From: Paenibacillus sp. H1-7
GTDB taxonomy: Bacteria; Bacillota; Bacilli; Paenibacillales; NBRC-103111
Reading direction: 5' to 3'
DNA length: 64,000 nucleotides
Assembly (NCBI RefSeq): GCF_022354825.1
Contig: NZ_CP031168.1
Location: 6,821,501 to 6,885,500, forward strand
The notes under the pieces were generated by a model. That model was given only the letters and a program-made list of their open reading frames with translations. It was not told the DNA's origin and made no database searches. Position 1 is the first letter of the stretch. Every line of letters starts with the position of its first letter. The position numbers and the translations under genes were made by a program. This document shows, in pieces, positions 1 through 64,000 of the stretch.

Positions 1-552
1 GCAGGTCGGACAAGCTCCCTGCCATTTGTTGAAGGAGAAATGCGCCATCGTCAGCTGCTCGAGCCTGTGTCCGCACGCCGGGCACTCTACGGTCTGCCCC
101 TCCGAACGCTCCCCCTCCTCCAGCTGCTCGCTTTCCTTATCTAAGGCAGCCGCCGGACTTTCTTGTTCAAAAGCCGGCTTCACTCTATGCCCGCAGGAAG
201 GACAGGACCGTTCCCCCAATCTCGCAAACAAGACTCTCAAGTAAGTGTAAATCTCGGTTACGGTCCCTACGGTTGAGCGGGGATTCCGGTTGTTGTTGTG
301 CTGACCGATGCTGATGGAGGGAGACAAGCCTGTAATCGAATCTACATCAGGCTTGCTCAAGTAATCCGTTACCATCCCCATCGATTCCATGTATTGCCTT
401 TGACACTCCTGCTGCAGTGTACGCATCGCAAGTGAGGATTTGCCCGAACCGGACATTCCGGTCAACACGACCAGCTTGTATTTCGGTATGCGTAGAGAGA
501 TGTTCTTCAGGTTATGCTCCCGCGCACCCTTGATTTCGATATAATCGTTCAT
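1..552 (-). CDS. UvrA-like ABC ATPase, N-terminal part (cut by window edge)
   Basis: Start ATG at 552; the reading frame runs off the left edge, so only the first 184 codons are visible. The N-terminus has a UvrA-type Walker A ([11 protein letters not shown], about residues 32-42), followed by the YMES segment and the GLSPSISI block typical of UvrA and UvrA-like drug-resistance ATPases. CPSCGH and CPACGH pairs form the start of a zinc-finger insertion. Canonical UvrA does nucleotide-excision-repair damage recognition; short UvrA2-like paralogues are often linked to drug tolerance. The gene lies 11 bp downstream of the DHFR-fold gene on the same strand, so it is probably the second gene of that operon rather than the housekeeping uvrA, which normally sits with uvrB. 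Subfamily cannot be decided from this fragment. Confidence 0.85.
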
Positions 553-563
553 GGCCCCTCCTT

Positions 564-1109
564 TTATTCGGATGCCGGTCTGACGTAATGGCACTGTGCA
601 ATTTGTCCATATCTCCGCACTTCCTTGAGGACGAACGGGATTTCAGGCAAATTTCCTTTGAACAGCGGAATCCCTTGTCCAAGCACAATCGGAACCGTGG
701 AAATGATGTACTCGTCGATCAAGTCCGCCTTCATGAAATGCTCGGCCAAGCCCGCTCCGCCGACAAGCCAAATATCGCTTCCTTCCTGCTGCTGCAGCTT
801 CCGGACAAAAGCCGGGATATCCTCACGAACGAATTCAACATTCGGATCCTCCTTCATTGCGGAGCTTGTAAAGACGTAGCATGTTTGCTCGGGATACGGA
901 AACTCATCGGATAATGTCCCCAGCTGCTCATATGTCGAACGGCCCATTATGACCGTGTCGATGCTTTGGATAAAGTCACCATAACCGTTGTCGCCTTCTC
1001 CTTCTATAGCGGTCAACCACTCGATATCTCCGTTTTCCCGGGCAATGAACCCGTCCATCGATATGGCAATATAAAGAATCACTTTTCGCTGCTTGACTAT
1101 GGTTTCCAT
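564..1109 (-). CDS. Dihydrofolate-reductase-fold (RibD C-terminal-like) family protein
   Basis: 181 aa. The N-terminus [13 protein letters not shown] is the hallmark of the DHFR/RibD-C family of small NADPH-dependent reductases (YyaP/YwjB type); a glycine-rich cofactor segment [12 protein letters not shown] follows near residue 117. Length fits stand-alone members. The start is supported by AGGAGGAG about 8 nt upstream of ATG. Substrate is unknown; these proteins are not true folate-pathway DHFRs. It is divergent from the WYL regulator at 1243 and shares with it a short intergenic region holding a perfect dyad, so it is a likely regulatory target. The UvrA-like gene follows 11 bp downstream. 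Confidence 0.85.
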
Positions 1110-1160
1110 TCCTTCATCTCCTCCTGATCGATAACTTCTACGATTAGAATATCATTCGAT

Positions 1161-1181
1161 ATATGACAACTACTGTCATAT
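1161..1181. promoter_or_regulatory. Perfect inverted repeat, likely operator of the WYL regulator
   Basis: The halves ATATGACA (1161-1168) and TGTCATAT (1174-1181) are exact reverse complements separated by 5 nt. The dyad lies midway between the divergent starts at 1109 and 1243. A perfect 8-bp-arm palindrome in the only space between a regulator and its divergent neighbour is most simply an autoregulatory operator. Assignment to the WYL protein is inference from position. Confidence 0.6.
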
Positions 1182-1242
1182 TATTATGGTAAAATGAAAA
1201 CATATTCGAGAATGCCGAAGAGTTAAAAAGGAGGAAACCGAT

Positions 1243-2226
1243 TTGAAAGCGGATCGGCTGCTGTCTATTTTGCTGCTGCTGCAAAACCATGGAAGAATGT
1301 CTTCGCGGGAGCTTGCCGACAAATTGGAGGTATCGGAGCGAACCATCTTCCGCGATATGGAAGCGTTAAGCATGTCCGGGATTCCCGTATATGCAGAGCG
1401 CGGGGCCAAAGGGGGCTGGGTGTTGTCCGAAGGGTACCGGACCCAGCTAACGGGAATGAAAACCGAGGAGATCCTATCGCTGCTGCTGTCGAATCCGTCG
1501 CATCTGCTGGATGACTTAGGATTGCGGACCGACTTTGAAGCCGCTTATCAAAAGCTGCTCGCGGCCTCCCCCTCGACCATCCGCAGCAATGCCGAAATGG
1601 TACGCCAGCGTATTCATATCGATGGAGCCGGCTGGCATCAGCTGGACGAGTCGTACCCGCTCTTGTCAGCCGTTCAGGAGGCGGTTTGGGGCGAACGGAA
1701 GCTGGTCGTGCAATACCGGCGTGACGACGGGACCGTCGAACGGCTGGTGCATCCGCTCGGTGTCGTAGCCAAACGAAGCGTCTGGTACCTCGTCGCTCAA
1801 GTCGATGGCGATTTGCGCACATACCGCATCTCGCGGCTTCAGAGTGCGCAAATGCTCGAGGAAACGTTCGAACGCCCCGCGGGCTTCGATCTGGAGTCTT
1901 ACTGGGAGCAGTCGAAGAGTGAATTTAAGACCAGCTTGCCCCTGTTTCCCGCCCTGCTGAAGATCCGTGAGCCGCTGCGCTCCCGATTCACCCAGGAGAG
2001 ATACGCACGGATCCTGTGCAGTGCGCCCCGGAGCGACGGCTGGCTGGAAGCTGCCGTTCAGTTTCAAACATTGGATTCCGCCGTGGAGATTGTTCTCTTC
2101 TACGGGTCGAACATCGAGGTGCTTGCTCCTTCCGAGCTGCTGTTGAAGGTGACGCATGAGGTTAAAGCCATGGCCGCCTTGTACGGCATTCGGGAGAAGA
2201 AGTTCTTTTTCACATACGATCGTTAG
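1243..2226 (+). CDS. HTH/WYL-domain transcriptional regulator (YafY type)
   Basis: 327 aa. N-terminal DeoR/HTH_11-type winged helix (residues 1-60; SRELADKLEVSERTIFRDME) followed by a WYL domain (about 140-210, containing VWYLVAQVDGDLRTYRISR) and a C-terminal WCX-like region. The family binds DNA as dimers and senses small ligands or single-stranded nucleic acid through the WYL domain. TTG start at 1243 chosen because AAAGGAGG precedes it by 8 nt. It is divergent from the DHFR-like/UvrA-like unit and probably controls it through the dyad at 1161-1181. A hairpin with a T-run follows the stop codon. Confidence 0.9.
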   Translation: MKADRLLSILLLLQNHGRMSSRELADKLEVSERTIFRDMEALSMSGIPVYAERGAKGGWVLSEGYRTQLTGMKTEEILSLLLSNPSHLLDDLGLRTDFEAAYQKLLAASPSTIRSNAEMVRQRIHIDGAGWHQLDESYPLLSAVQEAVWGERKLVVQYRRDDGTVERLVHPLGVVAKRSVWYLVAQVDGDLRTYRISRLQSAQMLEETFERPAGFDLESYWEQSKSEFKTSLPLFPALLKIREPLRSRFTQERYARILCSAPRSDGWLEAAVQFQTLDSAVEIVLFYGSNIEVLAPSELLLKVTHEVKAMAALYGIREKKFFFTYDR

Positions 2227-2240
2227 AGAATAGTATCCTC

Positions 2241-2290
2241 AAAAAGATGTGCCGCTCGCCGATTATCCGGCTTGAGCAGCACGTCTTTTT
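2241..2290 (+). terminator. Rho-independent terminator after the WYL gene
   Basis: AAAAAGATGTGCCGCTC (2241-2257) pairs with GAGCAGCACGTCTTTTT (2274-2290) with one G-U pair and one mismatch; the 3' arm ends in a T-run. It lies 15 nt after the stop codon. Confidence 0.8.
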
Positions 2291-2323
2291 GTGATTTGCA
2301 CCGAAACGGTCAACGGTCCATCA

Positions 2324-2379
2324 TTGACATTTTCATGAATTTTCATTATAGTTGTTTTATAAATAGTTGCTATAACAAC
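2324..2379 (+). promoter_or_regulatory. SigA-type promoter with overlapping MarR-like operator
   Basis: TTGACA (2324-2329), 17-bp spacer, TATAGT (2347-2352) form a near-consensus vegetative promoter. Immediately downstream GTTG (2366-2369) and CAAC (2376-2379) form a dyad resembling MarR-family boxes, and a wider pair GTTGTT...AACAAC spans 2351-2379. The position suggests steric repression of the MFS gene at 2452. No MarR-family gene is present nearby, so the regulator would act from elsewhere. Confidence 0.6.
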
Positions 2380-2451
2380 AAATAAATTTCAGGTATAAGT
2401 GACATGCCTGAAAGCACAAATTAATGGATAGAGAGTAGGTTCAAGAGAAGC

Positions 2452-3687
2452 ATGAACAATATCGAGCAATCCAACCGGCTATGGACGAAATCGTTCATCT
2501 GCTTAACGTTAGGTTCTTTTCTGTTATTTTTGAATTTGCAAATGCTGCTGTCTTCCTTCCCCGCTTATGTAAAGGGACATTTTCAAACCAACGACCTCAT
2601 CGTAAGTCTTGTAACGAGCGTATTCGCGTTAGCTGCGATTGCGACTCGTTTTTTAACGGCAGGACTGATCCGCAAAGTACACCGCAACGTGCTCTTATTC
2701 ATCGGGCTGGCATTGGCGGCTTTCATTACGGCTAGTTATATCGGAGCCGGCTCCATCGGGTCGCTGCTTGCCATGAGGGTTGGGTACGGGATCGGCTTCG
2801 GCATGGCAAGCACGATTATTCCGACACTGGTCTCGCAAATTATTCCGGTCCATAGAATGGGGGAGGGCATCGGTTATTTCGGGCTGTCCACCAGCCTTGC
2901 CATGTCTATTGGGCCTATGATTGGCCTTAATGTCATGAACCAATATGGATTCAACACCCTTGCTGTTGTCGGCGCGGCTACGGCTCTTTTTATATTTCCC
3001 ATCCTTCTGTTTTCCCGATCCATCCCGCCGGAGGCTCACAAACGAACCGCCGCGAGTGACGTTAGCGGCGCCGGCCCATCCCATAAGGCCAAGCAGCCTT
3101 TTAACAAGCAACTGCTGTTTCCCGCGCTGCTAAACGTCCTCTTGTCCGTCACCTACAGCGGTCTGCTGAGCTTTATCGCGCTATTCGGCCAATCGGTGCA
3201 TTTGGAGCAGGTCGGCCTCTTTTTCCTGTTTAATGCGATCACCATTATTATCATCCGGCCTATCTCAGGGAGATTGTTCGACAGCAGGGGGCATGCCGCC
3301 GTTCTTCTGCCCGCAGCCGCTTGCGTTGTAGCCAGCATGGTGGTGCTATCTTTCACGACGAACCTTCCGATGCTCATTGCGTCCGCACTCCTATACGGAC
3401 TCGGATTCGGCGCCATTCAGCCGACGATTCAAGCGTGGATGCTGCGTTCGACGGCCCAAGAGCAGCATAGTATGGCCAACAGTATGTTTTATAACTCGAC
3501 GGACCTCGGCGTAGCGATAGGCGCTCTGCTGCTCGGGGCGATCTCCTCAGTCACTGGCTATGCCGTTATGTACCGCTACTCGGCGGGATGCATGATGCTG
3601 TTTCTAGTAGTGTACAGCCTGGTTCAGTGGATGACCGCACGACGCGCTAAACAGATGGCCGGTGGGCAGTCAACAGATGCTGCGTGA
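2452..3687 (+). CDS. MFS transporter (YwoG-like drug/metabolite exporter)
   Basis: 411 aa with about 12 predicted membrane helices. Helices 1-6 are hydrophobic with the motif-A-like loop TRFLTAGLIRKVHRN between TM2 and TM3, and the 198-215 stretch is the hydrophilic central loop. The single-domain length matches 12-TM MFS exporters of the YwoG/YfkF group. Substrate is unknown. Start ATG at 2452 with a weak AAGAGAAG ribosome site; transcription comes from the strong promoter at 2324-2352 with its MarR-like operator, suggesting induction by a small toxic ligand. A terminator follows at 3741. Confidence 0.85.
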   Translation: MNNIEQSNRLWTKSFICLTLGSFLLFLNLQMLLSSFPAYVKGHFQTNDLIVSLVTSVFALAAIATRFLTAGLIRKVHRNVLLFIGLALAAFITASYIGAGSIGSLLAMRVGYGIGFGMASTIIPTLVSQIIPVHRMGEGIGYFGLSTSLAMSIGPMIGLNVMNQYGFNTLAVVGAATALFIFPILLFSRSIPPEAHKRTAASDVSGAGPSHKAKQPFNKQLLFPALLNVLLSVTYSGLLSFIALFGQSVHLEQVGLFFLFNAITIIIIRPISGRLFDSRGHAAVLLPAAACVVASMVVLSFTTNLPMLIASALLYGLGFGAIQPTIQAWMLRSTAQEQHSMANSMFYNSTDLGVAIGALLLGAISSVTGYAVMYRYSAGCMMLFLVVYSLVQWMTARRAKQMAGGQSTDAA

Positions 3688-3740
3688 ATATAAGAAAAAA
3701 GCGGCTATCCTGGACTGAAGTCCCTGACTACCGCTAACTT

Positions 3741-3773
3741 CACCCCTTCCATTGTTGCTGAAGGGGTGTTTTT
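3741..3773 (+). terminator. Rho-independent terminator after the MFS gene
   Basis: CACCCCTTC (3741-3749) pairs perfectly with GAAGGGGTG (3760-3768) around a 10-nt loop, followed by TTTTT. Confidence 0.85.
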
Positions 3774-3970
3774 GATTTCGATTTATTGCTCCTTAATCAC
3801 CAATAAATAATGGAGAGTAATACATTTGGAATCATCTCTGGTCGCGTTCTAACTACATAGTAACATTGGATTCGTAGTAATGATAATCACCCAACACATG
3901 TGCACCCGCCGACTCGTATATTAGTACTGCATAAAACAAACGCTATCGCGGAAAAGAGGGCTGCTAATTT

Positions 3971-4756
3971 ATGGTTTACAGTCGGCATTATATTCGCAGC
4001 AAGCTGAAAAGCTCCAGAATCGTGCTGCGTGATCCGAGGCTAGCCAGGTACGTTCCGATCACACGGAAGTTAAGGAAAAGTCTGCTGAATGACATGCTAA
4101 ATCAGTATGAAATGGTTTATGTAAAGCCTACCAGAGGACAACAAGGCGTCGGGGTTATCCGCGTGGAGAAGCGAGGCGGGGGGTATTCTTTCCGCAGCGG
4201 GGTAAAAACATACTCATTCCATACGTTTCAAGCTATGTACCGCGCCTTGAAGAAGCGTAGAGGGCAGCGGAGCTACGTCGTTCAAAAAGGAATCCGTATG
4301 CTCAAGTACCGCAGGCGCCCGTTCGATTTTCGCGTTATGATCCAAAAAAAGCGCCGCGGACCATGGATTGTAACGGGAACGCTCGCCAGGCTGGCGCATC
4401 CTCGAAAAGCCGTGACGAACGGAAGTCAAGGCGGCACCATTTACCCGGCATATGGGCTCATGCGCCGAATTGCAGGAAAGCGTGGAGCCAAGAGGCTTTT
4501 ATACAAAATGAAGCGTATGGCGAAACGAACCGCCGTTCAATTCGGCCGCGTGTATCCTTCGAGAGGACTCGGAATCGATATCGCCGTCGATCACAAGTTG
4601 AAGCCTTGGATTCTTGAGGTGAATACCCGCCCGGATCCTTGTCCGTTCACCAAGCTTCCGAGCAAAAAAATGATTAGACGGATTCTCTCGGTTGCGAGAG
4701 GTTACGGCAAAAGATACAGCCTGCATTGCACGAAAGCGAAGCGAGGACGCTTATAA
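3971..4756 (+). CDS. YheC/YheD-family ATP-grasp protein (spore-coat-associated type)
   Basis: 261 aa, very basic (many R and K). It has the YheC/YheD ATP-grasp signatures: VYVKPTRGQQGVGVIRV (about 49-65, nucleotide-binding lysine and glycine loop), FDFRVMIQK (about 118-126), GGTIYPAYGL, and the C-terminal metal/ATP-binding WILEVNTRPDP. B. subtilis YheC and YheD are spore-coat-associated proteins, but the reaction and substrate of this family are unknown. It stands alone, without a YheC/D partner, between two terminators, so it is probably monocistronic. Length is shorter than the two-domain YheC/D proteins (about 360-450 aa), meaning the N-terminal domain is reduced. Confidence 0.8.
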   Translation: MVYSRHYIRSKLKSSRIVLRDPRLARYVPITRKLRKSLLNDMLNQYEMVYVKPTRGQQGVGVIRVEKRGGGYSFRSGVKTYSFHTFQAMYRALKKRRGQRSYVVQKGIRMLKYRRRPFDFRVMIQKKRRGPWIVTGTLARLAHPRKAVTNGSQGGTIYPAYGLMRRIAGKRGAKRLLYKMKRMAKRTAVQFGRVYPSRGLGIDIAVDHKLKPWILEVNTRPDPCPFTKLPSKKMIRRILSVARGYGKRYSLHCTKAKRGRL

Positions 4757-4759
4757 TCA

Positions 4760-4812
4760 AAAACAAACGCCTCTATCTCCACTTATTCAGTGGTTTTGGA
4801 GGCGTTGTTTTT
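4760..4812. terminator. Bidirectional terminator between convergent genes
   Basis: AAAACAAACGCCTC (4760-4773) and GAGGCGTTGTTTTTG (4799-4813) form a stem; both outer flanks give T-runs on their respective strands, so it can serve the + strand ATP-grasp gene and the - strand NudK-fusion gene. Confidence 0.75.
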
Positions 4813-4836
4813 GTACAATGCGGCTGGATTGAAATG

Positions 4837-5805
4837 TTACGCATTCAGCACGGGAATATCCTCGAGCCTCTCAAAGATTAGCTTTCCTTTTTCCTTTGCG
4901 GCTTTTACCATCTCATCGGCTCCTGTCGACGGCCCTCCTATCCTCAATACAGCATCACAATGGTTAAGGAGCCGGACCGATGACGGGTGAAACATCCGGT
5001 TGAATGTCTCATCGCCCATTTCAGCAGACCCTGCGGTCGTGATCAACGGAAGCGCATACCATTCTCCGAGAACCGGCATATGGCCGGCTTCGTAGATGTG
5101 TAAGGCGATCTCGTTCATGAAACGAAGGTTCTGCTCGATCTTCTCCGGGTCATCGCCGGTTCCCGACCGATAGGGTCCAGCGACAAGAATATGCAGCGGT
5201 TTGGGTTCCGGACCTCGGGCAAGCAGCCCGTGCAGCTCAGCGTATTGAAGCAGCAGGATCGTCTTCCCATCCCGGATTTCGCCGGTCCGTATCATCTCTA
5301 ATGCTTGGTTGAACGGCAATTCCAGCACTTCGATGTGTTCCTGCTCCTCATCCAGACCGCCTCCGCCTCCCGTTGCCATGGCTGCGTCATACTCCGCTAC
5401 ATAAAAATGCACAAGCTCCGTCACAGACCCCGGTGACATGTAAGCTTCTCCGACTTTTTGCACCATCGTGAGCTTGTAGCCTGTCTCTTCCTCCGTCTCG
5501 CGCAGGATGGATGCTTCCGGCGTCTCTTGATCCAACAATCCGGCGCAGGTTTCAATCAGCATGCCCGTCGGATTCTGATTCTTATAGGTTGGCATCCGAA
5601 ATTGGCGGGTCAGCACCACGGTTTGATGCTTCCGATTGTAGAGGAGGATGGTGGCACCGTTGCCGCGATCGTACACTTCACGCGATTGCTTCTCCCATAC
5701 CCCGTGATCGTTTTGGTACTCAAAGGTGACCTTCTTCAGCACATACCAGTTATCCGACAAAGTTTCCTCTGTAACATTTCTAATCCTAAGTTGAGCCGTC
5801 TCCAT
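4837..5805 (-). CDS. NudK-like NUDIX hydrolase fused to a DUF4406 / nucleoside 2-deoxyribosyltransferase-like domain
   Basis: 322 aa, two domains. Residues 1-195 closely follow E. coli NudK (GDP-mannose pyrophosphatase): REVYDRGNGATILLYN, IETCAGLLDQETPEA, then a NUDIX box running from about residue 88 with REX2EE core ETEEETGY, and LELPFNQALEMIRTGEIRDGKT. Residues 203-322 form a Rossmann-like domain with HILVAGPYRSG and GHMPVLGEWYALPL, resembling DUF4406 and nucleoside 2-deoxyribosyltransferases. NudK alone is about 190 aa, so the second domain is a real fusion. It starts 5 nt after the MerR-methyltransferase stop and is co-transcribed with it. The role suggested is cleavage of a nucleotide-sugar or modified nucleotide followed by handling of the product; substrate is inference. 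Confidence 0.85.
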   Translation of the reverse strand: METAQLRIRNVTEETLSDNWYVLKKVTFEYQNDHGVWEKQSREVYDRGNGATILLYNRKHQTVVLTRQFRMPTYKNQNPTGMLIETCAGLLDQETPEASILRETEEETGYKLTMVQKVGEAYMSPGSVTELVHFYVAEYDAAMATGGGGGLDEEQEHIEVLELPFNQALEMIRTGEIRDGKTILLLQYAELHGLLARGPEPKPLHILVAGPYRSGTGDDPEKIEQNLRFMNEIALHIYEAGHMPVLGEWYALPLITTAGSAEMGDETFNRMFHPSSVRLLNHCDAVLRIGGPSTGADEMVKAAKEKGKLIFERLEDIPVLNA

Positions 5806-5810
5806 CCTAT

Positions 5811-6998
5811 TTACTTCCTCCCTATGTACATTCCGTTTTCTTTCGTAACCAGCAGCGCTCCCTCACGTTCCAAAATAGCTTCGACATAACCCCGGAAGCG
5901 GTCAAAAGCATCTCCTTGCAGTCGTAACCTCGCATTCATGGGAGTAGAAGTCATATAGTCAATCAGAGGTTTGACCTCGGTGATCCTGAGGCTGTCCTCG
6001 TATAAATACGGGGCAATCTCGCGGAAGAAGGGCGAGAGCAGCTCGGGCGCGTTCCCGAGATGAAATCTTTCAATGACACGGTCCAGCACCTGCATTTCCG
6101 GGTCAAAGGACGCCCCCAGATGCTCCACCTCCTGCAAATGCTCCAGGCTCATCGTCGTGGTGTAGAGGTGGCCGCCTTCTTTTAAGACACGGTGCATTTC
6201 CCCGATAGCCTGCGGGATGTTCTCTACGTGGTAGAGCATGTTGTTGGCGATCACCTTGTCGAATTGTCCGTCATGGAAGGGGATTTCTTGCGCGTCCACG
6301 ACCAGGAACTTAAACTGGGGCAGGCCTTTGAGACGGCTTCGTGCTTCATCCAGCATCCCGTCAGATAGATCCGTTAACGTGATACGCCAGCTTTTCGGAA
6401 TACGACCGGCATTTCGTAACCACAAAGCTCCATCCCCGCAGCCCAGCTCCAGCACAGAAACATCAGGTTCCTGCCCAAGCCGTTCCAATACCCATCTGTG
6501 CCATCCGTACGGATTGGTACAGAACCGGTCATAGAGGTGTATTCGGGATTGCAGCCGAGACGCATTCCGATACTGTTCCCCCCACCTCTGCTCCGTCTGC
6601 ACCGCCTGAATAATATCGGCCAGACGGTTCCATCCTCCATCGTTCAGCCCGTCGGCATCCTCCAACGCCCTTCGGATCGCCCGCACGACGTTTCCCGTAT
6701 GGGTCATCTTCTGCCGCAGCACATCCAGCTGAGCAAGAAGCGATTCCCGAATCTTCCAGCCTGCCCCCGCTTCCGCAGCCATAAGATGGCCGATCTCCTC
6801 CAGCGACAACCCCACGTACTTCAACGTCTGAATTTGCTGCAGCCGCCTTAGGTCATCCACGCCGTACCTTCGCACCGATCCCGTCTGCTCCTTGTCCGGT
6901 ATCAGCAGTCCTATCTGGTCGTAATATCTCAAGGTTCGAATGGTTAATCCCGTCCGCTTGGCCAATTGTCCCGTCGTGAAGTATCTGGTGTCTTTCAA
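5811..6998 (-). CDS. MerR-family regulator fused to a class I SAM-dependent methyltransferase
   Basis: 395 aa. Residues 1-75 are a MerR winged helix (TTGQLAKRTGLTIRTLRYYD) with a following coiled coil; residues 150-310 are a methyltransferase domain with motif I VLELGCGDGALW, motif II-like LTDLSDGM and motif IV ANNMLYHVENI; the C-terminal 80 residues are unassigned. The regulator could therefore bind SAM or methylate a ligand or the bound effector. TTG start at 6998 chosen because GGAGGAGAGAGGAC precedes it. It leads an operon with the NudK fusion (5-nt gap). The promoter upstream has the long 19-bp spacer typical of MerR-activated promoters, so it probably autoregulates. Confidence 0.88.
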   Translation of the reverse strand: MKDTRYFTTGQLAKRTGLTIRTLRYYDQIGLLIPDKEQTGSVRRYGVDDLRRLQQIQTLKYVGLSLEEIGHLMAAEAGAGWKIRESLLAQLDVLRQKMTHTGNVVRAIRRALEDADGLNDGGWNRLADIIQAVQTEQRWGEQYRNASRLQSRIHLYDRFCTNPYGWHRWVLERLGQEPDVSVLELGCGDGALWLRNAGRIPKSWRITLTDLSDGMLDEARSRLKGLPQFKFLVVDAQEIPFHDGQFDKVIANNMLYHVENIPQAIGEMHRVLKEGGHLYTTTMSLEHLQEVEHLGASFDPEMQVLDRVIERFHLGNAPELLSPFFREIAPYLYEDSLRITEVKPLIDYMTSTPMNARLRLQGDAFDRFRGYVEAILEREGALLVTKENGMYIGRK

Positions 6999-7043
6999 GT
7001 CCTCTCTCCTCCTTCCGTTTGAGCCTTAATCAACGTTAAACCC

Positions 7044-7074
7044 AGTATAACTGGTTACGTTACGTCACCTGCAA
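7044..7074 (-). promoter_or_regulatory. MerR-type promoter (19-bp spacer) of the MerR-MTase/NudK-fusion operon
   Basis: On the minus strand -35 TTGCAG (7069-7074) and -10 TATACT (7044-7049) are separated by 19 bp instead of 17. The dyad CCAGT-ATA-ACTGG (7042-7054) overlaps the -10. An over-long spacer holding repeats is the known architecture of MerR-activated promoters. It is 46 nt upstream of the TTG start. Confidence 0.6.
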
Positions 7075-7090
7075 GAGATTTTTGTGCAAA

Positions 7091-7122
7091 CAAAAAAGCC
7101 CTTTCTCCTAAATGGAGCGGGC
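7091..7122 (-). terminator. Rho-independent terminator of the 154-aa gene
   Basis: Read on the minus strand, AGCCCGCTCC and GGAGAAAGGGCT form a stem with 5-nt loop followed by TTTTTTG; it lies about 20 nt beyond the stop at 7142. Confidence 0.75.
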
Positions 7123-7141
7123 TCTAGCCGTATGCCAATTT

Positions 7142-7606
7142 TTAATATTGTCCTTTAATTACAAAAAACGAACCCCGGATGGTTCCGGCTAATTTAGACT
7201 TCTGCCTGGCGAACTTAAACTTCCCTTCTAACTCCGCGGGTACCTCCATCCCCTCGGAAAGCTTAAAGCCAACGGCCCGCTTCTTAGGGTCATCAACCGT
7301 ATACATGACATTAAGCCCAAGGCCATCCTCATAAAAGACGTAGGTAAACTGGATATTTTCCACTTGAAAACGCGACGTTTCCAAAGGCTTGGCCGCAAAC
7401 TCAATACTACGTTCTTCTTTCAAAATGCGGTTCACATAATCAAGGCTCTCCTGGCTTTCGCTAGCGGGTACAACCGTAAATTCATGCTTGTATTTGTTCA
7501 TAAAGTAACGGGCCTCATTCGCACGTAAACCAGCGAGCGCTTCCGCTACAGGTGAAGACTCCAAACCAACCGTAGACACGTGATTAAAATCAACGGTATA
7601 AGACAT
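7142..7606 (-). CDS. Conserved-looking protein of unknown function (partner of coiled-coil gene)
   Basis: 154 aa, no signal peptide and no membrane helix. Not recognised. Mixed alpha/beta composition with a strand-rich C-terminal half (FQVENIQFTYVFYEDGLGLN, then FKFARQK and GTIRGSFFVIKG). ATG at 7606 is chosen over the upstream in-frame start because GGAGGGAT sits 5 nt before it and the sequence becomes protein-like only from MSYTVDF. It lies 124 bp downstream of the coiled-coil gene in the same orientation, and a terminator closes the unit, so the two may work together. Confidence 0.6.
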   Translation of the reverse strand: MSYTVDFNHVSTVGLESSPVAEALAGLRANEARYFMNKYKHEFTVVPASESQESLDYVNRILKEERSIEFAAKPLETSRFQVENIQFTYVFYEDGLGLNVMYTVDDPKKRAVGFKLSEGMEVPAELEGKFKFARQKSKLAGTIRGSFFVIKGQY

Positions 7607-7730
7607 TCTATCCCTCCTACTCTCTCTATCATCCCTGACACAGAAATGAAACTGAATTCTCATAAACTGGTATTAACCAACGCCTCTTTAAATATACAAC
7701 AAATATACGACGTAGTTACGTCAAAATCCT

Positions 7731-9008
7731 TCAACTTAAATTATTATCCGGATTCCCATCAGGATTCGTTCTGTCATATCCGTCATCTCCGCCGCGGTGA
7801 TACGGACCGACCTCCGTTCCGTCAGCTCTCGTATAGCCTCCTACCTCATGCGGGTTCACGTGATGCATCCCTACCTCACTGGAATCGTCGCCTCCGAACT
7901 CGATATCCAAGCCGCCCAAATCCAGCGCCAATCCCGCCGGAATCGCCATAACGGCCGCTGCCGTAAGCAATCCTTCTACACCGCGGCCCATGCGGGATGA
8001 ATCGCCGCTGACAACATCTCTCACGCTGCGGGCTGTATATTCGATCGTATTAGCAGCTCCTCTAATAACGCGTGATCCTGCATCTTTCAGGTTGTGCGCG
8101 CCTTGCTTCATCTTCTCATTATCGTCGGCGACGATGCCGTGAACGACGTCAACCGCGCCTTGGACCGCCTTGGCCGTCGTTATACCGGAACGCTCTACAG
8201 ATCCGCCTACCGCCATACCGATCCTGCCGATCATTTCGCTTCCAGTCAACGCTTCTACGATTTCGAACGGCACACGAATCAAGCTTCCCAATATTTCACT
8301 CAAAAAGGTGCCAAACCGTTCAATAATCCCCGGTTCATACTGCGCTATGTCCGCATCATTGAGCGTCCCTCCCGCTCTTCCTTGCAAAAAGGCGGATCGA
8401 TCGCGAACATCAAGCTGAGTCAATCGCTCCAGTTGCCGGACTCGGGCGGCCATCTCACCGGCAATACGATCCGCTTCCGCCTTGGCCTGCTGCCGTTTCT
8501 GTTCGAGCCGGTCCATCGCCTCATCGATCCAGGCCGTCTCCTTGCCGCCCGATGACTTTTTCGCTTCGATATAACGCGCTGCCGCTTGTTCGGCTTCACG
8601 CTCGATTCGCTCCAACGTTAGCCGCTTGGCCAGCTGAACGGTATCCAGCGTAAGCGACGCCCTCTGCTCAATCTCTTCCTTGAGCCGCAGCTCCGCCTCG
8701 CGAACGCGGGCGATTAACTGCTCCATGCGCTGCTCGCGGGCCATTGCCTCCGCTTCCCGCTGTTCAAATATGCGGTCCGCCTGCCGTTCCATATGCTCAT
8801 AAGCGCCGCGGCGAGCCTCAACGACTCGTTGAACGACATCATCAGCCCTTTGGAGAGCCTCTTCTTTTTTTTCGATATGCCGTTCAAACGCCTTGTTAGC
8901 TGCTTGCTCAGCGCGTCGTTTTTTCTCCAAATAACGGCTTACTGCATCGTCTGCGGCTCGTTCTACCGATTCCGCCCGGCGGTCTTGTCTCCGCTGATCA
9001 TCGTCCAT
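7731..9008 (-). CDS. Long coiled-coil protein with glycine/alanine-rich helical core and GYTRxDGT C-terminal motif
   Basis: About 425 aa. Residues 1-190 are almost uninterrupted charged heptads (E/R/A/Q-rich) predicting a long coiled coil; residues 215-345 hold amphipathic and glycine-rich helices (LIRVPFEIVEALTGSEMIG, VGGSVERSG, MAIPAGLALDLGGLD); the last 45 residues contain GYTRADGTEVGPYHR and NPDGNPDNN, a short motif seen at the ends of many bacterial surface, phage-like and secreted proteins. No signal peptide. ATG at 9008 (AGGTGG 7 nt upstream) is preferred; ATG 9041 and TTG 9062 are alternatives in frame. Function unknown; it could be a scaffold, an effector or a toxin-like protein. Confidence 0.7.
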   Translation of the reverse strand: MDDDQRRQDRRAESVERAADDAVSRYLEKKRRAEQAANKAFERHIEKKEEALQRADDVVQRVVEARRGAYEHMERQADRIFEQREAEAMAREQRMEQLIARVREAELRLKEEIEQRASLTLDTVQLAKRLTLERIEREAEQAAARYIEAKKSSGGKETAWIDEAMDRLEQKRQQAKAEADRIAGEMAARVRQLERLTQLDVRDRSAFLQGRAGGTLNDADIAQYEPGIIERFGTFLSEILGSLIRVPFEIVEALTGSEMIGRIGMAVGGSVERSGITTAKAVQGAVDVVHGIVADDNEKMKQGAHNLKDAGSRVIRGAANTIEYTARSVRDVVSGDSSRMGRGVEGLLTAAAVMAIPAGLALDLGGLDIEFGGDDSSEVGMHHVNPHEVGGYTRADGTEVGPYHRGGDDGYDRTNPDGNPDNNLS

Positions 9009-9205
9009 TGCGCCCACCTCTGTCCCCTCTTCATCCCACATTCTCTCCCTAGTATATAGCAAAAAGCCACCTTGAACAGCGCTCCCCTGAAAAACATGAA
9101 ATTTTGAATTTCTACATCTCTCTTTTAGTTCTTGTTTTTCGAATTACAATGAACGTAGTGTCATACATCTATTTTACCGGCGTAATTCTTGGAGGAGGAT
9201 CTGGA

Positions 9206-9979
9206 ATGAATTTGAAATGGGGTAAACAACTGCTGCTGTTTGGCTACGAGGAAGCGATGTCCTGCGTGTTTCCCGTGTGCATCTTTCTTTCGCTGGCGCT
9301 GTTGAAAATCGCACCTCTTCCCGGCATTCCGGTTTACGACTGGATGCTCGTCATCTGTATTATCGTGCAAATCGTGATGCTGCGGGCAGGACTGGAAACC
9401 ATCGATGAGCTAAAGGTCATTTGCATGTTTCATATCATTGGTCTCGCGCTTGAACTGTTCAAAGTACATATGGGCTCCTGGGATTATCCGCAGGCGGGAT
9501 GGACCAAAATCGGAGGGGTACCGCTGTACAGCGGATTCATGTATGCAAGTGTAGCCAGCTACTTATGCCAGGCGTGGCGCAGGCTCCACATCCGGCTGGA
9601 TCGATGGCCATCTTCCGTCTGGACGACGACGCTCGGTGCGGCGATTTACTTGAATTTTATGACTCACCACTTTATTCCCGATTTGCGCTGGGTATTGACT
9701 GCACTGCTGTTTATATTGTTTTTCCGTACGATGCTGTATTTCCGAGTAGGCGATAGCGTGTATAAGATGCCGCTCACTCTTGGCTTCGCGCTTGTCGGCT
9801 TTTTTATCTGGATCGCCGAAAATATCGGCACATGGCTCGGGGCATGGCGATACCCTCATCAACAAGCAGGCTGGAGTATGGTGTCATGGAGCAAATTCAG
9901 CTCTTGGTTTCTGCTCGTGATCGTCAGTTTTATTATTGTCGCCCAATTAAAGCATGTAAAGGAAGGTCTTCGAAAGTGA
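9206..9979 (+). CDS. DUF817 family integral membrane protein
   Basis: 257 aa with about 8 membrane helices. It has the DUF817 landmarks: FGYEEAMSCVFPV near the N-terminus, FKVHMGSWDYPQ in the middle and WIAENIGTWLGAWRYP near the C-terminus, with conserved E, H and W residues in the membrane. Biochemical role unknown. ATG at 9206 is chosen because GGAGGAGG (9191-9198) precedes it; the in-frame start at 9104 has no ribosome site. A strong hairpin follows at 10004. Confidence 0.85.
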   Translation: MNLKWGKQLLLFGYEEAMSCVFPVCIFLSLALLKIAPLPGIPVYDWMLVICIIVQIVMLRAGLETIDELKVICMFHIIGLALELFKVHMGSWDYPQAGWTKIGGVPLYSGFMYASVASYLCQAWRRLHIRLDRWPSSVWTTTLGAAIYLNFMTHHFIPDLRWVLTALLFILFFRTMLYFRVGDSVYKMPLTLGFALVGFFIWIAENIGTWLGAWRYPHQQAGWSMVSWSKFSSWFLLVIVSFIIVAQLKHVKEGLRK

Positions 9980-10003
9980 TCAGGAGTATGGCAAAATAAT
10001 AAA

Positions 10004-10037
10004 AGCCGCAGCCGGTTCAAAGCCGGTTGCGGCTGTT
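10004..10037 (+). terminator. Rho-independent terminator after DUF817 gene
   Basis: AGCCGCAGCCGG (10004-10015) pairs with CCGGTTGCGGCT (10023-10034), then GTTT. The T-run is short but the stem is very stable. Confidence 0.7.
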
Positions 10038-10084
10038 TAGTATAATCGTTTTGTTCGAGTAGACTAGCGAAACATGCTTTGAAT

Positions 10085-10456
10085 TTATACATTCAACCTA
10101 TCCCAGTTACGGATAACATACCAAAGTTGAATTGAAACAAGAACAAGATAGCTTACATTCACAAGGAAACACATGATAAGACTATTTATTCTTCCGCGAT
10201 ATTCCTCTCGGCTAATTTGTCCATTCTTAGATGAGAACTTCACTTGGCCCGTTTTATTGATTAGTAAAATAAATTCAATAATTCCCGCTGGACTCCATAG
10301 TAAGGTGAAGACCAATAAGATTGCGCTAAAAGTGGATAAAACCATTTTTAAACCCGGATCCTCTGCAGAGCTAAATGCGATATTAATCAATATCGTGAAA
10401 ATAACTAAACAAAATCCTATGAGACTCAAGTATGGTCTACTTTTAAATGGTGTCAT
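10085..10456 (-). CDS. Small membrane protein of unknown function
   Basis: 123 aa with three or four hydrophobic segments (YLSLIGFCLVIFTILIN near residue 10, a long one near 40-65, and SLIMCFLVNVSYLVLVSI near 95). Between segments 2 and 3 is a hydrophilic stretch KFSSKNGQISREEYRGR. Not recognised. ATG at 10456 chosen because AGAGGGG lies 8 nt upstream; the longer frame start at 10522 has none. Monocistronic, convergent with the DUF817 gene. Confidence 0.65.
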   Translation of the reverse strand: MTPFKSRPYLSLIGFCLVIFTILINIAFSSAEDPGLKMVLSTFSAILLVFTLLWSPAGIIEFILLINKTGQVKFSSKNGQISREEYRGRINSLIMCFLVNVSYLVLVSIQLWYVIRNWDRLNV

Positions 10457-10531
10457 AATATTGCCCCTCTTTTTAGAAACTTGCCAGACAACGATTCTAG
10501 TGACGGTTTCCGAAAGTCGCAATTGCTACAA

Positions 10532-10585
10532 GGCTCGTTCCCTAGCCCCTCCCTGACCAGGTAGCCCGGGAAACGAGCTTTTTTT
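10532..10585 (+). terminator. Terminator-like hairpin ahead of the TVP38 gene
   Basis: GGCTCGTTCCC (10532-10542) pairs with GGGAAACGAGC (10568-10578), followed by TTTTTTT. It points in the + direction but no + strand gene ends just upstream, so it may be a leader attenuator of the gene at 10658 or terminate an unseen transcript. No known riboswitch core was recognised. Confidence 0.5.
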
Positions 10586-10657
10586 GTTAGAACATAGTAC
10601 ACTAAGGATGATAAACACGCCAGAAAAAAGACTCCGACCAAGGAGACACCCTGCCAA

Positions 10658-11275
10658 ATGAAGAAATGGTACACCATCGGCATGTATCTCGTGCTCATAT
10701 TCGTTGTTTATATATACAAGGATGAAATTTTACATTGGATGCAGTATGGGGATGCGCCTGTTTTGCTTATTTTCGCAGCTGCGCTCGGTTTTATTATCGT
10801 ACCGGTCATCCCTTACAAAATAGTAATCGGCTTGCTCGGGTTTATGTACGGTCCTTTGCTGGGCGCTTTGATCAGTTGGACCGCTGCTTCCGTCGCGTCT
10901 GTCATTGTTTTTTGGCTGGCACGCTACTTGTTTCAAAAGCAGGGCCAAGCTTACTTGTCCAAGTACGAGAAGCTGGAAAAGCTCCAAGCCGCGATTGAAA
11001 AAAGTCCGTTCCTGACTATTTTATTGGCTCGACTGATCCCAGTTATCCCTCAGGCTGTCGTCAATGTCCTTCCTGCCATTACTTCCATTTCGGTCGTTAC
11101 ATTCGCCGTCGCGTCCGCATTGGGCAAAATTCCTGCTATGCTCCTGTTTGCGTTCATCGGGAGCAATCTGTTTGCCGGCACCAGCAAGCTCGTTTTGTCC
11201 TTCGGCGTATATGTGCTTTTTTTGGGAGCCGTCTACGTCGTCTACCGCGTCTGGCTCAAGAAGCGATGGCTTTAA
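10658..11275 (+). CDS. TVP38/TMEM64 family membrane protein
   Basis: 205 aa, about 5-6 membrane segments. It has the VTT/SNARE-associated (DedA-superfamily) core: GFIIVPVIPYKIVIGLLGF, the re-entrant-loop glycine GLLGFMYGPLLGALISW, then LLARLIPVIPQAVVNVLPAI. Family members are inner-membrane proteins, some now known to act as lipid or ion transporters; the substrate here is unknown. ATG at 10658 is preceded by AAGGAGAC 12 nt upstream. A hairpin with T-run lies in its possible leader. Confidence 0.88.
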   Translation: MKKWYTIGMYLVLIFVVYIYKDEILHWMQYGDAPVLLIFAAALGFIIVPVIPYKIVIGLLGFMYGPLLGALISWTAASVASVIVFWLARYLFQKQGQAYLSKYEKLEKLQAAIEKSPFLTILLARLIPVIPQAVVNVLPAITSISVVTFAVASALGKIPAMLLFAFIGSNLFAGTSKLVLSFGVYVLFLGAVYVVYRVWLKKRWL

Positions 11276-11330
11276 GCAGCCATGCTTCGAGCGGTAAAAG
11301 TATCCTGCCTGTTTGTGTTTTCACAATGTC

Positions 11331-11362
11331 AAAAAGGAGCTACTGCCGCGGCAGCTGCTCCT
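11331..11362 (-). terminator. Rho-independent terminator of the dioxygenase gene
   Basis: On the minus strand AGGAGCAGCTGCC / GGCAGTAGCTCCT forms a stem with a 2-nt mismatch bubble and ends in TTTTTG, about 18 nt after the stop at 11380. Confidence 0.8.
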
Positions 11363-11379
11363 GTTGTTCAACCTTCGAC

Positions 11380-12177
11380 TTAAGCCCGCGCGAGCAGCGG
11401 AAACAGACCGCCGCGGATCGGCTCACCTACGGTGAGACCGAGACCGTTCGTAATCGTATGCGACTTGCCGCTGTACGTCGTGCCGTCGGTCATGTAGATG
11501 ATGGCGAGTACCCGGCGCGGCTTGTCGGTGACGTTCGCATGCGCGTAGTGGAACGTCAGGCCGTCGTGGAACGTGCAGCTTCCCGCCTTCATGCGGACGA
11601 TGACCGGCTTTGAATGCTCATGCTCGGTCCCTTTCGTATATTCGAAGATGTCCTGAGGATCGACGAGACTGATCGGATTCAGCTTGCCGATGCTGCGCGA
11701 GTCCGGCACGAACATCATGCAGCCGTTATGCTCATCCACGTCATCGAGCGTAATCCAGACCGATAACGCGCCGGTTTCGTTCATCGGCCAATACGTCAAA
11801 TCCTGGTGCCATGGGGTTGGCTTCGAATCTCCGGGCATTTTTAGCAGAGCGTGATCATGAAACAGCCTGATCCCGCTTGCACCGACCAATTGCCTGGCCA
11901 TTTCCGCAAACCGCGGATGTGCCGTATATTTGGCCATGCCGGCATGATCTCGCCAAATATTAACCCGCTGATTCAGCACACGGTAGTAGGCTCCCCCTTG
12001 TTGATCCGTCTGCGTGGACATACCTTGGGCGGAATTCATCGCTTCGTCCATGTAATCGCGCAATTCCTCCAGCTCGTCAGCCGTGAGCACGTTGTCGATT
12101 TGAACGAAGCCGTTTTTGCGGTAAAACTCGATTTTGTCCTGCGGAAGCAAGCCCTTCGGTTCAAGTGTGTTGTACAT
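11380..12177 (-). CDS. Phytanoyl-CoA dioxygenase (PhyH)-family Fe(II)/2-oxoglutarate oxygenase
   Basis: 265 aa, the usual PhyH length. The iron triad is visible: HxD in PWHQDLTYW (about residues 120-128) and the distal histidine in FHDGLTFHYAHAN (about 215-227), with an arginine-bearing strand KPRRVLAIIYM after it for 2-oxoglutarate. Cytoplasmic. Substrate unknown; bacterial PhyH enzymes hydroxylate small molecules such as ectoine, phosphonates or quaternary amines. ATG at 12177 has AAAGGAGTGA upstream. It lies 157 bp downstream of an AraC regulator on the same strand; a similar enzyme/regulator pair occurs at 61-63 kb. Confidence 0.88.
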   Translation of the reverse strand: MYNTLEPKGLLPQDKIEFYRKNGFVQIDNVLTADELEELRDYMDEAMNSAQGMSTQTDQQGGAYYRVLNQRVNIWRDHAGMAKYTAHPRFAEMARQLVGASGIRLFHDHALLKMPGDSKPTPWHQDLTYWPMNETGALSVWITLDDVDEHNGCMMFVPDSRSIGKLNPISLVDPQDIFEYTKGTEHEHSKPVIVRMKAGSCTFHDGLTFHYAHANVTDKPRRVLAIIYMTDGTTYSGKSHTITNGLGLTVGEPIRGGLFPLLARA

Positions 12178-12334
12178 CGGAATCACTCCTTTCGATTGAT
12201 ACCAATGTACAATACAGAAGTGCAGCGCATCTTGGCTAATTTGCCAAAAAAACAGGACGATCCGCCATCCCAAGCGGCCAGCTCTCTCGAAGAGGCAGCA
12301 CTGGGCGCGAGGACAAATTGACTTCGCCAGCCGA

Positions 12335-13270
12335 TTAGCCGCCGTCTTCTCCCTCTACTTTAGCCGCCCTGCGAAATTGCCCAGGCGTAACGCCTACCAG
12401 CTGCTTGAACACTTTGTTGAAAAAGCTTAGATCGTCGAAGCCGATCTGTCCGGCGATCTGTAGGGTGCCTGCGTCTGAGGCAAGCAGCAGCTTTTTCGCC
12501 ATGGCGATGCGCGCTTCGTTGCGGTATTCGATGAACGTTTTGCCGATATGCTGCTTGAATTTGGCGGTGAACGACGACTGGCTCATGCCGCATAATCTGC
12601 TGACCTGTTCGAGCGATAGCGGGCGGGCATGATGCGTTTCGATGAATTCAGCCATCCGCTTCATCACTTCCCGCTCGGGAGCGAGCGCCGTCATCGGACG
12701 GTGCAGCGACCTATCGTAGCAGCGGCTCAGGAAAACGAACAACTCGATCAACCGCGTTTTGACGAGAAGCCGATAGCCCGGTTTTTTTAATGTGTACTCG
12801 GAAAGGATACGATCCAGCAAATGCTTCATTTCCAGCTGATCGTGCGGCTCCACATTCAGGCGCGACTGAAAACGGACCGACTGCCGCAGAAACGGCTCCA
12901 CATAAAAGAAATCAACGAACGAATCCACCGTAGATAACATCTGCAGCTCATTCGATATAATCGACGGCCCGAACAGCACATTGTATACCGTCAGATTTGG
13001 ATCCTTCCCGCCTTTGTAGGAATGCTCGGCGTCCGGCTCAATGACGAACACGTCACCCTCGCAGATCCGGTACGAATCACCGCGGTAGTCGTGCCTGCCC
13101 GACCCTTCCGCTACATAGACGAGCTCGACGAATTCATGGGAGTGCGGCTCCACCATCTCCTCTGCTCGGAATGCATACTGAGCGATATGGAACGGAAAGT
13201 CGGCGCTTTCGAAATACCGGGAATTGCTGATCCTTGTCAATGCGGAGCCCCCCCAATGCCACGTATTCAT
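12335..13270 (-). CDS. AraC-family regulator with N-terminal cupin sensor
   Basis: 311 aa. Residues 20-100 form a cupin-like ligand domain (VEPHSHEFVELVYVAEG, EGDVFVIEPDAEHSY); residues 205-305 contain two helix-turn-helix motifs (SLEQVSRLCGMSQSSFTAKF and IAGQIGFDDLSFFNKVFKQL), ending with GVTPGQFRR. Such proteins usually activate neighbouring sugar or small-molecule genes. ATG 13270 chosen where homology-like sequence starts; the ribosome site is weak (GATGAA), and a TTG further upstream is less likely. Its likely target is the dioxygenase gene downstream. Confidence 0.88.
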   Translation of the reverse strand: MNTWHWGGSALTRISNSRYFESADFPFHIAQYAFRAEEMVEPHSHEFVELVYVAEGSGRHDYRGDSYRICEGDVFVIEPDAEHSYKGGKDPNLTVYNVLFGPSIISNELQMLSTVDSFVDFFYVEPFLRQSVRFQSRLNVEPHDQLEMKHLLDRILSEYTLKKPGYRLLVKTRLIELFVFLSRCYDRSLHRPMTALAPEREVMKRMAEFIETHHARPLSLEQVSRLCGMSQSSFTAKFKQHIGKTFIEYRNEARIAMAKKLLLASDAGTLQIAGQIGFDDLSFFNKVFKQLVGVTPGQFRRAAKVEGEDGG

Positions 13271-13310
13271 TTCATCGATAATTTTTTTTTCGCGGAAGCG
13301 AGAGCGAGTT

Positions 13311-13363
13311 AAAAAAACAAACAGCCATATGTCCGGCAATACGTTATTCGGATCAAGGCTGCT
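13311..13363 (-). terminator. Probable terminator of the nucleotidyltransferase gene
   Basis: On the minus strand CAGCC...TCCG and CGGA...GGCTG make a two-part stem followed by TTTGTTTTTTT. The stem is broken by internal loops, hence moderate confidence. Confidence 0.5.
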
Positions 13364-13419
13364 TTATTTATATCGAGCGTTGCGGAAATCCCGCTGCTGA
13401 GATGGCCCTCCCAGGCTAT

Positions 13420-14022
13420 TTACAAAAAACCGACCCAGTCATGACCTTCCGGAAACTGCCGGTTTAAAGATGATTTCAGCCATGCTTTTTCTTGATGCAG
13501 AAGCGACGGCAGCATTGTTTGGAAATCAATATAATCTTTCTCCCTTACTTTCGAACTTCCTGCTTTATGGAGAAGCTGAATTTCGGGTCTCAAATAAGGA
13601 ATGCCATCTACCGTTTTCAATATCATTTCAGCCATTGGCTTTCTAATTGATTTATCCCTCTTATAGATCCAATAATCATCTTCGGTATCTATGATCATAA
13701 GTTGATAAGCCCAAGGCGACTCATCGTTCTTAGTAACCCACACATCATGGGTCGAGTTCAAATACTCTCCATCTTCCCAAAGACTAAGCTTGCCATCCTC
13801 AGCTCTGTACAGCATCCAATCGCGATTTAAATATTGATAAGCTATCAATTGCTCTTCACGAGTAATAATAATATCAATATCACTATGCTCCCTGGTTTGT
13901 TTGCGCAGATGCATGTCTAAAGCCCAGCCCCCGGCAATACACCATCGGATTGGAATGTCAGAAAATAGTTTATGTATTTCCGAAACCGTTAGCGGCATCC
14001 AATTACTTATATCCGTCCTCAA
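13420..14022 (-). CDS. Aminoglycoside-nucleotidyltransferase-like (ANT superfamily) protein
   Basis: 200 aa. WCIAGGWALDMHLRKQTREH followed by SDIDIII (about residues 26-53) is the GGWALD...HxDIDI nucleotidyltransferase signature, with two aspartates positioned for Mg-ATP. Related stand-alone proteins include AadB/LinA-like resistance enzymes, but many chromosomal members have no proven drug substrate. TTG at 14022 is preferred: GGAGGG precedes it by 7 nt, whereas the in-frame ATG at 14037 overlaps that ribosome site. Monocistronic with its own probable terminator. Confidence 0.78.
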   Translation of the reverse strand: MRTDISNWMPLTVSEIHKLFSDIPIRWCIAGGWALDMHLRKQTREHSDIDIIITREEQLIAYQYLNRDWMLYRAEDGKLSLWEDGEYLNSTHDVWVTKNDESPWAYQLMIIDTEDDYWIYKRDKSIRKPMAEMILKTVDGIPYLRPEIQLLHKAGSSKVREKDYIDFQTMLPSLLHQEKAWLKSSLNRQFPEGHDWVGFL

Positions 14023-14204
14023 ACCTTTCCCTCCCATTTCCGGTTCATAACCGAATCCATTGAATACAATTAGACTTTTTACCGGCCGGTATGAAATAAC
14101 ATATAAGAATTATCCTCGAAAGTATAGACTGATAATGGAGAGTAAATTATAATATCATTATTAAGAAGCCACGATGATGCAGCTTCTATTTAGTTAAACC
14201 CAAT

Positions 14205-14240
14205 AAAAGAAACAGACACCACTCGATGTCTGTTTCTTTT
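14205..14240. terminator. Perfect hairpin with T-runs on both strands
   Basis: AAAAGAAACAGACA (14205-14218) and TGTCTGTTTCTTTT (14227-14240) are exact complements around an 8-nt loop, followed by more T. On the minus strand it is 68 nt past the ABM-family stop codon and likely terminates it. Confidence 0.75.
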
Positions 14241-14307
14241 TTTTGCGTATTCCAATAATTCGCCTCACTCGTGATCCAATGACTCTGTTTATAGGCTGTT
14301 TTGCAGC

Positions 14308-14646
14308 TTAAGCCTGCCCAACCTGAGCCTGTTCAAAGGTTTGGACGACCTTATACATACCCGGTTCAAAGGTAGCTATCTTCAGTGCCTCTTGAAAATA
14401 CGGCAGCGGCTTCGGATCATCTCGCATCGCCTGATAATCCTCCATGCTTCTCCATTGCGCATACATGGTCACTTTCGTTCCATCTATACTCTTATGAAGA
14501 CTGCAGGATATAAATCCCGGCGCATATTTAACCGAAACGTCCGTTGCACTGGTCAACAGTTCAACCAGACGCTGCTGATTTTCCGGAGCCACGGTGAAGA
14601 CGTTAATGAAAGTAAGAACATCACTATTCATAGCAATTTGAGTCAT
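14308..14646 (-). CDS. Antibiotic biosynthesis monooxygenase (ABM)-family protein
   Basis: 112 aa, a single ferredoxin-like ABM domain (FINVFTVAPENQQRLVELL, then FISCSLHKSIDGTKVTMYAQ and WRSMEDYQAMRDDP). Typical of small dimeric haem-degrading or quinone-oxidising proteins, but many members have unknown activity; no clear haem ligand can be assigned. ATG at 14646 with AAGGAGATC 7 nt upstream. Terminated by the hairpin at 14205-14240. No obvious operon partner. Confidence 0.8.
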   Translation of the reverse strand: MTQIAMNSDVLTFINVFTVAPENQQRLVELLTSATDVSVKYAPGFISCSLHKSIDGTKVTMYAQWRSMEDYQAMRDDPKPLPYFQEALKIATFEPGMYKVVQTFEQAQVGQA

Positions 14647-14757
14647 AACATGATCTCCTTATCGTAGGTTACTATAACATCCTAAGTAATGCTTCACCCT
14701 AATTTATCATGAACTTCGTATCAAGATTCTATCCTATCCTTCAAACGTACCTCTCTC

Positions 14758-14973
14758 TTATTGATCGTTAAATTCGTCATACCTACGTGTTACATTCGGG
14801 TCCATCTCTTTCGCCTCAAAGTCGGTCGAGACGCTGAGCTTCTCCCATCGCTTCGTTTCCGCCAGTTTGCCTGCATCCACAGCATTGGCAATTGCAACGG
14901 CATCACTGCCGAGCAGCAAGCGCAGCGGCGGGTTCTCCTTTCCCGAAGAGGTATGACACCAGCTCTCTATCCG
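14758..14973 (-). pseudogene. C-terminal remnant of a short-chain dehydrogenase (SDR)
   Basis: Directly after the MFS stop codon (14974) the minus strand reads, without any start codon, about 60 residues ending at TAA 14758-14760. The segment ENPPLRLLLGSDAVAIANAV then AGKLAETKRWEKLS is typical of the C-terminus of classical SDR oxidoreductases. The catalytic YxxxK and Rossmann parts are missing. It is most simply the tail of an SDR gene whose front was deleted. The remnant suggests that the MFS/AraC locus once included an oxidoreductase. Confidence 0.65.
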
Positions 14974-16380
14974 TCAAGAGTTTGAAATAACACGTTTTCC
15001 AGCAGGCTGGCGTGTTGGAAGTAGGCATAGAAGCGTCGCAACAAGGGCAGATATAATAAATACGACGGATCCCAATATGGAGTTCGATACCGCATGGGCG
15101 AATTGCATTGTTGAAGATGGATCCGAACGCATAGTTACATTAAACACAGTTATAAGAACAGCCAAACCTAACGAGGAACCGCTTTGATGCGCGACATTAA
15201 TTAGACCCGAAGCTGCTCCTGTATCTCGAGGATCTACATCTGAGAGCCCTAACGCTGTGAGCGGTTGGAACACCATTCCACCGCCAATACCCATGATGGC
15301 CAGCAGAATGAACATATGCGGGAAGAACGGAGCTTGCACGGAGGCAAGGCGGCTCAACCAGAGTGTACCAATGATTGCGAGTAACATCCCGGTCACCAGG
15401 ACTTTCATATTTCCATAACGGTGCACCAATCTATGCATCAGGAACATCATCCCAAACTGGGCGCCTGTAAATGGCAGGAAAGCTAAACCTGCTTCAAATG
15501 AGCTGAAGCCGAGGACATTTTGCAGATATTGAGGGACAAAGAAAAAGAGTGAAAAATTTCCGCACACCATGAGGAACCTTCCAAGATAAGCTCCGGACCT
15601 CTGGCGGCTTGCAAACAATCGGAGTGGGATGATCGGCTCGGCCGCTCGAGCTTCAATCAGTACGAATGCTGTTAACGAAACCATCCCAAGTGCAAGCGGA
15701 ATCCATGTTTCCGGTTTCCCCCATCCATAATCCGCGGCTTGAACAAAGCCGAATACTAACGCAGTCATGCCGACTACGGAGGTCAACGCACCCCAAAGAT
15801 CAAAACGTCCGTTCCTCGTTCCTGATTGCTGTATAAACCTTTGAACTAAATACAGCAATACAATCCCGATAGGCACATTAATAAACATACCGAGGCGCCA
15901 AGAAATAAAATCGGTGAAGAATCCGCCAAGAATGAGACCGATGCTGCCGCCTGCAGCTGAAACCGCGCTGTACATAGCGATCGCTCTAGAACGTTCCTTG
16001 GCCTCCACAAAGCTCGCTGACAGCAATGCAAGCGCAGCAGGTGTCGCCAATGCAGCTGCAAAGCCTTGGAATGCACGGGAAACAAGCAAAAACTCGGCTG
16101 TTGGCGCCAAACCGGCTAGCAGAGAGGTAAACGAAAATAGTCCAATACCGGCAGCAAGCATTTTTCTGCGCCCCAAGAGATCCCCTGCCCGTGCACCAAG
16201 CAGCAAGAAACCTCCAAAAGCCAAAATATAGCTGTTTTGGACCCAAGTCAAGCTGGTTGTCGACATTTGAAGTGAACGGCCAATTTCAGGTATAGCCGTT
16301 ACCATAATGGAGGCGTCAAGCACAACGATAAGTTGACAAGCGATGATAATGGTTAATATGATCCATTTTGACTGATGCAT
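14974..16380 (-). CDS. MFS drug exporter, DHA2 (EmrB/QacA-like) 14-TM family
   Basis: 468 aa with about 14 membrane helices. Motifs: DASIMVTAIPEIG in TM1 (motif D1-like), GDLLGRRKML (motif A) and SAAGGSIGLILGGFF (motif C, the antiporter motif). It is expected to be a proton-coupled multidrug exporter of the cytoplasmic membrane. Start at ATG 16380 fits the ribosome site GGAAAGGA better than ATG 16386, which is only 2-3 nt from it. Divergent from the AraC regulator at 16573, its likely controller. Confidence 0.9.
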   Translation of the reverse strand: MHQSKWIILTIIIACQLIVVLDASIMVTAIPEIGRSLQMSTTSLTWVQNSYILAFGGFLLLGARAGDLLGRRKMLAAGIGLFSFTSLLAGLAPTAEFLLVSRAFQGFAAALATPAALALLSASFVEAKERSRAIAMYSAVSAAGGSIGLILGGFFTDFISWRLGMFINVPIGIVLLYLVQRFIQQSGTRNGRFDLWGALTSVVGMTALVFGFVQAADYGWGKPETWIPLALGMVSLTAFVLIEARAAEPIIPLRLFASRQRSGAYLGRFLMVCGNFSLFFFVPQYLQNVLGFSSFEAGLAFLPFTGAQFGMMFLMHRLVHRYGNMKVLVTGMLLAIIGTLWLSRLASVQAPFFPHMFILLAIMGIGGGMVFQPLTALGLSDVDPRDTGAASGLINVAHQSGSSLGLAVLITVFNVTMRSDPSSTMQFAHAVSNSILGSVVFIISALVATLLCLLPTRQPAGKRVISNS

Positions 16381-16481
16381 ACACATGTTCCTTTCCTTAT
16401 TTAAAGATAATATCCCTGAAAAATATTATGGATGGAATCAGCAGAAGGAAGTAGAGCGTTCCTGCTTAAAAATTGCCTAAT

Positions 16482-16543
16482 ACTGCAATCCGTTAGTTAT
16501 TACATGTGTTCTGTATTGCAATCTATTTCATTGCTTATATAAT
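16482..16543 (+). promoter_or_regulatory. Promoter with direct repeats ahead of the AraC gene
   Basis: TTGCAA (16516-16521), 16-bp spacer, TATAAT (16538-16543) form a good vegetative promoter 30 nt before the start. ACTGCAATC (16482-16490) and ATTGCAATC (16515-16523) are direct repeats 33 nt apart (about three helical turns), the second overlapping the -35; this is a plausible AraC-family half-site arrangement in the divergent region. Confidence 0.5.
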
Positions 16544-16572
16544 TTTAGAGAAGGATGGGAGGTGGCGAATCC

Positions 16573-17541
16573 ATGCCAGAGCAACACCTTGATAACCGAA
16601 TTAACAATGGACTGAGTGTTTCTATTCATAAGAAAGCGCTGGATCAGCTAATTGCCATGACGGATCGAATTCCTCTGGCAGATGGGCGGACGCCAACCAT
16701 AATTCCGTTTCTATCCATTATTAAACACAGTCGCGATATACCGCGAAGTATCGGTGTCTTGACTCCATCCTTTTGTCTGATTCTGCAAGGGACAAAGAAG
16801 CTTTACCTTGGCCAAGATATCTTTCAATACTCAGAGGGGGATTATTTGGCATCGCTGATCGATATGCCCGCTTCCGCCCAAGTGACCGGAGCTACGAAAG
16901 AATTGCCATATTTGGGGTTGCGCATTGATTTTACGACGCAAGAAATCGCTTCTGTGGCCATGGAGGCGGAAATTAACACAGAACCTAGAGAGAACGATCT
17001 GAGTGCAGGAGCCTTCATCGGTAAATCGGATGCCGGGCTGCTGGATCTATTTTTCCGGTTACTGAAGCTAGTCGATAAGCCGAAAGAAGCTCGATTTCTG
17101 TCCGAGTTGATCAAGAAGGAAATGATTTTTAACTTACTTTCAGGTGGTTATGGACACTTGTTTTTCCAAAGGGTTCTTTTTGATCAAAGATCGGATGGAG
17201 TCGGTATGGCGATCCAGTGGATTAAAGAAAATTACACACGTTCTTTTACTGTGGAGGAACTCGCCAAATCCTGCAACATGAGTACTTCCGGGCTGCATCA
17301 TAAATTCAAAGCGATCACAACAATGGGGCCTTTGCAGTACCAGAAGCAGCTTCGCCTTCAAGAAGCCAGGCGTTTGATGATGAGTGGTCCTATAGGGGCA
17401 ACGACGGCCGCGCTGACAGTAGGCTATGAAAGCCCGTCACAATTCAACCGGGAATATCGAAGGCTTTTTGGTCTGCCTCCTCTGCAGGATATTAAAGCCA
17501 TGCGAAAATCTTCTTATACTTGGGGATTCGAAGAAAGTTAA
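16573..17541 (+). CDS. AraC-family regulator (AraC_N-type sensor domain)
   Basis: 322 aa. The N-terminal domain (residues 45-200) follows the AraC_N pattern: TPSFCLILQGTKKLYLG, EGDYLASLIDMPASAQVT, and LPYLGLRIDF. The C-terminal domain holds FTVEELAKSCNMSTSGLHHKF and the second HTH AALTVGYESPSQFNREYRRL. ATG at 16573 is chosen because GGGAGGTGG lies 7 nt upstream, while ATG 16555 has no spacing to a ribosome site. Probably regulates the divergent MFS exporter and itself. A hairpin follows the stop. Confidence 0.88.
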   Translation: MPEQHLDNRINNGLSVSIHKKALDQLIAMTDRIPLADGRTPTIIPFLSIIKHSRDIPRSIGVLTPSFCLILQGTKKLYLGQDIFQYSEGDYLASLIDMPASAQVTGATKELPYLGLRIDFTTQEIASVAMEAEINTEPRENDLSAGAFIGKSDAGLLDLFFRLLKLVDKPKEARFLSELIKKEMIFNLLSGGYGHLFFQRVLFDQRSDGVGMAIQWIKENYTRSFTVEELAKSCNMSTSGLHHKFKAITTMGPLQYQKQLRLQEARRLMMSGPIGATTAALTVGYESPSQFNREYRRLFGLPPLQDIKAMRKSSYTWGFEES

Positions 17542-17582
17542 CGAAGGCGGTCAGAGGGTCATTTTCATATTAAGCAAAAATA

Positions 17583-17614
17583 ACGGAGCCGCGCTTATTA
17601 GCGGGCTCCGTTTT
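17583..17614 (+). terminator. Rho-independent terminator after the AraC gene
   Basis: ACGGAGCC (17583-17590) pairs with GGCTCCGT (17604-17611), with an extra GCG/CGC pair inside, then TTTT. 42 nt after the AraC stop. Confidence 0.75.
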
Positions 17615-17777
17615 AGGCATATTTGTAGGACATCTTTCCATAGGAACCATAATACAGTCCGGAACGGCTGAAGATCCGGATGTCATTGCTGATGTTTGGT
17701 ATAACATGTATGAACAAAAGGACCGCTTTGAAGAAATCTTCCCTCCAGGCCTTGATCCATCGATAATTTCCATTTAA
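17615..17777 (+). pseudogene. Possible C-terminal fragment of a regulator (TetR-like)
   Basis: An open frame with no start codon runs through the terminator region to TAA 17775-17777 and encodes FVGHLSIGTIIQSGTAEDPD then a helix DVIADVWYNMYEQKDRFEEI. The composition and protein-like helices suggest the end of a TetR-type ligand domain, but the match is by eye only. It could also be a chance frame. Confidence 0.3.
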
Positions 17778-17833
17778 TAAAAACAAAGGGACAACTATTG
17801 AAATGATGGTTGTCTTCTTCGCTATAATTCCAT

Positions 17834-18526
17834 CTAGTTCAGAGCGAAGTCAACAGCACTTACCGCATGGAGTCTTGTAGTATCATATACGGGTATGACG
17901 CAATCGTCTTGCGAGATGAGTAGAGTTATTTCCGTACATCCCAGAATAACGGCTTCCGCTCCTTGCTGTATAAGATCATTAATGATCTTTAAGTACATTT
18001 GCTTAGACTCCTCATTTATAATGCCCAGACAAAGTTCTTGATAGATGATGTCATGCACAACCGAGCGATCTACTTCATTTGGCACAATAACCTCAAGTCC
18101 AAACTTTTCACTGAGTCTGCCCTTGTAAAAATCTTGTTCCATCGTAAAGGCAGTTCCCAGTAAGGCAACCTTCTGGATGCCGTCTTTAACAATTTCATTT
18201 GCCGTAGAGTCAGCAATATGAATTAATGGAATGGACACCGCTTCTTCTACTTCATGTGCCATTTTGTGCATGGTATTAGTGCAGATGACGATTAAGTCTG
18301 CTCCGCTCTTTTCAAGCTTTTGTGCCGACTCAATCATAATATTTGTAGCCTCAGCCCAGTTTCCCTGATGCTGTAGAGTCTTAATTTCATGAAAATCTAC
18401 CGAATACATCAGACTTTTAGCAGAATGATGTCCACCTAGTCGTTTTTTTACATGCTGATTAATTATTTGATAATAGAGAAGAGATGACTCCCAGCTCATT
18501 CCACCAATAAGACCTATAGTTTTCAT
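17834..18526 (-). CDS. Aspartate/glutamate racemase family protein (RacX/YgeA-like)
   Basis: 230 aa. TIGLIGGMSWESSLLYYQ at the N-terminus and the two catalytic cysteines in ICTNTMH (about residue 80) and LGCTEI (about residue 190) define a PLP-independent broad amino-acid racemase. Such enzymes make D-amino acids for cell-wall remodelling or signalling. ATG at 18526 is chosen because GAGGTG lies 8 nt upstream. Monocistronic by spacing. Confidence 0.88.
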   Translation of the reverse strand: MKTIGLIGGMSWESSLLYYQIINQHVKKRLGGHHSAKSLMYSVDFHEIKTLQHQGNWAEATNIMIESAQKLEKSGADLIVICTNTMHKMAHEVEEAVSIPLIHIADSTANEIVKDGIQKVALLGTAFTMEQDFYKGRLSEKFGLEVIVPNEVDRSVVHDIIYQELCLGIINEESKQMYLKIINDLIQQGAEAVILGCTEITLLISQDDCVIPVYDTTRLHAVSAVDFALN

Positions 18527-18656
18527 TATTAAGCACCTCATGAATTGGTAACTTCATTTTCTCACATGTAGATTATGGATTCAATAAATAGAGAATATTG
18601 TATCCAACGATATTACCGCATCTGCGGTACGACCAGCGTTTACCTCAAGCATTACT

Positions 18657-18962
18657 CTAGCTTCTACTCCTCTTGCTTATTTCGAGAAGACCCTTAACCA
18701 AAAAGGATATGCTTATTGCCCAGACTATCCCTAGCGACGCAAATGCCAAAGAATTATATGCAGAGCTAGTGAACGCTCTCGTTTCCAGTATTCTAGTTAA
18801 AAAGAACGCGCACATCGTGAAAAGCAACAAATGGCTAAGAATCCACCCGTATCCATGCTTTTTGTATTTAACACAGAAGCTAATTAACATTCCAAATACA
18901 GGGAGCATTACAACAAGTAAACCCACCCGCAACAATTGGGGAACTTCCTCTTCTAAGAGCAT
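18657..18962 (-). CDS. Small membrane protein of unknown function
   Basis: 101 aa with three hydrophobic segments (LLVVMLPVFGMLISFC, ILSHLLLFTMCAFFLT, ASLGIVWAISISFLV). ATG at 18962 is preceded by AAGGAGATT. Not recognised. Stands alone between the racemase gene and the divergent APH-fold gene. Confidence 0.6.
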   Translation of the reverse strand: MLLEEEVPQLLRVGLLVVMLPVFGMLISFCVKYKKHGYGWILSHLLLFTMCAFFLTRILETRAFTSSAYNSLAFASLGIVWAISISFLVKGLLEISKRSRS

Positions 18963-19121
18963 AATTGATCAATCTCCTTCCACTAGAGTTCAACAGCTTA
19001 CTTATACCCATTCTCTCCCTTGAATCCCTCCGGAACCAACACTTATAGTTATTGTAATGATGCATCAGGTGGATGTTCCAGATAAAAACGGATGGACAAA
19101 TACAGAGGAAGCGGTGAGAAC

Positions 19122-19994
19122 ATGATTGAAATTACCACCGAATTAGTACGTCGATTAATCAATAGCCAATTTCCACAGTGGAAGGATTTATCGGTAAGGC
19201 CAGTAGAAAAAAGCGGACATGATAATCGCACTTTTCGGCTAGGTAACGAGCTGACTGTTCGCCTGCCAAGTCATGAACGCTACGCTTCAGCTGTTGAAAA
19301 AGAGTTGACCTGGCTGCCTGTATTCAAGCCCTTCCTATCCTTGCCGATTCCAGCTCCTATTGCCAAAGGTGAGCCTACGGATGAATATCCCCTTCCATGG
19401 TCGGTCAACAGATGGATTGACGGCGATACCGTCAAGCGTTCCAATATTCGTAATCAAAACGAATTTGCCGAAGATCTCGCCGGATTTTTGCAAGAGCTGG
19501 AAGCAATCGATGCAAGCCGGGGCGTTCCCGCGGGTACGCAAAATTTTCATCGCGGAGGAAACCTTGCCGTTTACGACAATGATACAAGATCCGTTATCGA
19601 GACGCTTCAATACGATCAGCAGCTTTTAACGGAAATATGGGAGCTCTCCCTTGCGACAACATACCAATCAGCCCCGCTATGGCTGCACGGCGACGTTGCG
19701 GTAGGCAATCTTCTCGTGAAAGAAGGAAAACTGTGCGGCGTCATCGATTTTGGAACTATGGGTGTGGGAGACCCTTCGAGCGACCTTGTGATGGCTTGGA
19801 ACTTTTTTGACGACGTCAGCCGCAGCATATTCCTCACCCGCATGAATTTTGATGAGGCCACCGTCCATCGTGCACGCGGATGGGCAATTTGGAAAGCACT
19901 CATCACCTTCGCTTGGAATGAGCAAGGCTCGGAGGCCTCGAATTGGGGCAAGGAAGTGATTGACGTAATTATCCGAGACTATAAAAAGCATTAA
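19122..19994 (+). CDS. Aminoglycoside phosphotransferase (APH)-fold kinase
   Basis: 290 aa. Kinase-like fold with phosphate-loop-like GHDNRTFRLGNELTVRLPS (about 32-50), catalytic loop LWLHGDVAVGNLLV (HGD...N, about 190) and metal-binding IDFGTMGVGDPSSDL. Members phosphorylate aminoglycosides, macrolides, homoserine or other small hydroxyl compounds; the closest Bacillus relatives are annotated as APH without proven drug activity. ATG at 19122 with GGTGAGAAC upstream; the earlier in-frame ATG at 19092 lacks one. Confidence 0.85.
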   Translation: MIEITTELVRRLINSQFPQWKDLSVRPVEKSGHDNRTFRLGNELTVRLPSHERYASAVEKELTWLPVFKPFLSLPIPAPIAKGEPTDEYPLPWSVNRWIDGDTVKRSNIRNQNEFAEDLAGFLQELEAIDASRGVPAGTQNFHRGGNLAVYDNDTRSVIETLQYDQQLLTEIWELSLATTYQSAPLWLHGDVAVGNLLVKEGKLCGVIDFGTMGVGDPSSDLVMAWNFFDDVSRSIFLTRMNFDEATVHRARGWAIWKALITFAWNEQGSEASNWGKEVIDVIIRDYKKH

Positions 19995-20202
19995 CTAGAA
20001 TAGCGGACGCCCGCTATCTTACCGTCAGCTCAACGTATTATATCTTCATAAGCATTTCTGGCGTCCGTCTGCCCTTTTTCCGAATGGGTTATTCCAACTA
20101 TATTCCACTCTGTTAAATTATCCCATAACCTTAGCATTTCCTTCAAGCGAGCAAGTAAAATCATGGTTTTACTGATGCGTGCAATTAGCCCTTCTAGAGT
20201 AA

Positions 20203-20234
20203 CAAAAAAGCAGCCAATCTTAAGGATCGGCTGC
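20203..20234 (-). terminator. Rho-independent terminator of the YitT gene
   Basis: On the minus strand GGCAGCCGATC and GATTGGCTGCT pair around a 5-nt loop and are followed by TTTTTTG. Confidence 0.8.
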
Positions 20235-20285
20235 CGTTCTGTCTTTAGCAGGTTTGCTGCACATTCACGTTTATTCCCCTGCTTG

Positions 20286-21155
20286 CTAGTGGATATCGTG
20301 TTTCTTAAAGTTTCCGCCCTTCACTTCGGCAACGTCATATACCATAACAAAAGCACTCGAGTCAATTTCATAAATGATCTCTTTCATTTTGCTTTCTTCC
20401 AGCCGGTTAATGACGCAAGTAATTTCTTTGAACTGCTCGTGTGAATATGCGCCTTGCACGAGATTATATGTAGCACTGCGGCCTAAGCGGTCGCGTATCG
20501 TCTCCACCAGTTCTTCAGGATGCTTGCTAATAATTTTGAACGTTTTGGCGCCGCTTAAACCTTCTTCTACGATATGTATCACTTTGGAGGCAATATAATA
20601 AGCGATAGCTGACATAATAGCCCCTTGAAGACCGAATACGGTCGAAACGACAATAAATACGAACGTATTTAAAAATAAGATCAGATCGCTAGTACCGAAG
20701 GGCAATTTTCGGGAAAGCAATACGGCTAACATATCGATACCATCCAGCGCCCCGCCATTTCGAAGTGCCAAACCCATACCAAAACCGATAATAATACCGC
20801 CGACAACAGTCACCAGCAGCGTATCGCCTTTGATGATGGGCGAAATGTGATGTAACACTGAAGTACCAGCTGCTAGCGAAACTATACCTATCACGGAATA
20901 AATTGCAAAGCTTTTTCCAATCTGCTTATATCCTAAAAATATAAACGGAATATTAAGAATCGCAATTAACAATCCGAGAGGCACTCCGGTAAGCTCGAAT
21001 CCAACGATGCTTAACCCCGTTACCCCGCCGTCGGATACGCTGTTCGGAATTAAAACCGCCTCAAGTCCATAGGCTGTGATGAATCCCCCAATGATTACGG
21101 CTAGTGCCCGTAAACTTTTCTTTAACATGGGGGATTGTTTGTGCTCTGTCTTCAT
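20286..21155 (-). CDS. YitT family membrane protein (DUF161 + DUF2179)
   Basis: 289 aa. Five or six membrane helices in residues 12-200 with the family signatures SVSDGGVTGLSIV and ALRNGGALDGIDMLAV, then a cytoplasmic DUF2179 domain (residues 205-275: ISKHPEELVETIRDRLGRSA). The family is common in Firmicutes; function is not established. ATG at 21155 with GAGGTC upstream. Its terminator lies at 20203-20234; the IS element was inserted 140 bp upstream of its start. Confidence 0.9.
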   Translation of the reverse strand: MKTEHKQSPMLKKSLRALAVIIGGFITAYGLEAVLIPNSVSDGGVTGLSIVGFELTGVPLGLLIAILNIPFIFLGYKQIGKSFAIYSVIGIVSLAAGTSVLHHISPIIKGDTLLVTVVGGIIIGFGMGLALRNGGALDGIDMLAVLLSRKLPFGTSDLILFLNTFVFIVVSTVFGLQGAIMSAIAYYIASKVIHIVEEGLSGAKTFKIISKHPEELVETIRDRLGRSATYNLVQGAYSHEQFKEITCVINRLEESKMKEIIYEIDSSAFVMVYDVAEVKGGNFKKHDIH

Positions 21156-21339
21156 TCTTTGACCTCGTTTCGTTATTTAGTCCAGCCTGATTATTTTACC
21201 CAATAAACAAACCTGGATTAATTTTACCTGAAATCGAAAAAAATATCACTTCCTGTCGAATGCCTGTTTAACATAAAAACGGCACCCGACCGTTTATGAA
21301 CAGCACCCCGTCAAGTAGACAGTACAAATAATAAAACAG

Positions 21340-22158
21340 TTAAGCGGCCTTGTTCCTGAATTCCATCGGACTAAGGCCGTTTAATTTTGCTTGTAATCGT
21401 TCATTATTGTAGAAACAGATATAAGCCTCAATATCTCTCTTGAGGTCATCAAAAGTTTCGTACCTGTGTAAGTAATACTTCTCGCACTTTAAAGTTCCCC
21501 AGAACGATTCCATTGGGCCGTTATCGATGCATCGCCCAACCCGAGACATGCTCTGAGACATCTTGTTCTCATCCAAAATCTTCTTGAAGTCCAGCGATGT
21601 GTATTGAAAACCACGATCGCTGTGCAGCATAGGCCTGCTTCCAGGGGCCGCTTGTAAGGCTCGCTCCAAAGTCTGAAATACCAATGGGTTGTTATTGGAA
21701 TGTCCCATAACATAGGAGACGACAGATTTATCATGAAGATCGAGAATGGCACTTAAATAAGCCTTCTGACCATGGCCATATTTAAATTCGGTAACATCTG
21801 TTACCCATTTCTCATTAGGCGCTGTTGCTTGAAACTCACGGTTTAACAGGTTCTCTGCCACTTGTTGTGGAGTAGAACGCATATATTTTGGTTTCTTCCT
21901 ACGGATTACGGACTGGATTGCCTTTAGCTTCATCAACCGATATACACGTTTATGGTTGATCGCTTTTCCGGTTTGTTTGCACATATGCAGGGTTAATTGA
22001 CGATACCCAAAAGTACGCTCTACTTTCTCGTAGATGTCCATCATCACTTGCATCAGCTGCTCATTCTCTAACTCATGAGAGCTGGGTTCGCAATTTAACC
22101 ACTTGTAATAGCTTGAGCGTGCAATTCTAGCAATTTCACAGAGATGCTGAATACTCAT
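21340..22158 (-). CDS. IS3-family transposase OrfB (DDE integrase domain)
   Basis: 272 aa from its internal ATG; the frame is open further upstream to the slippery site near 22254, so the working product is probably the OrfA-OrfB fusion made by -1 frameshifting. The helix-turn-helix HTH_21 segment is followed by the rve domain with D in WVTDVTEFKYG, D in MLHSDRGFQYTS and E in NGPMESFWGTLK (DDE triad). It catalyses strand transfer of the element. Confidence 0.9.
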   Translation of the reverse strand: MSIQHLCEIARIARSSYYKWLNCEPSSHELENEQLMQVMMDIYEKVERTFGYRQLTLHMCKQTGKAINHKRVYRLMKLKAIQSVIRRKKPKYMRSTPQQVAENLLNREFQATAPNEKWVTDVTEFKYGHGQKAYLSAILDLHDKSVVSYVMGHSNNNPLVFQTLERALQAAPGSRPMLHSDRGFQYTSLDFKKILDENKMSQSMSRVGRCIDNGPMESFWGTLKCEKYYLHRYETFDDLKRDIEAYICFYNNERLQAKLNGLSPMEFRNKAA

Positions 22159-22217
22159 TGATTCATCCTTGTGAAGCGCTCGAATGGCAAGGTAAACCGT
22201 TTCTTGTCGTATATGAC

Positions 22218-22895
22218 CTAGCGTCGCCTTCTTTCGAGTTCCTCTAACTTTTTTAAAAATGCATTTTCGGCCCGTAGGCGCTCAATTTCATACTCCATCT
22301 GCTTCATCTTGAGTTTCTGCTGCTCAGCCTCCGTTAACTCTTCCGGGGCTTTCTTTCTGCCCCGGCCATCTTTTAACGCATCTTGACCACCATCTTCAAA
22401 CTTCTTCACCCATTGATACACTTGTTGGTAGGAGACCTGGAATTGTCCCACTGTTTTTTGATAGTCATGCTGATTGGTCAAGCAATACTGAACAATCTCT
22501 ATCCGTTCCTGCCACGTAGTAGTACGACCCTTTGTCATAGCTTTTGGTTCCCCTTTATAGGCATTTAAGCTGCTATGACCATTATACTTCTTAATCCAGT
22601 CGGAAAGTTGTCTCGTACTAGCTATCTTGTATTTCTCAATGATCTGGTATTGGGATAATCCCCCTTCAAGATAATCCTTCACCGCTTGGAGTTTAAATTC
22701 AGCGGTATAACTTTGATTATGTGTACGGCTCACCAGACCCTCAGCCCCATAAAGCTTGTAGCGCCGCTGCCATTTCATCAAAGTTGTTTTGTTGATCTCA
22801 TATTTCTTAGCAGCAGCTAGAAAACCAATCTCTCCCCTTAACACTTCTTCGAGAATATTGAGTTTCTCTAGCGCATTATATTTTCCTCTAGCCAT
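22218..22895 (-). CDS. IS3-family transposase OrfA (HTH, coiled coil)
   Basis: 225 aa, longer than the usual IS3 OrfA (about 100 aa) because it has several HTH segments (about 1-50, 60-110 and 128-175; e.g. EFKLQAVKDYLEGGLSQYQI), as in IS150-type OrfA. The C-terminus is a leucine-zipper-like helix (EQQKLKMKQMEYEIERLRAE). It binds the terminal repeats; the slippery A6G lies 12 codons before its stop so that a fraction of ribosomes continue into OrfB. Confidence 0.88.
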   Translation of the reverse strand: MARGKYNALEKLNILEEVLRGEIGFLAAAKKYEINKTTLMKWQRRYKLYGAEGLVSRTHNQSYTAEFKLQAVKDYLEGGLSQYQIIEKYKIASTRQLSDWIKKYNGHSSLNAYKGEPKAMTKGRTTTWQERIEIVQYCLTNQHDYQKTVGQFQVSYQQVYQWVKKFEDGGQDALKDGRGRKKAPEELTEAEQQKLKMKQMEYEIERLRAENAFLKKLEELERRRR

Positions 22896-23055
22896 GAAAA
22901 AAGCTCCTCTTTACAATAAACAGGTTTTATTTTTTCACCTGTCTACCGCAAGGGGAGCATATCATTAGCGGCTGCCGTCCTGGCTTTATTAGAGTATCCA
23001 TTTCATTCCTTCTAGAGCAGTAATCTGGTTACCGGCTCGCTGCTGCCGTTGGCAA

Positions 23056-23970
23056 TTAGGCGCCCTTGACACCCAATCCCGCTTTCGGCTCGCGCGGCAG
23101 CCGCCGCTTCATGTTCGTGATCGCAACGCCGGCCAAAATCAGTACCCCGCCGCCGATCTGCGCAGGCAGGATCGGGTCGCCCAGCACAAAATGGCTGACA
23201 ACGATGGCAATGAACGGCGGAATGTTCATGAACATCGCGCTCATGGATGCCCCGGCGACCGCGATGCCCTGGTTCCACCAAAAGCCCGCCAGCCCTTGGC
23301 CGATGACGGCGACGCAAACGAGCAGCACCCATGTGAACACCCTATGGCTGGCGTACAGGTCGCCGTTCAGCGCTTCTACCGCGACGGCCGGTGACATGAG
23401 GATCGTGCCAATCACCGTAGAGTAGATTGTCACCTCGTACGAAGTCATTACCGTCGTCAGCTTGCGGATGAACAGCAGGCTGACCGACATGCCGAGCATC
23501 GCGACAAGCAAATACACGTCGCCGTGGGAGATACCCAGCTGTTTGCCCCCGAGCAAGACGATGCAAACGACACCGATTAGAGCCACGATGGCCCCGGTCA
23601 GCTTTTGCCCGGTGATGACCTCCTTCAAGAACATACGCGACAGCAGCGTTGTCGCTATCGGGGCCAGCGCGATAATCAGCGCCGCATTCCCTGCCGTAGA
23701 CTCCTGCAAGCCGGTAAAATAAAACAGCTGATTAATCAGCGTACCCGTGATGCCGGCCATAAGCAGCAAGCCCCATTCGTGTTTTTTCGGCCATCGCATC
23801 GATTTATTGATGATCGCCAATGAAAGGAGGAACAGCGACATGACAACCAAGCGGGCAAAGGAAAGAAATATCGGCGAGAAATCGCGCAGCATGTATGCGC
23901 TCGCCACGTAGTTGCCTCCCCAGAGCAGGGAGACGCCCCATAATTTAAGCAGTACCGTACGATTTGGCAT
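23056..23970 (-). CDS. EamA/DMT-family transporter
   Basis: 304 aa with about 10 membrane helices in two EamA repeats (first repeat WGVSLLWGGNYVASAYM..., second repeat beginning near GDVYLLVAMLGMSVSLLFI). PrfA-box-like motif QESTAGNAALIIALAPIATT is typical of the family. Expected to export amino acids or metabolites. ATG at 23970 is chosen because AAGGAGATTAC precedes it. The likely terminator downstream was split by the IS element. Confidence 0.88.
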   Translation of the reverse strand: MPNRTVLLKLWGVSLLWGGNYVASAYMLRDFSPIFLSFARLVVMSLFLLSLAIINKSMRWPKKHEWGLLLMAGITGTLINQLFYFTGLQESTAGNAALIIALAPIATTLLSRMFLKEVITGQKLTGAIVALIGVVCIVLLGGKQLGISHGDVYLLVAMLGMSVSLLFIRKLTTVMTSYEVTIYSTVIGTILMSPAVAVEALNGDLYASHRVFTWVLLVCVAVIGQGLAGFWWNQGIAVAGASMSAMFMNIPPFIAIVVSHFVLGDPILPAQIGGGVLILAGVAITNMKRRLPREPKAGLGVKGA

Positions 23971-24256
23971 GAAATTGTAATCTCCTTGACAGATAATTGC
24001 GACGGCCGCCACGCCCGCCGCTTCAGCGCGTCCGCACGCAGTAACCTACCATCGTGTGAGATTATAACATAATAGTGGACATCTGTTACCGTATTTTTCT
24101 CAGTTTATTAAAACTTAAAATCAGGGAAAATCAGAAACGAGAGACTCCACACTGTAGTCATGTATAATATGTTGAATCCCTTTTGTTTCGTTCTCCATCT
24201 GCTATGGCGATTACGAGGTCAGCCGATGAATCCCTTTTTTTATGTCAAACGAAGAT

Positions 24257-25234
24257 TTAATTGCCCAGTTCCTGTATCAACCATTGGTACACGGAAAAGG
24301 CCGGCTTTGGTGTATAATCGTCCCTCATCATGCCGAACTGATGAAACAAATCCGGCTTCGAGCTATCTGGATCTCGCAAACCGAAAAACACATAGTGGGT
24401 AATGTGGAGATCTTCGCGTAACTGATAAACCGTACGGATCACCTTGTCGAGAACAGCCGATTGATGATCATATGTTCTTTCCTCATTAGTAAAAGGATTC
24501 TGTCCAGTAGGCCATCCGTTCTCGGTCACCCGGATCGGAACTGAGGCGGGTATCCCAGCCTCAACCAGATGGTTTTGCCTCAAATCTCGAAGTATTCGTT
24601 CCACAGAAGCAGGGATGTCGCTTAAGGCAAGCGGCTCCTCGAATACGTCCACATAGAAGTTATGGCCGACGAAATCGAGAGAGTTTACAAACCTGCTGCC
24701 TCCAATCTCAGCAAGTCCTGCCCAGAAACGGGGAACCGACACGGGACTTTCAGGCACGGACCCGAACCCGATTTTCATCTGAAGACCGCATTTCAGGACT
24801 TCCTCTTTGGCTGCGATCACCCCTTCTACCAAGGCTTGACGCGTGTAAGGCTTCGAACCTTCCATAAATGACAAATTCGGTTCGTTTGTAATTTGAAGAG
24901 AAGTCATGTGGGGGCCGTATTCCCTCACGATTTTGCGGATAAACGCCAGCCATTCATCCATTTCGATATCTGCCGTCTGAAGCCATCCGATAGCAAGATC
25001 ACCTAATAATCCGGAATGAAGAAGCCGTTCAACAAATGAGATTAGGCCAGGCTCTGAATCAGGCTTCGTATAAACAAGGTAGTTTCGCGGGACTAACCTA
25101 TTCGAGTTCCCTCGAAGTAGTTGAAGCGCCTTCCCGATCTTGTCGTAGTCATCTTTCGGACCAACTGCCAAACCGGTCGGGGTACCGGCAACACTTAGAG
25201 GGTAAATCCCGAAAGTTAACCCTGATGTAGTCAT
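24257..25234 (-). CDS. Clan GH-A glycoside-hydrolase-like protein (TIM barrel)
   Basis: 325 aa without a signal peptide. SLQITNEPN (acid/base Glu about 118, after a strand) and PIRVTENGWPTG (nucleophile Glu about 238) are the two catalytic-glutamate motifs of clan A barrels; THYVFFGLRDPD and PKPAFSVYQWL resemble the last strands and helix. The exact family is not clear (the ENGWP motif recalls GH17). ATG at 25234 with AAAGGAGCGG upstream; the long upstream extension of the frame has no ribosome site. It lies downstream of the secreted pectate lyase on the same strand but behind a terminator, and could act on plant-derived oligosaccharides in the cytoplasm. Confidence 0.7.
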   Translation of the reverse strand: MTTSGLTFGIYPLSVAGTPTGLAVGPKDDYDKIGKALQLLRGNSNRLVPRNYLVYTKPDSEPGLISFVERLLHSGLLGDLAIGWLQTADIEMDEWLAFIRKIVREYGPHMTSLQITNEPNLSFMEGSKPYTRQALVEGVIAAKEEVLKCGLQMKIGFGSVPESPVSVPRFWAGLAEIGGSRFVNSLDFVGHNFYVDVFEEPLALSDIPASVERILRDLRQNHLVEAGIPASVPIRVTENGWPTGQNPFTNEERTYDHQSAVLDKVIRTVYQLREDLHITHYVFFGLRDPDSSKPDLFHQFGMMRDDYTPKPAFSVYQWLIQELGN

Positions 25235-25362
25235 TTTGTTCACCGCTCCTTTTCCATAGCTTACCTGTATGTATACACACTTATTTATTATTATACCCGT
25301 GTATTCCTGGTTAATCTTAAGGAGGGAAGCATAAGTTTGGAACCGCTGCGGTGTTGAGGAAA

Positions 25363-25389
25363 AGAAAAAGGACTGCCTAAGCAGCCCTA
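25363..25389 (-). terminator. Rho-independent terminator of the pectate lyase gene
   Basis: On the minus strand AGGGCTGC and GGCAGTCCT form a short stem around TTA, followed by TTTTTCTTTT, about 28 nt past the stop. Confidence 0.7.
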
Positions 25390-25416
25390 GCAAGGAAAAT
25401 TCTTCATATCAGATCG

Positions 25417-27105
25417 TCAATCTTCTACTTCAACAGCTGAATGTGCATTCATATAGTTTGTTTTTAACCAGTCAGCAGTACTAAATTTAACTTTTTTTGA
25501 TATTCCGGCGTATTTTGCTACTGTTGGTACAACGCTGTTTAGCGGGACGGTTTTATACGCATAAGGCAATTGCTCATCGTAATCATAGGTGAAAGTAAAC
25601 GGTGTGCTTGGCGGGTTCGATTTACTCATATTTTCTACCCCGACGATATGTGAAGACCAAGCCCATTTTCCGATCGTTGATTTGTCATACCAAGTGATTC
25701 CTTTGGTAAACAGGTTATCACCATTATTATCCCAGCTGCTTCCTATATAAGATCCGCTTTTATTTGTTACTTTTGAATTTACAATTAAACTATGGTTAAG
25801 CGCATCTTTAAATAGCTCATTAAATGGCGCGCTCATATTTCCTGTATCGTCACCCTGACGTTCTGCACCTATCAATGGCTCATTAAAAGCATTATACACG
25901 TTGGTATCTGCTGCTATCGAAGCGCCGTTTCTTGAATTCACTCCACGTGCTAATGTATCTCCGCCATATTTTGAGATAGCATATACACTATCCAATACAC
26001 TCTGATGCGACGAATTATCAAAATAGTTATTAAATATATGGCCGGTTCCTTGACGAATCATCGGCAAACGCTGTCCAACATTCGTATAACGATTGTACGC
26101 CATGGTCAATCGGAGTCTTTGATTCCCGTCTTTGACCTCGACACCGGCAGGACTAACATAATTCGTATAATCCTTATCGCCGGAGCCTACCAAATGAACT
26201 TTAGAGTGATAGGCTGCATATGCCATAATCTGTTTTTTGGTAGCGCCCTCGTTACGCATTTTATAGTAAACGCTTGTTGACGGGTCCAATGCACCTGCAG
26301 CATATTGCTGCTCCATATATTCGATGGACTGGTAGATGGAACTGCTCTCATCTGGATTCTCCGTTGCTTCTAATCCGAATTCATTCCAAGAAAGCGTTAC
26401 ATTGGATGCACCGTTTTCCATATCAATCATTCCATCTGCCGCTATGGAAAACTTGCAATGGTCAATCCATACATTGTTAGCTCCATTCACCTTGATAAAT
26501 GACCAACCGACCTCTTTATGCTTTCCAGAGTCGTCCCATTGCCACATTTCATCAAATCTGAGATTTCTAATAACAATATCGTTAGCTGAACCCTGCAGTT
26601 TTATTTCCGCATGCTTAATGGTCTTGCCTGACTTGGAGAAGATGGTTAACCCATCTACATTCGAAATGTTTAATTTAGATACGCCGGAAGCGATTAACAG
26701 TGGATTCGTGAATCCGTTCGATGGTTTCGGATAATTGGTAACGAAGCTGTACTTTGATCTTTCTGTCGAGTCTAGAGCTAACTCAGTCCATCCTAAGTTA
26801 ATATTGTCCGTAACTTCAATTACTTTAACAGTACCATTACTCGCGTCCAGGACTGCTTGTAAAAACTCTCTTCCATTACTAACAGTACGATAATACGATG
26901 TTCCCACATAGCTACTTCTATCGTTTACTCCCAAAGAAGCATAGCCGGTTACGGATAAAAAGCTGGAATCATAGCGTTTTTCAACTTTTGTCGTATTTGG
27001 TATGGAAGTAATCACTGCGGCCTCTGCTTTACTGCTTGTGATAATATAAGATGAAGTCACCAATAGACTTCCTATCACCAAACTACTTAAGACTTTTTTC
27101 ATCAT
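25417..27105 (-). CDS. Secreted pectate lyase, polysaccharide lyase family 1
   Basis: 562 aa. A signal peptide (MMKKVLSSLVIGSLLVTSS, cleavage near AEA-A at residue 30) is followed by a right-handed beta-helix. Family motifs are vWIDHC (NVWIDHCKFSIAADG, about 210-224), the calcium/substrate region, and RLPMIRQGTGHIFNNYFDN with the catalytic arginine. It cleaves polygalacturonate by beta-elimination outside the cell. AAGGAGGGGG lies 8 nt before the ATG. A cre-like site 78-93 bp upstream suggests CcpA-mediated glucose repression. Size is above the PL1 average (about 350-450 aa), with a long central insertion (about 240-310). Confidence 0.9.
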   Translation of the reverse strand: MMKKVLSSLVIGSLLVTSSYIITSSKAEAAVITSIPNTTKVEKRYDSSFLSVTGYASLGVNDRSSYVGTSYYRTVSNGREFLQAVLDASNGTVKVIEVTDNINLGWTELALDSTERSKYSFVTNYPKPSNGFTNPLLIASGVSKLNISNVDGLTIFSKSGKTIKHAEIKLQGSANDIVIRNLRFDEMWQWDDSGKHKEVGWSFIKVNGANNVWIDHCKFSIAADGMIDMENGASNVTLSWNEFGLEATENPDESSSIYQSIEYMEQQYAAGALDPSTSVYYKMRNEGATKKQIMAYAAYHSKVHLVGSGDKDYTNYVSPAGVEVKDGNQRLRLTMAYNRYTNVGQRLPMIRQGTGHIFNNYFDNSSHQSVLDSVYAISKYGGDTLARGVNSRNGASIAADTNVYNAFNEPLIGAERQGDDTGNMSAPFNELFKDALNHSLIVNSKVTNKSGSYIGSSWDNNGDNLFTKGITWYDKSTIGKWAWSSHIVGVENMSKSNPPSTPFTFTYDYDEQLPYAYKTVPLNSVVPTVAKYAGISKKVKFSTADWLKTNYMNAHSAVEVED

Positions 27106-27182
27106 AATAAACCCCCTCCTTCAAATAGTTACTACACCCACGCAAATCGGCCATTGTCATTTCCGCTTCTTCCTCCTCCTCA

Positions 27183-27198
27183 TATAAAGCGCTTCCAT
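27183..27198 (-). promoter_or_regulatory. CcpA cre-like site upstream of pectate lyase
   Basis: On the minus strand ATGGAAGCGCTTTATA matches 14 of 16 positions of the cre consensus WTGNAARCGNWWWCAW, including the central AGCG core. Position 78-93 bp upstream of the start is compatible with carbon catabolite control of a secreted polysaccharidase. Confidence 0.6.
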
Positions 27199-27635
27199 AT
27201 TTCTGAAAATTTTCCGTCAAGATAAATCGGTTCATCGGTGTTATGTACATCAATAAGAAAAAGGTAATGATTACTGGGATTATAGCATGGGGTATGGTGT
27301 GAATCTATGGGGGGAAACGCTCATCCTGTTTCTCCTGAATTAACTCTCTGAAAATCTGTCTTAGTGTCTACATCAACTTCAATTCTTGCACAACTGTCAG
27401 CAGAAATATCGTTTACATTACACGGACCGATTGTATCATCAAAAAAAATGGGATGTATAATAAACACAATGAGACCTAATCAAATCAGACAAGCGGTATA
27501 TGTTAAATCTATTTGATCACCCGTTTGGTTTATATCTCACTCACATTCCAAATTAGTGTAAAAGTGATAATCATTCCATGCTGCTATTTGTGCCAGGCAA
27601 ATACATGTTTAAAAACTAAATATGGTTGTACGCAT

Positions 27636-27666
27636 ATCAAAAAGGAGCTGAGCTCATGTCAGCTCC
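27636..27666 (-). terminator. Rho-independent terminator of the VOC gene
   Basis: GGAGCTGA (27644-27651) and TCAGCTCC (27659-27666) are exact complements with a 7-nt loop; on the minus strand they are followed by TTTTTGA. Confidence 0.75.
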
Positions 27667-27780
27667 ACCAGTACCCATTAGCGTAACGGATGGTCTTTAC
27701 CTGTGCTTGTTTGGAGTAATCGGGTAATGAAATATCTCGATCTCCTTGTCAATTAATCCTTTTCGTTGCTCGGAACGCCT

Positions 27781-28137
27781 CTAACATTTACAAATCATCA
27801 ACATGTTCCCATCGGGATCTTTAAAATTGAACCAATGACCATGCTCAATATCAGTAACAAGTTCAACTTTAAGGTCCTTCAAGAATTGGTATGCTTTATG
27901 TATATCGTTGGTATTAAAATGGAAAGCAGGATGTCTAAAGTATGAATCCTCATCGTATATTTTGCTGTCTAACACTAGATTTAGTCCATTATTATCCAAA
28001 GGTATACAACAAAGATGGCCTGCAATAATTTCAAACGTAGGTTCTAGTCCTAGAATGGAGCAATACCATTCCCTTGCTTCTTTAATATCACGGACTGGGA
28101 TAAAAACGGCTCCTACTTTACTTAATACAATACTCAT
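27781..28137 (-). CDS. VOC family (glyoxalase/bleomycin-resistance-fold) protein
   Basis: 118 aa, a single VOC module: SKVGAVFIPVRDIKEAREWY at the N-terminus, ILGLEPTFEI, HPAFHFNTNDI in the middle and HGHWFNFKDPDGNMLMIC at the end. The metal ligands of glyoxalase I are partly present (H and E positions not certain), so activity cannot be assigned. ATG 28137 with GGGAG about 10 nt upstream. Monocistronic. Confidence 0.8.
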   Translation of the reverse strand: MSIVLSKVGAVFIPVRDIKEAREWYCSILGLEPTFEIIAGHLCCIPLDNNGLNLVLDSKIYDEDSYFRHPAFHFNTNDIHKAYQFLKDLKVELVTDIEHGHWFNFKDPDGNMLMICKC

Positions 28138-28297
28138 GCTTCTCACACTCCCTAATTAATCTAAGTACAAGGATTTGAGATTATTTTATCACGGAATGGA
28201 AAAATAAGGTTTATATTTATTAAGCTATAGTGTACTGTTATTGAGGAAACCTGTAAGCCTCGGATCATTTTACTCTGCAAAGGAAGAACTTATTGAA

Positions 28298-28738
28298 ATG
28301 ACTGACTCAAGATTTAGAGATCAAGGTGAAAGAATTTATGATTTTATATTCAACCATAATATTCTCATTGAGTGCCCTCATTGCATGAAATGTGCCAAAG
28401 GATTAAGGAGAATAGATGGGAAATTTGGTTATATCATGCAATGCAAACATTGTGGAGTTCTGACTAGTCCTACAGTTGGTACATGGGGAAACGGAACATT
28501 TATGGGCTTGAATCTGTGGTTGAGGACTAATTGCTGCGGGAAATTGCTTTGGGCATATAATAAAGAGCATTTAGACTTTATGGATAGATATATCACTGCT
28601 TCTTTACGTGAAGTACTTCCGAATATGAATCAAAGTTTGGCAAGCAGGCTTCCTATTTGGATCAAGAGCGGAAAGAATCGTGAAGAACTTAAAAAAGGAA
28701 TCGCAAAAATTAGGAGCAAGCTTGAGATATGTAATTAA
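28298..28738 (+). CDS. Small zinc-ribbon protein of unknown function
   Basis: 146 aa. Cysteine pairs CPHCMKC (about 32-38), MQCKHCGV and TNCCGK form a zinc-binding core like that of rubredoxin/zinc-ribbon proteins; the C-terminal half is basic and helical (SRLPIWIKSGKNREELKKGI). Not recognised. ATG at 28298 with AAAGGAAG 11 nt upstream; an in-frame TTG at 28241 is the alternative. Could be nucleic-acid binding. Confidence 0.6.
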   Translation: MTDSRFRDQGERIYDFIFNHNILIECPHCMKCAKGLRRIDGKFGYIMQCKHCGVLTSPTVGTWGNGTFMGLNLWLRTNCCGKLLWAYNKEHLDFMDRYITASLREVLPNMNQSLASRLPIWIKSGKNREELKKGIAKIRSKLEICN

Positions 28739-28904
28739 AAGCACGATAAAACACTCCATTGTCGCTAATTGGTAATAATCACAAATAGGGCAAAGAAGTA
28801 TCATTATCTGAATCAAATTCCATTTTAAAAGACTATACTTTTACAAATAATATCGCCGTATTTTTTTGTGTTCCCCTTAATGGAACAGGTCCCGTCTTCG
28901 CATA

Positions 28905-29414
28905 TCATGGAACCGGAATTTCTTTTTCCATAATATAATCATCCATTACGAATCCATTCCCGATATCCGCAATTTGCTCCCGTACGGTCCGGAAGCCTTT
29001 TTTCTCATACACCGCAATACTGGGTTCGTTATGTCTATTAACCGTAAGCCAAATATGGCTTAAGTTTCGTTCCTTGCAAAGATGCTCAAGAAATGCAAAC
29101 GCTTGACTGGCGTAGCCTTGCCCCCGGTACTCCTTGTCTATATAAAACTTGCTTAGAAATAGCTTCTGCTCTTCTTGTCTGACCGATATATATCCAATCG
29201 GGGAGACACCTTCGTGATGGATTAAGTAATATTCATACCCTTGATGATGAATCTGATCCGCAATCGCTGAAACCGATTGATATTTACCAATCATGTAATC
29301 GATCTGCTCTATTGTAATAAGGGATACATAGTATTCTCGCCATATTTCCGCCGCTAGACGAGCAACCTCTGCAATTTGTTCGGCTGTATTCACGAGTGTA
29401 AGCATAAGTTTCAT
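28905..29414 (-). CDS. GNAT-family N-acetyltransferase
   Basis: 169 aa. Motif A LSKFYIDKEYRGQGYASQAF (about 98-117; Q/RxxGxG/A acetyl-CoA loop RGQGYA) and motif B LTVNRHNEPSIAVYEKKGFR are clear. Substrate unknown. ATG 29414 with a weak AGGCAGG site upstream. Stands alone. Confidence 0.88.
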   Translation of the reverse strand: MKLMLTLVNTAEQIAEVARLAAEIWREYYVSLITIEQIDYMIGKYQSVSAIADQIHHQGYEYYLIHHEGVSPIGYISVRQEEQKLFLSKFYIDKEYRGQGYASQAFAFLEHLCKERNLSHIWLTVNRHNEPSIAVYEKKGFRTVREQIADIGNGFVMDDYIMEKEIPVP

Positions 29415-29654
29415 GACATGTGCCTGCCTTTCCCAGATCTCTTGTCTTACCTTCCACTACAATATCATAAAATTCAGCAGCGAGTGAGTGATTTCAATTA
29501 TCGAATCCTAATGTTTATCGCACCTCACGAGCAGCGTGAATCGGCCATTCCGCAGACGTATTAAAGCACCAGAGCTTCCTATAAACCTTTAATTGAAATG
29601 TCTTAAAACACATCAAACTCTACAGGCCGATTCATTAAAGTATACCTCCTACTT

Positions 29655-30542
29655 TTAAACCTCCCGTGCGGGTAACGCCCGGAAATATTCTACAACGACC
29701 TCACGAAATTCCAGCGCAGCCCGCGAAATGTACCGGCTCTTGTGCCATTGCAAAGCAATCTCCCGAACCAATTCGTCATTCTCTACTTGCAGACATCGGA
29801 TATGTTCCCGTGAATGCCTTGCCGTGCTCGGGATGAAGGCGATGCCAATTTCGGCTTCCACTAGAGTCGTTATCCTTGCAGGTTCATCCCCCTCATACAC
29901 ATATTTAGGGGCAAAACCAACCGAATGGCATACGGAATCGACTAAATCGCGAGTGCCGTAGCCTTTCTTCACGCCGACAAACCATTCATCCCTTAGCTCG
30001 TCCAAGGAAACGCTGCTTCGGTTTGCCAGCCGGTGCGTCTTGGGAACTGCTACAAGGATAGGATCGACGAAGACGATTTGACATTCAATGTCATCCCCTT
30101 CTATAGGAGGTGAGGACAAGCAGTAATCGACCTCTCCTCTATGAAGATGCGCGATCATTTCCTTCGTAGTCAGCATTTGTACATGAAAATGGAGATAAGG
30201 CTGCTTTTTCCGAAATTCCCGAAGGATATGGGGCAGCGTGCTTGCCGTATTGACCGCCAGCTCCAATGTGCCGTGATCCGGGCTGGATAAATCGCTAAGC
30301 TCCTGCTTCCCCTGCTCTAACTCAAACAAAGCCCTTTCTGCACGGCGCAGGAATCGGCTTCCGAATTCATTCAATCGCAGCCTTCTCCCTACTCTATCGA
30401 ATAGAGGGACCCCTAGATCCTCCTCCAAGCGTTGAATTGTTTTACTTAATGACGACTGAGTAACGTGCAAGCTTCGTGCAGCTTCGGTCACATGCTCCAA
30501 TCGGGCTACCGTTAAGAAATATTGCAGTTGAAGAAGTTCCAT
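29655..30542 (-). CDS. LysR-family transcriptional regulator
   Basis: 295 aa. N-terminal winged helix (LQLQYFLTVARLEHVTEAAR, SLHVTQSSLSKTIQRLEEDL) and a substrate-binding-like C-terminal domain (residues 90-290, e.g. GTLELAVNTASTLPHILREF). ATG at 30542 chosen (GGAGGTAT just upstream). Divergent from the MFS exporter at 30657 with 114 bp between them, so it is the probable local regulator. Confidence 0.9.
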   Translation of the reverse strand: MELLQLQYFLTVARLEHVTEAARSLHVTQSSLSKTIQRLEEDLGVPLFDRVGRRLRLNEFGSRFLRRAERALFELEQGKQELSDLSSPDHGTLELAVNTASTLPHILREFRKKQPYLHFHVQMLTTKEMIAHLHRGEVDYCLSSPPIEGDDIECQIVFVDPILVAVPKTHRLANRSSVSLDELRDEWFVGVKKGYGTRDLVDSVCHSVGFAPKYVYEGDEPARITTLVEAEIGIAFIPSTARHSREHIRCLQVENDELVREIALQWHKSRYISRAALEFREVVVEYFRALPAREV

Positions 30543-30656
30543 ATACCTCCACCATTCATTCCTTCTAGTCAATGAAATTATAGCATGAAATGCGTTGGAA
30601 TAAATAATCGATATCCAGTACGATAAAATCAAGACATAAAGAAGGGATGAACGCAA

Positions 30657-32039
30657 ATGAATGCTCGCAGCAGATGGCTGATGGTTTCCGTAGGCCTCGG
30701 GATACTCTTGAATCCATTAAATTCTTCGATGGTTTCTGTGGCTATTGCAAGATTGCAAAATGTGTACCAGCTAGATTTTTCAGCTGTATCCTGGATTATT
30801 TTTTCTTTCTATATTGCAAGTGCTATCGCTCAACCCGTCATGGGTCGGGCCAGTGATTTATTCGGTCGCCGAAACATATTTCTTATCGGGCTGGTTGTGG
30901 CCTTCATTGCCTCCTTGCTAGCTCCGCTATCACCAAGCTTTGGATGGCTCATCGTTTTCCGCGTTGTGCAATCAATCGGAACGAGCATGATGGTTGCCGT
31001 CGGAATGGCCATAGTGCGAATTTATATTACCGAGAAACAAGCCATTGCACTGTCTGTGCTGTCCGTATTCCTATCCGGAGCGGCAGCAATTGGACCTTTC
31101 ATTGGAGGGGTCTTGATTCACTGGTGGGATTGGCCTGCGATCTTTTTCGTCAATATTCCGTTTGCGGTGGCGAGCTTCTTCTTGGCTTGGAGAACCATCC
31201 CTCAGGACGAATCGCCGGTATCCGCTGCGCGGAACATGTCCTTTCGCCAATGGTTTGCTGTGATTGATGTGCCGGGGATCCTGCTCTTTACGGCAGGACT
31301 GATTGCCCTGCTCGTTGGATTAATGTCAGCAAAATCATCTGGACATGTCTCATTACCTCATGTCGTCATTGGTCTGGCGGGCCTCGTTACACTTGGTGTT
31401 TTCGTACGATATGAGCTACAAGCGAAGTCACCCTTCATACCATTGCGTACCTTTGCCAAATATCCCGCCATGACTTGGGTCAATGTCCAATTCATTCTCG
31501 TAAACGTGCTTTTTTACTCGCTCTTTTTCGGATTCCCATCCTACTTGCAAATGGTGCGGCATGTCAGCGAGTTCCATACAGGGATTCTAATGCTGAGCTT
31601 GGGCTTGTGCTCGCTGCTTGCATCTCCCCTGGCAGGGCGATGGATCGATAAGTCCGGACCTCGACCAGCTATGCTCTTGTCCGCGATTTTGATGACCTTC
31701 GGGTCCGTGTGGATCGTGACTTTGAGTCCAACTTCACCGGTTATCAGCGTATGCTTGGCGTTAGCGGCATTCGGCATCAGCAACGGGCTGAACAGTGTCG
31801 GAATGCAAGCGGCTTTGTTCAACAGCTCTCCAAAGGAAATCATCGGCGTAGCATCCGGATTATTCAATACATCCAGATACTTGGGGACCATTCTCTCTTC
31901 ATTGCTGATAGGTGTCGTCATGGGAGGGGAGTTCAGCTTCGGGGGATTTCGATGGCTTGGGGTTATCCTTACGGTAATTGCATTGTCATTGGTCATCATG
32001 AACTGGCGTCGGGAGTCAGGGCAGCTGCAAGAATCTTAG
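30657..32039 (+). CDS. MFS drug exporter, DHA2 (EmrB/QacA-like) family
   Basis: 460 aa with about 14 membrane helices. LNSSMVSVAIARLQ in TM1, GRASDLFGRRNIF (motif A) and SGAAAIGPFIGGVLIH (motif C) mark a proton-coupled exporter. ATG 30657 with GAAGGG 10 nt upstream; ATG 30647 is out of frame. Divergent LysR gene suggests inducible expression by the exported compound. Confidence 0.9.
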   Translation: MNARSRWLMVSVGLGILLNPLNSSMVSVAIARLQNVYQLDFSAVSWIIFSFYIASAIAQPVMGRASDLFGRRNIFLIGLVVAFIASLLAPLSPSFGWLIVFRVVQSIGTSMMVAVGMAIVRIYITEKQAIALSVLSVFLSGAAAIGPFIGGVLIHWWDWPAIFFVNIPFAVASFFLAWRTIPQDESPVSAARNMSFRQWFAVIDVPGILLFTAGLIALLVGLMSAKSSGHVSLPHVVIGLAGLVTLGVFVRYELQAKSPFIPLRTFAKYPAMTWVNVQFILVNVLFYSLFFGFPSYLQMVRHVSEFHTGILMLSLGLCSLLASPLAGRWIDKSGPRPAMLLSAILMTFGSVWIVTLSPTSPVISVCLALAAFGISNGLNSVGMQAALFNSSPKEIIGVASGLFNTSRYLGTILSSLLIGVVMGGEFSFGGFRWLGVILTVIALSLVIMNWRRESGQLQES

Positions 32040-32177
32040 GCTCATCAAGCTCAAACCGGTTTCCCCATTGCAACGAATGGAGCAACCATAGCTACAGGAA
32101 GCAGGGGCAGCATGTCTCTTCTGGCGAGGCGTTGCCCCCGTGCGTTCCCTTTTTTAATAATGATCAACCGTACAGCA

Positions 32178-32690
32178 TTATTTCTCGGTGATAGCTAAGA
32201 TCGTTTTAACAAAATCCGTTTTAGAATCAGCATAATTATGCTTATCGCCTTTATGTGCGGCTGATAGTTGTTTTTTCAGTTGCTCGTATTGCATTCTCGC
32301 CGCCTCGTTACCTCTCAAATAATCTCTGAAAGCCAGCTGCTCCAGCAAATAGTTGCTTCCTCGTCGGTACATATGAATTTGATGCGTTCGCGGCTCCCCC
32401 TTGTTAAAGTAATGTCGATCCGGTAACACATCCGTCCCTTTATATGCATAACCCAGCTTTTCCAACGGCGCAGCACATTTTGTACCATCCTGAAACTCAT
32501 TAATCTCAATAGCGATATCAATAATCGGCTTCGCACTCAAGTGTTTCACCGCCGTACTTCCGATGTGATGCACGTCTAGAATGTATTGACCGGCAGCCGC
32601 AAGAATGCTTTCTCTTTCCGATATAAATTCTCTCTCCCATTCCTCGCACCAAGGTACCAAAAATACTTCACCTTTCGGCAGTCCCAGCAC
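32178..32690 (-). CDS. GrpB/UPF0157-family nucleotidyltransferase-fold protein
   Basis: 170 aa. VHHIGSTAVKHLSAKPIIDI with DI.IEI metal ligands (about 40-65) and PDRHYFNKGEPRTHQIHMY are diagnostic of the GrpB family, whose activity is largely unknown (some enzymes are CoA- or nucleotide-linked). GTG at 32690 is chosen because AGGAGGG lies 7 nt before it; the in-frame ATG at 32708 overlaps that site. The start is inside the end of the VOC gene (23-nt overlap), implying translational coupling. Confidence 0.85.
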   Translation of the reverse strand: MLGLPKGEVFLVPWCEEWEREFISERESILAAAGQYILDVHHIGSTAVKHLSAKPIIDIAIEINEFQDGTKCAAPLEKLGYAYKGTDVLPDRHYFNKGEPRTHQIHMYRRGSNYLLEQLAFRDYLRGNEAARMQYEQLKKQLSAAHKGDKHNYADSKTDFVKTILAITEK

Positions 32691-33156
32691 TCGAATCCCT
32701 CCTGGCATTGGCAGTCATATCAAAATCCACTTCCTCAATAAATTCTATCACTTCTCCATTGGGACTGTGAACGACAGCGTTTTTGACGGTGAGCTGCGGT
32801 TCGCCGAGAGAAAGGCAGCCCGGTTCGATATAAGCTTCTGCCCCATTAGCAATTGCATGTTGGTACATTTCCTCCACATTGTCTACATAAAAGGCTAAGT
32901 GCAATAATGCCCCGTGAGCTATCTCTTGTTCCGATGACGCTTTCCTGCCTTGAGCTGGAATGACCGCTTCAGAATCAAAGATTTCAATACAAGTTCTCCG
33001 GTCGGGTGAAATCAGCATGGCAGCTTCTGTAATCCGGAAGGAAGGCAGACTCCAATGGTGCCCAACCTTAAATCCTAAAACTTCCGTATAAAACGCTATG
33101 GTAGCTTGATAATCTTTGGCTTGTATTGCTACATGAGAAAGGCCTTTTACAACCAC
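32668..33156 (-). CDS. VOC family (glyoxalase-fold) protein
   Basis: 162 aa, VOC fold with SHVAIQAKDYQATIAFYTEV at the N-terminus, HLAFYVDNVEEMYQHAIANG in the second half and GEVIEFIEE at the end. Slightly longer than usual with a C-terminal tail overlapping the GrpB gene. GTG at 33156 with AGGGAGCG upstream. Divergent from the Lrp regulator; GrpB follows in the same transcript. Substrate unknown. Confidence 0.82.
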   Translation of the reverse strand: MVVKGLSHVAIQAKDYQATIAFYTEVLGFKVGHHWSLPSFRITEAAMLISPDRRTCIEIFDSEAVIPAQGRKASSEQEIAHGALLHLAFYVDNVEEMYQHAIANGAEAYIEPGCLSLGEPQLTVKNAVVHSPNGEVIEFIEEVDFDMTANARRDSSAGTAER

Positions 33157-33316
33157 GAAACATCGCTCCCTTATAAAAAAGATGAGCTTATTATATAAAT
33201 AAAATCAAGTTAAATATATACAAACAATGAGGTTATTATAGTACAATCATTATTAAAAGTAAGGAATTTTGGACGTACATATTAGGTTTTTTAAGGTTCT
33301 GTTAGGGAGGGCTTAT

Positions 33317-33751
33317 GTGGAACAAGTAATCGACGACATTGATAACAAGATTATGAGATTGCTGCAGCAGAATGCACGAATGACGATTTCTCAAATCAGC
33401 AAAGAAGTGTCCATGTCTCAACCGTCCGTTAAAGAGCGGATTATCAAATTAGAGGAGAAAGGGATCATTTCCGGTTATACTGCGGTCTTTCATTTGCCGG
33501 ATTTGAACCGTGGCACAACTGCTTTTATTCTAGTAAAAACAGAGCATTGCCAAGAGATGGTGGATTTTTGCCGGAGCTCCAAGGAAGTCACCGACTTGTT
33601 CCGCATCAGCGGGGAATACAATTATTTGATCAAAATACAAACGGCAACCGTTGAGGAGCTTGCTGAGTTTCAAGATTCCCTACTCAAGCTAGGGCCATCG
33701 AAGTCTCTTGTCAGTATGAAAAACATATTGGAAAACCGAATTTTGCTATAA
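33317..33751 (+). CDS. Lrp/AsnC-family transcriptional regulator
   Basis: 144 aa. Winged HTH (IMRLLQQNARMTISQISKEV, SMSQPSVKERIIKLEEKG) and an alpha/beta effector domain (GTTAFILVKT..., LFRISGEYNYLIKIQ). GTG at 33317 is chosen because GGGAGG precedes it by 7 nt; the longer TTG frame at 33269 has no site. Divergent from the VOC-GrpB pair, which it may control; the pectinesterase gene follows 35 bp downstream and may share its transcript. Confidence 0.88.
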   Translation: MEQVIDDIDNKIMRLLQQNARMTISQISKEVSMSQPSVKERIIKLEEKGIISGYTAVFHLPDLNRGTTAFILVKTEHCQEMVDFCRSSKEVTDLFRISGEYNYLIKIQTATVEELAEFQDSLLKLGPSKSLVSMKNILENRILL

Positions 33752-33786
33752 AATGATGCTATAACCATGCAAAAGGAGACCTACCT

Positions 33787-34788
33787 ATGATAGTAGCCGC
33801 CGACGGCAGCGGTGATTACCGCACCATTCAGGAAGCGCTCGACCAGATAGCAGACGATACCAATGTAAGAACCGTCATTTATATACGTAACGGGGTATAC
33901 AAGGAGAAGCTTCACGTCGTGAAGCCGCTCGTAAGCCTCGTCGGAGAGAACGCGGAGCTTACGATCATTACGTATGACGATTACGCCAGGAAGACATTCC
34001 CTAACGGCGAAGCCTATGAGACGTTCCACTCTTATTCCGTGTTTATTGGCGCGGATGATTTCAGCGCGGAACGGATCACCTTCCGCAATACGGCGGGCCG
34101 AGGGGAAGCCGTCGGCCAAGCGTTGGCCGCTTACGTGGACGGAGACCGGGTATCGTTCAAGCACTGCCGGTTTCTTGGACATCAAGACACCCTGTTTACA
34201 GGTCCGCTGCCGCCAGCCCCCATGCAAAGAACCACCTTCGGCGGACCGCGGGAGGGAATGCCGCGCAGGAACGTACGGCAATATTACGAGCACTGCTACA
34301 TAGAGGGAGATGTCGACTTTATATTCGGATCGGCAACCGCGGTATTCAACCAGTGCGAGATCTTTTCCAAACGGCGTCTCGGGGAAGAAGATCCCGGGGA
34401 ATTTCCGTCCGAGCGCATCCATGGCTGGCTGACCGCCCCGTCGACGCCGGAAGAGATCCGCTTCGGCTATGTCTTCCATCAATGCCGCCTTACAAGCGAT
34501 GCTCCCCCGCAGTCCGTCTACCTGGGCAGGCCTTGGAGATACTACGCCAAGTCCGCCTTTCTCCTTTGCTGGATGGGCGAGCATATCGCCGCAGCGGGAT
34601 GGGACAATTGGAACAAGCCGGAGAGCGAGCGCACCACGGTCTTTTGCGAGTACCGCAATACGGGTCCGGGCGCAGCTGTAGAAGGCCGCGTGCCTTGGTC
34701 GGCTCAACTAAGCGACGACGAGGCCGAAGCGTATTCCCCGATTAGCGTGCTTGCGGGAATCGACGGGTGGAACCCGGTTACCGCGTAA
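33787..34788 (+). CDS. Pectinesterase (carbohydrate esterase family 8) without signal peptide
   Basis: 333 aa. CE8 motifs: QALAAYVDGDR (about 113), GHQDTL (about 135), DFIFGSATAVF (about 178, catalytic Asp) and YLGRPWR (about 245). No signal peptide or lipobox, so it probably acts inside the cell on imported methylated oligogalacturonides, complementing the secreted pectate lyase 7 kb away. AAAGGAGACC lies upstream of ATG 33787. A terminator follows. It might be co-transcribed with the Lrp regulator (35-bp gap). Confidence 0.9.
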   Translation: MIVAADGSGDYRTIQEALDQIADDTNVRTVIYIRNGVYKEKLHVVKPLVSLVGENAELTIITYDDYARKTFPNGEAYETFHSYSVFIGADDFSAERITFRNTAGRGEAVGQALAAYVDGDRVSFKHCRFLGHQDTLFTGPLPPAPMQRTTFGGPREGMPRRNVRQYYEHCYIEGDVDFIFGSATAVFNQCEIFSKRRLGEEDPGEFPSERIHGWLTAPSTPEEIRFGYVFHQCRLTSDAPPQSVYLGRPWRYYAKSAFLLCWMGEHIAAAGWDNWNKPESERTTVFCEYRNTGPGAAVEGRVPWSAQLSDDEAEAYSPISVLAGIDGWNPVTA

Positions 34789-34794
34789 AAGATG

Positions 34795-34822
34795 GAAGGA
34801 CCGGCTCTCGGGCCGGTCTTTT
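34795..34822 (+). terminator. Rho-independent terminator after pectinesterase
   Basis: GACCGGC (34799-34805) and GCCGGTC (34812-34818) form a GC-rich stem followed by TTTT. Confidence 0.75.
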
Positions 34823-34878
34823 GACGTTCTCCCCGACAGCCGATCGATACGGCAGCCCGTCCCCTTTTACGCACAATT

Positions 34879-36204
34879 TCACAAGGGAATCCAGCCCGTG
34901 AACGAGGCGCCGCCGGACGGGCTCTTGTTCTGAACGAAGAGCTCGCCGTTGTGCGCTCGAACAATCCGGCGCGCTATCGTAAGCCCGAGCCCGGCGCCGC
35001 CATACGCAGGATTTCTGGAATGGTCTCCGCGATAAAACGGTTCGAATACAACCATCCGATCTTGTTCAGCAATTCCTGGCCCGGTGTCCTCCACCGTGAA
35101 GACGAGGCGTTCGCTTTCCTTGCGCCAACCAAGCTCAATCCTTCCGCCAACCGGAGTATGCCTTACGGCATTATCTATCAGATTGCCCAGGGCTCGCCGT
35201 AACAAATGGGAATCGCCGGTAAAGGCAACCTGTTCCAGCGGCTCTTCCTCGATATAGCTAAGCTCAATGCTCTTCTCGTTGGCTATGGGACGAAATTCTT
35301 CAGCGATCCCCGCAAAAAAGGGAGAAGCCTCCAATGGCTCCGGCCGAAGCGTTTGTTCCAGCGATTCGAGCTTCGTGTAGGCAAACAAATCAGAGATAAG
35401 CCGTTCGAGCTGTTCGGCTTTCTGGCTGCATATCGAGAGATAACGGGCCGCTTTATCCCGGTTATCGTACATTCCCCGCTCCAGCCTCAGCAGAAATCCG
35501 CGCAGCGTAAACAACGGCGATCTTAAATCGTGCGCGATCGCCTGAATAAAGAATCGCCGCTCCTCCTCCAGCTCGGACTGGCGGGTTAACGATTCCCGCA
35601 AGCTGCTGCCCATCGCTTGAAAGGCCGATCGCACATCCGCTACTTCAAGCACGGTGGATTCGGGCAAATAAAAATCCAGATCCCCGCTGGCAATCCGCCT
35701 CGCTGCCGCCCCCATGGCTTCAAGCGGTTTAATGACCACACGCCCCATTTTCATGCCGATGAAAAAGATGGCAATGAGCGTTGCAAGAATGGCGCTAACA
35801 GTAGCCAGCCCGCTGCTTCGTTCCGGAACAAAGAACAGCGCCTGGCCGCGCATCTCGCCCTGCTCAATGATGCTTAGCTGCCTCGTCGCATTATCCCATG
35901 CACCGGTCGGGCCGGCATGCATGATCTCACGCCCGGCGGCATCCAGCAGGATGATACCGAAGCCTGACAGCTTGGCGATATTTTGCAGCGAGTCCTGCCA
36001 CTGCGGTTCCTCCCATCGCCGCGCATCCGTTTCGCTCACGGCATGAATTGCCGATGTTAGGCCGGACTGCTGCCGTGCATGCAGATGGCTTGCAAAAATG
36101 GATCGGTCAAGCAAATCCGATACTTCAAACAATAGTCTCGGCAGCAGCAGAACGATCAGCATGCCGATGATCATCCACTGGCGGATGCGAAGCCGGCCCT
36201 TCAT
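34879..36204 (-). CDS. Membrane sensor histidine kinase
   Basis: 441 aa. Two membrane helices (about 10-30 and 145-165) bound a short extracytoplasmic sensor; a HAMP follows (IKPLEAMGAAARRIASGDLD), then the H box IAHDLRSPLFTLRG with the phosphorylatable histidine (about 245), N box NLIDNAVRHTPVGG, G1 EDTGPGIAEQDR and G2 GGAGLGLTIARRIV. ATG at 36204 overlaps the response-regulator stop as ATGA, so the pair is translationally coupled. Signal unknown. Confidence 0.92.
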   Translation of the reverse strand: MKGRLRIRQWMIIGMLIVLLLPRLLFEVSDLLDRSIFASHLHARQQSGLTSAIHAVSETDARRWEEPQWQDSLQNIAKLSGFGIILLDAAGREIMHAGPTGAWDNATRQLSIIEQGEMRGQALFFVPERSSGLATVSAILATLIAIFFIGMKMGRVVIKPLEAMGAAARRIASGDLDFYLPESTVLEVADVRSAFQAMGSSLRESLTRQSELEEERRFFIQAIAHDLRSPLFTLRGFLLRLERGMYDNRDKAARYLSICSQKAEQLERLISDLFAYTKLESLEQTLRPEPLEASPFFAGIAEEFRPIANEKSIELSYIEEEPLEQVAFTGDSHLLRRALGNLIDNAVRHTPVGGRIELGWRKESERLVFTVEDTGPGIAEQDRMVVFEPFYRGDHSRNPAYGGAGLGLTIARRIVRAHNGELFVQNKSPSGGASFTGWIPL

Positions 36205-36899
36205 TCCCGTACCCCTTCGAACCGATAGCCGACGCCCCATACATTGGTAATGATTTTCGGGCGTCGCGGGTCCTCTTCGATTTTTTCCCGAATTCTCCCG
36301 ATGTGTACGGTTACCGCGTGCTTGTCGCCAACACCGTCCCAGAACCGCTGCAGCAGCTGGTCATAGGTGAATACTTGGCGAGGGTACTCCGCAAACAGGC
36401 ACAGCGTGTCGAATTCCTTCGGCGTCAAGGACAGAGGCCGTCCGTCCAATACGGCTTCATGCGCTTTCACATCCAGAATGAGCCTGCCGAACCTCCACTC
36501 CCATTTCGGCTCTTTTTCGCTTTTGTCGTACCGCCTTAAAACAGCTTTGACCCGTGCAACCACCTCTTCCGGAGTGACTGATTTGACAATATAATCGTCA
36601 CCGCCCAAGCTGAGACCGCGAATTTTATCCATATCCTCACCGCGCGCGCTCAGGAATAAAATCGGGAGATCACGCGTTTTCCGAATGTGCCGGCACAGGT
36701 CCAGGCCGTTTTGCCCCTGCATCATAACGTCCAGCAGCATGCAGTCGACCGGTCTGCGATCCAATATTTCCAGCGCCTCGGCAGCGCTGAACGCTTCTAC
36801 CGCTTCAAACTGTTCGTCTTCGAGATAATCCCGCATTAACTCTACGATTTCTACATCATCATCGACTATGAGGACGGTTCGTTTGCCGTTCAAGCTCAA
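36201..36899 (-). CDS. OmpR-family response regulator
   Basis: 232 aa. Receiver domain with acidic pocket DDD (about 12), phospho-acceptor Asp in CMLLDVMMQG (about 56) and Lys in DYIVKSVTP (about 105), then a winged-helix DNA-binding domain (SLTPKEFDTLCLFAEYPRQV, VTVHIGRIREKIEEDP). TTG at 36899 is used in the annotation; a second TTG at 36893 is possible. It leads the two-component operon with the kinase. The KSVTP loop replaces the usual KPF, a minor variation. Confidence 0.92.
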   Translation of the reverse strand: MSLNGKRTVLIVDDDVEIVELMRDYLEDEQFEAVEAFSAAEALEILDRRPVDCMLLDVMMQGQNGLDLCRHIRKTRDLPILFLSARGEDMDKIRGLSLGGDDYIVKSVTPEEVVARVKAVLRRYDKSEKEPKWEWRFGRLILDVKAHEAVLDGRPLSLTPKEFDTLCLFAEYPRQVFTYDQLLQRFWDGVGDKHAVTVHIGRIREKIEEDPRRPKIITNVWGVGYRFEGVRE

Positions 36900-37088
36900 T
36901 TAAGCTCGCCTCGCTTATTCTAATAATTTGCAATTATTGTAACATACCGCTTAGTGCATTCGGCGCATTTTGAATGATTTGAGATAGTTTGTGATTGTTT
37001 TGTGACTTTTTCGCACAGCCTTTCGTGAGATTAATCCGCTATGATGAGTCGTGACGTCAAATAGCTGCTAAGAAAGGAGGGTATCCGC

Positions 37089-37439
37089 ATGTACATTGGC
37101 CGACTCGCTTACAGGATATTGGCATGGATTTTTTTCGGCTGTATTGTGGTTCAAGTGTTTCTTGCGGGAATGGCGACGTTCGGTGATCCGTCCAAATGGC
37201 AGGCCCACGCATTGTTCGTGCAGCTTTTCGCCATGCTGCCTTTGGCTATGTTCCTTCTCACATTTATCGGAGGGATAAAGGGGCGTGACCGGTTACTGAG
37301 CCTCGGGCTGTTTCTTCTCGTGGTCATGCAGTTTCTTACGGTTCAGGTATTTTCCTCCGTATTCATCATTGCAGCGCTTCATCCGCTTATCGCGATGGTT
37401 CTGTTCTGGGGCTCGATGGCGGCAGCGCGAAAAGCATGA
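37089..37439 (+). CDS. DUF6220-like small membrane protein
   Basis: 116 aa with four membrane helices (LAYRILAWIFFGCIVVQVFL, LFVQLFAMLPLAMFLLTFI, LLSLGLFLLVVMQFLTVQVF and HPLIAMVLFWGSMAA). HA at the start of helix 2 (KWQAHALFV) and HP in helix 4 are typical of this family. AAGAAAGGAGG precedes ATG 37089. Probably the first gene of a run that goes on to the SGNH, SDR, DUF2306 and cyclase genes. Role unknown. Confidence 0.75.
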   Translation: MYIGRLAYRILAWIFFGCIVVQVFLAGMATFGDPSKWQAHALFVQLFAMLPLAMFLLTFIGGIKGRDRLLSLGLFLLVVMQFLTVQVFSSVFIIAALHPLIAMVLFWGSMAAARKA

Positions 37440-37552
37440 GCTGTATCGTGTCGTGTCTGCCGGACAACGACTCATCCAAGGAGGTACACATTGAACCTGT
37501 TATCTGGAACATTAGCATGTCGATGAGCTGAAAAGGAAGGAGATTGATCAAT

Positions 37553-38392
37553 TTGAAAACAAATATAGATCCCCATTTGGTAAAGCTGGTGCAATCTCAG
37601 CATCCGGAGAAGCTGCTTCCCTTTGTCCGCAATATGAATGATCAGACGCTTGCCGCTATTTACGGCACGGATGCCGATACTTACAGATCGATTATTCGTC
37701 ACTTGACACAGTTGGCTCAGGACACGGCTCGGGAGATGTTGAACGATGCGGCGTTTGCCAATAAGCTGGATCGTATTCCGTTTCAAGCGGGACAGACGAT
37801 TATTGCAGTCGGCGAAAGCACGACGGACGATCTGCTTTCCTGGTTTGAGCTGCTTCGTCATCTTATCGGACTGAGAAGGCCGCATGACGGAATCCGGTTT
37901 ATTAATGAAGGTATTTCAGGCTACACATCGACGCAAACGCTACGAAGGATGAGCAGCGTGACCGCCATGAACCCGGACTGGATCTTGTGTATGATCGGCG
38001 GCAATGACGCGTTAAGAATCGGCCCGGAGCCTGCCAAAACACAGGTCAGTCCAGAGGAAACGGCGAAAAATCTGAGTGCGATCAGACACATCGCCGCTTC
38101 CCGGACGAAAGCCCGCTGGGTCTGGCTGACTCCCCCGCCGATTAATGAAGAGCAGGCAGCGGCTTATCCTTACTTTCAGTTCAGCCAGCTTGCCTGGCGC
38201 AGCAAGGATATCGCGCGCGTTAGCGAAACGATCCGCAGCCTCCCGGAGCCTGTCGTTGATATGCAGTCCGTATTTACGGCATATGTTGATCAACCGCCGC
38301 TCGGTCCCGACGGCGTTCATCCTACCCTGGAAGGCCATCAAGCGATTGTGACACAGCTTGTTGAAGCTCTTGCCGGAGGGATAACGGCATGA
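37553..38392 (+). CDS. SGNH/GDSL-type hydrolase
   Basis: 279 aa. Block I is IIAVGESTTDD, with GES instead of GDS (nucleophile Ser still present); block III CMIGGNDALRIGP with the GxND oxyanion motif; block V DGVHPTLEGH with Asp-His. The fold is that of lipid/carbohydrate esterases (TAP-like). No signal peptide, so cytoplasmic. TTG at 37553 with GGAAGGAG 10 nt upstream. Its TGA overlaps the ATG of the next (SDR) gene by ATGA, so the two are coupled. Confidence 0.85.
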   Translation: MKTNIDPHLVKLVQSQHPEKLLPFVRNMNDQTLAAIYGTDADTYRSIIRHLTQLAQDTAREMLNDAAFANKLDRIPFQAGQTIIAVGESTTDDLLSWFELLRHLIGLRRPHDGIRFINEGISGYTSTQTLRRMSSVTAMNPDWILCMIGGNDALRIGPEPAKTQVSPEETAKNLSAIRHIAASRTKARWVWLTPPPINEEQAAAYPYFQFSQLAWRSKDIARVSETIRSLPEPVVDMQSVFTAYVDQPPLGPDGVHPTLEGHQAIVTQLVEALAGGITA

Positions 38393-39024
38393 AGCTCGTC
38401 ATATTCGGTGCTACCGGCGGCACCGGACGCCAGGTCGCCGTTCAAGCCTTGGAGAAGGGACATAAGGTCACGGCGGTCGTTCGTAAACCTGAGGCGTTGG
38501 ATCTTCGCCATGATAATCTGGAAGTTATCCAGGGGGACGTTCTCCATCCGCCTTCCATAAGGGAGGCAATAAGCGGGAAGGATGCAGTGCTGTCTGCGCT
38601 TGGCGTCACGCACCGGAATCCGACAACCGTATATTCCGCCGGAACGGCTAATGTCATGGAGGCGATGCGGACGGCAGGCGTGCAACGTCTCGTCTGCCTT
38701 TCGTCGGCAGGGCTTGAGGTCCCCGCCGATACACCGCTTTTGCAGCGGCTTGTCATCCGGCTCATCATTTAGCGGAAGTATCGACACGCTTATCAGGACA
38801 TGTCGCGCATGGAGACGGAACTCCGGGAATCCTCCGGGTTCACCTGGACCGTTATTCGTCCTCCGCGATTGACAAACGGGCCGCACACCCAGGCTTACCG
38901 TACGGCTGTAAATAGGCCGCTGTCTCAAGCGAAGGGGATATCGCGCGCCGACTTGGCGGACTTCATGATCCGATCGATTGCGGATCCGGCCACTTATCAG
39001 GCAGTTGTTGAGATATCTGACTAA
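38389..39024 (+). pseudogene. NAD(P)-binding SDR/NmrA-like reductase interrupted by a TAG stop
   Basis: The frame is open from ATG 38389 to 39024 except for TAG at 38770-38772. Before it: Rossmann motif LVIFGATGGTGRQVAVQALE, VIQGDVL and LVCLSSAGLE. After it, in the same frame, the protein resumes with YRHAYQDMSRMETELRES, TVIRPPRLTNGP and the C-terminal QAVVEISD, just as expected for the family. A one-base change from TTG (Leu) would explain the stop. Either it is a pseudogene or the stop is a sequencing error. It overlaps the SGNH gene by ATGA. Confidence 0.8.
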
Positions 39025-39045
39025 AGCTACAGGAGGAGTACCAAG

Positions 39046-39696
39046 ATGGCTGGTAAACGCATAGTTCGCGGCCTTTACGTCATCATCGCAGCACTTGGGT
39101 TAGGAGCGGTTTGTTTTGCCATCCTGCCTTATCTTACTCTTGATCCAAGCCTTAGCCGTGTGGAGCTGAATCCAGCAATTCCTCTGCACTATCCGCTCCT
39201 AATCACACATATTGGCTTCGCCTTTATCGCCGTCATCATTGGCTGGCTGCAATTTTTGCCTGGACTTAGAAAGCGGCGGCCGGTCCTTCATCGATGGACA
39301 GGAAGGATATATTTGGGGTGTGTTGCGATCGGGGCCGTAACCGGACTTACCGTAGGAGCTTTTTCAGCTAGCTATGTAAGACAGATGGCTTTCCTGCTCT
39401 TAGGGCTGCTGTGGCTGTTTACAGGCTGGAAAGGCTACCGGAAAGCAAGGCTCGGACGATTCGGCGAGCATGGTGTATGGATGGCGAGAAATTACGCACT
39501 AACCCTCGTTGCGGCAAGCGCGCGCCTGCTGACTCCGTTCTGCATCCTGCTCTATTTGGCATTGCATGGAGGTCCGCCGGCCGGGGGCGTTGCAGAGATA
39601 GTGAAGCAGGTGCTGGAGATCAACATATGGGTCGGTCTTGCGGTAAATCTTGTCATTACGGAGTGGATGATTGTAAATCGATTCAACACCAAATAA
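39046..39696 (+). CDS. DUF2306-family membrane protein
   Basis: 216 aa with about 6 helices. Conserved histidines of a membrane redox-like family: LLITHIGFAFIAVIIGWLQF, VLHRWTGRIYLG and GEHGVWMARNYALTL. Function unknown. AGGAGGAG precedes ATG 39046. Same direction as the surrounding genes. Confidence 0.8.
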   Translation: MAGKRIVRGLYVIIAALGLGAVCFAILPYLTLDPSLSRVELNPAIPLHYPLLITHIGFAFIAVIIGWLQFLPGLRKRRPVLHRWTGRIYLGCVAIGAVTGLTVGAFSASYVRQMAFLLLGLLWLFTGWKGYRKARLGRFGEHGVWMARNYALTLVAASARLLTPFCILLYLALHGGPPAGGVAEIVKQVLEINIWVGLAVNLVITEWMIVNRFNTK

Positions 39697-39720
39697 GAAA
39701 GGATGCTGAGACTTGTGACT

Positions 39721-39899
39721 ATGCCTGAGCAAACAAGAGCATTTCTGGAGGAAGCGTCAAAGTTTCGTTGAAACGGTATCCGGGCATGATCCATCTGTTT
39801 TATACAATGACGGATGTGTTCTCCGACGGAAACGATGTTTATGAATGGATTCGCCGGCAGCTTCGGACGCTGGATGCCCCGGACAAATCGTTATCCTGA
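39721..39899 (+). pseudogene. Internally deleted alpha/beta-hydrolase (esterase) remnant
   Basis: MPEQTRAFLEEASKF at 39721 is a start typical of fold-3 esterases but stops after 16 codons; the overlapping frame from 39756 continues LKRYPGMIHLFYTMTDVFSD to TGA 39897-39899, which is a typical esterase C-terminus (GMIHxF block, the catalytic-His region). The catalytic GDSAG core is absent. An internal deletion fused the two ends. AAAGGATG lies upstream of the GTG/ATG pair. Confidence 0.6.
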
Positions 39900-40007
39900 T
39901 ACCGACCGAATGCCGGATACGAAGCACCCGCGGGTATCTGCATGCCTCCCTCCTCATATGATGTAGAGATAACCGGAAATTGTTCGGATGAAGGCAGGGG
40001 ATGAAGC

Positions 40008-41915
40008 ATGAGCGTGTGGCATGAAGCGGATGAAGAAATTCGCCGCCTGCGGAACGAGCTTGAAGGGCTGCAGCATGGGGACGGCAGCTGGCGGTTTTGC
40101 TTTGAGAACGGTATATTGACCGATGCCTATATGATCATTGTGCTCCGGACATTGGAGCTTCCCTATGAAGCGTTAATACGGCGGCTGCACGACCGGATCG
40201 CCTCGGAGCAGCAGGACAACGGGGCATGGAAGGTGTATGCCGACGAGGAGGAGGGCAACTTATCCACCACCGTCGACGCGTACTATGCCCTGCTGTATTC
40301 CGGCTACAGTACGAAAAGCGATGAATCGATGCGAAAAGCGGCGCGGTTCATTCGCTCCAAAGGCGGACTCAAGCAGGTGCGCGGCGTTCTGACCAAGGTG
40401 TTCCTGGCGGCGACAGGACAATATCCTTGGCCTTCTTCGCTTATCATCCCTCTGGAGGTGCTGCTTCTCCCTCCTTCGTTTCCCATCAGCTTTTACGATT
40501 TTTCCGGCTTCGGGCGGGTGCACCTGGTTCCTATGCTTCTTATGGCCGACCGCCGCTTCACGATCCGGACGGATGCCACGCCGGATCTGTCCGATTTGAG
40601 CGGGAGCGGTCCTGTTCACGATAGGACGGAAGACGGTACGAACTCGTCATCCCGTATTTCCCATCAAAGGCTTCTGGACGAAATTCAATCCGGCCTTCAG
40701 CAGCTGGCCGGACTCCCGGGACTGCTTCACGAGCGCGCTTCAGCGGAGGCCGAGCGCTATATGCTCCAGCGTATCGAGCAGGACGGCACCCTGTACAGCT
40801 ATGCTACCAGCACATTGCTTATGATCATGGCTTTGATAGCCCTCGGCTACGAGAAGCGCCATCCGGTGATTACCGCCGCCGTACAGGGACTCATGACGAT
40901 GGTGTGGAGCTTCGACGGGCGAAGCCATCTGCAGAACTCGCCGTCCACCATCTGGGATACGGCTCTGTTATCCGACGCTCTGCAAAGAGCGGGGACATCG
41001 CCCGACAGCCCAACCATTCGCAGAGCGAACGCTTTTTTGCTCACCAAACAGCAGCATAAGCTCGGAGATTGGAGCCTTCGAGTCGCTCATCCCGTACCCG
41101 GCGGCTGGGGCTTCTCGGAGTCCAATACGATCAACCCGGACGTGGACGACTCCACGGCTGCTTTAAGATCGATCCGTCAGCACGCGCTGCGTGATCCGGC
41201 TTACCGGGATGCATGGAACCGGGGGCTCCAATGGGTATTATCCATGCAAAATAAAGACGGAGGCTGGCCGGCATTTGAACGCGGCTCGAACAATGAGCTG
41301 CTTGCGCTGCTTCCCATCGATGGTGCCCGCGCAGCCGCAATCGATCCTTCTACTGCCGATTTGACCGGCAGGACGCTGGAATTTTTGGGCACGGCGGCGG
41401 GACTTGGCCGAGGCCACGCTTTTGTGAGGCGCGGGGTCGATTGGCTGATCGACAATCAGGAGGAGGACGGCTCGTGGTACGGCCGATGGGGCGTTTGTTA
41501 CTTGTACGGCACATGGGCCGCCTTAACCGGCATGACGGCTGTCGGCATTCCGCATGAGCATCCTTCGGTCCATAGAGCGATTGCGTGGCTCTTCAGCATT
41601 CAGAATGCAGACGGAGGCTGGGGAGAATCCTGCGCCAGCGACCGATTGAGTCGCTATATGCCGCTCCATGCGAGCACGCCTTCGCAAACCGCGTGGGCAC
41701 TGGACGCCTTAATCGCAGTGCACGATAAGCCCTTGCCCTCGGTGGATAAAGGCATCCGGCAATTGATCGCTCAGCTCCACAAGCACGACTGGACGACCCG
41801 CTATCCGACAGGCGCAGGCTTGCCGGGCATTTTTTACAGCAACTATCATAGCTACCGGTATATTTGGCCGCTGCTCGCCCTCAGCCATTATGTCGGGAAG
41901 TACGCGGCGCAATGA
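40008..41915 (+). CDS. sqhC: Squalene-hopene-cyclase-family enzyme, sporulenol-synthase (SqhC)-like
   Basis: 635 aa, family length. QW repeats (DGSWRFCF, DGSWYGRWGVCYLYGTWAAL, DGGWGESC) and the catalytic DXDD acid motif DVDD (residues 378-381) show a class II terpene cyclase. Overall it follows B. subtilis SqhC (tetraprenyl-beta-curcumene cyclase / sporulenol synthase): YPWPSSLIIPLEVL, TSTLLMIMALIALGYEKR and RWGVCYLYGTWAALTGM. It is membrane-monotopic and cyclises a polyprene, giving sporulenol-type spore membrane lipids in Bacillus. No prenyltransferase partner (YtpB) is nearby. ATG 40008 with GCAGGGG upstream; a strong terminator follows. Confidence 0.8.
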   Translation: MSVWHEADEEIRRLRNELEGLQHGDGSWRFCFENGILTDAYMIIVLRTLELPYEALIRRLHDRIASEQQDNGAWKVYADEEEGNLSTTVDAYYALLYSGYSTKSDESMRKAARFIRSKGGLKQVRGVLTKVFLAATGQYPWPSSLIIPLEVLLLPPSFPISFYDFSGFGRVHLVPMLLMADRRFTIRTDATPDLSDLSGSGPVHDRTEDGTNSSSRISHQRLLDEIQSGLQQLAGLPGLLHERASAEAERYMLQRIEQDGTLYSYATSTLLMIMALIALGYEKRHPVITAAVQGLMTMVWSFDGRSHLQNSPSTIWDTALLSDALQRAGTSPDSPTIRRANAFLLTKQQHKLGDWSLRVAHPVPGGWGFSESNTINPDVDDSTAALRSIRQHALRDPAYRDAWNRGLQWVLSMQNKDGGWPAFERGSNNELLALLPIDGARAAAIDPSTADLTGRTLEFLGTAAGLGRGHAFVRRGVDWLIDNQEEDGSWYGRWGVCYLYGTWAALTGMTAVGIPHEHPSVHRAIAWLFSIQNADGGWGESCASDRLSRYMPLHASTPSQTAWALDALIAVHDKPLPSVDKGIRQLIAQLHKHDWTTRYPTGAGLPGIFYSNYHSYRYIWPLLALSHYVGKYAAQ

Positions 41916-41983
41916 TAATCATTTCAAACTAATGCTGCCTCAATGATGCTTCAACCTCCAATTTGTATGTTTCCACAATATGC

Positions 41984-42033
41984 AAAAGCCTCCAATCCCC
42001 ACTGCAACTGCATTAGTGGTTTTGGAGGCTTTT
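41984..42033 (+). terminator. Rho-independent terminator after sqhC-like gene
   Basis: AAAAGCCTCCAA (41984-41995) pairs with TTGGAGGCTTTT (42022-42033); an inner CCACT/AGTGG pair extends the stem. Symmetric, so it can also act on the opposite strand. Confidence 0.8.
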
Positions 42034-42116
42034 ATGCTGACACTTTGGGACGGGCTTACTCAAACCTGTGCTCTCCTTTGCGGATTGCGCCCTTTACAAT
42101 CGGACCCGCGCCTTGG

Positions 42117-42294
42117 CGGACAGGAGATCCGTTATTTACCAAAATACCGGCTCTGCTTAAGTACAATCGGACAATGGATCCTTTATTTGGCATTTTTTCG
42201 CTCAAACAGCTCCGTAAATGGCCGAATAACGGAACCACGGTCCTATAGCCTCTGCTTTTGAGCTATTTTTCCGAAATAGCGGAACCATTGTCCG
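42117..42294. repeat. Four copies of a ~20-bp repeat at ~51-bp intervals
   Basis: CGGACAGGAGATCCGTTATT at 42117-42137, CGGACAATGGATCCTTTATT at 42168-42188, then two copies in the opposite direction, AATAACGGAACCACGGTCC at 42225-42243 and AAATAGCGGAACCATTGTCC at 42274-42294. The common core is GGAC-x4-GG(A/T)(A/T)CC(G/T)(T/C)TATTT. Spacing is near 51 bp throughout, with two direct and two inverted units. The stretch 42034-42415 contains no protein-like frame; I see only these repeats. Confidence 0.65.
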
Positions 42295-42415
42295 AAGAGA
42301 GGGAATAGCTGGTCTATACATAAAGCGGGTCAGTACCTTTGGATACTCCCATACGAGTGTTTATGCTTGAACTCAATGATTCGGGACTGCAGCTCTCCAA
42401 GACTGCAAGCTCAAT

Positions 42416-42679
42416 CTATTCCTCGTAAATTTTGGTCAGCAGCTCGCTCAGCGTCTTTTGCGCCTGCTCCTCCTGCTCGCCGTCCACTTCCAAAGTCACT
42501 TCATCGTTGTGCTGGATACCGAGCGTCAGCATGCTTAAGGAGCTTTTGCCGTTCACTTTTCTCCCGCCCTTGATCACACTCACCTTGCACGGAAATGCGC
42601 TTGCCGCCTGTACGAACGCTTTGGTCGGACGCGCATGAAAGCCCGAAGGATTGAGTATCGTATACGTTTGAGATATCAT
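42416..42679 (-). CDS. ptsH: HPr-like phosphocarrier protein of the mannitol operon
   Basis: 87 aa, HPr length. The active-site His15 is in SGFHARPTKAFVQAAS; Ser46, the HPr kinase site, is present in NGKSSLSMLTLGI, but neighbours Ile47 and Met48 of Bacillus HPr are Ser and Leu. The fold may therefore work in phosphotransfer while recognising HPr kinase or CcpA less well (inference). ATG at 42679 begins 6 nt after the Enzyme I stop. It is the last gene of the mtl operon; a general ptsH is expected elsewhere. Confidence 0.88.
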   Translation of the reverse strand: MISQTYTILNPSGFHARPTKAFVQAASAFPCKVSVIKGGRKVNGKSSLSMLTLGIQHNDEVTLEVDGEQEEQAQKTLSELLTKIYEE

Positions 42680-42685
42680 ATCAGG

Positions 42686-44416
42686 TCACTCCTTGTTCTT
42701 TTGTTTTACGAATTGTTGAATGCTCGCTTGATTGCCTATCGAGAGAACTTGCTCTATATATCCGGCCCATTCGACCTGCGAGGTTTTACGGATCAATGCT
42801 CTTGCCGGCAAAATGGAGCTCGCGCTCATGCTGAATTCATGGAGGCCCATACCGAGCAAAATCGGAATGGCGTTTTCGTCACCTGCCATTTCACCGCACA
42901 TGCCAACCCATTTGCCTTCCTTCCTCGCTGCCTGGATGACCATATGGATAAGCCGCAGGACGGAAGGATGACACGGCTGATACAGGTAGGAAACATTTTC
43001 GTTCATCCGATCCGCCGCCATCGTATATTGAATCAAGTCGTTCGTCCCGATGCTGAAGAAATCGACTTCCTTGGCCAAGAAATCGGCGGCAAGCGCCGCG
43101 GCCGGGATCTCAATCATAATCCCTACCTCTATGGAGCCGGATACGGGAATGCCTTCCTGAACCAGCTTCTCTTGTTCTTCCTGAAGCAGGCGCTTAGCCT
43201 CACGAAGCTCCTCCGTTACGGCAATCATCGGAAACATGATCTTCAGCTGGCCGTGCACGCTCGCTCTGAGCAGGGCTCTAAGCTGCGTACGGAACAAATC
43301 CTGCCTGCTGAGCGTCAGCCGAACGGCACGCAGCCCAAGGAAAGGATTGCTTTCGATCGGCAGCTTCATATACGGAAGCTCCTTATCCCCACCGATGTCG
43401 AGCGTACGGATGACAACCGGCTTGTTGTTCATCCGCTCCAGTACATGCTTGTAAACCTGGAACTGCTCTTCTTCGTTAGGAAGCGCATTGCGTCCCATAT
43501 AAAGAAATTCGGTCCGGAACAAGCCGATGCCTTCCGCGCCGTTCTCGATGACCTTCTGCAAATCTTCCACACTGCCGATATTCGCCGCCAGTTCAACGCG
43601 ATGGCCGTCCTGCGAGATCGTCGGCTGATCCAGAAGCTTCCGCAGCTCTCTTCTCTTTTCATCGTACGCTTGTTTACGAGCTTGATACATTGTGAGCTCT
43701 GCATCGGTCGGATCAATGATAACGGTACCCTCGACGGCATCCATAATGACCATCGTGCCGGTCTCGATTCCGGAAGCGTCCTTGCCCGCTCCGACAATGG
43801 CAGGCACTTCGAGAGATCTCGCCATAATGGCCGAGTGCGATGTACGGCTGCCGATCTCGGTTACAAAGCCCAGCACATAATCGAGATTGAGCTGCGCCGT
43901 ATCCGAAGGGGTCAAATCTTCGGCTATGAGGACACAGGGCTCATTGATCGCCGTTACCGCAGCATAGGATACGCCGCGAAGACGGCTCATAATTCGTCCG
44001 GAGACATCCCGCACGTCGGCAGCCCGCTCCCGCAGCAGCTCGTTATCCATCGAGCTCAGCATCTCGATGAAGCTCCTCGCTATGTCGTAGAGGGCAAATT
44101 CGGCATTAATGCTTTCATTCTCAATGTTCTCGATAATGGGATCGATCAAATCCGGATCGTCCAGGAGCATCAGATGCGCTTCGAAAATCTCCGCTTTAGC
44201 CGCTCCGAGCCGCTCCTCCGTCATCGCTCTGATCTGCTCCAGCTCCAGTCTTGCTTCCTCTACCGCTTGACGGAAGCGCTCCGTCTCTATAGAAACGTCA
44301 GCCACCCTCTCAGGTGACGGCTCGTAATGTGCGTTGTTCAGTCGGAATGCTTTGGCAATGGCAATACCGGGGGATGCGGTAATACCGGATAAACGTATGG
44401 AACTCAGTTTCGCCAT
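42686..44416 (-). CDS. ptsI: PTS Enzyme I (PEP-protein phosphotransferase) of the mannitol operon
   Basis: 576 aa, the usual Enzyme I length. SPGIAIAKAF at the N-terminus, the phosphorylated histidine in GSRTSHSAIMARS (about residue 194), PEP-domain motifs GIGLFRTEFLYMGR, DIGGDKELPY, LGLRAVRLT, and the Cys motif GMCGEMAGDE. Transfers phosphate from PEP to HPr. It starts 25 nt after mtlD and is followed by the HPr-like gene. A private EI/HPr set in a sugar-specific operon is uncommon. Confidence 0.92.
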   Translation of the reverse strand: MAKLSSIRLSGITASPGIAIAKAFRLNNAHYEPSPERVADVSIETERFRQAVEEARLELEQIRAMTEERLGAAKAEIFEAHLMLLDDPDLIDPIIENIENESINAEFALYDIARSFIEMLSSMDNELLRERAADVRDVSGRIMSRLRGVSYAAVTAINEPCVLIAEDLTPSDTAQLNLDYVLGFVTEIGSRTSHSAIMARSLEVPAIVGAGKDASGIETGTMVIMDAVEGTVIIDPTDAELTMYQARKQAYDEKRRELRKLLDQPTISQDGHRVELAANIGSVEDLQKVIENGAEGIGLFRTEFLYMGRNALPNEEEQFQVYKHVLERMNNKPVVIRTLDIGGDKELPYMKLPIESNPFLGLRAVRLTLSRQDLFRTQLRALLRASVHGQLKIMFPMIAVTEELREAKRLLQEEQEKLVQEGIPVSGSIEVGIMIEIPAAALAADFLAKEVDFFSIGTNDLIQYTMAADRMNENVSYLYQPCHPSVLRLIHMVIQAARKEGKWVGMCGEMAGDENAIPILLGMGLHEFSMSASSILPARALIRKTSQVEWAGYIEQVLSIGNQASIQQFVKQKNKE

Positions 44417-44440
44417 AGAAGAACTCCCCTTTCTTTCTTA

Positions 44441-45595
44441 TCAGGAATGAGATTGCTGAAATTGCTCGTAATGCTTCATAATGGCAGCATGCAGCGGATG
44501 ATCCTCGCCAATTGACGTATATTTGGCGATCGTTTGAGCGGCGCCAAGCTTGGTAAGCTCGGATTGCAGCTCTACCGCTTCCGGATCCGCTTCGTCCTGG
44601 AATAATAGTGCCGCCGCGATGCCCATAGTCAAATAGTTCGGCATCATCCCCAGCTCATATGCCTGCAAAGCCGGACGGACAAGGCGGTCGTTACGCGACA
44701 GCTTGCGAATCGGTGATCTTCCCACTCGCGTGACTTCATCCGTCAAATAAGGATTCACGAAACGGCTGATAATTTTGCTAATGTATTGCGCATGCTCCTC
44801 AGGTTGGAATCCATACTGGCGAATCAGAACCGCTCCCGTTTCCTCCATGACACGCCGTACCCGCTCCGCAATCGAGGAATCCGCCATAGCTTCTTGTATC
44901 GTAGCAAATCCTTCGATATATCCCAAATAAGCGGCAACGCAGTGTCCTGTGTTAACGGTAAAAAGCTTGCGCTCAATATACGACTGCAGCCGGCTCACAT
45001 AATGAACGCCTTCGATGCGGTGAAAGCCAGGGATCATCTGCGATTCATCGACGACCCATTCGTAGAACGGCTCCACCTTCACTTCCAGAGGATCCTCGTT
45101 GTGCTGAATCGGTACGATGCGGTCAACCGCGGCATCAGGGAATGCGACGGTCCGGCTCACCTTCTCCGTGACCTCCGGGCTCAAATGGCTGTATACGTGC
45201 TCTTTGAGCCGGGTACTGCCGCCAATCGCATTCTCACAAGCGATTATGTGCAGCGGCGCCGCTTCCCTCTCCGCCCGCTTCTCCAGGCCTTTTGCAATAC
45301 CGGGGGCAATATGCTTAAGAATGTTCACTCCGACGGCGGTTGTGATCAGATCGGCTTGGGATACGGCTTCGGCAACGTCGTCCAGATGCTTGCCGTTAAT
45401 AGCCGTCACGTCCTCCACCAAGAAGGTATCCTGGCTCTCATTCGCTAGGCGGACCGTATACGCCTTTCTCTCCTGGAGCAGCTCCACCAAGCTGTCGTTC
45501 ACATCGGAGAAACAGACTTGGTAGCCAGCTTGAGATAATATCAGCCCGATGAAGCCTCTGCCTATATTGCCGGCACCGAAATGTACCGCCTTCAT
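44441..45595 (-). CDS. mtlD: Mannitol-1-phosphate 5-dehydrogenase
   Basis: 384 aa. Rossmann start KAVHFGAGNIGRGFIGLIL, then ACENAIGGSTRLKEHV and the catalytic-region KLFTVNTGHCVAAYLGYI typical of MtlD. Oxidises mannitol-1-phosphate to fructose-6-phosphate with NAD. ATG at 45595 overlaps the mtlF stop as ATGA; the longer upstream frame is inside mtlF and not used. Confidence 0.93.
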   Translation of the reverse strand: MKAVHFGAGNIGRGFIGLILSQAGYQVCFSDVNDSLVELLQERKAYTVRLANESQDTFLVEDVTAINGKHLDDVAEAVSQADLITTAVGVNILKHIAPGIAKGLEKRAEREAAPLHIIACENAIGGSTRLKEHVYSHLSPEVTEKVSRTVAFPDAAVDRIVPIQHNEDPLEVKVEPFYEWVVDESQMIPGFHRIEGVHYVSRLQSYIERKLFTVNTGHCVAAYLGYIEGFATIQEAMADSSIAERVRRVMEETGAVLIRQYGFQPEEHAQYISKIISRFVNPYLTDEVTRVGRSPIRKLSRNDRLVRPALQAYELGMMPNYLTMGIAAALLFQDEADPEAVELQSELTKLGAAQTIAKYTSIGEDHPLHAAIMKHYEQFQQSHS

Positions 45596-46029
45596 AGCTC
45601 CATACCGCTTTCGAAGATGTTCAGCATATCCTCCGGCGTCTTCGCCGCCATAATGCGTTCGATATTCTCGTCCTCGGAGCAAATCATGGCCACATTGGTC
45701 AAAATATCCAGATGCTCATTGCCCGCGGCGGCGATGCCGATCACCAGGTTGGCTCTTTCGCCGTCCCCGAAGTCTACGCCTTGCGGAATTTGTACGATAG
45801 ACAGCCCTGTGGAGACAATCAGCGACTTGGAATCCTGTGTTCCGTGAGGGATCGCCAGCCCATTTCCCATATAAGTAGACAGTGTTTGTTCGCGCTCGAT
45901 CATTTTCTCGATATAAGCCGGGGCCGCATGGCCCGCATCGACCAGCAGTTGTCCCGCCATGCGGATAGCTTCCAATTTATCTTTAGGCTGAGCGTTCATT
46001 TTGATTTTGTTGACAGATAAAATACTCAT
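45592..46029 (-). CDS. mtlF: PTS mannitol-specific EIIA component
   Basis: 145 aa. EIIA-Mtl fold with active-site His in LAIPHGTQ (about residue 62) and VDFGDGERANLVIGIAAAGN. Accepts phosphate from HPr and passes it to EIIB of MtlA. AGGGAGAG precedes ATG 46029. Coupled to mtlD. Confidence 0.92.
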   Translation of the reverse strand: MSILSVNKIKMNAQPKDKLEAIRMAGQLLVDAGHAAPAYIEKMIEREQTLSTYMGNGLAIPHGTQDSKSLIVSTGLSIVQIPQGVDFGDGERANLVIGIAAAGNEHLDILTNVAMICSEDENIERIMAAKTPEDMLNIFESGMEL

Positions 46030-46052
46030 AGCAGGTTCTCTCCCTATCCGAA

Positions 46053-48095
46053 TTATTTTTTATTTTCTAAAAAAGCCGTAAGCTCTCGCGATAAAAATTG
46101 CTTGATCTCGCTCTGCTCCCCTGTTCTCAGAAGCTCAATCATTTCCGGAAGCAGCAGGTAGGAGCTGATTTCGCTCAGCACCTCCAAGCTTTCCTTGGGA
46201 AGCTCTTGCGGACCCAGCATGAGCAGCACATGCCTGACGCCAGGCGATACGGGCTGATCCAGCAGTAAATCCTCCTTCAACTGAAAGAGCGTCAGGGTAG
46301 GCTCCAACACCCTCCCGCTTCGGATATGAAACAGCGCCAGCTCCGTATCGGGAATGACTTGGCTGCTTAACCGCTCCCGTTCCAGCAGCAGCTCGACGAT
46401 CGATTCCACATCCTCGATATAACCCGATTGCCGCGCGTATTCGCACATGACTTGAAGTGTCTCGCGCAAGCTATGAAACGATTGATCCAGAGGATACACC
46501 GTGAAGCCGTCCACAATCCGGACGATTTCATTGACGTACATCCGGATCCGGTGAAGGCTTTCGGTTGAATGCTTGAGGTTCCGTACTACGACTCCCTGAT
46601 CCCTGCCGTTGTCCTTTTGCAAGGTGACGTTTTGGATAAATAACCGGAGCCGTTCGGCTTCATCCTTCGTTAGCAGCGGGCTGAGCTTGATATATTGGTC
46701 GTCATCCAAAGGCAAATCTACCGTCGAGATGATCAAATCGTATTCAGCCTCCGGAATATGGACCGCCTCAAACCAGGAGACGTGACCGAGAATTTCAATT
46801 TGCGGGAGCTCCTTGGTAAGCCTGACCGCAAGCATCTTCGAGGTACCGATTCCGCTGGTGCAGACAATGATCGCTCTGACGTTGCGGCGCAGCTGCTTTT
46901 GCCTTTCCAGTGAAGCCCCGAAATGCATGACCAGAAAGCCGATCTCTTCGTCGGGAACCGCCGGCTCTATTATTGTCTCGTTAACCGACAAACGTATGGC
47001 TTCAAACAGCTCTTCGTAGTCTCTCTTGATTTGCGTTAGCAGCGGGTTGCGGATCGTTGCTCCGGCTTGAAGCCGTTTCAGTGCGGATTCAAGGTGGCTT
47101 AGCAGGCCGTCCCTTAGGGAGCGGTCCTCACTGTACGATACACCGCTGCGCTCTTCCATTCGCCGGATCAGCTTCCAGACAATTTCCATATAGCTTAATT
47201 CATCAAAAGGAAGCAGCTGGTTCGGGTGAGGCTCCTCCGGTTGAAGCAGCTCCGCCAGATAGCGTATTTCCGCCTCCGGCCATTCCATGGGAACGATCTT
47301 GGACAATTGTTCTATCGTATGAGTGAGCAAATCACTTCGACGTATGGTTTCCGTTTCTACATTTGCCTCAATAACCTTTCCCTGCTTCATTCTTGCTATC
47401 AAAATAGAGATGTCGATCAAGAGACGGGTATATTCACTTTCCGACAGCTTATTTAAACCTTCGTCCTCCGCATCCCAAAGCGCCGCTTCGACGTCCGCAA
47501 AATACGATTTGCCGATGAGCTGGAGCAGCTTCATGACAAGCGGCGATGGAGAGCGTGCCGATTTTCCATACAGGTCGGATTCATCCAGATAGTTTCTCGC
47601 CAGCCGTGCGATCAGCTTCCGTTTGTTCATCTCCGTGCCGTTCAAGCCGACGCCGTACCCTCTTCTTCGGATAAGAGTAAGGTTGGACTTTTGGATCCAG
47701 CTCTCCAGCTCATCCAAATCGTTAGTAATCGTCGGGATGGTCACACGGAGAGAGTGGGCTAAAGCGAACAGCTTCACCGGCTCATCCTCGTCAAGCAAAG
47801 TGCACAGAATGAACAGCTTGCGGTCCTGCGACGAATGTTCGATCGCTGCCGCATCATGCAGCTTTCTTTTGAAAGCCTCTATGTCCTGCAAATCGCCTTG
47901 AAGCTGGATGCCTTTGCCGGACTTTTTTTGCAGCGATAAGCCGGAAGACGATATTATCGCCTCCAGCTCCGTCAGCTCCCTGTGAACGGTTCGCGTGCTC
48001 ACGTTGATTTCGGCGGCAATTTCCCCGGCTGTCACATCGACATTACGGCTCAGCAGCAGCTCAAGGATTTGACGGTGCCTATGAGAGAGGGTCAT
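46053..48095 (-). CDS. mtlR: Mannitol operon activator MtlR (PRD regulator)
   Basis: 680 aa. N-terminal DNA-binding domains (ILELLLSRNVDVTAGEIAAE, then a second HTH around 105-140), two PRD modules (about 190-400), an EIIB-like domain with Cys in IIVCTSGIGTSKMLAV (about residue 412) and a C-terminal EIIA-like domain with His in LFHIRSGRV. Domain order matches MtlR of Bacillus/Geobacillus, where HPr and the EII proteins phosphorylate it. ATG at 48095 is chosen (GAGGAG 7 nt upstream); longer starts overlap the site. Confidence 0.9.
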   Translation of the reverse strand: MTLSHRHRQILELLLSRNVDVTAGEIAAEINVSTRTVHRELTELEAIISSSGLSLQKKSGKGIQLQGDLQDIEAFKRKLHDAAAIEHSSQDRKLFILCTLLDEDEPVKLFALAHSLRVTIPTITNDLDELESWIQKSNLTLIRRRGYGVGLNGTEMNKRKLIARLARNYLDESDLYGKSARSPSPLVMKLLQLIGKSYFADVEAALWDAEDEGLNKLSESEYTRLLIDISILIARMKQGKVIEANVETETIRRSDLLTHTIEQLSKIVPMEWPEAEIRYLAELLQPEEPHPNQLLPFDELSYMEIVWKLIRRMEERSGVSYSEDRSLRDGLLSHLESALKRLQAGATIRNPLLTQIKRDYEELFEAIRLSVNETIIEPAVPDEEIGFLVMHFGASLERQKQLRRNVRAIIVCTSGIGTSKMLAVRLTKELPQIEILGHVSWFEAVHIPEAEYDLIISTVDLPLDDDQYIKLSPLLTKDEAERLRLFIQNVTLQKDNGRDQGVVVRNLKHSTESLHRIRMYVNEIVRIVDGFTVYPLDQSFHSLRETLQVMCEYARQSGYIEDVESIVELLLERERLSSQVIPDTELALFHIRSGRVLEPTLTLFQLKEDLLLDQPVSPGVRHVLLMLGPQELPKESLEVLSEISSYLLLPEMIELLRTGEQSEIKQFLSRELTAFLENKK

Positions 48096-48159
48096 ATGCA
48101 TGCTCCTCGATAACATAATGGAGATAACGCCGGCCGTAAGCCAGCGTTAGCCATGATTC

Positions 48160-49608
48160 TTAACCCCGCAATCGTTTGACGAGCTCGTCGTATTCCGGGC
48201 TTTTCATGAAATTATCAATGGAAATATGCTCGGCTTGCGGCGCTTGATTGCGCGCCCGATCCGTCAACGATTTGTGAGTGATTACGATATCGGCGTCCTT
48301 CGGTATTTCGCTGATTGCGGTGTTTACCACGGTGACGTCGACCTCGGCCTCTTTCATTTTCTTTCTTAATATCGAAGCTCCCATCGCACTGGAGCCCATA
48401 CCGGCATCGCATGAGAATACGATTTTGTTGACTGCGGAAGCCAGCTTCACTACCGCTTCAGCTGCAGCCGGTGCATTAGCAGCAGCTGCTGCTGCGTTTG
48501 GCGCTTGCTTCATTTGCTTCATTTTCTCGGTTGCCTGCTCCAGCTCATCCTCTTCACCCGATTGCTTGGTCGTTTTGAGCAGCAGTGCGGCAACGAGGAA
48601 CGAAACGATAGTCGCAGTGATGACCCCAGTGAAAATGGAGAGCAGACCGCCCTTAGGCGCCATAGCGATGTAGGCGAAAATACTTCCCGGCGACGGTGGA
48701 GCAACCAGACCGGCTCCGAACAAGGAGAACGTAAAGGTACCGGTTACGCCGCCCGCAATAACCGCCAAGAGTAAGCGAGGGTTCATCAATATATAAGGGA
48801 AATAAATTTCATGAATACCGCCGAAGAAGTGAATAATGGCGGCACCGGGAGCAGACAGCTTTGCCGAACCGCGTCCGACCAGCCAGTAGGCCAGCAATAT
48901 TCCAAGCCCCGGACCTGGATTGGACTCCAGCATGAACAGGATGGAGCGTCCTGTATTGGAGGCCTGCTCCAAAGCGATAGGACTTAGAACGCCATGGTTA
49001 ATTGCATTGTTCAGGAACAAAATCTTGCCCGGCTCGATCAGCACGTTGGCCAGCGGCAGAAGCCCTGCATTCACCAGGAACTGAACTCCGGCTGTGAGCG
49101 CTTTGCTCACGATTTGGACGACTGGGCCGACTACGGTGTAGGCAAGAACCGCCAAAATACCGCCGATAATACCGGATGAGAAGTTGTTGACGAGCATCTC
49201 GAAGCCGGACTTCACTTTGCCTTCAATCGACTTGTCAAAACGCTTCAACACCCAGGCAGCGAAAGGACCGACTATCATCGCTCCCATAAACATCGGGATA
49301 TCCGTGCCGACGATAACCCCCATCGTGGCTACCGCGCCGATGACACCGCCGCGCGTTCCGTGAATCATCGATCCGCCCGTGTACCCGATCAATACTGGCA
49401 GCAGGTACGTAATCATGGGGCCGACTAGCTTAGCCAAATACTCATTGGGAAACCAGCCTGTCGGAATAAATAAGGCGGTAATCAGCCCCCACGCGATAAA
49501 AGCACCGATATTGGGCATGACCATGCCGCTTAAAAAACGCCCGAAGCTTTGCACTTTGACCCGGACTCCGCCGGAGGACGCTTGTTTTTGTGCTGCGATA
49601 GTATCCAT
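48160..49608 (-). CDS. mtlA: PTS mannitol transporter EIICB
   Basis: 482 aa. EIIC membrane domain (residues 20-340) with the substrate motif GGIHEIYFPYIL; a linker rich in Q, A and P (355-390), then EIIB with the phosphocysteine in IVFSCDAGMGSSAMGASILR. No EIIA domain; that is supplied by MtlF. It imports mannitol as mannitol-1-phosphate. First gene of the operon mtlA-mtlR-mtlF-mtlD-EI-HPr; the promoter and cre lie just upstream. Confidence 0.93.
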   Translation of the reverse strand: MDTIAAQKQASSGGVRVKVQSFGRFLSGMVMPNIGAFIAWGLITALFIPTGWFPNEYLAKLVGPMITYLLPVLIGYTGGSMIHGTRGGVIGAVATMGVIVGTDIPMFMGAMIVGPFAAWVLKRFDKSIEGKVKSGFEMLVNNFSSGIIGGILAVLAYTVVGPVVQIVSKALTAGVQFLVNAGLLPLANVLIEPGKILFLNNAINHGVLSPIALEQASNTGRSILFMLESNPGPGLGILLAYWLVGRGSAKLSAPGAAIIHFFGGIHEIYFPYILMNPRLLLAVIAGGVTGTFTFSLFGAGLVAPPSPGSIFAYIAMAPKGGLLSIFTGVITATIVSFLVAALLLKTTKQSGEEDELEQATEKMKQMKQAPNAAAAAANAPAAAEAVVKLASAVNKIVFSCDAGMGSSAMGASILRKKMKEAEVDVTVVNTAISEIPKDADIVITHKSLTDRARNQAPQAEHISIDNFMKSPEYDELVKRLRG

Positions 49609-49641
49609 TAGGATAACCCCCTTTAACTATTTCATGATCTA

Positions 49642-49671
49642 ATCGTAATGCAAAAGCGCTTTCAGGTTCAA
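49642..49671 (-). promoter_or_regulatory. mtlA promoter with an overlapping cre-like site
   Basis: Minus strand: -35 TTGAAC (49666-49671) and -10 TACGAT (49642-49647), 18-bp spacer. TGAAAGCGCTTTTGCA (49649-49664) in the spacer has the cre core TGAAAGCG. Upstream at 49703-49713 the palindrome TGTTGACAACA is a candidate MtlR site. CcpA bound between -35 and -10 would block the operon when glucose is present. Confidence 0.5.
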
Positions 49672-49783
49672 TGAAATCAAAATCCTGTTTCGTCATGAAC
49701 ATTGTTGACAACATTTTTTTACCCAAGTCTAGGGCCCGGCGAGGGAACTGCTTCCATGGAGAAAACTAGTTGCTACGGATGAC

Positions 49784-49817
49784 AAAAAAACCCGGATCCA
49801 TTGGAGGATCCGGGTTT
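49784..49817 (-). terminator. Rho-independent terminator of the ABC exporter genes
   Basis: AAACCCGGATCC (49788-49799) and GGATCCGGGTTT (49806-49817) are exact complements; on the minus strand TTTTTTT follows. Confidence 0.85.
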
Positions 49818-49872
49818 ACGTTGATAGGGTCAGAACCTAATGTTGCCAGTGAAGCCGTTGGAAAACACTCTT

Positions 49873-51987
49873 TTACTTCGCCGCAGGCATCGGCTTCTGC
49901 TCCTTATACTGCAACTCATACAAGCGGTAGTAATAGCCCCGCTGCGCCAGCAGCTGGTAATGGTTGCCGATTTCGCGCACTTTGCCCTTGTGCATGACGA
50001 TGATCTGGTCGGCATGCTGAATCGTCGACAGCCGGTGGGCTACGATAAGCGTCGTTCGGCCCGCTGAAATGTTGTGCAGCGCGTCCTGAACGACAATCTC
50101 GGTCTCGGTATCGATGTTCGACGTCGCCTCGTCGAGAATAAGAATTTCCGGGCGGAACGCGATCGCCCGCGCGAAGGAAAGCAGCTGCCGCTGACCGAGC
50201 GACAGGTTGATGCCCCGCTCGCCGAGCAGCGTGTTATAGCCTTGCGGCAGGTCGCGGACGAACTCGTCGATATGCACCATTTTGGCCGCATCGAACACTT
50301 CCTCATCCGTTATTTCGGTGTTATTCAAGCGAATGTTGGATGCAATATCGCCGGTGAACAGGAAGACGTCCTGCTGCACGATACTGATGCTGCGCCGCAG
50401 CTCGTCGAGCGGGATATCGCGGATATCGACACCGTCGAGGCGGATGCTGCCTTTTTGAATATCATAAAAGCGGTTGATCAGCTGGATGATCGAGCTTTTG
50501 CCGGCACCCGTCGCTCCTACGAAGGCTATCGTCTGTCCAGGCTGAATGGTGAAGCTGACATCCTTCAGCACCCAATCTTCTTTATTGTAAGCGAACCATA
50601 CATGGTCGAACGTAATTTCGCCGCGGATCGGCTTCGGCAGGCTCTTGGTGACCTCCGAGTCGATGATGGACGGCTTCTCGTCCAGCATTTCGAATATACG
50701 CTCCGCTCCGACCATCGCGGTCTGAATCTGATTGTATTTCTCCGCCAAGCTCATCAGCGGCTGGAAAAACTGTCTTACGTAATGCGTAAAAGCATATACG
50801 ATACCGAACGTGATGCTTCCTTCGATAACGCTGGCCCCGCCATACCAGAGCAGGAGTGCAATCGCCAGGTTGCCGAAAAAGCCGATAGCCGGCTGGAAGA
50901 TCGAGTTAATAACGGTACCCCGCATCCCCGCACGGTAAAATTCCGTATTGTGGTGATCGAACTGCTCCCATTGTCTTTGCTCCCGAATAAACAATTGCGT
51001 AATCCGGATGCCAGACAAATTTTCCGCCAAAAAGGAGTTCAACCGCGACAAAATGATTCTCGATTTACGCTGCGCCTCTCTGATGACAGACCGGTACCAG
51101 AACGTAAGCACCGCAAGAAACGGGATGACCGCAAACGACAGCAGCGCGAGCTTCATGCTCATTTGCATCATGATAACGATCGTTCCGATCAGGAAAATTA
51201 CGTCCTTCACCAGGTTGACGACAACCTGCGAATATAATTGGTTCAACGATTCGGTGTCCTGGGTTACCCTAACGACCAATCGTCCGACCGGATTACGGTC
51301 AAAGTACGACATCGACATCCGGTTCAAATGGCTGAACAGCTGCTGCCGAATATTGAAAATGATCGTCTGGCCCGTATATTGCAGCAGATTGCTTTGCAAA
51401 TAGTTGAGTATCGCACCTGTCACAACTGTGAGCAGGAACAAAATTCCAAGCGTAGTAAACCCGCTGTAATCCTGCTTCTTGAACGCATCCAAAGCCGGTT
51501 CATCCAATACAACGGCATCGTAGACGCTGTTCTCCGCCGTCGTCAGCTTCACCGCTCCGCCCTGCTCCGTAACCTTCAATTCGGATTGCTGCGCAGGAAG
51601 CCAGCCGTTGATCATGTACTCACGGCCGTCGACGTTCACGATCTGCTTCTTTTCGGTCCCTGCAGGAATCGTTCCGTTCTCCGTCTCATCGGGCTCCAAG
51701 CGGACAAAGTCCCGGCCATTCCAGGAGGCAGCTGAACCGCCGTAAGGCTTCAGCTTCCCGGCTTGATCGCTGCTGACAGCGAGCATGGGCTTGTGCATCC
51801 CGTTGATATGACCGTCGATTGCGATTTTCATTAAGTAGGGTCTGGCCAAGTCCGCCACCACGATCAAAAACGAAAGGGCGATACACAGAAGGATCATCTT
51901 CCAATAAGGCTTGGCGTAAGACATAAGCCGCGAGATCAGCTGGCTGTCTTTAAAATTCTTGATCTCTTTCTCCGTATGAATATTCAT
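49873..51987 (-). CDS. ABC exporter half, BmrD/YheH-like (with extracellular domain)
   Basis: 704 aa. The membrane part is split: TM1 (about 30-50), then a roughly 120-residue soluble insert (70-185), then TM2-6. Such an extracytoplasmic domain is known from BmrD. NBD: Walker A GATGAGKSS, signature LSLGQRQLLSFARA (SLGQ instead of SGGQ) and Walker B with intact catalytic Glu ILILDEATSNID. It forms a heterodimer with the next gene upstream. In Bacillus the pair exports drugs. Its ATG (51987) overlaps the partner stop (ATGA). Confidence 0.9.
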   Translation of the reverse strand: MNIHTEKEIKNFKDSQLISRLMSYAKPYWKMILLCIALSFLIVVADLARPYLMKIAIDGHINGMHKPMLAVSSDQAGKLKPYGGSAASWNGRDFVRLEPDETENGTIPAGTEKKQIVNVDGREYMINGWLPAQQSELKVTEQGGAVKLTTAENSVYDAVVLDEPALDAFKKQDYSGFTTLGILFLLTVVTGAILNYLQSNLLQYTGQTIIFNIRQQLFSHLNRMSMSYFDRNPVGRLVVRVTQDTESLNQLYSQVVVNLVKDVIFLIGTIVIMMQMSMKLALLSFAVIPFLAVLTFWYRSVIREAQRKSRIILSRLNSFLAENLSGIRITQLFIREQRQWEQFDHHNTEFYRAGMRGTVINSIFQPAIGFFGNLAIALLLWYGGASVIEGSITFGIVYAFTHYVRQFFQPLMSLAEKYNQIQTAMVGAERIFEMLDEKPSIIDSEVTKSLPKPIRGEITFDHVWFAYNKEDWVLKDVSFTIQPGQTIAFVGATGAGKSSIIQLINRFYDIQKGSIRLDGVDIRDIPLDELRRSISIVQQDVFLFTGDIASNIRLNNTEITDEEVFDAAKMVHIDEFVRDLPQGYNTLLGERGINLSLGQRQLLSFARAIAFRPEILILDEATSNIDTETEIVVQDALHNISAGRTTLIVAHRLSTIQHADQIIVMHKGKVREIGNHYQLLAQRGYYYRLYELQYKEQKPMPAAK

Positions 51988-53792
51988 GCGCCTGCTCCCT
52001 TCCGAATAAGCCCGCCCTGAGTCAAATCAAGCTCTTGGCCTTCCTGTCTTTCGGCCTCTTGATCCAACAGCTGCTTATGGTACATATCCGCATAAATACC
52101 GTTTTGCCGAAGAAGCTTCTCATGCGATCCTTGCTCTACGATTTCGCCTTCATCCATAACGACGATTTGATCGGCGGACTGAACCGAAGAGATCCGGTGT
52201 CCGATAATAATGGTCGTTCTTTTGTTCATAACCGATTTCAGCCCTTCGAGAATCAAATCCTCGGTTATCGTATCTACGGCCGACAAGCTATCGTCGAAGA
52301 TGAGAATGGAAGGCTTCTTAATAATTGCCCGGGCAATGCTCACACGCTGGCGCTGTCCGCCGGATAACGAAATGCCGCGTTCGCCGAGCGCCGTATCGAA
52401 TTGTTCGGGAAACTCTACAATGTTATCGTACACTTGGGCTACCTTGGACGCTTCGACAACCTGTTCATCGGTATACGGCTTCGGGTCGAAGCCGATGTTG
52501 TCGCGAATGGTCGACGAGAACAGGAACTGATCCTGCGGCACGATGCCAATCTGCCCGCGCAGTGTCTGCAGCGGAATTTCATGGATGTCGTTGCCGTCGA
52601 TGAATACCGTTCCTGCCGGCGGATTGTAAAGGCGGACAAGCAGATGCACAAGCGTGCTCTTCCCGCTGCCCACTCGGCCGACGATGGCGAGGCTGCTTCC
52701 TTTTTTCACTTTGAGCGAAATGTTTTTCAGCGTCGGTCTGTTTGCCTCCGGGTAAGAGAAGGTCAGATTGCGAATTTCGATATCCCCGTCGATGTTATCG
52801 ATGTGCTGCTTGGCCATCTCGTCGTCGACAATATCCGGCTGCGTGTTGAAAATTTCCATCAAGCGAAGCTCCGACGCTCGGCCGCGCTGCATCAAATTGA
52901 CGACCTTGCCCAAGTTCTCAATCGGTCCCATCAGCAAGGATAAATACGTATTGAACGCTACGAATTCTCCCAGCGTAATAATGTTTTTAAGCACCATAAT
53001 GCCCCCGAGCACGACGGATACGAGAAAACTGAATCCGACGATACCGGAGCTCAATGCGCCGAACAGCGAGTTCGAGCGGACGAACCTGCGGTTCATGTCA
53101 ACCGCATGCTGATTATCCTTGGTGAACAGCTCGCGCTCCGCCTTTTCCTGTACAAACGCTTTCACGACACGAATCCCCGCGGTGAATTCCTGCACTCTGC
53201 TGGTCAAATCGGAAATGGCCTTTTGCATATCGACGGATTGCTGCTGAATCCGGCTGTTGAAGCGATAAGCCAAGAGGCTTAACAGCGGCAGCGGGAGCAT
53301 GGTTATCAGCGTCAGCCACGGATTTACCGATGTCACCATCGCGATAACCGAAATGACGATCAGCATGAGCGATTCCATAATATTGAAATATCCTTGCATC
53401 GTCACCTCGCGGACGACGCCAACGTCACTAATCGCGTGGGACATTAAATCGCCGATCCGCTGGTTGTTGAAATATTGCGCGGATAGTCTCTCCCAATGCT
53501 TGAACAAATTCCCTCTTACACGCATTTCGAGCATTCTTGACAGTCGGAACAAATAAATCCGGCTCGTCGAACGGAAAAATGCTATCCCAAGCCCTACCGC
53601 CGTCATCCACAGCGCGAACTTGATCGTTTCCTGGTACGTTAATGCCGAATCCTGCAATTTGTCCGTAAAATCACCAAGCAGCAGCGGTATTAACAGCTGA
53701 AGCAAGCTGGATATGGACAATAATGCAAATCCAATCAAGTAAGGCCAGCGATTCCTCTTAACATGGTTCCAAAAAATATTGTGCCTCTCCAT
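51984..53792 (-). CDS. ABC exporter half, BmrC/YheI-like (degenerate catalytic site)
   Basis: 602 aa; six TM helices and one NBD. Walker A GRVGSGKSTLV, canonical signature LSGGQRQRVSIARA, but Walker B is ILIFDDSLSAVD, with Asp replacing the catalytic Glu, as in BmrC. The heterodimer therefore has one active and one degenerate ATP site. ATG 53792 (GGGGGG 7 nt upstream) preferred over 53819. Substrates unknown; multidrug export expected. Confidence 0.9.
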   Translation of the reverse strand: MERHNIFWNHVKRNRWPYLIGFALLSISSLLQLLIPLLLGDFTDKLQDSALTYQETIKFALWMTAVGLGIAFFRSTSRIYLFRLSRMLEMRVRGNLFKHWERLSAQYFNNQRIGDLMSHAISDVGVVREVTMQGYFNIMESLMLIVISVIAMVTSVNPWLTLITMLPLPLLSLLAYRFNSRIQQQSVDMQKAISDLTSRVQEFTAGIRVVKAFVQEKAERELFTKDNQHAVDMNRRFVRSNSLFGALSSGIVGFSFLVSVVLGGIMVLKNIITLGEFVAFNTYLSLLMGPIENLGKVVNLMQRGRASELRLMEIFNTQPDIVDDEMAKQHIDNIDGDIEIRNLTFSYPEANRPTLKNISLKVKKGSSLAIVGRVGSGKSTLVHLLVRLYNPPAGTVFIDGNDIHEIPLQTLRGQIGIVPQDQFLFSSTIRDNIGFDPKPYTDEQVVEASKVAQVYDNIVEFPEQFDTALGERGISLSGGQRQRVSIARAIIKKPSILIFDDSLSAVDTITEDLILEGLKSVMNKRTTIIIGHRISSVQSADQIVVMDEGEIVEQGSHEKLLRQNGIYADMYHKQLLDQEAERQEGQELDLTQGGLIRKGAGA

Positions 53793-53926
53793 CCGTTTTC
53801 CCCCCACGGCTTTCCGCATTGATGCCTACTTTTTACGAGTCCTTGCCGTATCTAGTATAAGGCTAATGTTAAGATTACCTTGATTGGAAGGAAGATACCA
53901 TGGATATACTTGCTTCAAATTATGGA

Positions 53927-54253
53927 CTATTTTACTTTTCCGAAATGCCAAATATGGATTTTGGCCGCTCCTCCTTTGACCCATTGGCCAAGCTGCTCCC
54001 AGTCCGTCATGCTGTATTTGCTGCTTGCCGGTAGGGCTTGCTCATTCTCGTCGTTTACCGTCAGCTGTCTGGCTTTTTTCAGCGATTCATACTCTTCGTA
54101 CGACACGTGCCACAGCTCGACGAACAAACCGGGCTGGTCCGTCCCCTCCAGCCAAACGAGCTCCGGGTAATTAGCCCTCACACCGTCCATCCACTTTGAA
54201 TAATCTGGCCTGTAATTGGGTAAGATTTGATATTCGACAAATGCTATAGACAT
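53927..54253 (-). CDS. Small conserved-looking protein of unknown function
   Basis: 108 aa, no membrane segment; begins with a ferredoxin-like strand pattern (FVEYQILPNYRPDYSKWMD) and ends KGGAAKIHIWHFGKVK. Not recognised; a NIPSNAP/ABM-like fold is one possibility. AAAGGGG is 7 nt upstream of ATG 54253. It stands alone between the ABC exporter promoter region and the repeat-bearing leader of the YfhP-like gene. Confidence 0.6.
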   Translation of the reverse strand: MSIAFVEYQILPNYRPDYSKWMDGVRANYPELVWLEGTDQPGLFVELWHVSYEEYESLKKARQLTVNDENEQALPASSKYSMTDWEQLGQWVKGGAAKIHIWHFGKVK

Positions 54254-54356
54254 TTTTTAACCCCTTTAGCTTTATTTTAAGGTAGAAAATGATACACTAA
54301 TAATATGCCCTTCCGCCTTCATTTCTCAAGAAAAGGAAGCCGGAGCTGGCGCATTT

Positions 54357-54492
54357 GCTTTCCTGCGGAAAGCCAGGTTTATGCTTACGATGCAAGCTTT
54401 CCTCCGGAAAGCTCGGCACATGCTTACGATGCAAGCTTTCCTTCGGAAAGCTCGGCACACGCTTACGATGCAAGCTTTCCTTCGGAAAGCTC
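54357..54492. repeat. Three and a half 39-bp tandem repeats, each with a hairpin
   Basis: Units at 54357-54395, 54396-54434, 54435-54473 and a partial 19-bp unit 54474-54492. Each begins with the palindrome GCTTTCC-nnn-GGAAAGC (three-base loops TGC, TCC, TTC, TTC) and continues with a spacer ending GCTTACGATGCAA. Units 2 and 3 differ at only two positions; unit 1 is the most divergent. The last palindrome (54473-54491) ends 4 nt before the ribosome site AGGAGGAG of the gene at 54511. Apparently non-coding in all frames. Confidence 0.85.
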
Positions 54493-54510
54493 TTAGGAGG
54501 AGACCACAAC

Positions 54511-55491
54511 ATGGACAGCGGAACACACCTTGTAATCGGCTTCGGACTAGCCGGATTGGCTTACATCGATCCCGTAGTTGCAGCGGATCCCAGCGTTTCC
54601 ACCGCCGTTTTAATCGGGACCGTACTCGGATCGCAAGCGCCCGATGCAGATACATTGCTGCGGCTGAAAGACAACGCTACCTACATTAAAAACCATCGCG
54701 GCCGATCGCATTCGCTGCCCGCCCTCATCATATGGACGGCATTAATCACCTTAGGCCTAATGATGGCCTTCGACAACCTGCCATTCTGGCACGTGACCAT
54801 GTGGGTATTTATCGCTGTAGCATTCCATGTGTTCACCGATTTGTTCAATACGTACGGTACGCAGGCGTTCCGGCCATTTTCGGAAAAGTGGGTCTCGTGG
54901 AACATTATTCATATATTCGATCCCGTCATTTTTATATCCCACCTCATTGCTATCTTCATGTGGTCGGTTCATCTGGTTCGTCCGGAGGTTCTCTTTCCCA
55001 TTTTGTACATGATATTGGCAGTGTATTACGTCTGGAGATCGTGGTATCATCATTATCTGGAGTCCAATCTGTTCCAGAAAGATCCCCGCTATAAGCAGGG
55101 CGAACGCTATTATTTGATACCGACCTTTCATTTGTATGTATGGCAAGTGGTGAAGAAGATGCCTAACGGCCATTTTGCCCTTGGGGAATACAGGAACAAC
55201 CGGATCAAGTGGGTCGATGAAGTGTCTTGCGATGCTCATCCGGCCGTGGAAGCTTCCAAAAACAACAAAGATATAGCCGCTTTCCTGTACTTTACCTCTT
55301 TCGCCTGCGCGGATCTTCACTTTCATGAGTGGGGATATGAGGTACGATGGGCCGATGTCCGGTACCGCCACCGGAAGCAGTATCCGTTCGTAGCCGTCAT
55401 GATGCTGGATAAGGAGTTGAACCCCCTCGATTCTTATGTAGGATGGGTCAGCGAGACGCGTCTCGGCAAAAAATTGCGGGTCAATACGTAG
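54511..55491 (+). CDS. YfhP-like membrane-bound metal-dependent hydrolase
   Basis: 326 aa, the length of B. subtilis YfhP (327). N-terminus GTHLVIGFGLAGLAYIDP, PDADTLLRLKDNATYIKNHR then GRSHSLPAL and DLFNTYGTQ give the conserved His/Asp metal ligands of the YdjM/YfhP family; 4-5 membrane helices. The C-terminal 120 residues are soluble. The activity is unknown. ATG at 54511 with AGGAGGAG; 39-bp hairpin repeats fill the 150 bp upstream. Confidence 0.88.
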   Translation: MDSGTHLVIGFGLAGLAYIDPVVAADPSVSTAVLIGTVLGSQAPDADTLLRLKDNATYIKNHRGRSHSLPALIIWTALITLGLMMAFDNLPFWHVTMWVFIAVAFHVFTDLFNTYGTQAFRPFSEKWVSWNIIHIFDPVIFISHLIAIFMWSVHLVRPEVLFPILYMILAVYYVWRSWYHHYLESNLFQKDPRYKQGERYYLIPTFHLYVWQVVKKMPNGHFALGEYRNNRIKWVDEVSCDAHPAVEASKNNKDIAAFLYFTSFACADLHFHEWGYEVRWADVRYRHRKQYPFVAVMMLDKELNPLDSYVGWVSETRLGKKLRVNT

Positions 55492-55567
55492 CTCGGGTAC
55501 CGATGCTGCTCGACATTCGATGAAAAATGGCAGGAGAGGCCACTTTCGCACATGCACCGTTAAAATC

Positions 55568-55597
55568 TTGGGCTGTTGCAGAACAGCCCTTTTCTTT
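55568..55597 (+). terminator. Rho-independent terminator after YfhP-like gene
   Basis: GGGCTGTT (55570-55577) and AACAGCCC (55582-55589) with a 4-nt loop, then TTTTCTTTT. Confidence 0.85.
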
Positions 55598-55627
55598 TGC
55601 CTGAGGGAGTCGTATCTTATATAATAC

Positions 55628-55656
55628 AAAAAAGCCCAGGGATTGCTCCCTGAGCT
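55628..55656 (-). terminator. Rho-independent terminator of the SASP gene
   Basis: On the minus strand AGCTCAGGGA and TCCCTGGGCT pair around a 4-nt loop, then TTTTTTG. Confidence 0.8.
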
Positions 55657-55691
55657 TCTATGATGATACGTTGATTCGAAGCCAGTGTCGA

Positions 55692-55916
55692 TTAACGAGT
55701 TTGGCCAGCCAGCGATTGCTCGGCGATTTGAACCAGACGACGAGTGATGTGACCACCGATTGCACCCGTGTCACGGGATGCCATGTAACCGTAGTACCCG
55801 TCTTGTGGGATTTGAATACCCAACTCTTGAGCTACCTCATACTTTAATTGATCCAAAGCTTGGTTTGCTTGAGGTACGACTAATTGGTTACTGCTTCGGG
55901 ATTGTCCTTGTGCCAT
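55692..55916 (-). CDS. Alpha/beta-type small acid-soluble spore protein (SASP)
   Basis: 74 aa. Typical SASP: N-terminal Q/S/N-rich segment, GPR protease-site region KYEVAQELGI, DGYYGYMASRDTGAIGGHIT and the C-terminal RRLVQIAEQSLAG. It coats DNA in the forespore and protects against UV and heat. ATG 55916 with AAAGGAGTG upstream. Shows that the organism sporulates. The 150-bp region to the next gene has two dyads (55960-55975 and 55985-55996). Confidence 0.95.
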   Translation of the reverse strand: MAQGQSRSSNQLVVPQANQALDQLKYEVAQELGIQIPQDGYYGYMASRDTGAIGGHITRRLVQIAEQSLAGQTR

Positions 55917-56067
55917 GATGATCAGCACTCCTTTCAATCTGAATGATATCTTTGATGTATTTGCAAGCTTGCAAACTTATTATGTGACGCACGTCAAAAA
56001 GTATACGCACAATTTGAAAAAATCTTTTCGATTTTCAAATACTCATCAGAAAGGCGGTACTACCCGC

Positions 56068-56253
56068 ATGAACAAAGGACTAGCACTCTTATTCGCTATT
56101 GTCGGAACGCTGCTGCTGGCCGGCATCAGCTTCTCTCTCAGCGTCGGAAACGGATGGCTCGCATTGCTGTTCTCCGTATTGTCCATCGGCTTTATCGGAT
56201 TCGGCTTTGTGGTCAAAGCCCGACTCAGACGGCGCAACGGAGAGGGCAATTAA
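56068..56253 (+). CDS. DUF5325-like small membrane protein (YlaF-type)
   Basis: 61 aa, two membrane helices (ALLFAIVGTLLLAGISFSL and WLALLFSVLSIGFIGFGF) and a basic tail ARLRRRNGEGN. Matches the YlaF/DUF5325 pattern in size and topology. AAAGGCGG about 12 nt upstream of ATG 56068. Its stop overlaps the trpS stop on the other strand through shared TTAA. Confidence 0.7.
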   Translation: MNKGLALLFAIVGTLLLAGISFSLSVGNGWLALLFSVLSIGFIGFGFVVKARLRRRNGEGN

Positions 56254-57233
56254 AGAACGAGAAAGCCCATTCTCTCTTTCGTGATCCGCAATATGTTCTC
56301 GGCTTCCGCGGATGCCCTTTCAGCGCCTTGACGCAATATATCATGGAGCTCGCCGGACTTGCGGATGTCCTGATAGCGCTGCTGAATCGGCTCCAACAAG
56401 GCAACGACCTGCTCGGCCAATTCTTTTTTGAACGGACCGTATCCTTGTCCTTCATACTGGGCTTCGATGTCCGCTATGGACTTATTCGAGCATTGCGCGT
56501 AAATGCTGATCAAATTGCTGACCTCCGGCTTGTTCTGAGGGTCAAATTTCACTTCACGGCACGAGTCGGTTACGGCTCGGCTTATTTTTTTGCGGATGAC
56601 GTCCGGCGCATCCAGCATGGCGATGAAGCTGCCTTGGTTGGCGCTGCTTTTGCTCATTTTCTTCGATGCGTCGTCGAGCGACATTATGCGCGCTCCGACT
56701 TGCGGAATGTACGGCTCCGGAATCGTGAATGTATCGCCATATCTTTGGTTGAACCGCTGCGCCAAATCGCGTGTCAGCTCTAGATGCTGCTTCTGATCGT
56801 CGCCTACCGGTACGAGGTCCGCATTATATAGCAAAATATCGGCGGCCATCAGAGACGGGTATGTGAACAATCCGGCGCCTACGGATTCCTTGCCCGCCGC
56901 TTTGTCCTTGAACTGCGTCATCCGCTCCAGCTCGCCCATATAGGTCAGCGTCGTCAACAACCATCCGAGCTCCGCATGCTGGCGCACATGGGATTGCAGG
57001 AATACCGTTGCCTTGGACGGGTCGATCCCCGCCGCGATATACAGCGCGGCTACCGCCTCGCTCTGCTCGCGCAGCGCGGCCGGCTCCTGCGGCACGGTGA
57101 TGGCGTGCAAATCGACCGCCATGAAGTAGCAGTCGTGCGTATGCTGCAAAGCCACGTAGTTTTTCAGCGCTCCGATGTAGTTGCCCAATGTCAATTGTCC
57201 GCTCGGCTGCATGCCGGATAATACTCTTTTCAT
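56250..57233 (-). CDS. trpS: Tryptophanyl-tRNA synthetase
   Basis: 327 aa, class I synthetase. TLGNYIGAL (HIGH equivalent, about 15-23), the KKMSKSSAN loop (about 191-199) and the SVGAGLFTYP/MAADILLY motifs are diagnostic. Charges tRNA-Trp. AAGGAGGAAC upstream of ATG 57233. Expression is controlled by the Trp T-box riboswitch in its 300-600 nt leader. Convergent with DUF5325. Confidence 0.96.
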   Translation of the reverse strand: MKRVLSGMQPSGQLTLGNYIGALKNYVALQHTHDCYFMAVDLHAITVPQEPAALREQSEAVAALYIAAGIDPSKATVFLQSHVRQHAELGWLLTTLTYMGELERMTQFKDKAAGKESVGAGLFTYPSLMAADILLYNADLVPVGDDQKQHLELTRDLAQRFNQRYGDTFTIPEPYIPQVGARIMSLDDASKKMSKSSANQGSFIAMLDAPDVIRKKISRAVTDSCREVKFDPQNKPEVSNLISIYAQCSNKSIADIEAQYEGQGYGPFKKELAEQVVALLEPIQQRYQDIRKSGELHDILRQGAERASAEAENILRITKERMGFLVL

Positions 57234-57375
57234 TTGATGTTCCTCCTTGATTTTCTTTATAATGTTGTTTTATGGGTGGTGTTCCGATTTTGCATGGGAC
57301 GATATCCCGCTTCACCCGCTTGTGGAATGCACAGCGCAGCGGCAGCCATTTCACCTTCACACTACTACTCCCACC

Positions 57376-57526
57376 AAAATAACGAGCGTCAGGGAGTATG
57401 TAAAGATACCGGAGAGCTTACGATCCGCCTTTTGAAGCTGTGTTCTCACCACGGGAATCGGATAAATAGAACACGGCTTCAACAGCGGACGGAGGTACTT
57501 TACTACTCCCGAAGCCCCGTTATTTT
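57376..57526. repeat. Long imperfect inverted repeat in the trpS leader
   Basis: Left arm 57376-57446 and right arm 57468-57526 are imperfect reverse complements: AAAATAACGAGCGTCAGGGA on the left matches the complement AAAATAACGGGGCTTCGGGA on the right, continuing through GTAAAG-TACC and GAAGC-GTGTTCT at the inner end, with a roughly 12-nt bulge in the left arm and a 21-nt loop. It lies between the T-box terminator and the trpS start codon, and is transcribed only on readthrough. MITE-like or a leader hairpin. Confidence 0.7.
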
Positions 57527-57543
57527 ACATACTCCTCAACACA

Positions 57544-57850
57544 AAAAGGCCCTCCGCCGCAAGGGACGAAGGACCGTGGTGCCACCCTATTTTGCTTACA
57601 TTCGCAGGGACAACAACGCCCAGCACTTATAAGCCTTAAGCTCTTGTAACGGAGAGTATCCGGACCAGCCTTTGATTATGATGCAACAACACCAGGCAAG
57701 AAGCCTGTCCGCATCATTTCGTTCAGCCGTCAGCTCCAGGACCCATTCAACGCCACTGCCTACCGGTTCACAGCACCCACCGGCTCTCTGAAAGGCTCAT
57801 TGCCGCCTACTTGCTCCTGTCATTGCTTATTTCTATCATTAGGTTCTGAT
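57544..57850 (-). promoter_or_regulatory. T-box riboswitch of trpS (Trp specifier)
   Basis: On the minus strand: the T-box AGGGTGGCACCACGGTCC (57571-57588), a stem I with the usual AGTAGG and AGAGAGCCGG-GGTGGCTG-like elements upstream, and the specifier loop GAATGGGTCC with TGG (57743-57745), the tryptophan codon. The terminator GGTCCTTCGTCC / GGCGGAGGGCC with TTTTTG (57544-57575) competes with the T-box antiterminator. Uncharged tRNA-Trp would stabilise antitermination and raise trpS expression. Confidence 0.9.
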
Positions 57851-57861
57851 TGCTTCTTGTT

Positions 57862-57891
57862 ATCATATACATAACATCCACACCATGTCAA
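57862..57891 (-). promoter_or_regulatory. trpS promoter (T-box transcript)
   Basis: Minus strand -35 TTGACA (57886-57891), 18-bp spacer, -10 TATGAT (57862-57867), just ahead of stem I of the T-box. Confidence 0.65.
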
Positions 57892-57982
57892 TCCTTCCCC
57901 AACGGGCAATTTTTTATCCCGATCCCCTTCATATTTTGTTATTTGCCTGTCCTATATACCGTACGTCCCGCATATTATATAA

Positions 57983-57997
57983 TAATAATATTTACGA
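57983..57997 (+). promoter_or_regulatory. Zur-like box in front of the YcgR-type permease
   Basis: TAATAATATTTACGA matches 11 of 14 conserved positions of the B. subtilis Zur box TCGTAAT-N-ATTACGA; the right half TTTACGA is nearly perfect. It overlaps the -10-like TATAAT (57978-57983), 23 nt upstream of the start codon. A Fur/PerR/Mn-type box cannot be excluded. Confidence 0.4.
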
Positions 57998-58019
57998 ATT
58001 AGAAAGGGAGAAATGTCCA

Positions 58020-59159
58020 ATGCGGCCAATGATCATGCGTTGGAGTACGAATGTGCTCACTTTAGCCTGCCTTATCATGCTGATTCTTATTTTTACCCAA
58101 AAGCATCCGATCGATTGGAGCTTTCTCCAGAGCAACGACATGCAGAACTTCAAAACGTTGTTCCTGAGCATCATTCTGGAGGCGTTCCCCTTCGTACTGC
58201 TTGGCGTACTCGTTTCGGCCCTGCTGCAAATGTTCGTCTCCGAGCAAACGATCCGCCGGCTTGTCCCGAAAAACCCGGTGCTGGGCATTCTGTTCGCTTG
58301 CGTTGTTGGGATTATTTTTCCGCTGTGCGAGTGCGGGATGATTCCTGTCATTCGCCGTTTGATGAAAAAAGGCATGCCCGTATATGTCGCCATCGTATTC
58401 ATCTTGGTCGGCCCTATCATTAACCCGGTCGTCTATGCCTCCACCTTCATGGCGTTCCGAAGCCGCCCCGAGATTGCTTACTCCCGCATGGGACTGGCAT
58501 TCATCGTGGCCTTGGCGATCGGCCTGATTGTTTACAAATTTGTCCGGTCGAATCCGCTTCGCGGCACTACTGCTTCGGCAGCGATACATAACCATCATGC
58601 ACATGAGAACAGCCATCATCACGATCACGATCATTATCACGCGCACCACCATGCGAGCCATGACCATCATGCTCATGAACATCACAATACACATGAGCAT
58701 CACCACCATGATCACGGCAGCCATACCCATGCTGGACATACCGGGGTTACAGGCAAGCTGTTCGGCATTCTCGGACACGCGTCCGATGAGTTTTTCGAAA
58801 TGGGCAAATATTTGATGTTCGGAGCCATGCTGACCGCGGCAATACAGACGGTCGTTTCGAGAGAAAGCCTCGTTTCCATCGGGCAGGGAGACGTTCAATC
58901 CCATCTGTTCATGATGGCTTTTGCTTTTGTCCTGTCGCTCTGCTCCACCTCGGACGCGTTCGTGGCCTCCTCCTTCAATACGACGTTCTCGACAGGCTCG
59001 CTGCTGACGTTTCTCGTCTTCGGGCCGATGCTCGATATCAAAAGCCTGCTGATGATGCTGTCCGCCTTTAAAGCCCGCTTCGTCATAGCGTTATCCGCAT
59101 TAATTGTTGTAGTCGTATTGGTTTGCTCACTTGTGTTCGAGCGAATCTTCTTCACCTGA
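58020..59159 (+). CDS. YcgR/DUF318-family permease with a histidine-rich loop
   Basis: 379 aa, about 8 helices. The family motifs FPLCECGMIPVIRRL (CECG), GPIINPVV and LSLCSTSDAFVASSF (CSTSDAF) are present. Between TM4 and TM5 (about residues 195-245 by my start) lies a roughly 50-residue stretch with more than half His (HHHDHDHYHAHHHASHDHHA and more), a likely Zn/Ni/Cu-binding loop, probably cytoplasmic because of preceding basic residues. ATG 58020 with AAAGGGAG. Forms an operon with the TIGR03943-type gene (19 bp). Transport of a metal or metal-linked compound is inference. Confidence 0.85.
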   Translation: MRPMIMRWSTNVLTLACLIMLILIFTQKHPIDWSFLQSNDMQNFKTLFLSIILEAFPFVLLGVLVSALLQMFVSEQTIRRLVPKNPVLGILFACVVGIIFPLCECGMIPVIRRLMKKGMPVYVAIVFILVGPIINPVVYASTFMAFRSRPEIAYSRMGLAFIVALAIGLIVYKFVRSNPLRGTTASAAIHNHHAHENSHHHDHDHYHAHHHASHDHHAHEHHNTHEHHHHDHGSHTHAGHTGVTGKLFGILGHASDEFFEMGKYLMFGAMLTAAIQTVVSRESLVSIGQGDVQSHLFMMAFAFVLSLCSTSDAFVASSFNTTFSTGSLLTFLVFGPMLDIKSLLMMLSAFKARFVIALSALIVVVVLVCSLVFERIFFT

Positions 59160-59178
59160 TCGAAAGGAGCGTGAAAGC

Positions 59179-60108
59179 TTGAGTCCGCGAATTATCAGTC
59201 TTCATCATTTCATCAAAGCCGCAATCCTGTTCGGCTTCGCCATGTATATCGTCTCTTTGGTCAAGACGGAAAACATTTTATATTACATAGCCCCGCGCAT
59301 GGTCGACTACGTCAAATGGTCCGCCGTCGGTTTCTATGCGATAGCCGTGTATCAGGTGTACCAGGCATTTCGCTCCTTCTGGGGCAGCGCCGACGCCTGC
59401 GATTGCGATCACGACCATACGCCGTCCCGGTCCATTATGAAAAATACGGTGCTGTACGGCATGTTCATCATTCCGCTGCTGCTCGGCTTTCTCCTGCCCG
59501 ATCTGTCGATGGGAAGCAGTCTCGCCGCCAAAAAAGGTATGAACCTGAGCAGCTCAAGCAGTGTCAAGAAAGATTCGGGAGCCGCCGCGGCGCCAGCATC
59601 GCCGTCTAGCACCCCACCGGCACAAAGCGCCAATGCTGGATCGACAGCAGCCGCCGGTTCTTCAGAGGAGCTCTTTCCATCGGATAAATTTACGGAGCAA
59701 TACGCCAAATACGCCAAACAAATTTACAAGTCCGATCTCATCAAAGTGAAAGAAGAGCTGTACATGGAAACGCTGACTACGGTGGATTTGTATATGGATC
59801 GTTTTGTCGGCAAAAAAATGGAGCTGACCGGATTCGTCTACCGCCAGGAAGAGATGAAAGACAATCAGTTCGTTGTCGGACGCTTCTCGATTCAATGCTG
59901 CTCGGCCGACGCCGCTCCGTTCGGTGTTCTCGTCGAATACGAACGTGCCAAAAACTTCGCCGATGACTCTTGGGTTACCGTAACCGGAACGATCCAGAAA
60001 ACAAGGTTCAATGACATGGACATCATGATGCTGAAGGTCGAAAAAATCGCCGCAGCCGAACCGTCCAAAGCCCAGTATGTCTACCCTAATTTCGATTTCG
60101 GCACATAG
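59179..60108 (+). CDS. YcgQ/TIGR03943-family permease partner
   Basis: 309 aa. Two or three N-terminal helices (FIKAAILFGFAMYIVSL, SAVGFYAIAVYQVY), a helix near 95-115, a low-complexity Ala/Ser/Pro linker, and a soluble DUF1980-like C-terminal domain (DKFTEQYAKYAKQIYKSD, MELTGFVYRQEEM, GRFSIQCCSADAAPFG). A CDCDHDH metal-like motif follows TM2. Partner of the upstream YcgR-type permease. TTG 59179 with AAAGGAGC. Confidence 0.85.
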   Translation: MSPRIISLHHFIKAAILFGFAMYIVSLVKTENILYYIAPRMVDYVKWSAVGFYAIAVYQVYQAFRSFWGSADACDCDHDHTPSRSIMKNTVLYGMFIIPLLLGFLLPDLSMGSSLAAKKGMNLSSSSSVKKDSGAAAAPASPSSTPPAQSANAGSTAAAGSSEELFPSDKFTEQYAKYAKQIYKSDLIKVKEELYMETLTTVDLYMDRFVGKKMELTGFVYRQEEMKDNQFVVGRFSIQCCSADAAPFGVLVEYERAKNFADDSWVTVTGTIQKTRFNDMDIMMLKVEKIAAAEPSKAQYVYPNFDFGT

Positions 60109-60174
60109 CGGCTGTAAGGGATACCCACCGGAATAGACAAACAAAAATTCAGTTTCCTTGGTTTCTCAAAAGTT

Positions 60175-60200
60175 CACCTGGCATATGTCCAGGTGTTTTG
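60175..60200 (+). terminator. Rho-independent terminator after the YcgQ-type gene
   Basis: CACCTGG (60175-60181) and CCAGGTG (60189-60195) with a 7-nt loop, then TTTTGTTTT. Confidence 0.8.
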
Positions 60201-60296
60201 TTTTGACATCATGACAGCGGGCGTCCGCTTTTGATACAATAAAATGCAGTAGCAACCACTCTATGCACTTTTATCCGGCAAAGGAGACTTTTTCTT

Positions 60297-61244
60297 ATGA
60301 TCAAGCAAATCGACTGGCAAGGCACTCCCGCTTATACATTGGAGAATGACAAACTGATCGTCTCCATCTGTCCTGCGATCGGCAACAACGTTTACAGCAT
60401 TTGGGACAAAACGCTCCAGCGCGAAATGCTGCGAGTTCCTGCAGCTCCATCGGATTTGGCGGAACAGCCGGTTCAGTACGGCACGCCTGTCCTGATGCCG
60501 CCGAACCGGATTCGGGAAGGCCGCTTCCAATTCGACGGAAGGTCGTACCAGTTCGATATTAACCATGCGACCGGCAACCACATTCACGGTATGCTAAGAA
60601 GCCAGTCCTGGGCGGTCGTCGCTTCCGGCGAACGGGACGGCAAGCTGTTCATCACCTCCTCGATCCGTCTGGCCGATGATGCGAATGTACAGCGGCAGTA
60701 CCCGCATGCGCTGGAGCTTGAGCTCACGTATGAGCTGGAAGGCAGCCGCTTGAGCCACAAGCTGAAGGTCGTGAACAATGGAACGACAGCCGCTCCGTTC
60801 GGCTACGGACTGCACACCTGGTTTCTATTGGACGGCGAGCCGGAAAGCTGGAAGCTGCAGCTCCCTGTCAGCTCGATCTGGGAGCTTGACGAGCTGAACG
60901 TTCCGACGGGGAACCTCGTTCCGCTTGGAACGTATGACGCGCTCCTTGAAGGCGATGTGCTGAAAGGACACAACATGGATACCGTGTTCCAAATTGGGGA
61001 TCATCCGTGTATTGCCGTTCTGTCCAAAGATACGGTGGAAATCCGTTATAGCGGATCCGATTTGTTCAAGCAATGGGTTATTTTCACCAAAGGCGAAGCT
61101 CATGATTTCATCTGCCTCGAGCCTTACACTTGGGTAACCAACGCGCCGAACATCGATCTTCCAGCCGAGGTTACCGGATTGCGCGGTATTGAACCAGGCG
61201 AATCGCTGGAGCTCGAAGTCACGCTGGAAGTCGTGTACAAGTAA
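60297..61244 (+). CDS. Aldose 1-epimerase (galactose mutarotase)-family protein
   Basis: 315 aa. GNHIHGMLRSQSWAV (first catalytic His region, about 97), FGYGLHTWFLL (second His, about 168) and FICLEPYTWVTNAP (catalytic Glu, about 270) are typical of the mutarotase family. It interconverts anomers of sugars, possibly those released from plant polymers. ATG 60297 with AAAGGAGAC. Between two terminators, monocistronic. Confidence 0.9.
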   Translation: MIKQIDWQGTPAYTLENDKLIVSICPAIGNNVYSIWDKTLQREMLRVPAAPSDLAEQPVQYGTPVLMPPNRIREGRFQFDGRSYQFDINHATGNHIHGMLRSQSWAVVASGERDGKLFITSSIRLADDANVQRQYPHALELELTYELEGSRLSHKLKVVNNGTTAAPFGYGLHTWFLLDGEPESWKLQLPVSSIWELDELNVPTGNLVPLGTYDALLEGDVLKGHNMDTVFQIGDHPCIAVLSKDTVEIRYSGSDLFKQWVIFTKGEAHDFICLEPYTWVTNAPNIDLPAEVTGLRGIEPGESLELEVTLEVVYK

Positions 61245-61258
61245 GGGATCACAAATAT

Positions 61259-61317
61259 AAAAAGGGATTGTTCACTCAGCACGAATTGCTTGAGTCGAGA
61301 GAACGATCCCTTTTTTT
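61259..61317. terminator. Bidirectional terminator between epimerase and dioxygenase
   Basis: AAAAAGGGATTGTTC (from 61259) and GAACGATCCCTTTTTTT (to 61317) pair with an inner CTC/GAG extension, giving T-runs on both strands. Confidence 0.8.
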
Positions 61318-61326
61318 CATTTCAGC

Positions 61327-62223
61327 TTACAGATTCCACTCCCGTCTTGCTTCCTCCATCGTTTTCATTTGCCCCTTGCCCCAGGCGTAATGGCCCTTCG
61401 GCTGCTTGCCCACCCAGCGCTCATCGACCGGCTCGCTCTTCAGCTGATACCTTGTATCGGCGCTAAGCCGGAACCGGTTCGTCATGTTGTCCGTCGAGCC
61501 ATGCAGCAAATACATGCCGAAGATCATCACGTCTCCTGCAGAGAACGAGGTTGTGGCCCATTGGCCGCCGAATCGGTCCACCATCTCGATCGGATCCGTT
61601 GAGAACCAACCGTTCTCGTGCTGATCGCGGTCTACATCCACTTGACCGTACGTCTGCTTCATTTGCTCGAAGCGATGCGATCCGAGACATACCGTCAACG
61701 TTCCCTGCTCGATCGGTATATCGCCGAGCGGCGTCCACATCGTGTACACCTGCTTCGTCCCCCGCCCCATATAGACGATGTCGTAATGCGCGCCCGTATT
61801 TCCTCCCTGCCCTACCGCACGCGGCCATTTATAGTCATAGGTCATGCTCTCTCCGCCGAGCAGTCGATCGAAAAATTCCATCACTGCTTGCCCTGTTACA
61901 AGCTCGTAAAACGGCCTCATATCTTCGTCATCCGGCTGGGCCGGACCGCCGAACATGGTTCCTTTCGCGCCTTCCGCGATGACCCCTTCCTCCAAAGGAT
62001 AGCTATGGTCGAGCCGCGCCTGCTTGTCGAGCTTTCGCAGTAGGCCCGTTCGCGCCTCCAGCACCTTCTTCCGGTCGTGAAACCCGCGGATCAACAAATA
62101 ACCGTCATCCTCCAGCCGTTTGCGCAATGCCGCTGTATCATGCAAAATAGCGTTCGAATCCTGCAGCTCGGTTAAATAGCGGCTGCCCATCTCCAATGAA
62201 ACCTTGCCCATTTGAATGCTCAT
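61327..62223 (-). CDS. Phytanoyl-CoA dioxygenase (PhyH)-family oxygenase, second copy
   Basis: 298 aa. HxD in GAHYDIVYMG (about 142-151), distal His in LLHGSTDN (about 240) and 2-oxoglutarate Arg in RFRLSADTRYQ. Only loosely similar to the enzyme at 11.4 kb. Substrate unknown. GGGGAGGC upstream of ATG 62223. Divergent from the AraC regulator at 62460 and convergent with the epimerase. Confidence 0.88.
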   Translation of the reverse strand: MSIQMGKVSLEMGSRYLTELQDSNAILHDTAALRKRLEDDGYLLIRGFHDRKKVLEARTGLLRKLDKQARLDHSYPLEEGVIAEGAKGTMFGGPAQPDDEDMRPFYELVTGQAVMEFFDRLLGGESMTYDYKWPRAVGQGGNTGAHYDIVYMGRGTKQVYTMWTPLGDIPIEQGTLTVCLGSHRFEQMKQTYGQVDVDRDQHENGWFSTDPIEMVDRFGGQWATTSFSAGDVMIFGMYLLHGSTDNMTNRFRLSADTRYQLKSEPVDERWVGKQPKGHYAWGKGQMKTMEEARREWNL

Positions 62224-62459
62224 GCTCTTGCCTCCCCGAACGGTTTGGAATGCTTCACTAAGATGCCGGCGCCATCAGCCGTTGTTCGTCCCAGCCTCAA
62301 GCTCCCAAGCATATCTTGAGTTCAGCTTACCATCGGGCGCATACGTTCACCATGGCTAATCGTCTTTACAATTTGCATCTTTGTAGAGTAATGTTTAAGT
62401 CAAAGAGCCCTATCATGATCGTTTCATGCAAATCCCTTAATTGATAAGGAGCCACTTCT

Positions 62460-63350
62460 ATGGAGCATCGATTCACCTTACCCAAGCTGTACAGCGCCAT
62501 TCAAGTGCCGGGGATGGAATACGCGCTCCGGCCTGCAGGATGGTCCTATCCGAATCACCGCCATCCTTACTTCGAGTTTATTTACTGCGTTCAAGGGGAA
62601 ATTGAGCAGTGGGTGGACGGTCAGATGGTGCTGCTGCAGCCTGGCGAAGCCGTTATTATTCCATCCGATTCCTATCACTCGACGAGCACTTCCATCGACA
62701 GCAGCTACTTCGACTTTCATTTTCATGTGGAGGCCGATGAGATCAATCTTGTTTTTCAGCTGTCCCGCCATACGCTGCTTCGTTCTTCCGATGATTTTGC
62801 TATGGAGGACTGGGTGAAGCAGTTTTTGACCCGTTTCGGCGAGCCGCTGTCCATGATGTCGATTCAGCCGAATGAACGGACTCACGATGTGTCCGGGTCC
62901 ATAAGGCAGTCGGTTATTTTGCTGCAGATTCATTCGACCATCGTGCAGTTCATCAGCATGATCGCCTCTCATATTCTTAGTGCCGGCAACGATTGGCTTC
63001 TATCTGCCAGCGTCAAGCCGTCCCAGATCAAGCTGGCGAGGGAAGCCGCCTATCTTATGGAGCAGCAGCCTGAGAAGGCTCCCTCCATATCCGAACTGTC
63101 GCGGCAGCTGAATGTTCACCGCACCTATTTGCATTCCTGCTTCAAGCATGTATACGGTTTGTCGCCTTCCGCTTATTGGCAGCGTAAAAGAATCAACGAA
63201 GCCCGGCAGCTGCTGCAAAAAACAAGCCTGAGCATCGAGGAAATCGGCAGCAGGCTCCACTTCTCGTCAACGAGTCATTTCAGCCGTACGTTCCGGTCGA
63301 TGTCAGGCATGTCTCCCCAGCAATTCCGGACTCATAATAGAAGAGCCTAG
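62460..63350 (+). CDS. AraC-family regulator with cupin-like sensor
   Basis: 296 aa. Cupin part WSYPNHRHPYFEFIYCVQGE, QPGEAVIIPSDSYHSTS (about 28-75), then two HTH motifs (ISELSRQLNVHRTYLHSCFK and EEIGSRLHFSSTSHFSRTF). AAGGAGCC upstream of ATG. Divergent from the dioxygenase, its likely target. Confidence 0.88.
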   Translation: MEHRFTLPKLYSAIQVPGMEYALRPAGWSYPNHRHPYFEFIYCVQGEIEQWVDGQMVLLQPGEAVIIPSDSYHSTSTSIDSSYFDFHFHVEADEINLVFQLSRHTLLRSSDDFAMEDWVKQFLTRFGEPLSMMSIQPNERTHDVSGSIRQSVILLQIHSTIVQFISMIASHILSAGNDWLLSASVKPSQIKLAREAAYLMEQQPEKAPSISELSRQLNVHRTYLHSCFKHVYGLSPSAYWQRKRINEARQLLQKTSLSIEEIGSRLHFSSTSHFSRTFRSMSGMSPQQFRTHNRRA

Positions 63351-63364
63351 CGGACGACTGCGAA

Positions 63365-64000
63365 TTATTGCTTGCTTATTTCAAGAATATGCATGTTCCC
63401 CTTTTCATCCGCTTCCCGCAGCACGGTGTTGATATCCTTGTTCTCGGTTACCATTGCTTTGGCCGCTTCCTTCAAGAACGAATACATTTTCGTATCATAC
63501 CGGGTCGCCTCCGGCAGCGGAGCCGGTTTCACCGCGAAAATACCCGCTAGATTTTTCCCTTCATACAGCTTCGTTTCGCTTGCAAATTGCTTTTTCAAGT
63601 TCTGGTCCTTTAGAATCGTCAGCCTAATTCCCTTGTTCATCGATTTCTGGACTTCCTCGTTGATCAGCGTTTGGATAGCTGCGAAGGCCGCATCTTTGTT
63701 AGAGCTCGTCGGTGTGATCATCGCCATGTGGAAATCGATCTCCCGGCCAAGCCCCCGCTTATCGTCAAAGGAAGGGAAAGAAACGACATCCCAGTTAAAA
63801 TCTTTGCCCGCTTCTTTCAATTGCGGCAGACGTGTCGTCAAGTTCGCAATCCAATACGGGTACATTGCCAGCTTCTGATCCTTCAGGAAGTAATCGATCC
63901 CGTACGTGTATTTCTTATTGCCGTCGACAATTCCCGGAATCGTATACAGCTGGTCGTACAACCCGAACACCTTTTTATATGGATCGCCGGTCAGTGCGGC
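63365..64000 (-). CDS. Extracellular solute-binding protein (sugar ABC type), C-terminal part
   Basis: The frame enters from the right edge and ends at 63365, giving 212 codons of the C-terminal lobe. PYWIANLTTRLPQLKEAGKD, KDAAFAAIQTLINEE and the ending YSFLKEAAKAMVTENKDIN then TVLREADEKG are typical of family 1 sugar-binding proteins of Paenibacillus. Convergent with the AraC gene at 62460. Lipobox and N-terminus lie outside. Confidence 0.85.
   Translation of the reverse strand, partial: AALTGDPYKKVFGLYDQLYTIPGIVDGNKKYTYGIDYFLKDQKLAMYPYWIANLTTRLPQLKEAGKDFNWDVVSFPSFDDKRGLGREIDFHMAMITPTSSNKDAAFAAIQTLINEEVQKSMNKGIRLTILKDQNLKKQFASETKLYEGKNLAGIFAVKPAPLPEATRYDTKMYSFLKEAAKAMVTENKDINTVLREADEKGNMHILEISKQ

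Follow-up and report, generated by a model that had tools for sequence, protein, structure and literature searches.

The window analysed here is a stretch of 64,000 nucleotides from Paenibacillus sp. H1-7 (contig NZ_CP031168.1, positions 6,821,501 to 6,885,500), in which trpS is encoded on the minus strand behind a T-box leader, and a palindromic element of 151 bp adjoins the T-box terminator on the side of the gene (Table 1). The first-pass annotation had described an inverted repeat with arms at 57376-57446 and 57468-57526, and the predicted fold reproduces these arms to the base. This pairing is the predicted optimum on the plus strand for 57370-57540, and the minus strand yields the same structure except for one or two extra pairs. 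The fold of 57340-57560 reaches -70.2 kcal/mol against a mean of -48.2 (sd 4.2) for shuffled sequences (z -5.2), and that of 57390-57539 gives a z of -8.3; in the optimum of the former interval 57393-57404 pairs with the distal repeat at 57524-57535 as the outer pairing. Two traits expected of a MITE are present, namely terminal inverted repeats (57376-57384 with 57518-57526) and the lack of a conserved gene, the element being crossed by mechanically called ORFs alone.

Table 1. Features of the trpS leader region and subdivisions of the palindromic element (window coordinates)
Feature	Position	Strand	Remarks
trpS (name from the first-pass annotation)	56250..57233	-	327 aa; matches in 104/104 family genomes
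Whole palindromic element	57376..57526	+ (family orientation; antisense to trpS)	pairs 57376:57526 to 57446:57468
Outer stem 5' arm	57376..57390	+	AAAATAACG plus 2+2 more pairs; partner 57511-57526
Dispersed-family conserved core	57392..57512	+	model match 1-119 of 119; R2 match at 57392-57511
Inner P1 5' arm	57392..57410	+	partner 57494-57510; P1 differs among copies and covaries
5' junction box	57411..57423	+	GGAGAGCTTACGA here; GGAGAGTTTACGTG or GGAGAAGCGATAGCGT in the family
P2 (TCCGC) and P3 5' arms	57424..57446	+	predicted fold; covariation
Apical loop	57447..57467	+	includes near-invariant ACC at 57448-57450
P3 3' arm, TTCAACAGCGG, CGGA box	57468..57493	+	TTCAACAGCGG invariant across the 63-row alignment, for most rows of which the collecting pattern itself contains TTCAACAGCGG
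Extra repeat TTTACATACTCC	57524..57535	+	alternative outer pairing with 57393-57404
T-box terminator hairpin	57548..57575	-	stem plus T run; element adjoins
T-box leader RF00230	57559..57832	-	105.7 bits

The leader is unusually long, as previously proposed. About 310 nt separate the terminator from the ATG, close to the earlier figure of about 300 nt, and the distance from the T-box motif to the start is 355 nt here versus a median of 101 nt in relatives (93 leaders taken, motif found in 88, the set including the element-bearing G003 and G008). The end of the element lies 142 nt from the trpS ATG; by eye, this interval (57234-57375) is some 80-100 nt longer than in relatives devoid of the repeat. 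It is plausible that the repeat is transcribed only upon T-box read-through. A weak promoter-like match (9 of 12) is found inside the repeat on the trpS strand (57404-57376), three such matches being found versus 1.1 expected in shuffled sequences, and it is absent, as judged by eye, in G003 and G008. The repeat falls outside the match to RF00230, which lies directly upstream on the trpS strand. No Rfam model matched over the element, either at gathering score in the 64-kb window or, with E values up to 5 admitted, in three loci that bear the element and were searched with 4227 models; a second riboswitch or another known RNA was ruled out on these grounds.

A dispersed family with one conserved, covarying fold

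Two models of the element were used. R1 served for the scans of the own genome (G000), the family, the class, the relative G009 and the trpS leaders outside the genus; it includes the trpS copies of G000 and G008, whose R1 scores therefore hold by construction. R2 was built from 60 copies, none of them linked to trpS, and provides a fair test of membership. R2 recognised the trpS copy of the own genome with 66.3 bits (E 2.1e-18; 83.7 bits with R1, of which this copy is part), as well as those of G008 (80.8 bits), G003 (74.5 bits) and G033 (48.9 bits). The search for further copies in the genome, which had been suggested along with the MITE reading, returned 61 rows, five of them the opposite strand of listed places, and thus at least 56 distinct places; this is a lower bound because the best 150 of 2189 first-look candidates were scored. 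A DNA search of the same genome found three core copies besides that at trpS, and one of these, used as query, found matches in 13 of 13 genomes of the genus, its own included. With 35 candidates scored per genome, copies were detected in 81 of the 104 family genomes and in 20 of 22 genera, many genomes of genus g17 being without a match; 107 rows matched in G009. Across the class, 18 of 200 genomes matched: the own genome, 16 from another family belonging to this order and a weaker case elsewhere (best E 1.1e-5). When named genomes were scanned with a sequence pattern, at least 115 stretches were retrieved, and among the matches listed 104 were from Paenibacillus, one from Cohnella and ten from unrelated taxa. 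These ten are taken as chance; they were excluded from the arm-fit and gene-placement counts, and were not removed by name from the junction-box, G-U/A-C, type A upstream-frame, matching-flank, type C duplication, recent-copy and empty-site comparisons reported below. The trpS repeat is therefore one copy of a large, dispersed and strongly folded Paenibacillus-type family. Two pairs of near-identical copies, L074 and L181 at two places of Paenibacillus sp. 32352 (98.6% over 211 bp) and L017 and L041 at two places of G008 (99.0% over 193 bp), are read as recent copies. A weak model match elsewhere in the window (53104-53312; R2 E 0.012) was put down to chance because the fold there is ordinary (z -0.3).

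The aligned copies have in common P2, the TTTGAA/TTCAACAGCGG motifs (both part of the collecting pattern), the ACC loop and the 5' junction box. P1 and most of P3, by contrast, vary among copies yet stay paired, 96.9% of the cells being paired. Eight or nine copies that carry long inserts were deliberately kept out of the alignments (A5 and A6); row L085 of A5 spans only part of the element and was left out of A6 and R2. The first alignment contains 162 double-change cells versus 43 in shuffles, and the pairs changed on both sides (9 versus 7.8 in shuffles; 107 of 500) are not in excess. When P1 was included, in another alignment that comprises 60 copies and overlaps the first, the double-change cells amount to 228 versus 91 in shuffles; each of the 11 P1 pairs shows changes on both sides, and the 13 both-side-varying pairs are within the range of the shuffles (240 of 500). 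The two arms fit each other better within a copy than between copies (median score 35.5 versus 18), 37 of 55 non-redundant copies lying above the 95th percentile of mixed arm pairs and 18 not. The many copies are thus shown to form one family, with a single conserved fold whose stems covary. As read from the aligned copies, the junction box is able to hold a small side hairpin of variable length, which could make the fold a three-way junction, a shape that the folding tool does not draw. In L070, L160, L079 and L146 we also observed, within the junction, a second small inserted repeat of approximately AGCTTATGCTTCCGAAGTCGTTTTC that carries a hairpin; a similar repeat occurs in the long trpS leader of G103 (L313).

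Copies behind trpS and at other genes

The trpS leaders could be compared in 103 of the 104 family genomes, the contig border being too near in G019. A complete copy stands behind the T-box terminator in four of them, three among the 13 leaders of the genus (G000, G003 and G008) and one among the 90 outside it (G033; 42 bits with R1). To these a cut copy in G006 is added, whose contig starts inside the element: 24 bases are left, 22 of which match the family (score 38 versus at most 25 in 200 shuffles), and R2 matches it over positions 1-49, cut at the contig end, with an E of 0.0029. The presence of the copy thus varies among relatives, some of which have a trpS leader devoid of the repeat. 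With four complete copies and a cut one in 103 leaders the element is not a general part of trpS T-box leaders, nor is the second post-transcriptional control of trpS that had been offered as an alternative to insertion borne out. Other long trpS leaders (e.g. those of G103 and G031) are without a copy.

All five copies at trpS are antisense to the gene, an orientation opposing the usual sense bias of the family described below. In a tree of trpS coding DNA from 13 genomes, G003 and G008 are sisters (100/100); G006 groups with G001, G004 and G010 (87/89), and G000 with G002, G011, G007 and G009 (83/91, drawn open), the leaders of these three and four companions lacking the copy. G000, G003/G008 and G006 accordingly stand apart, each beside genomes without the repeat, and copies in trpS leaders are present in about four lineages. 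Because the stems of the trpS copies differ, the pattern would favour several gains at one slot over an old insertion with several losses, although an ancestral insertion in the genus that was lost several times is possible. On a rough estimate, random landing would be expected to give less agreement in slot and orientation than is seen among the four lineages.

Between G008 and G003 the trpS element is identical at 151 of 161 positions and the T-box stretch at 282 of 299 (8 gap columns), as compared with 132 of 167 in the downstream spacer (48 gap columns), 36 of 44 in the upstream spacer (20 gap columns) and 216 of 327 third codon positions. This is more constraint than a passive insert should show. 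Nonetheless, where copies were compared together with long flanks that match (34 rows; the flanks largely coding, gaps uncounted, some rows paralogous and some repeated), the element was less similar than its flanks in five and about equally or more similar in the rest; copies elsewhere are therefore about as conserved as their surroundings, and conservation is not special to trpS.

A simple and crude ORF caller assigned a gene context to 104 of 127 copies whose flanks are distinct, the others lying within an ORF (9), more than 600 nt from a gene (11) or at the edges of their loci (3). Tandem regions hold 50 sense and 14 antisense copies (binomial p 7e-6), and convergent gene pairs outnumber divergent ones 32:8; in the own genome alone the figures are 20 tandem sense, 8 tandem antisense, 10 convergent and 3 divergent, with nine copies inside ORFs. 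The family thus prefers the 3' sides of genes. T-boxes are not a regular neighbour: when 3-kb loci around 49 other own-genome copies and ten from G009 were searched, no further one reached the Rfam threshold, and a general association of the element with T-boxes was discarded, the trpS T-box being the only one in 50 own-genome and ten G009 loci. A companion protein was likewise considered and dropped; a frame ending in YxGVHGYEYRLxDRL precedes some type A copies, but other type A copies follow unrelated genes. At L041, L073, L077, L133 and L163, which differ in their contexts, this repeated upstream frame includes a segment rich in cysteine and terminates in a sequence like EYYxGVHGYEYRLxDRL.

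One subfamily, type C, was picked by a loose pattern of ends like TGTYGAGAAACC, which form its terminal inverted repeats. Direct repeats of 13 to 37 bp bracket these copies, their distance from the element being nearly constant: flank repeats scoring 11 or more were found in 22 of 32 copies, some of which represent a single site shared by two species, and in 1 of 32 when the right flank was reversed. Of these 22 repeats, 16 have a folding energy of -4.5 kcal/mol or lower and six fall short of it. In L155, L117, L144 and L246 (the last two scoring below 11) the two flank repeats differ from each other with the stem kept. L181, L074, L071, L176, L175 and further type C copies were seen to be bracketed by terminator-like direct duplications of variable length, most of them hairpin-forming. 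We read the flanking repeats as a terminator hairpin that would be duplicated upon insertion, and the duplicated, mostly hairpin-forming flanks suggest insertion at terminators; as T runs are visible by eye in some flanks only (L181, L074), the label of terminator is in part inferred. For the L135 copy an empty site between two genes was found.

Origin of the trpS copy and its possible roles

Taken together, the trpS repeat probably represents a resident member of a mobile palindromic family that is dispersed in two families of one order, forming a stable stem in the trpS leader whose likeliest effect is passive. That it belongs to a dispersed family with no Rfam match at the loci searched makes an inserted mobile element likelier than a purpose-built second switch. 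The proposal of a MITE-type insertion is therefore supported as to the kind of event, given the many places in the own genome, the relatives whose leaders lack the repeat and the duplications flanking type C copies. For a MITE in the strict sense the trpS copy is at most a candidate, as its flanks show no duplicated target and a partner transposase did not turn up; the trpS copies do not belong to the duplication-bearing subfamily. Matches to the Y1 transposase family PF01797 were absent from five of six genomes searched, G000 included, and present in one, which, together with the different size, ruled out a RAYT-driven REP. In G009 no autonomous copy or IS with type C ends was recognised at the sites read for 11 of 12 end-like stretches among the matches listed, the 11 sites being truncated copies or unrelated; the end pattern matched 162 times there, versus 92 for its reversed control.

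If terminator hairpins are the target of the family, as the type C flanks suggest, that of the trpS T-box would be a favoured landing site, beside which a structure-seeking mobile element probably inserted. The copy would then persist as a stable stem whenever the T-box reads through, most likely as a passive double-stranded block 142 nt upstream of the start, the T-box remaining the control. Such a block could perhaps be an RNase III site or a protector of the 5' end, and a role of the element in mRNA processing is possible; a second switch specific for tRNA or tryptophan is not proposed. Insertion leaves unexplained the conservation between G003 and G008 and the common antisense orientation. 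It is tempting, if tentative, to extend this reading to an undescribed, order-wide class of structured mobile elements, whose integration would be directed by nucleic-acid structure to intrinsic terminator hairpins, duplicating the whole hairpin whatever its length and leaving an RNA-like three-helix module that the host would retain by selection at the 3' ends of genes and, on repeated occasions, behind the T-box terminator of trpS. Were the hairpin duplication to hold, the integration step would be guided by the shape of DNA or RNA, and many copies in 3' regions and some in leaders would represent ready-made RNA processing sites. A puzzle at a single locus thus becomes one about a family abundant in two families of one order, for which the trpS leader offers a direct place to test exaptation.

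A functional structured RNA is another candidate, namely a 3'-UTR module to which a protein would bind by way of the conserved loop and junction, with mobility being secondary. In its favour, besides the sense bias behind genes, G-U exceed A-C mismatches on the family strand in both P1 (158:109) and P3 (40:22), related copies being counted separately and not independent. Moreover, in 17 pairs of copies with matching flanks, 126 pairs changed on both sides versus 50 expected by independence at equal rates for all sites. Divergence was 0.21 in the stems versus 0.32 outside them. However, 71 of the 126 double changes are still paired and 55 are not, single changes break a pair (143) more often than they keep it (75), the trpS copies are antisense and many g17 genomes have no match, all of which renders this explanation doubtful.

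More specifically for trpS, the hairpin could have been exapted and now be selected for the expression of the gene, for instance through an RNase III cut setting leader stability after T-box read-through. The recurrent presence of the copy and its T-box-like conservation in two sister species make such a second control possible, as does the same slot and antisense orientation in G000, G003/G008, the cut copy of G006 and the distant G033. Yet no copy was found in 98 of 103 leaders, copies elsewhere are equally conserved with their matching flanks, an insertion hot spot would also account for the recurrence, and the element and the Shine-Dalgarno region are unpaired with each other in the predicted fold of the leader; we consider exaptation rather unlikely. 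A chance palindrome or duplication confined to the trpS leader, for which it could be argued that the outer arm is not itself a genomic repeat (9 one-mismatch matches versus 8 for a reversed control pattern), is refuted by the match to R2, free of trpS-linked copies, the dispersed core homologues and the z values of -5 to -8, and can be virtually dismissed.

Group IIC introns sit behind terminator hairpins. The family described here differs from them in not being intron-sized, in its type C flanking duplications and in that no RVT_1 match was found in G000, G009 and G003, three of six genomes searched (matches being present in G011, G008 and G005); a resident reverse transcriptase was discarded for the same reason. 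Comparable MITE-like or stem-loop families include ERIC, YPAL, NEMIS, RUP, bcr1 and REP (PMC3733652, PMC2267715), and of the bcr1-bcr18 repeats of B. cereus 84/165 and 62/155 are reported within transcripts (PMC3446304). Like the present family, ERIC/YPAL, NEMIS, RUP and bcr1 are short dispersed intergenic palindromes able to fold in transcripts beside genes (PMC3733652, PMC2267715). At the level of description, the present family stands apart in its three-part fold with a conserved junction and loop and in its occurrence in two families of one order. One subfamily duplicating mostly hairpin-forming flanks is a further difference from ERIC-like repeats. REP elements share the palindromic nature and the location mostly downstream of genes, but are described there as 20-40 bp long with a GTAG or CGTC tag (PMC3733652), unlike the 151 bp of the trpS element. 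A search by title and abstract, with subscription journals mostly outside it, found no paper on the family.

Two further observations concern the surroundings of the element in the window. A short tandem repeat at 54355-54655 encodes repeated peptides (e.g. MLTMQAFLRKARH) in several ORF frames, and a very histidine-rich stretch (58560-58740) lies within a long ORF (57885-59159) whose putative product is membrane-permease-like in appearance.
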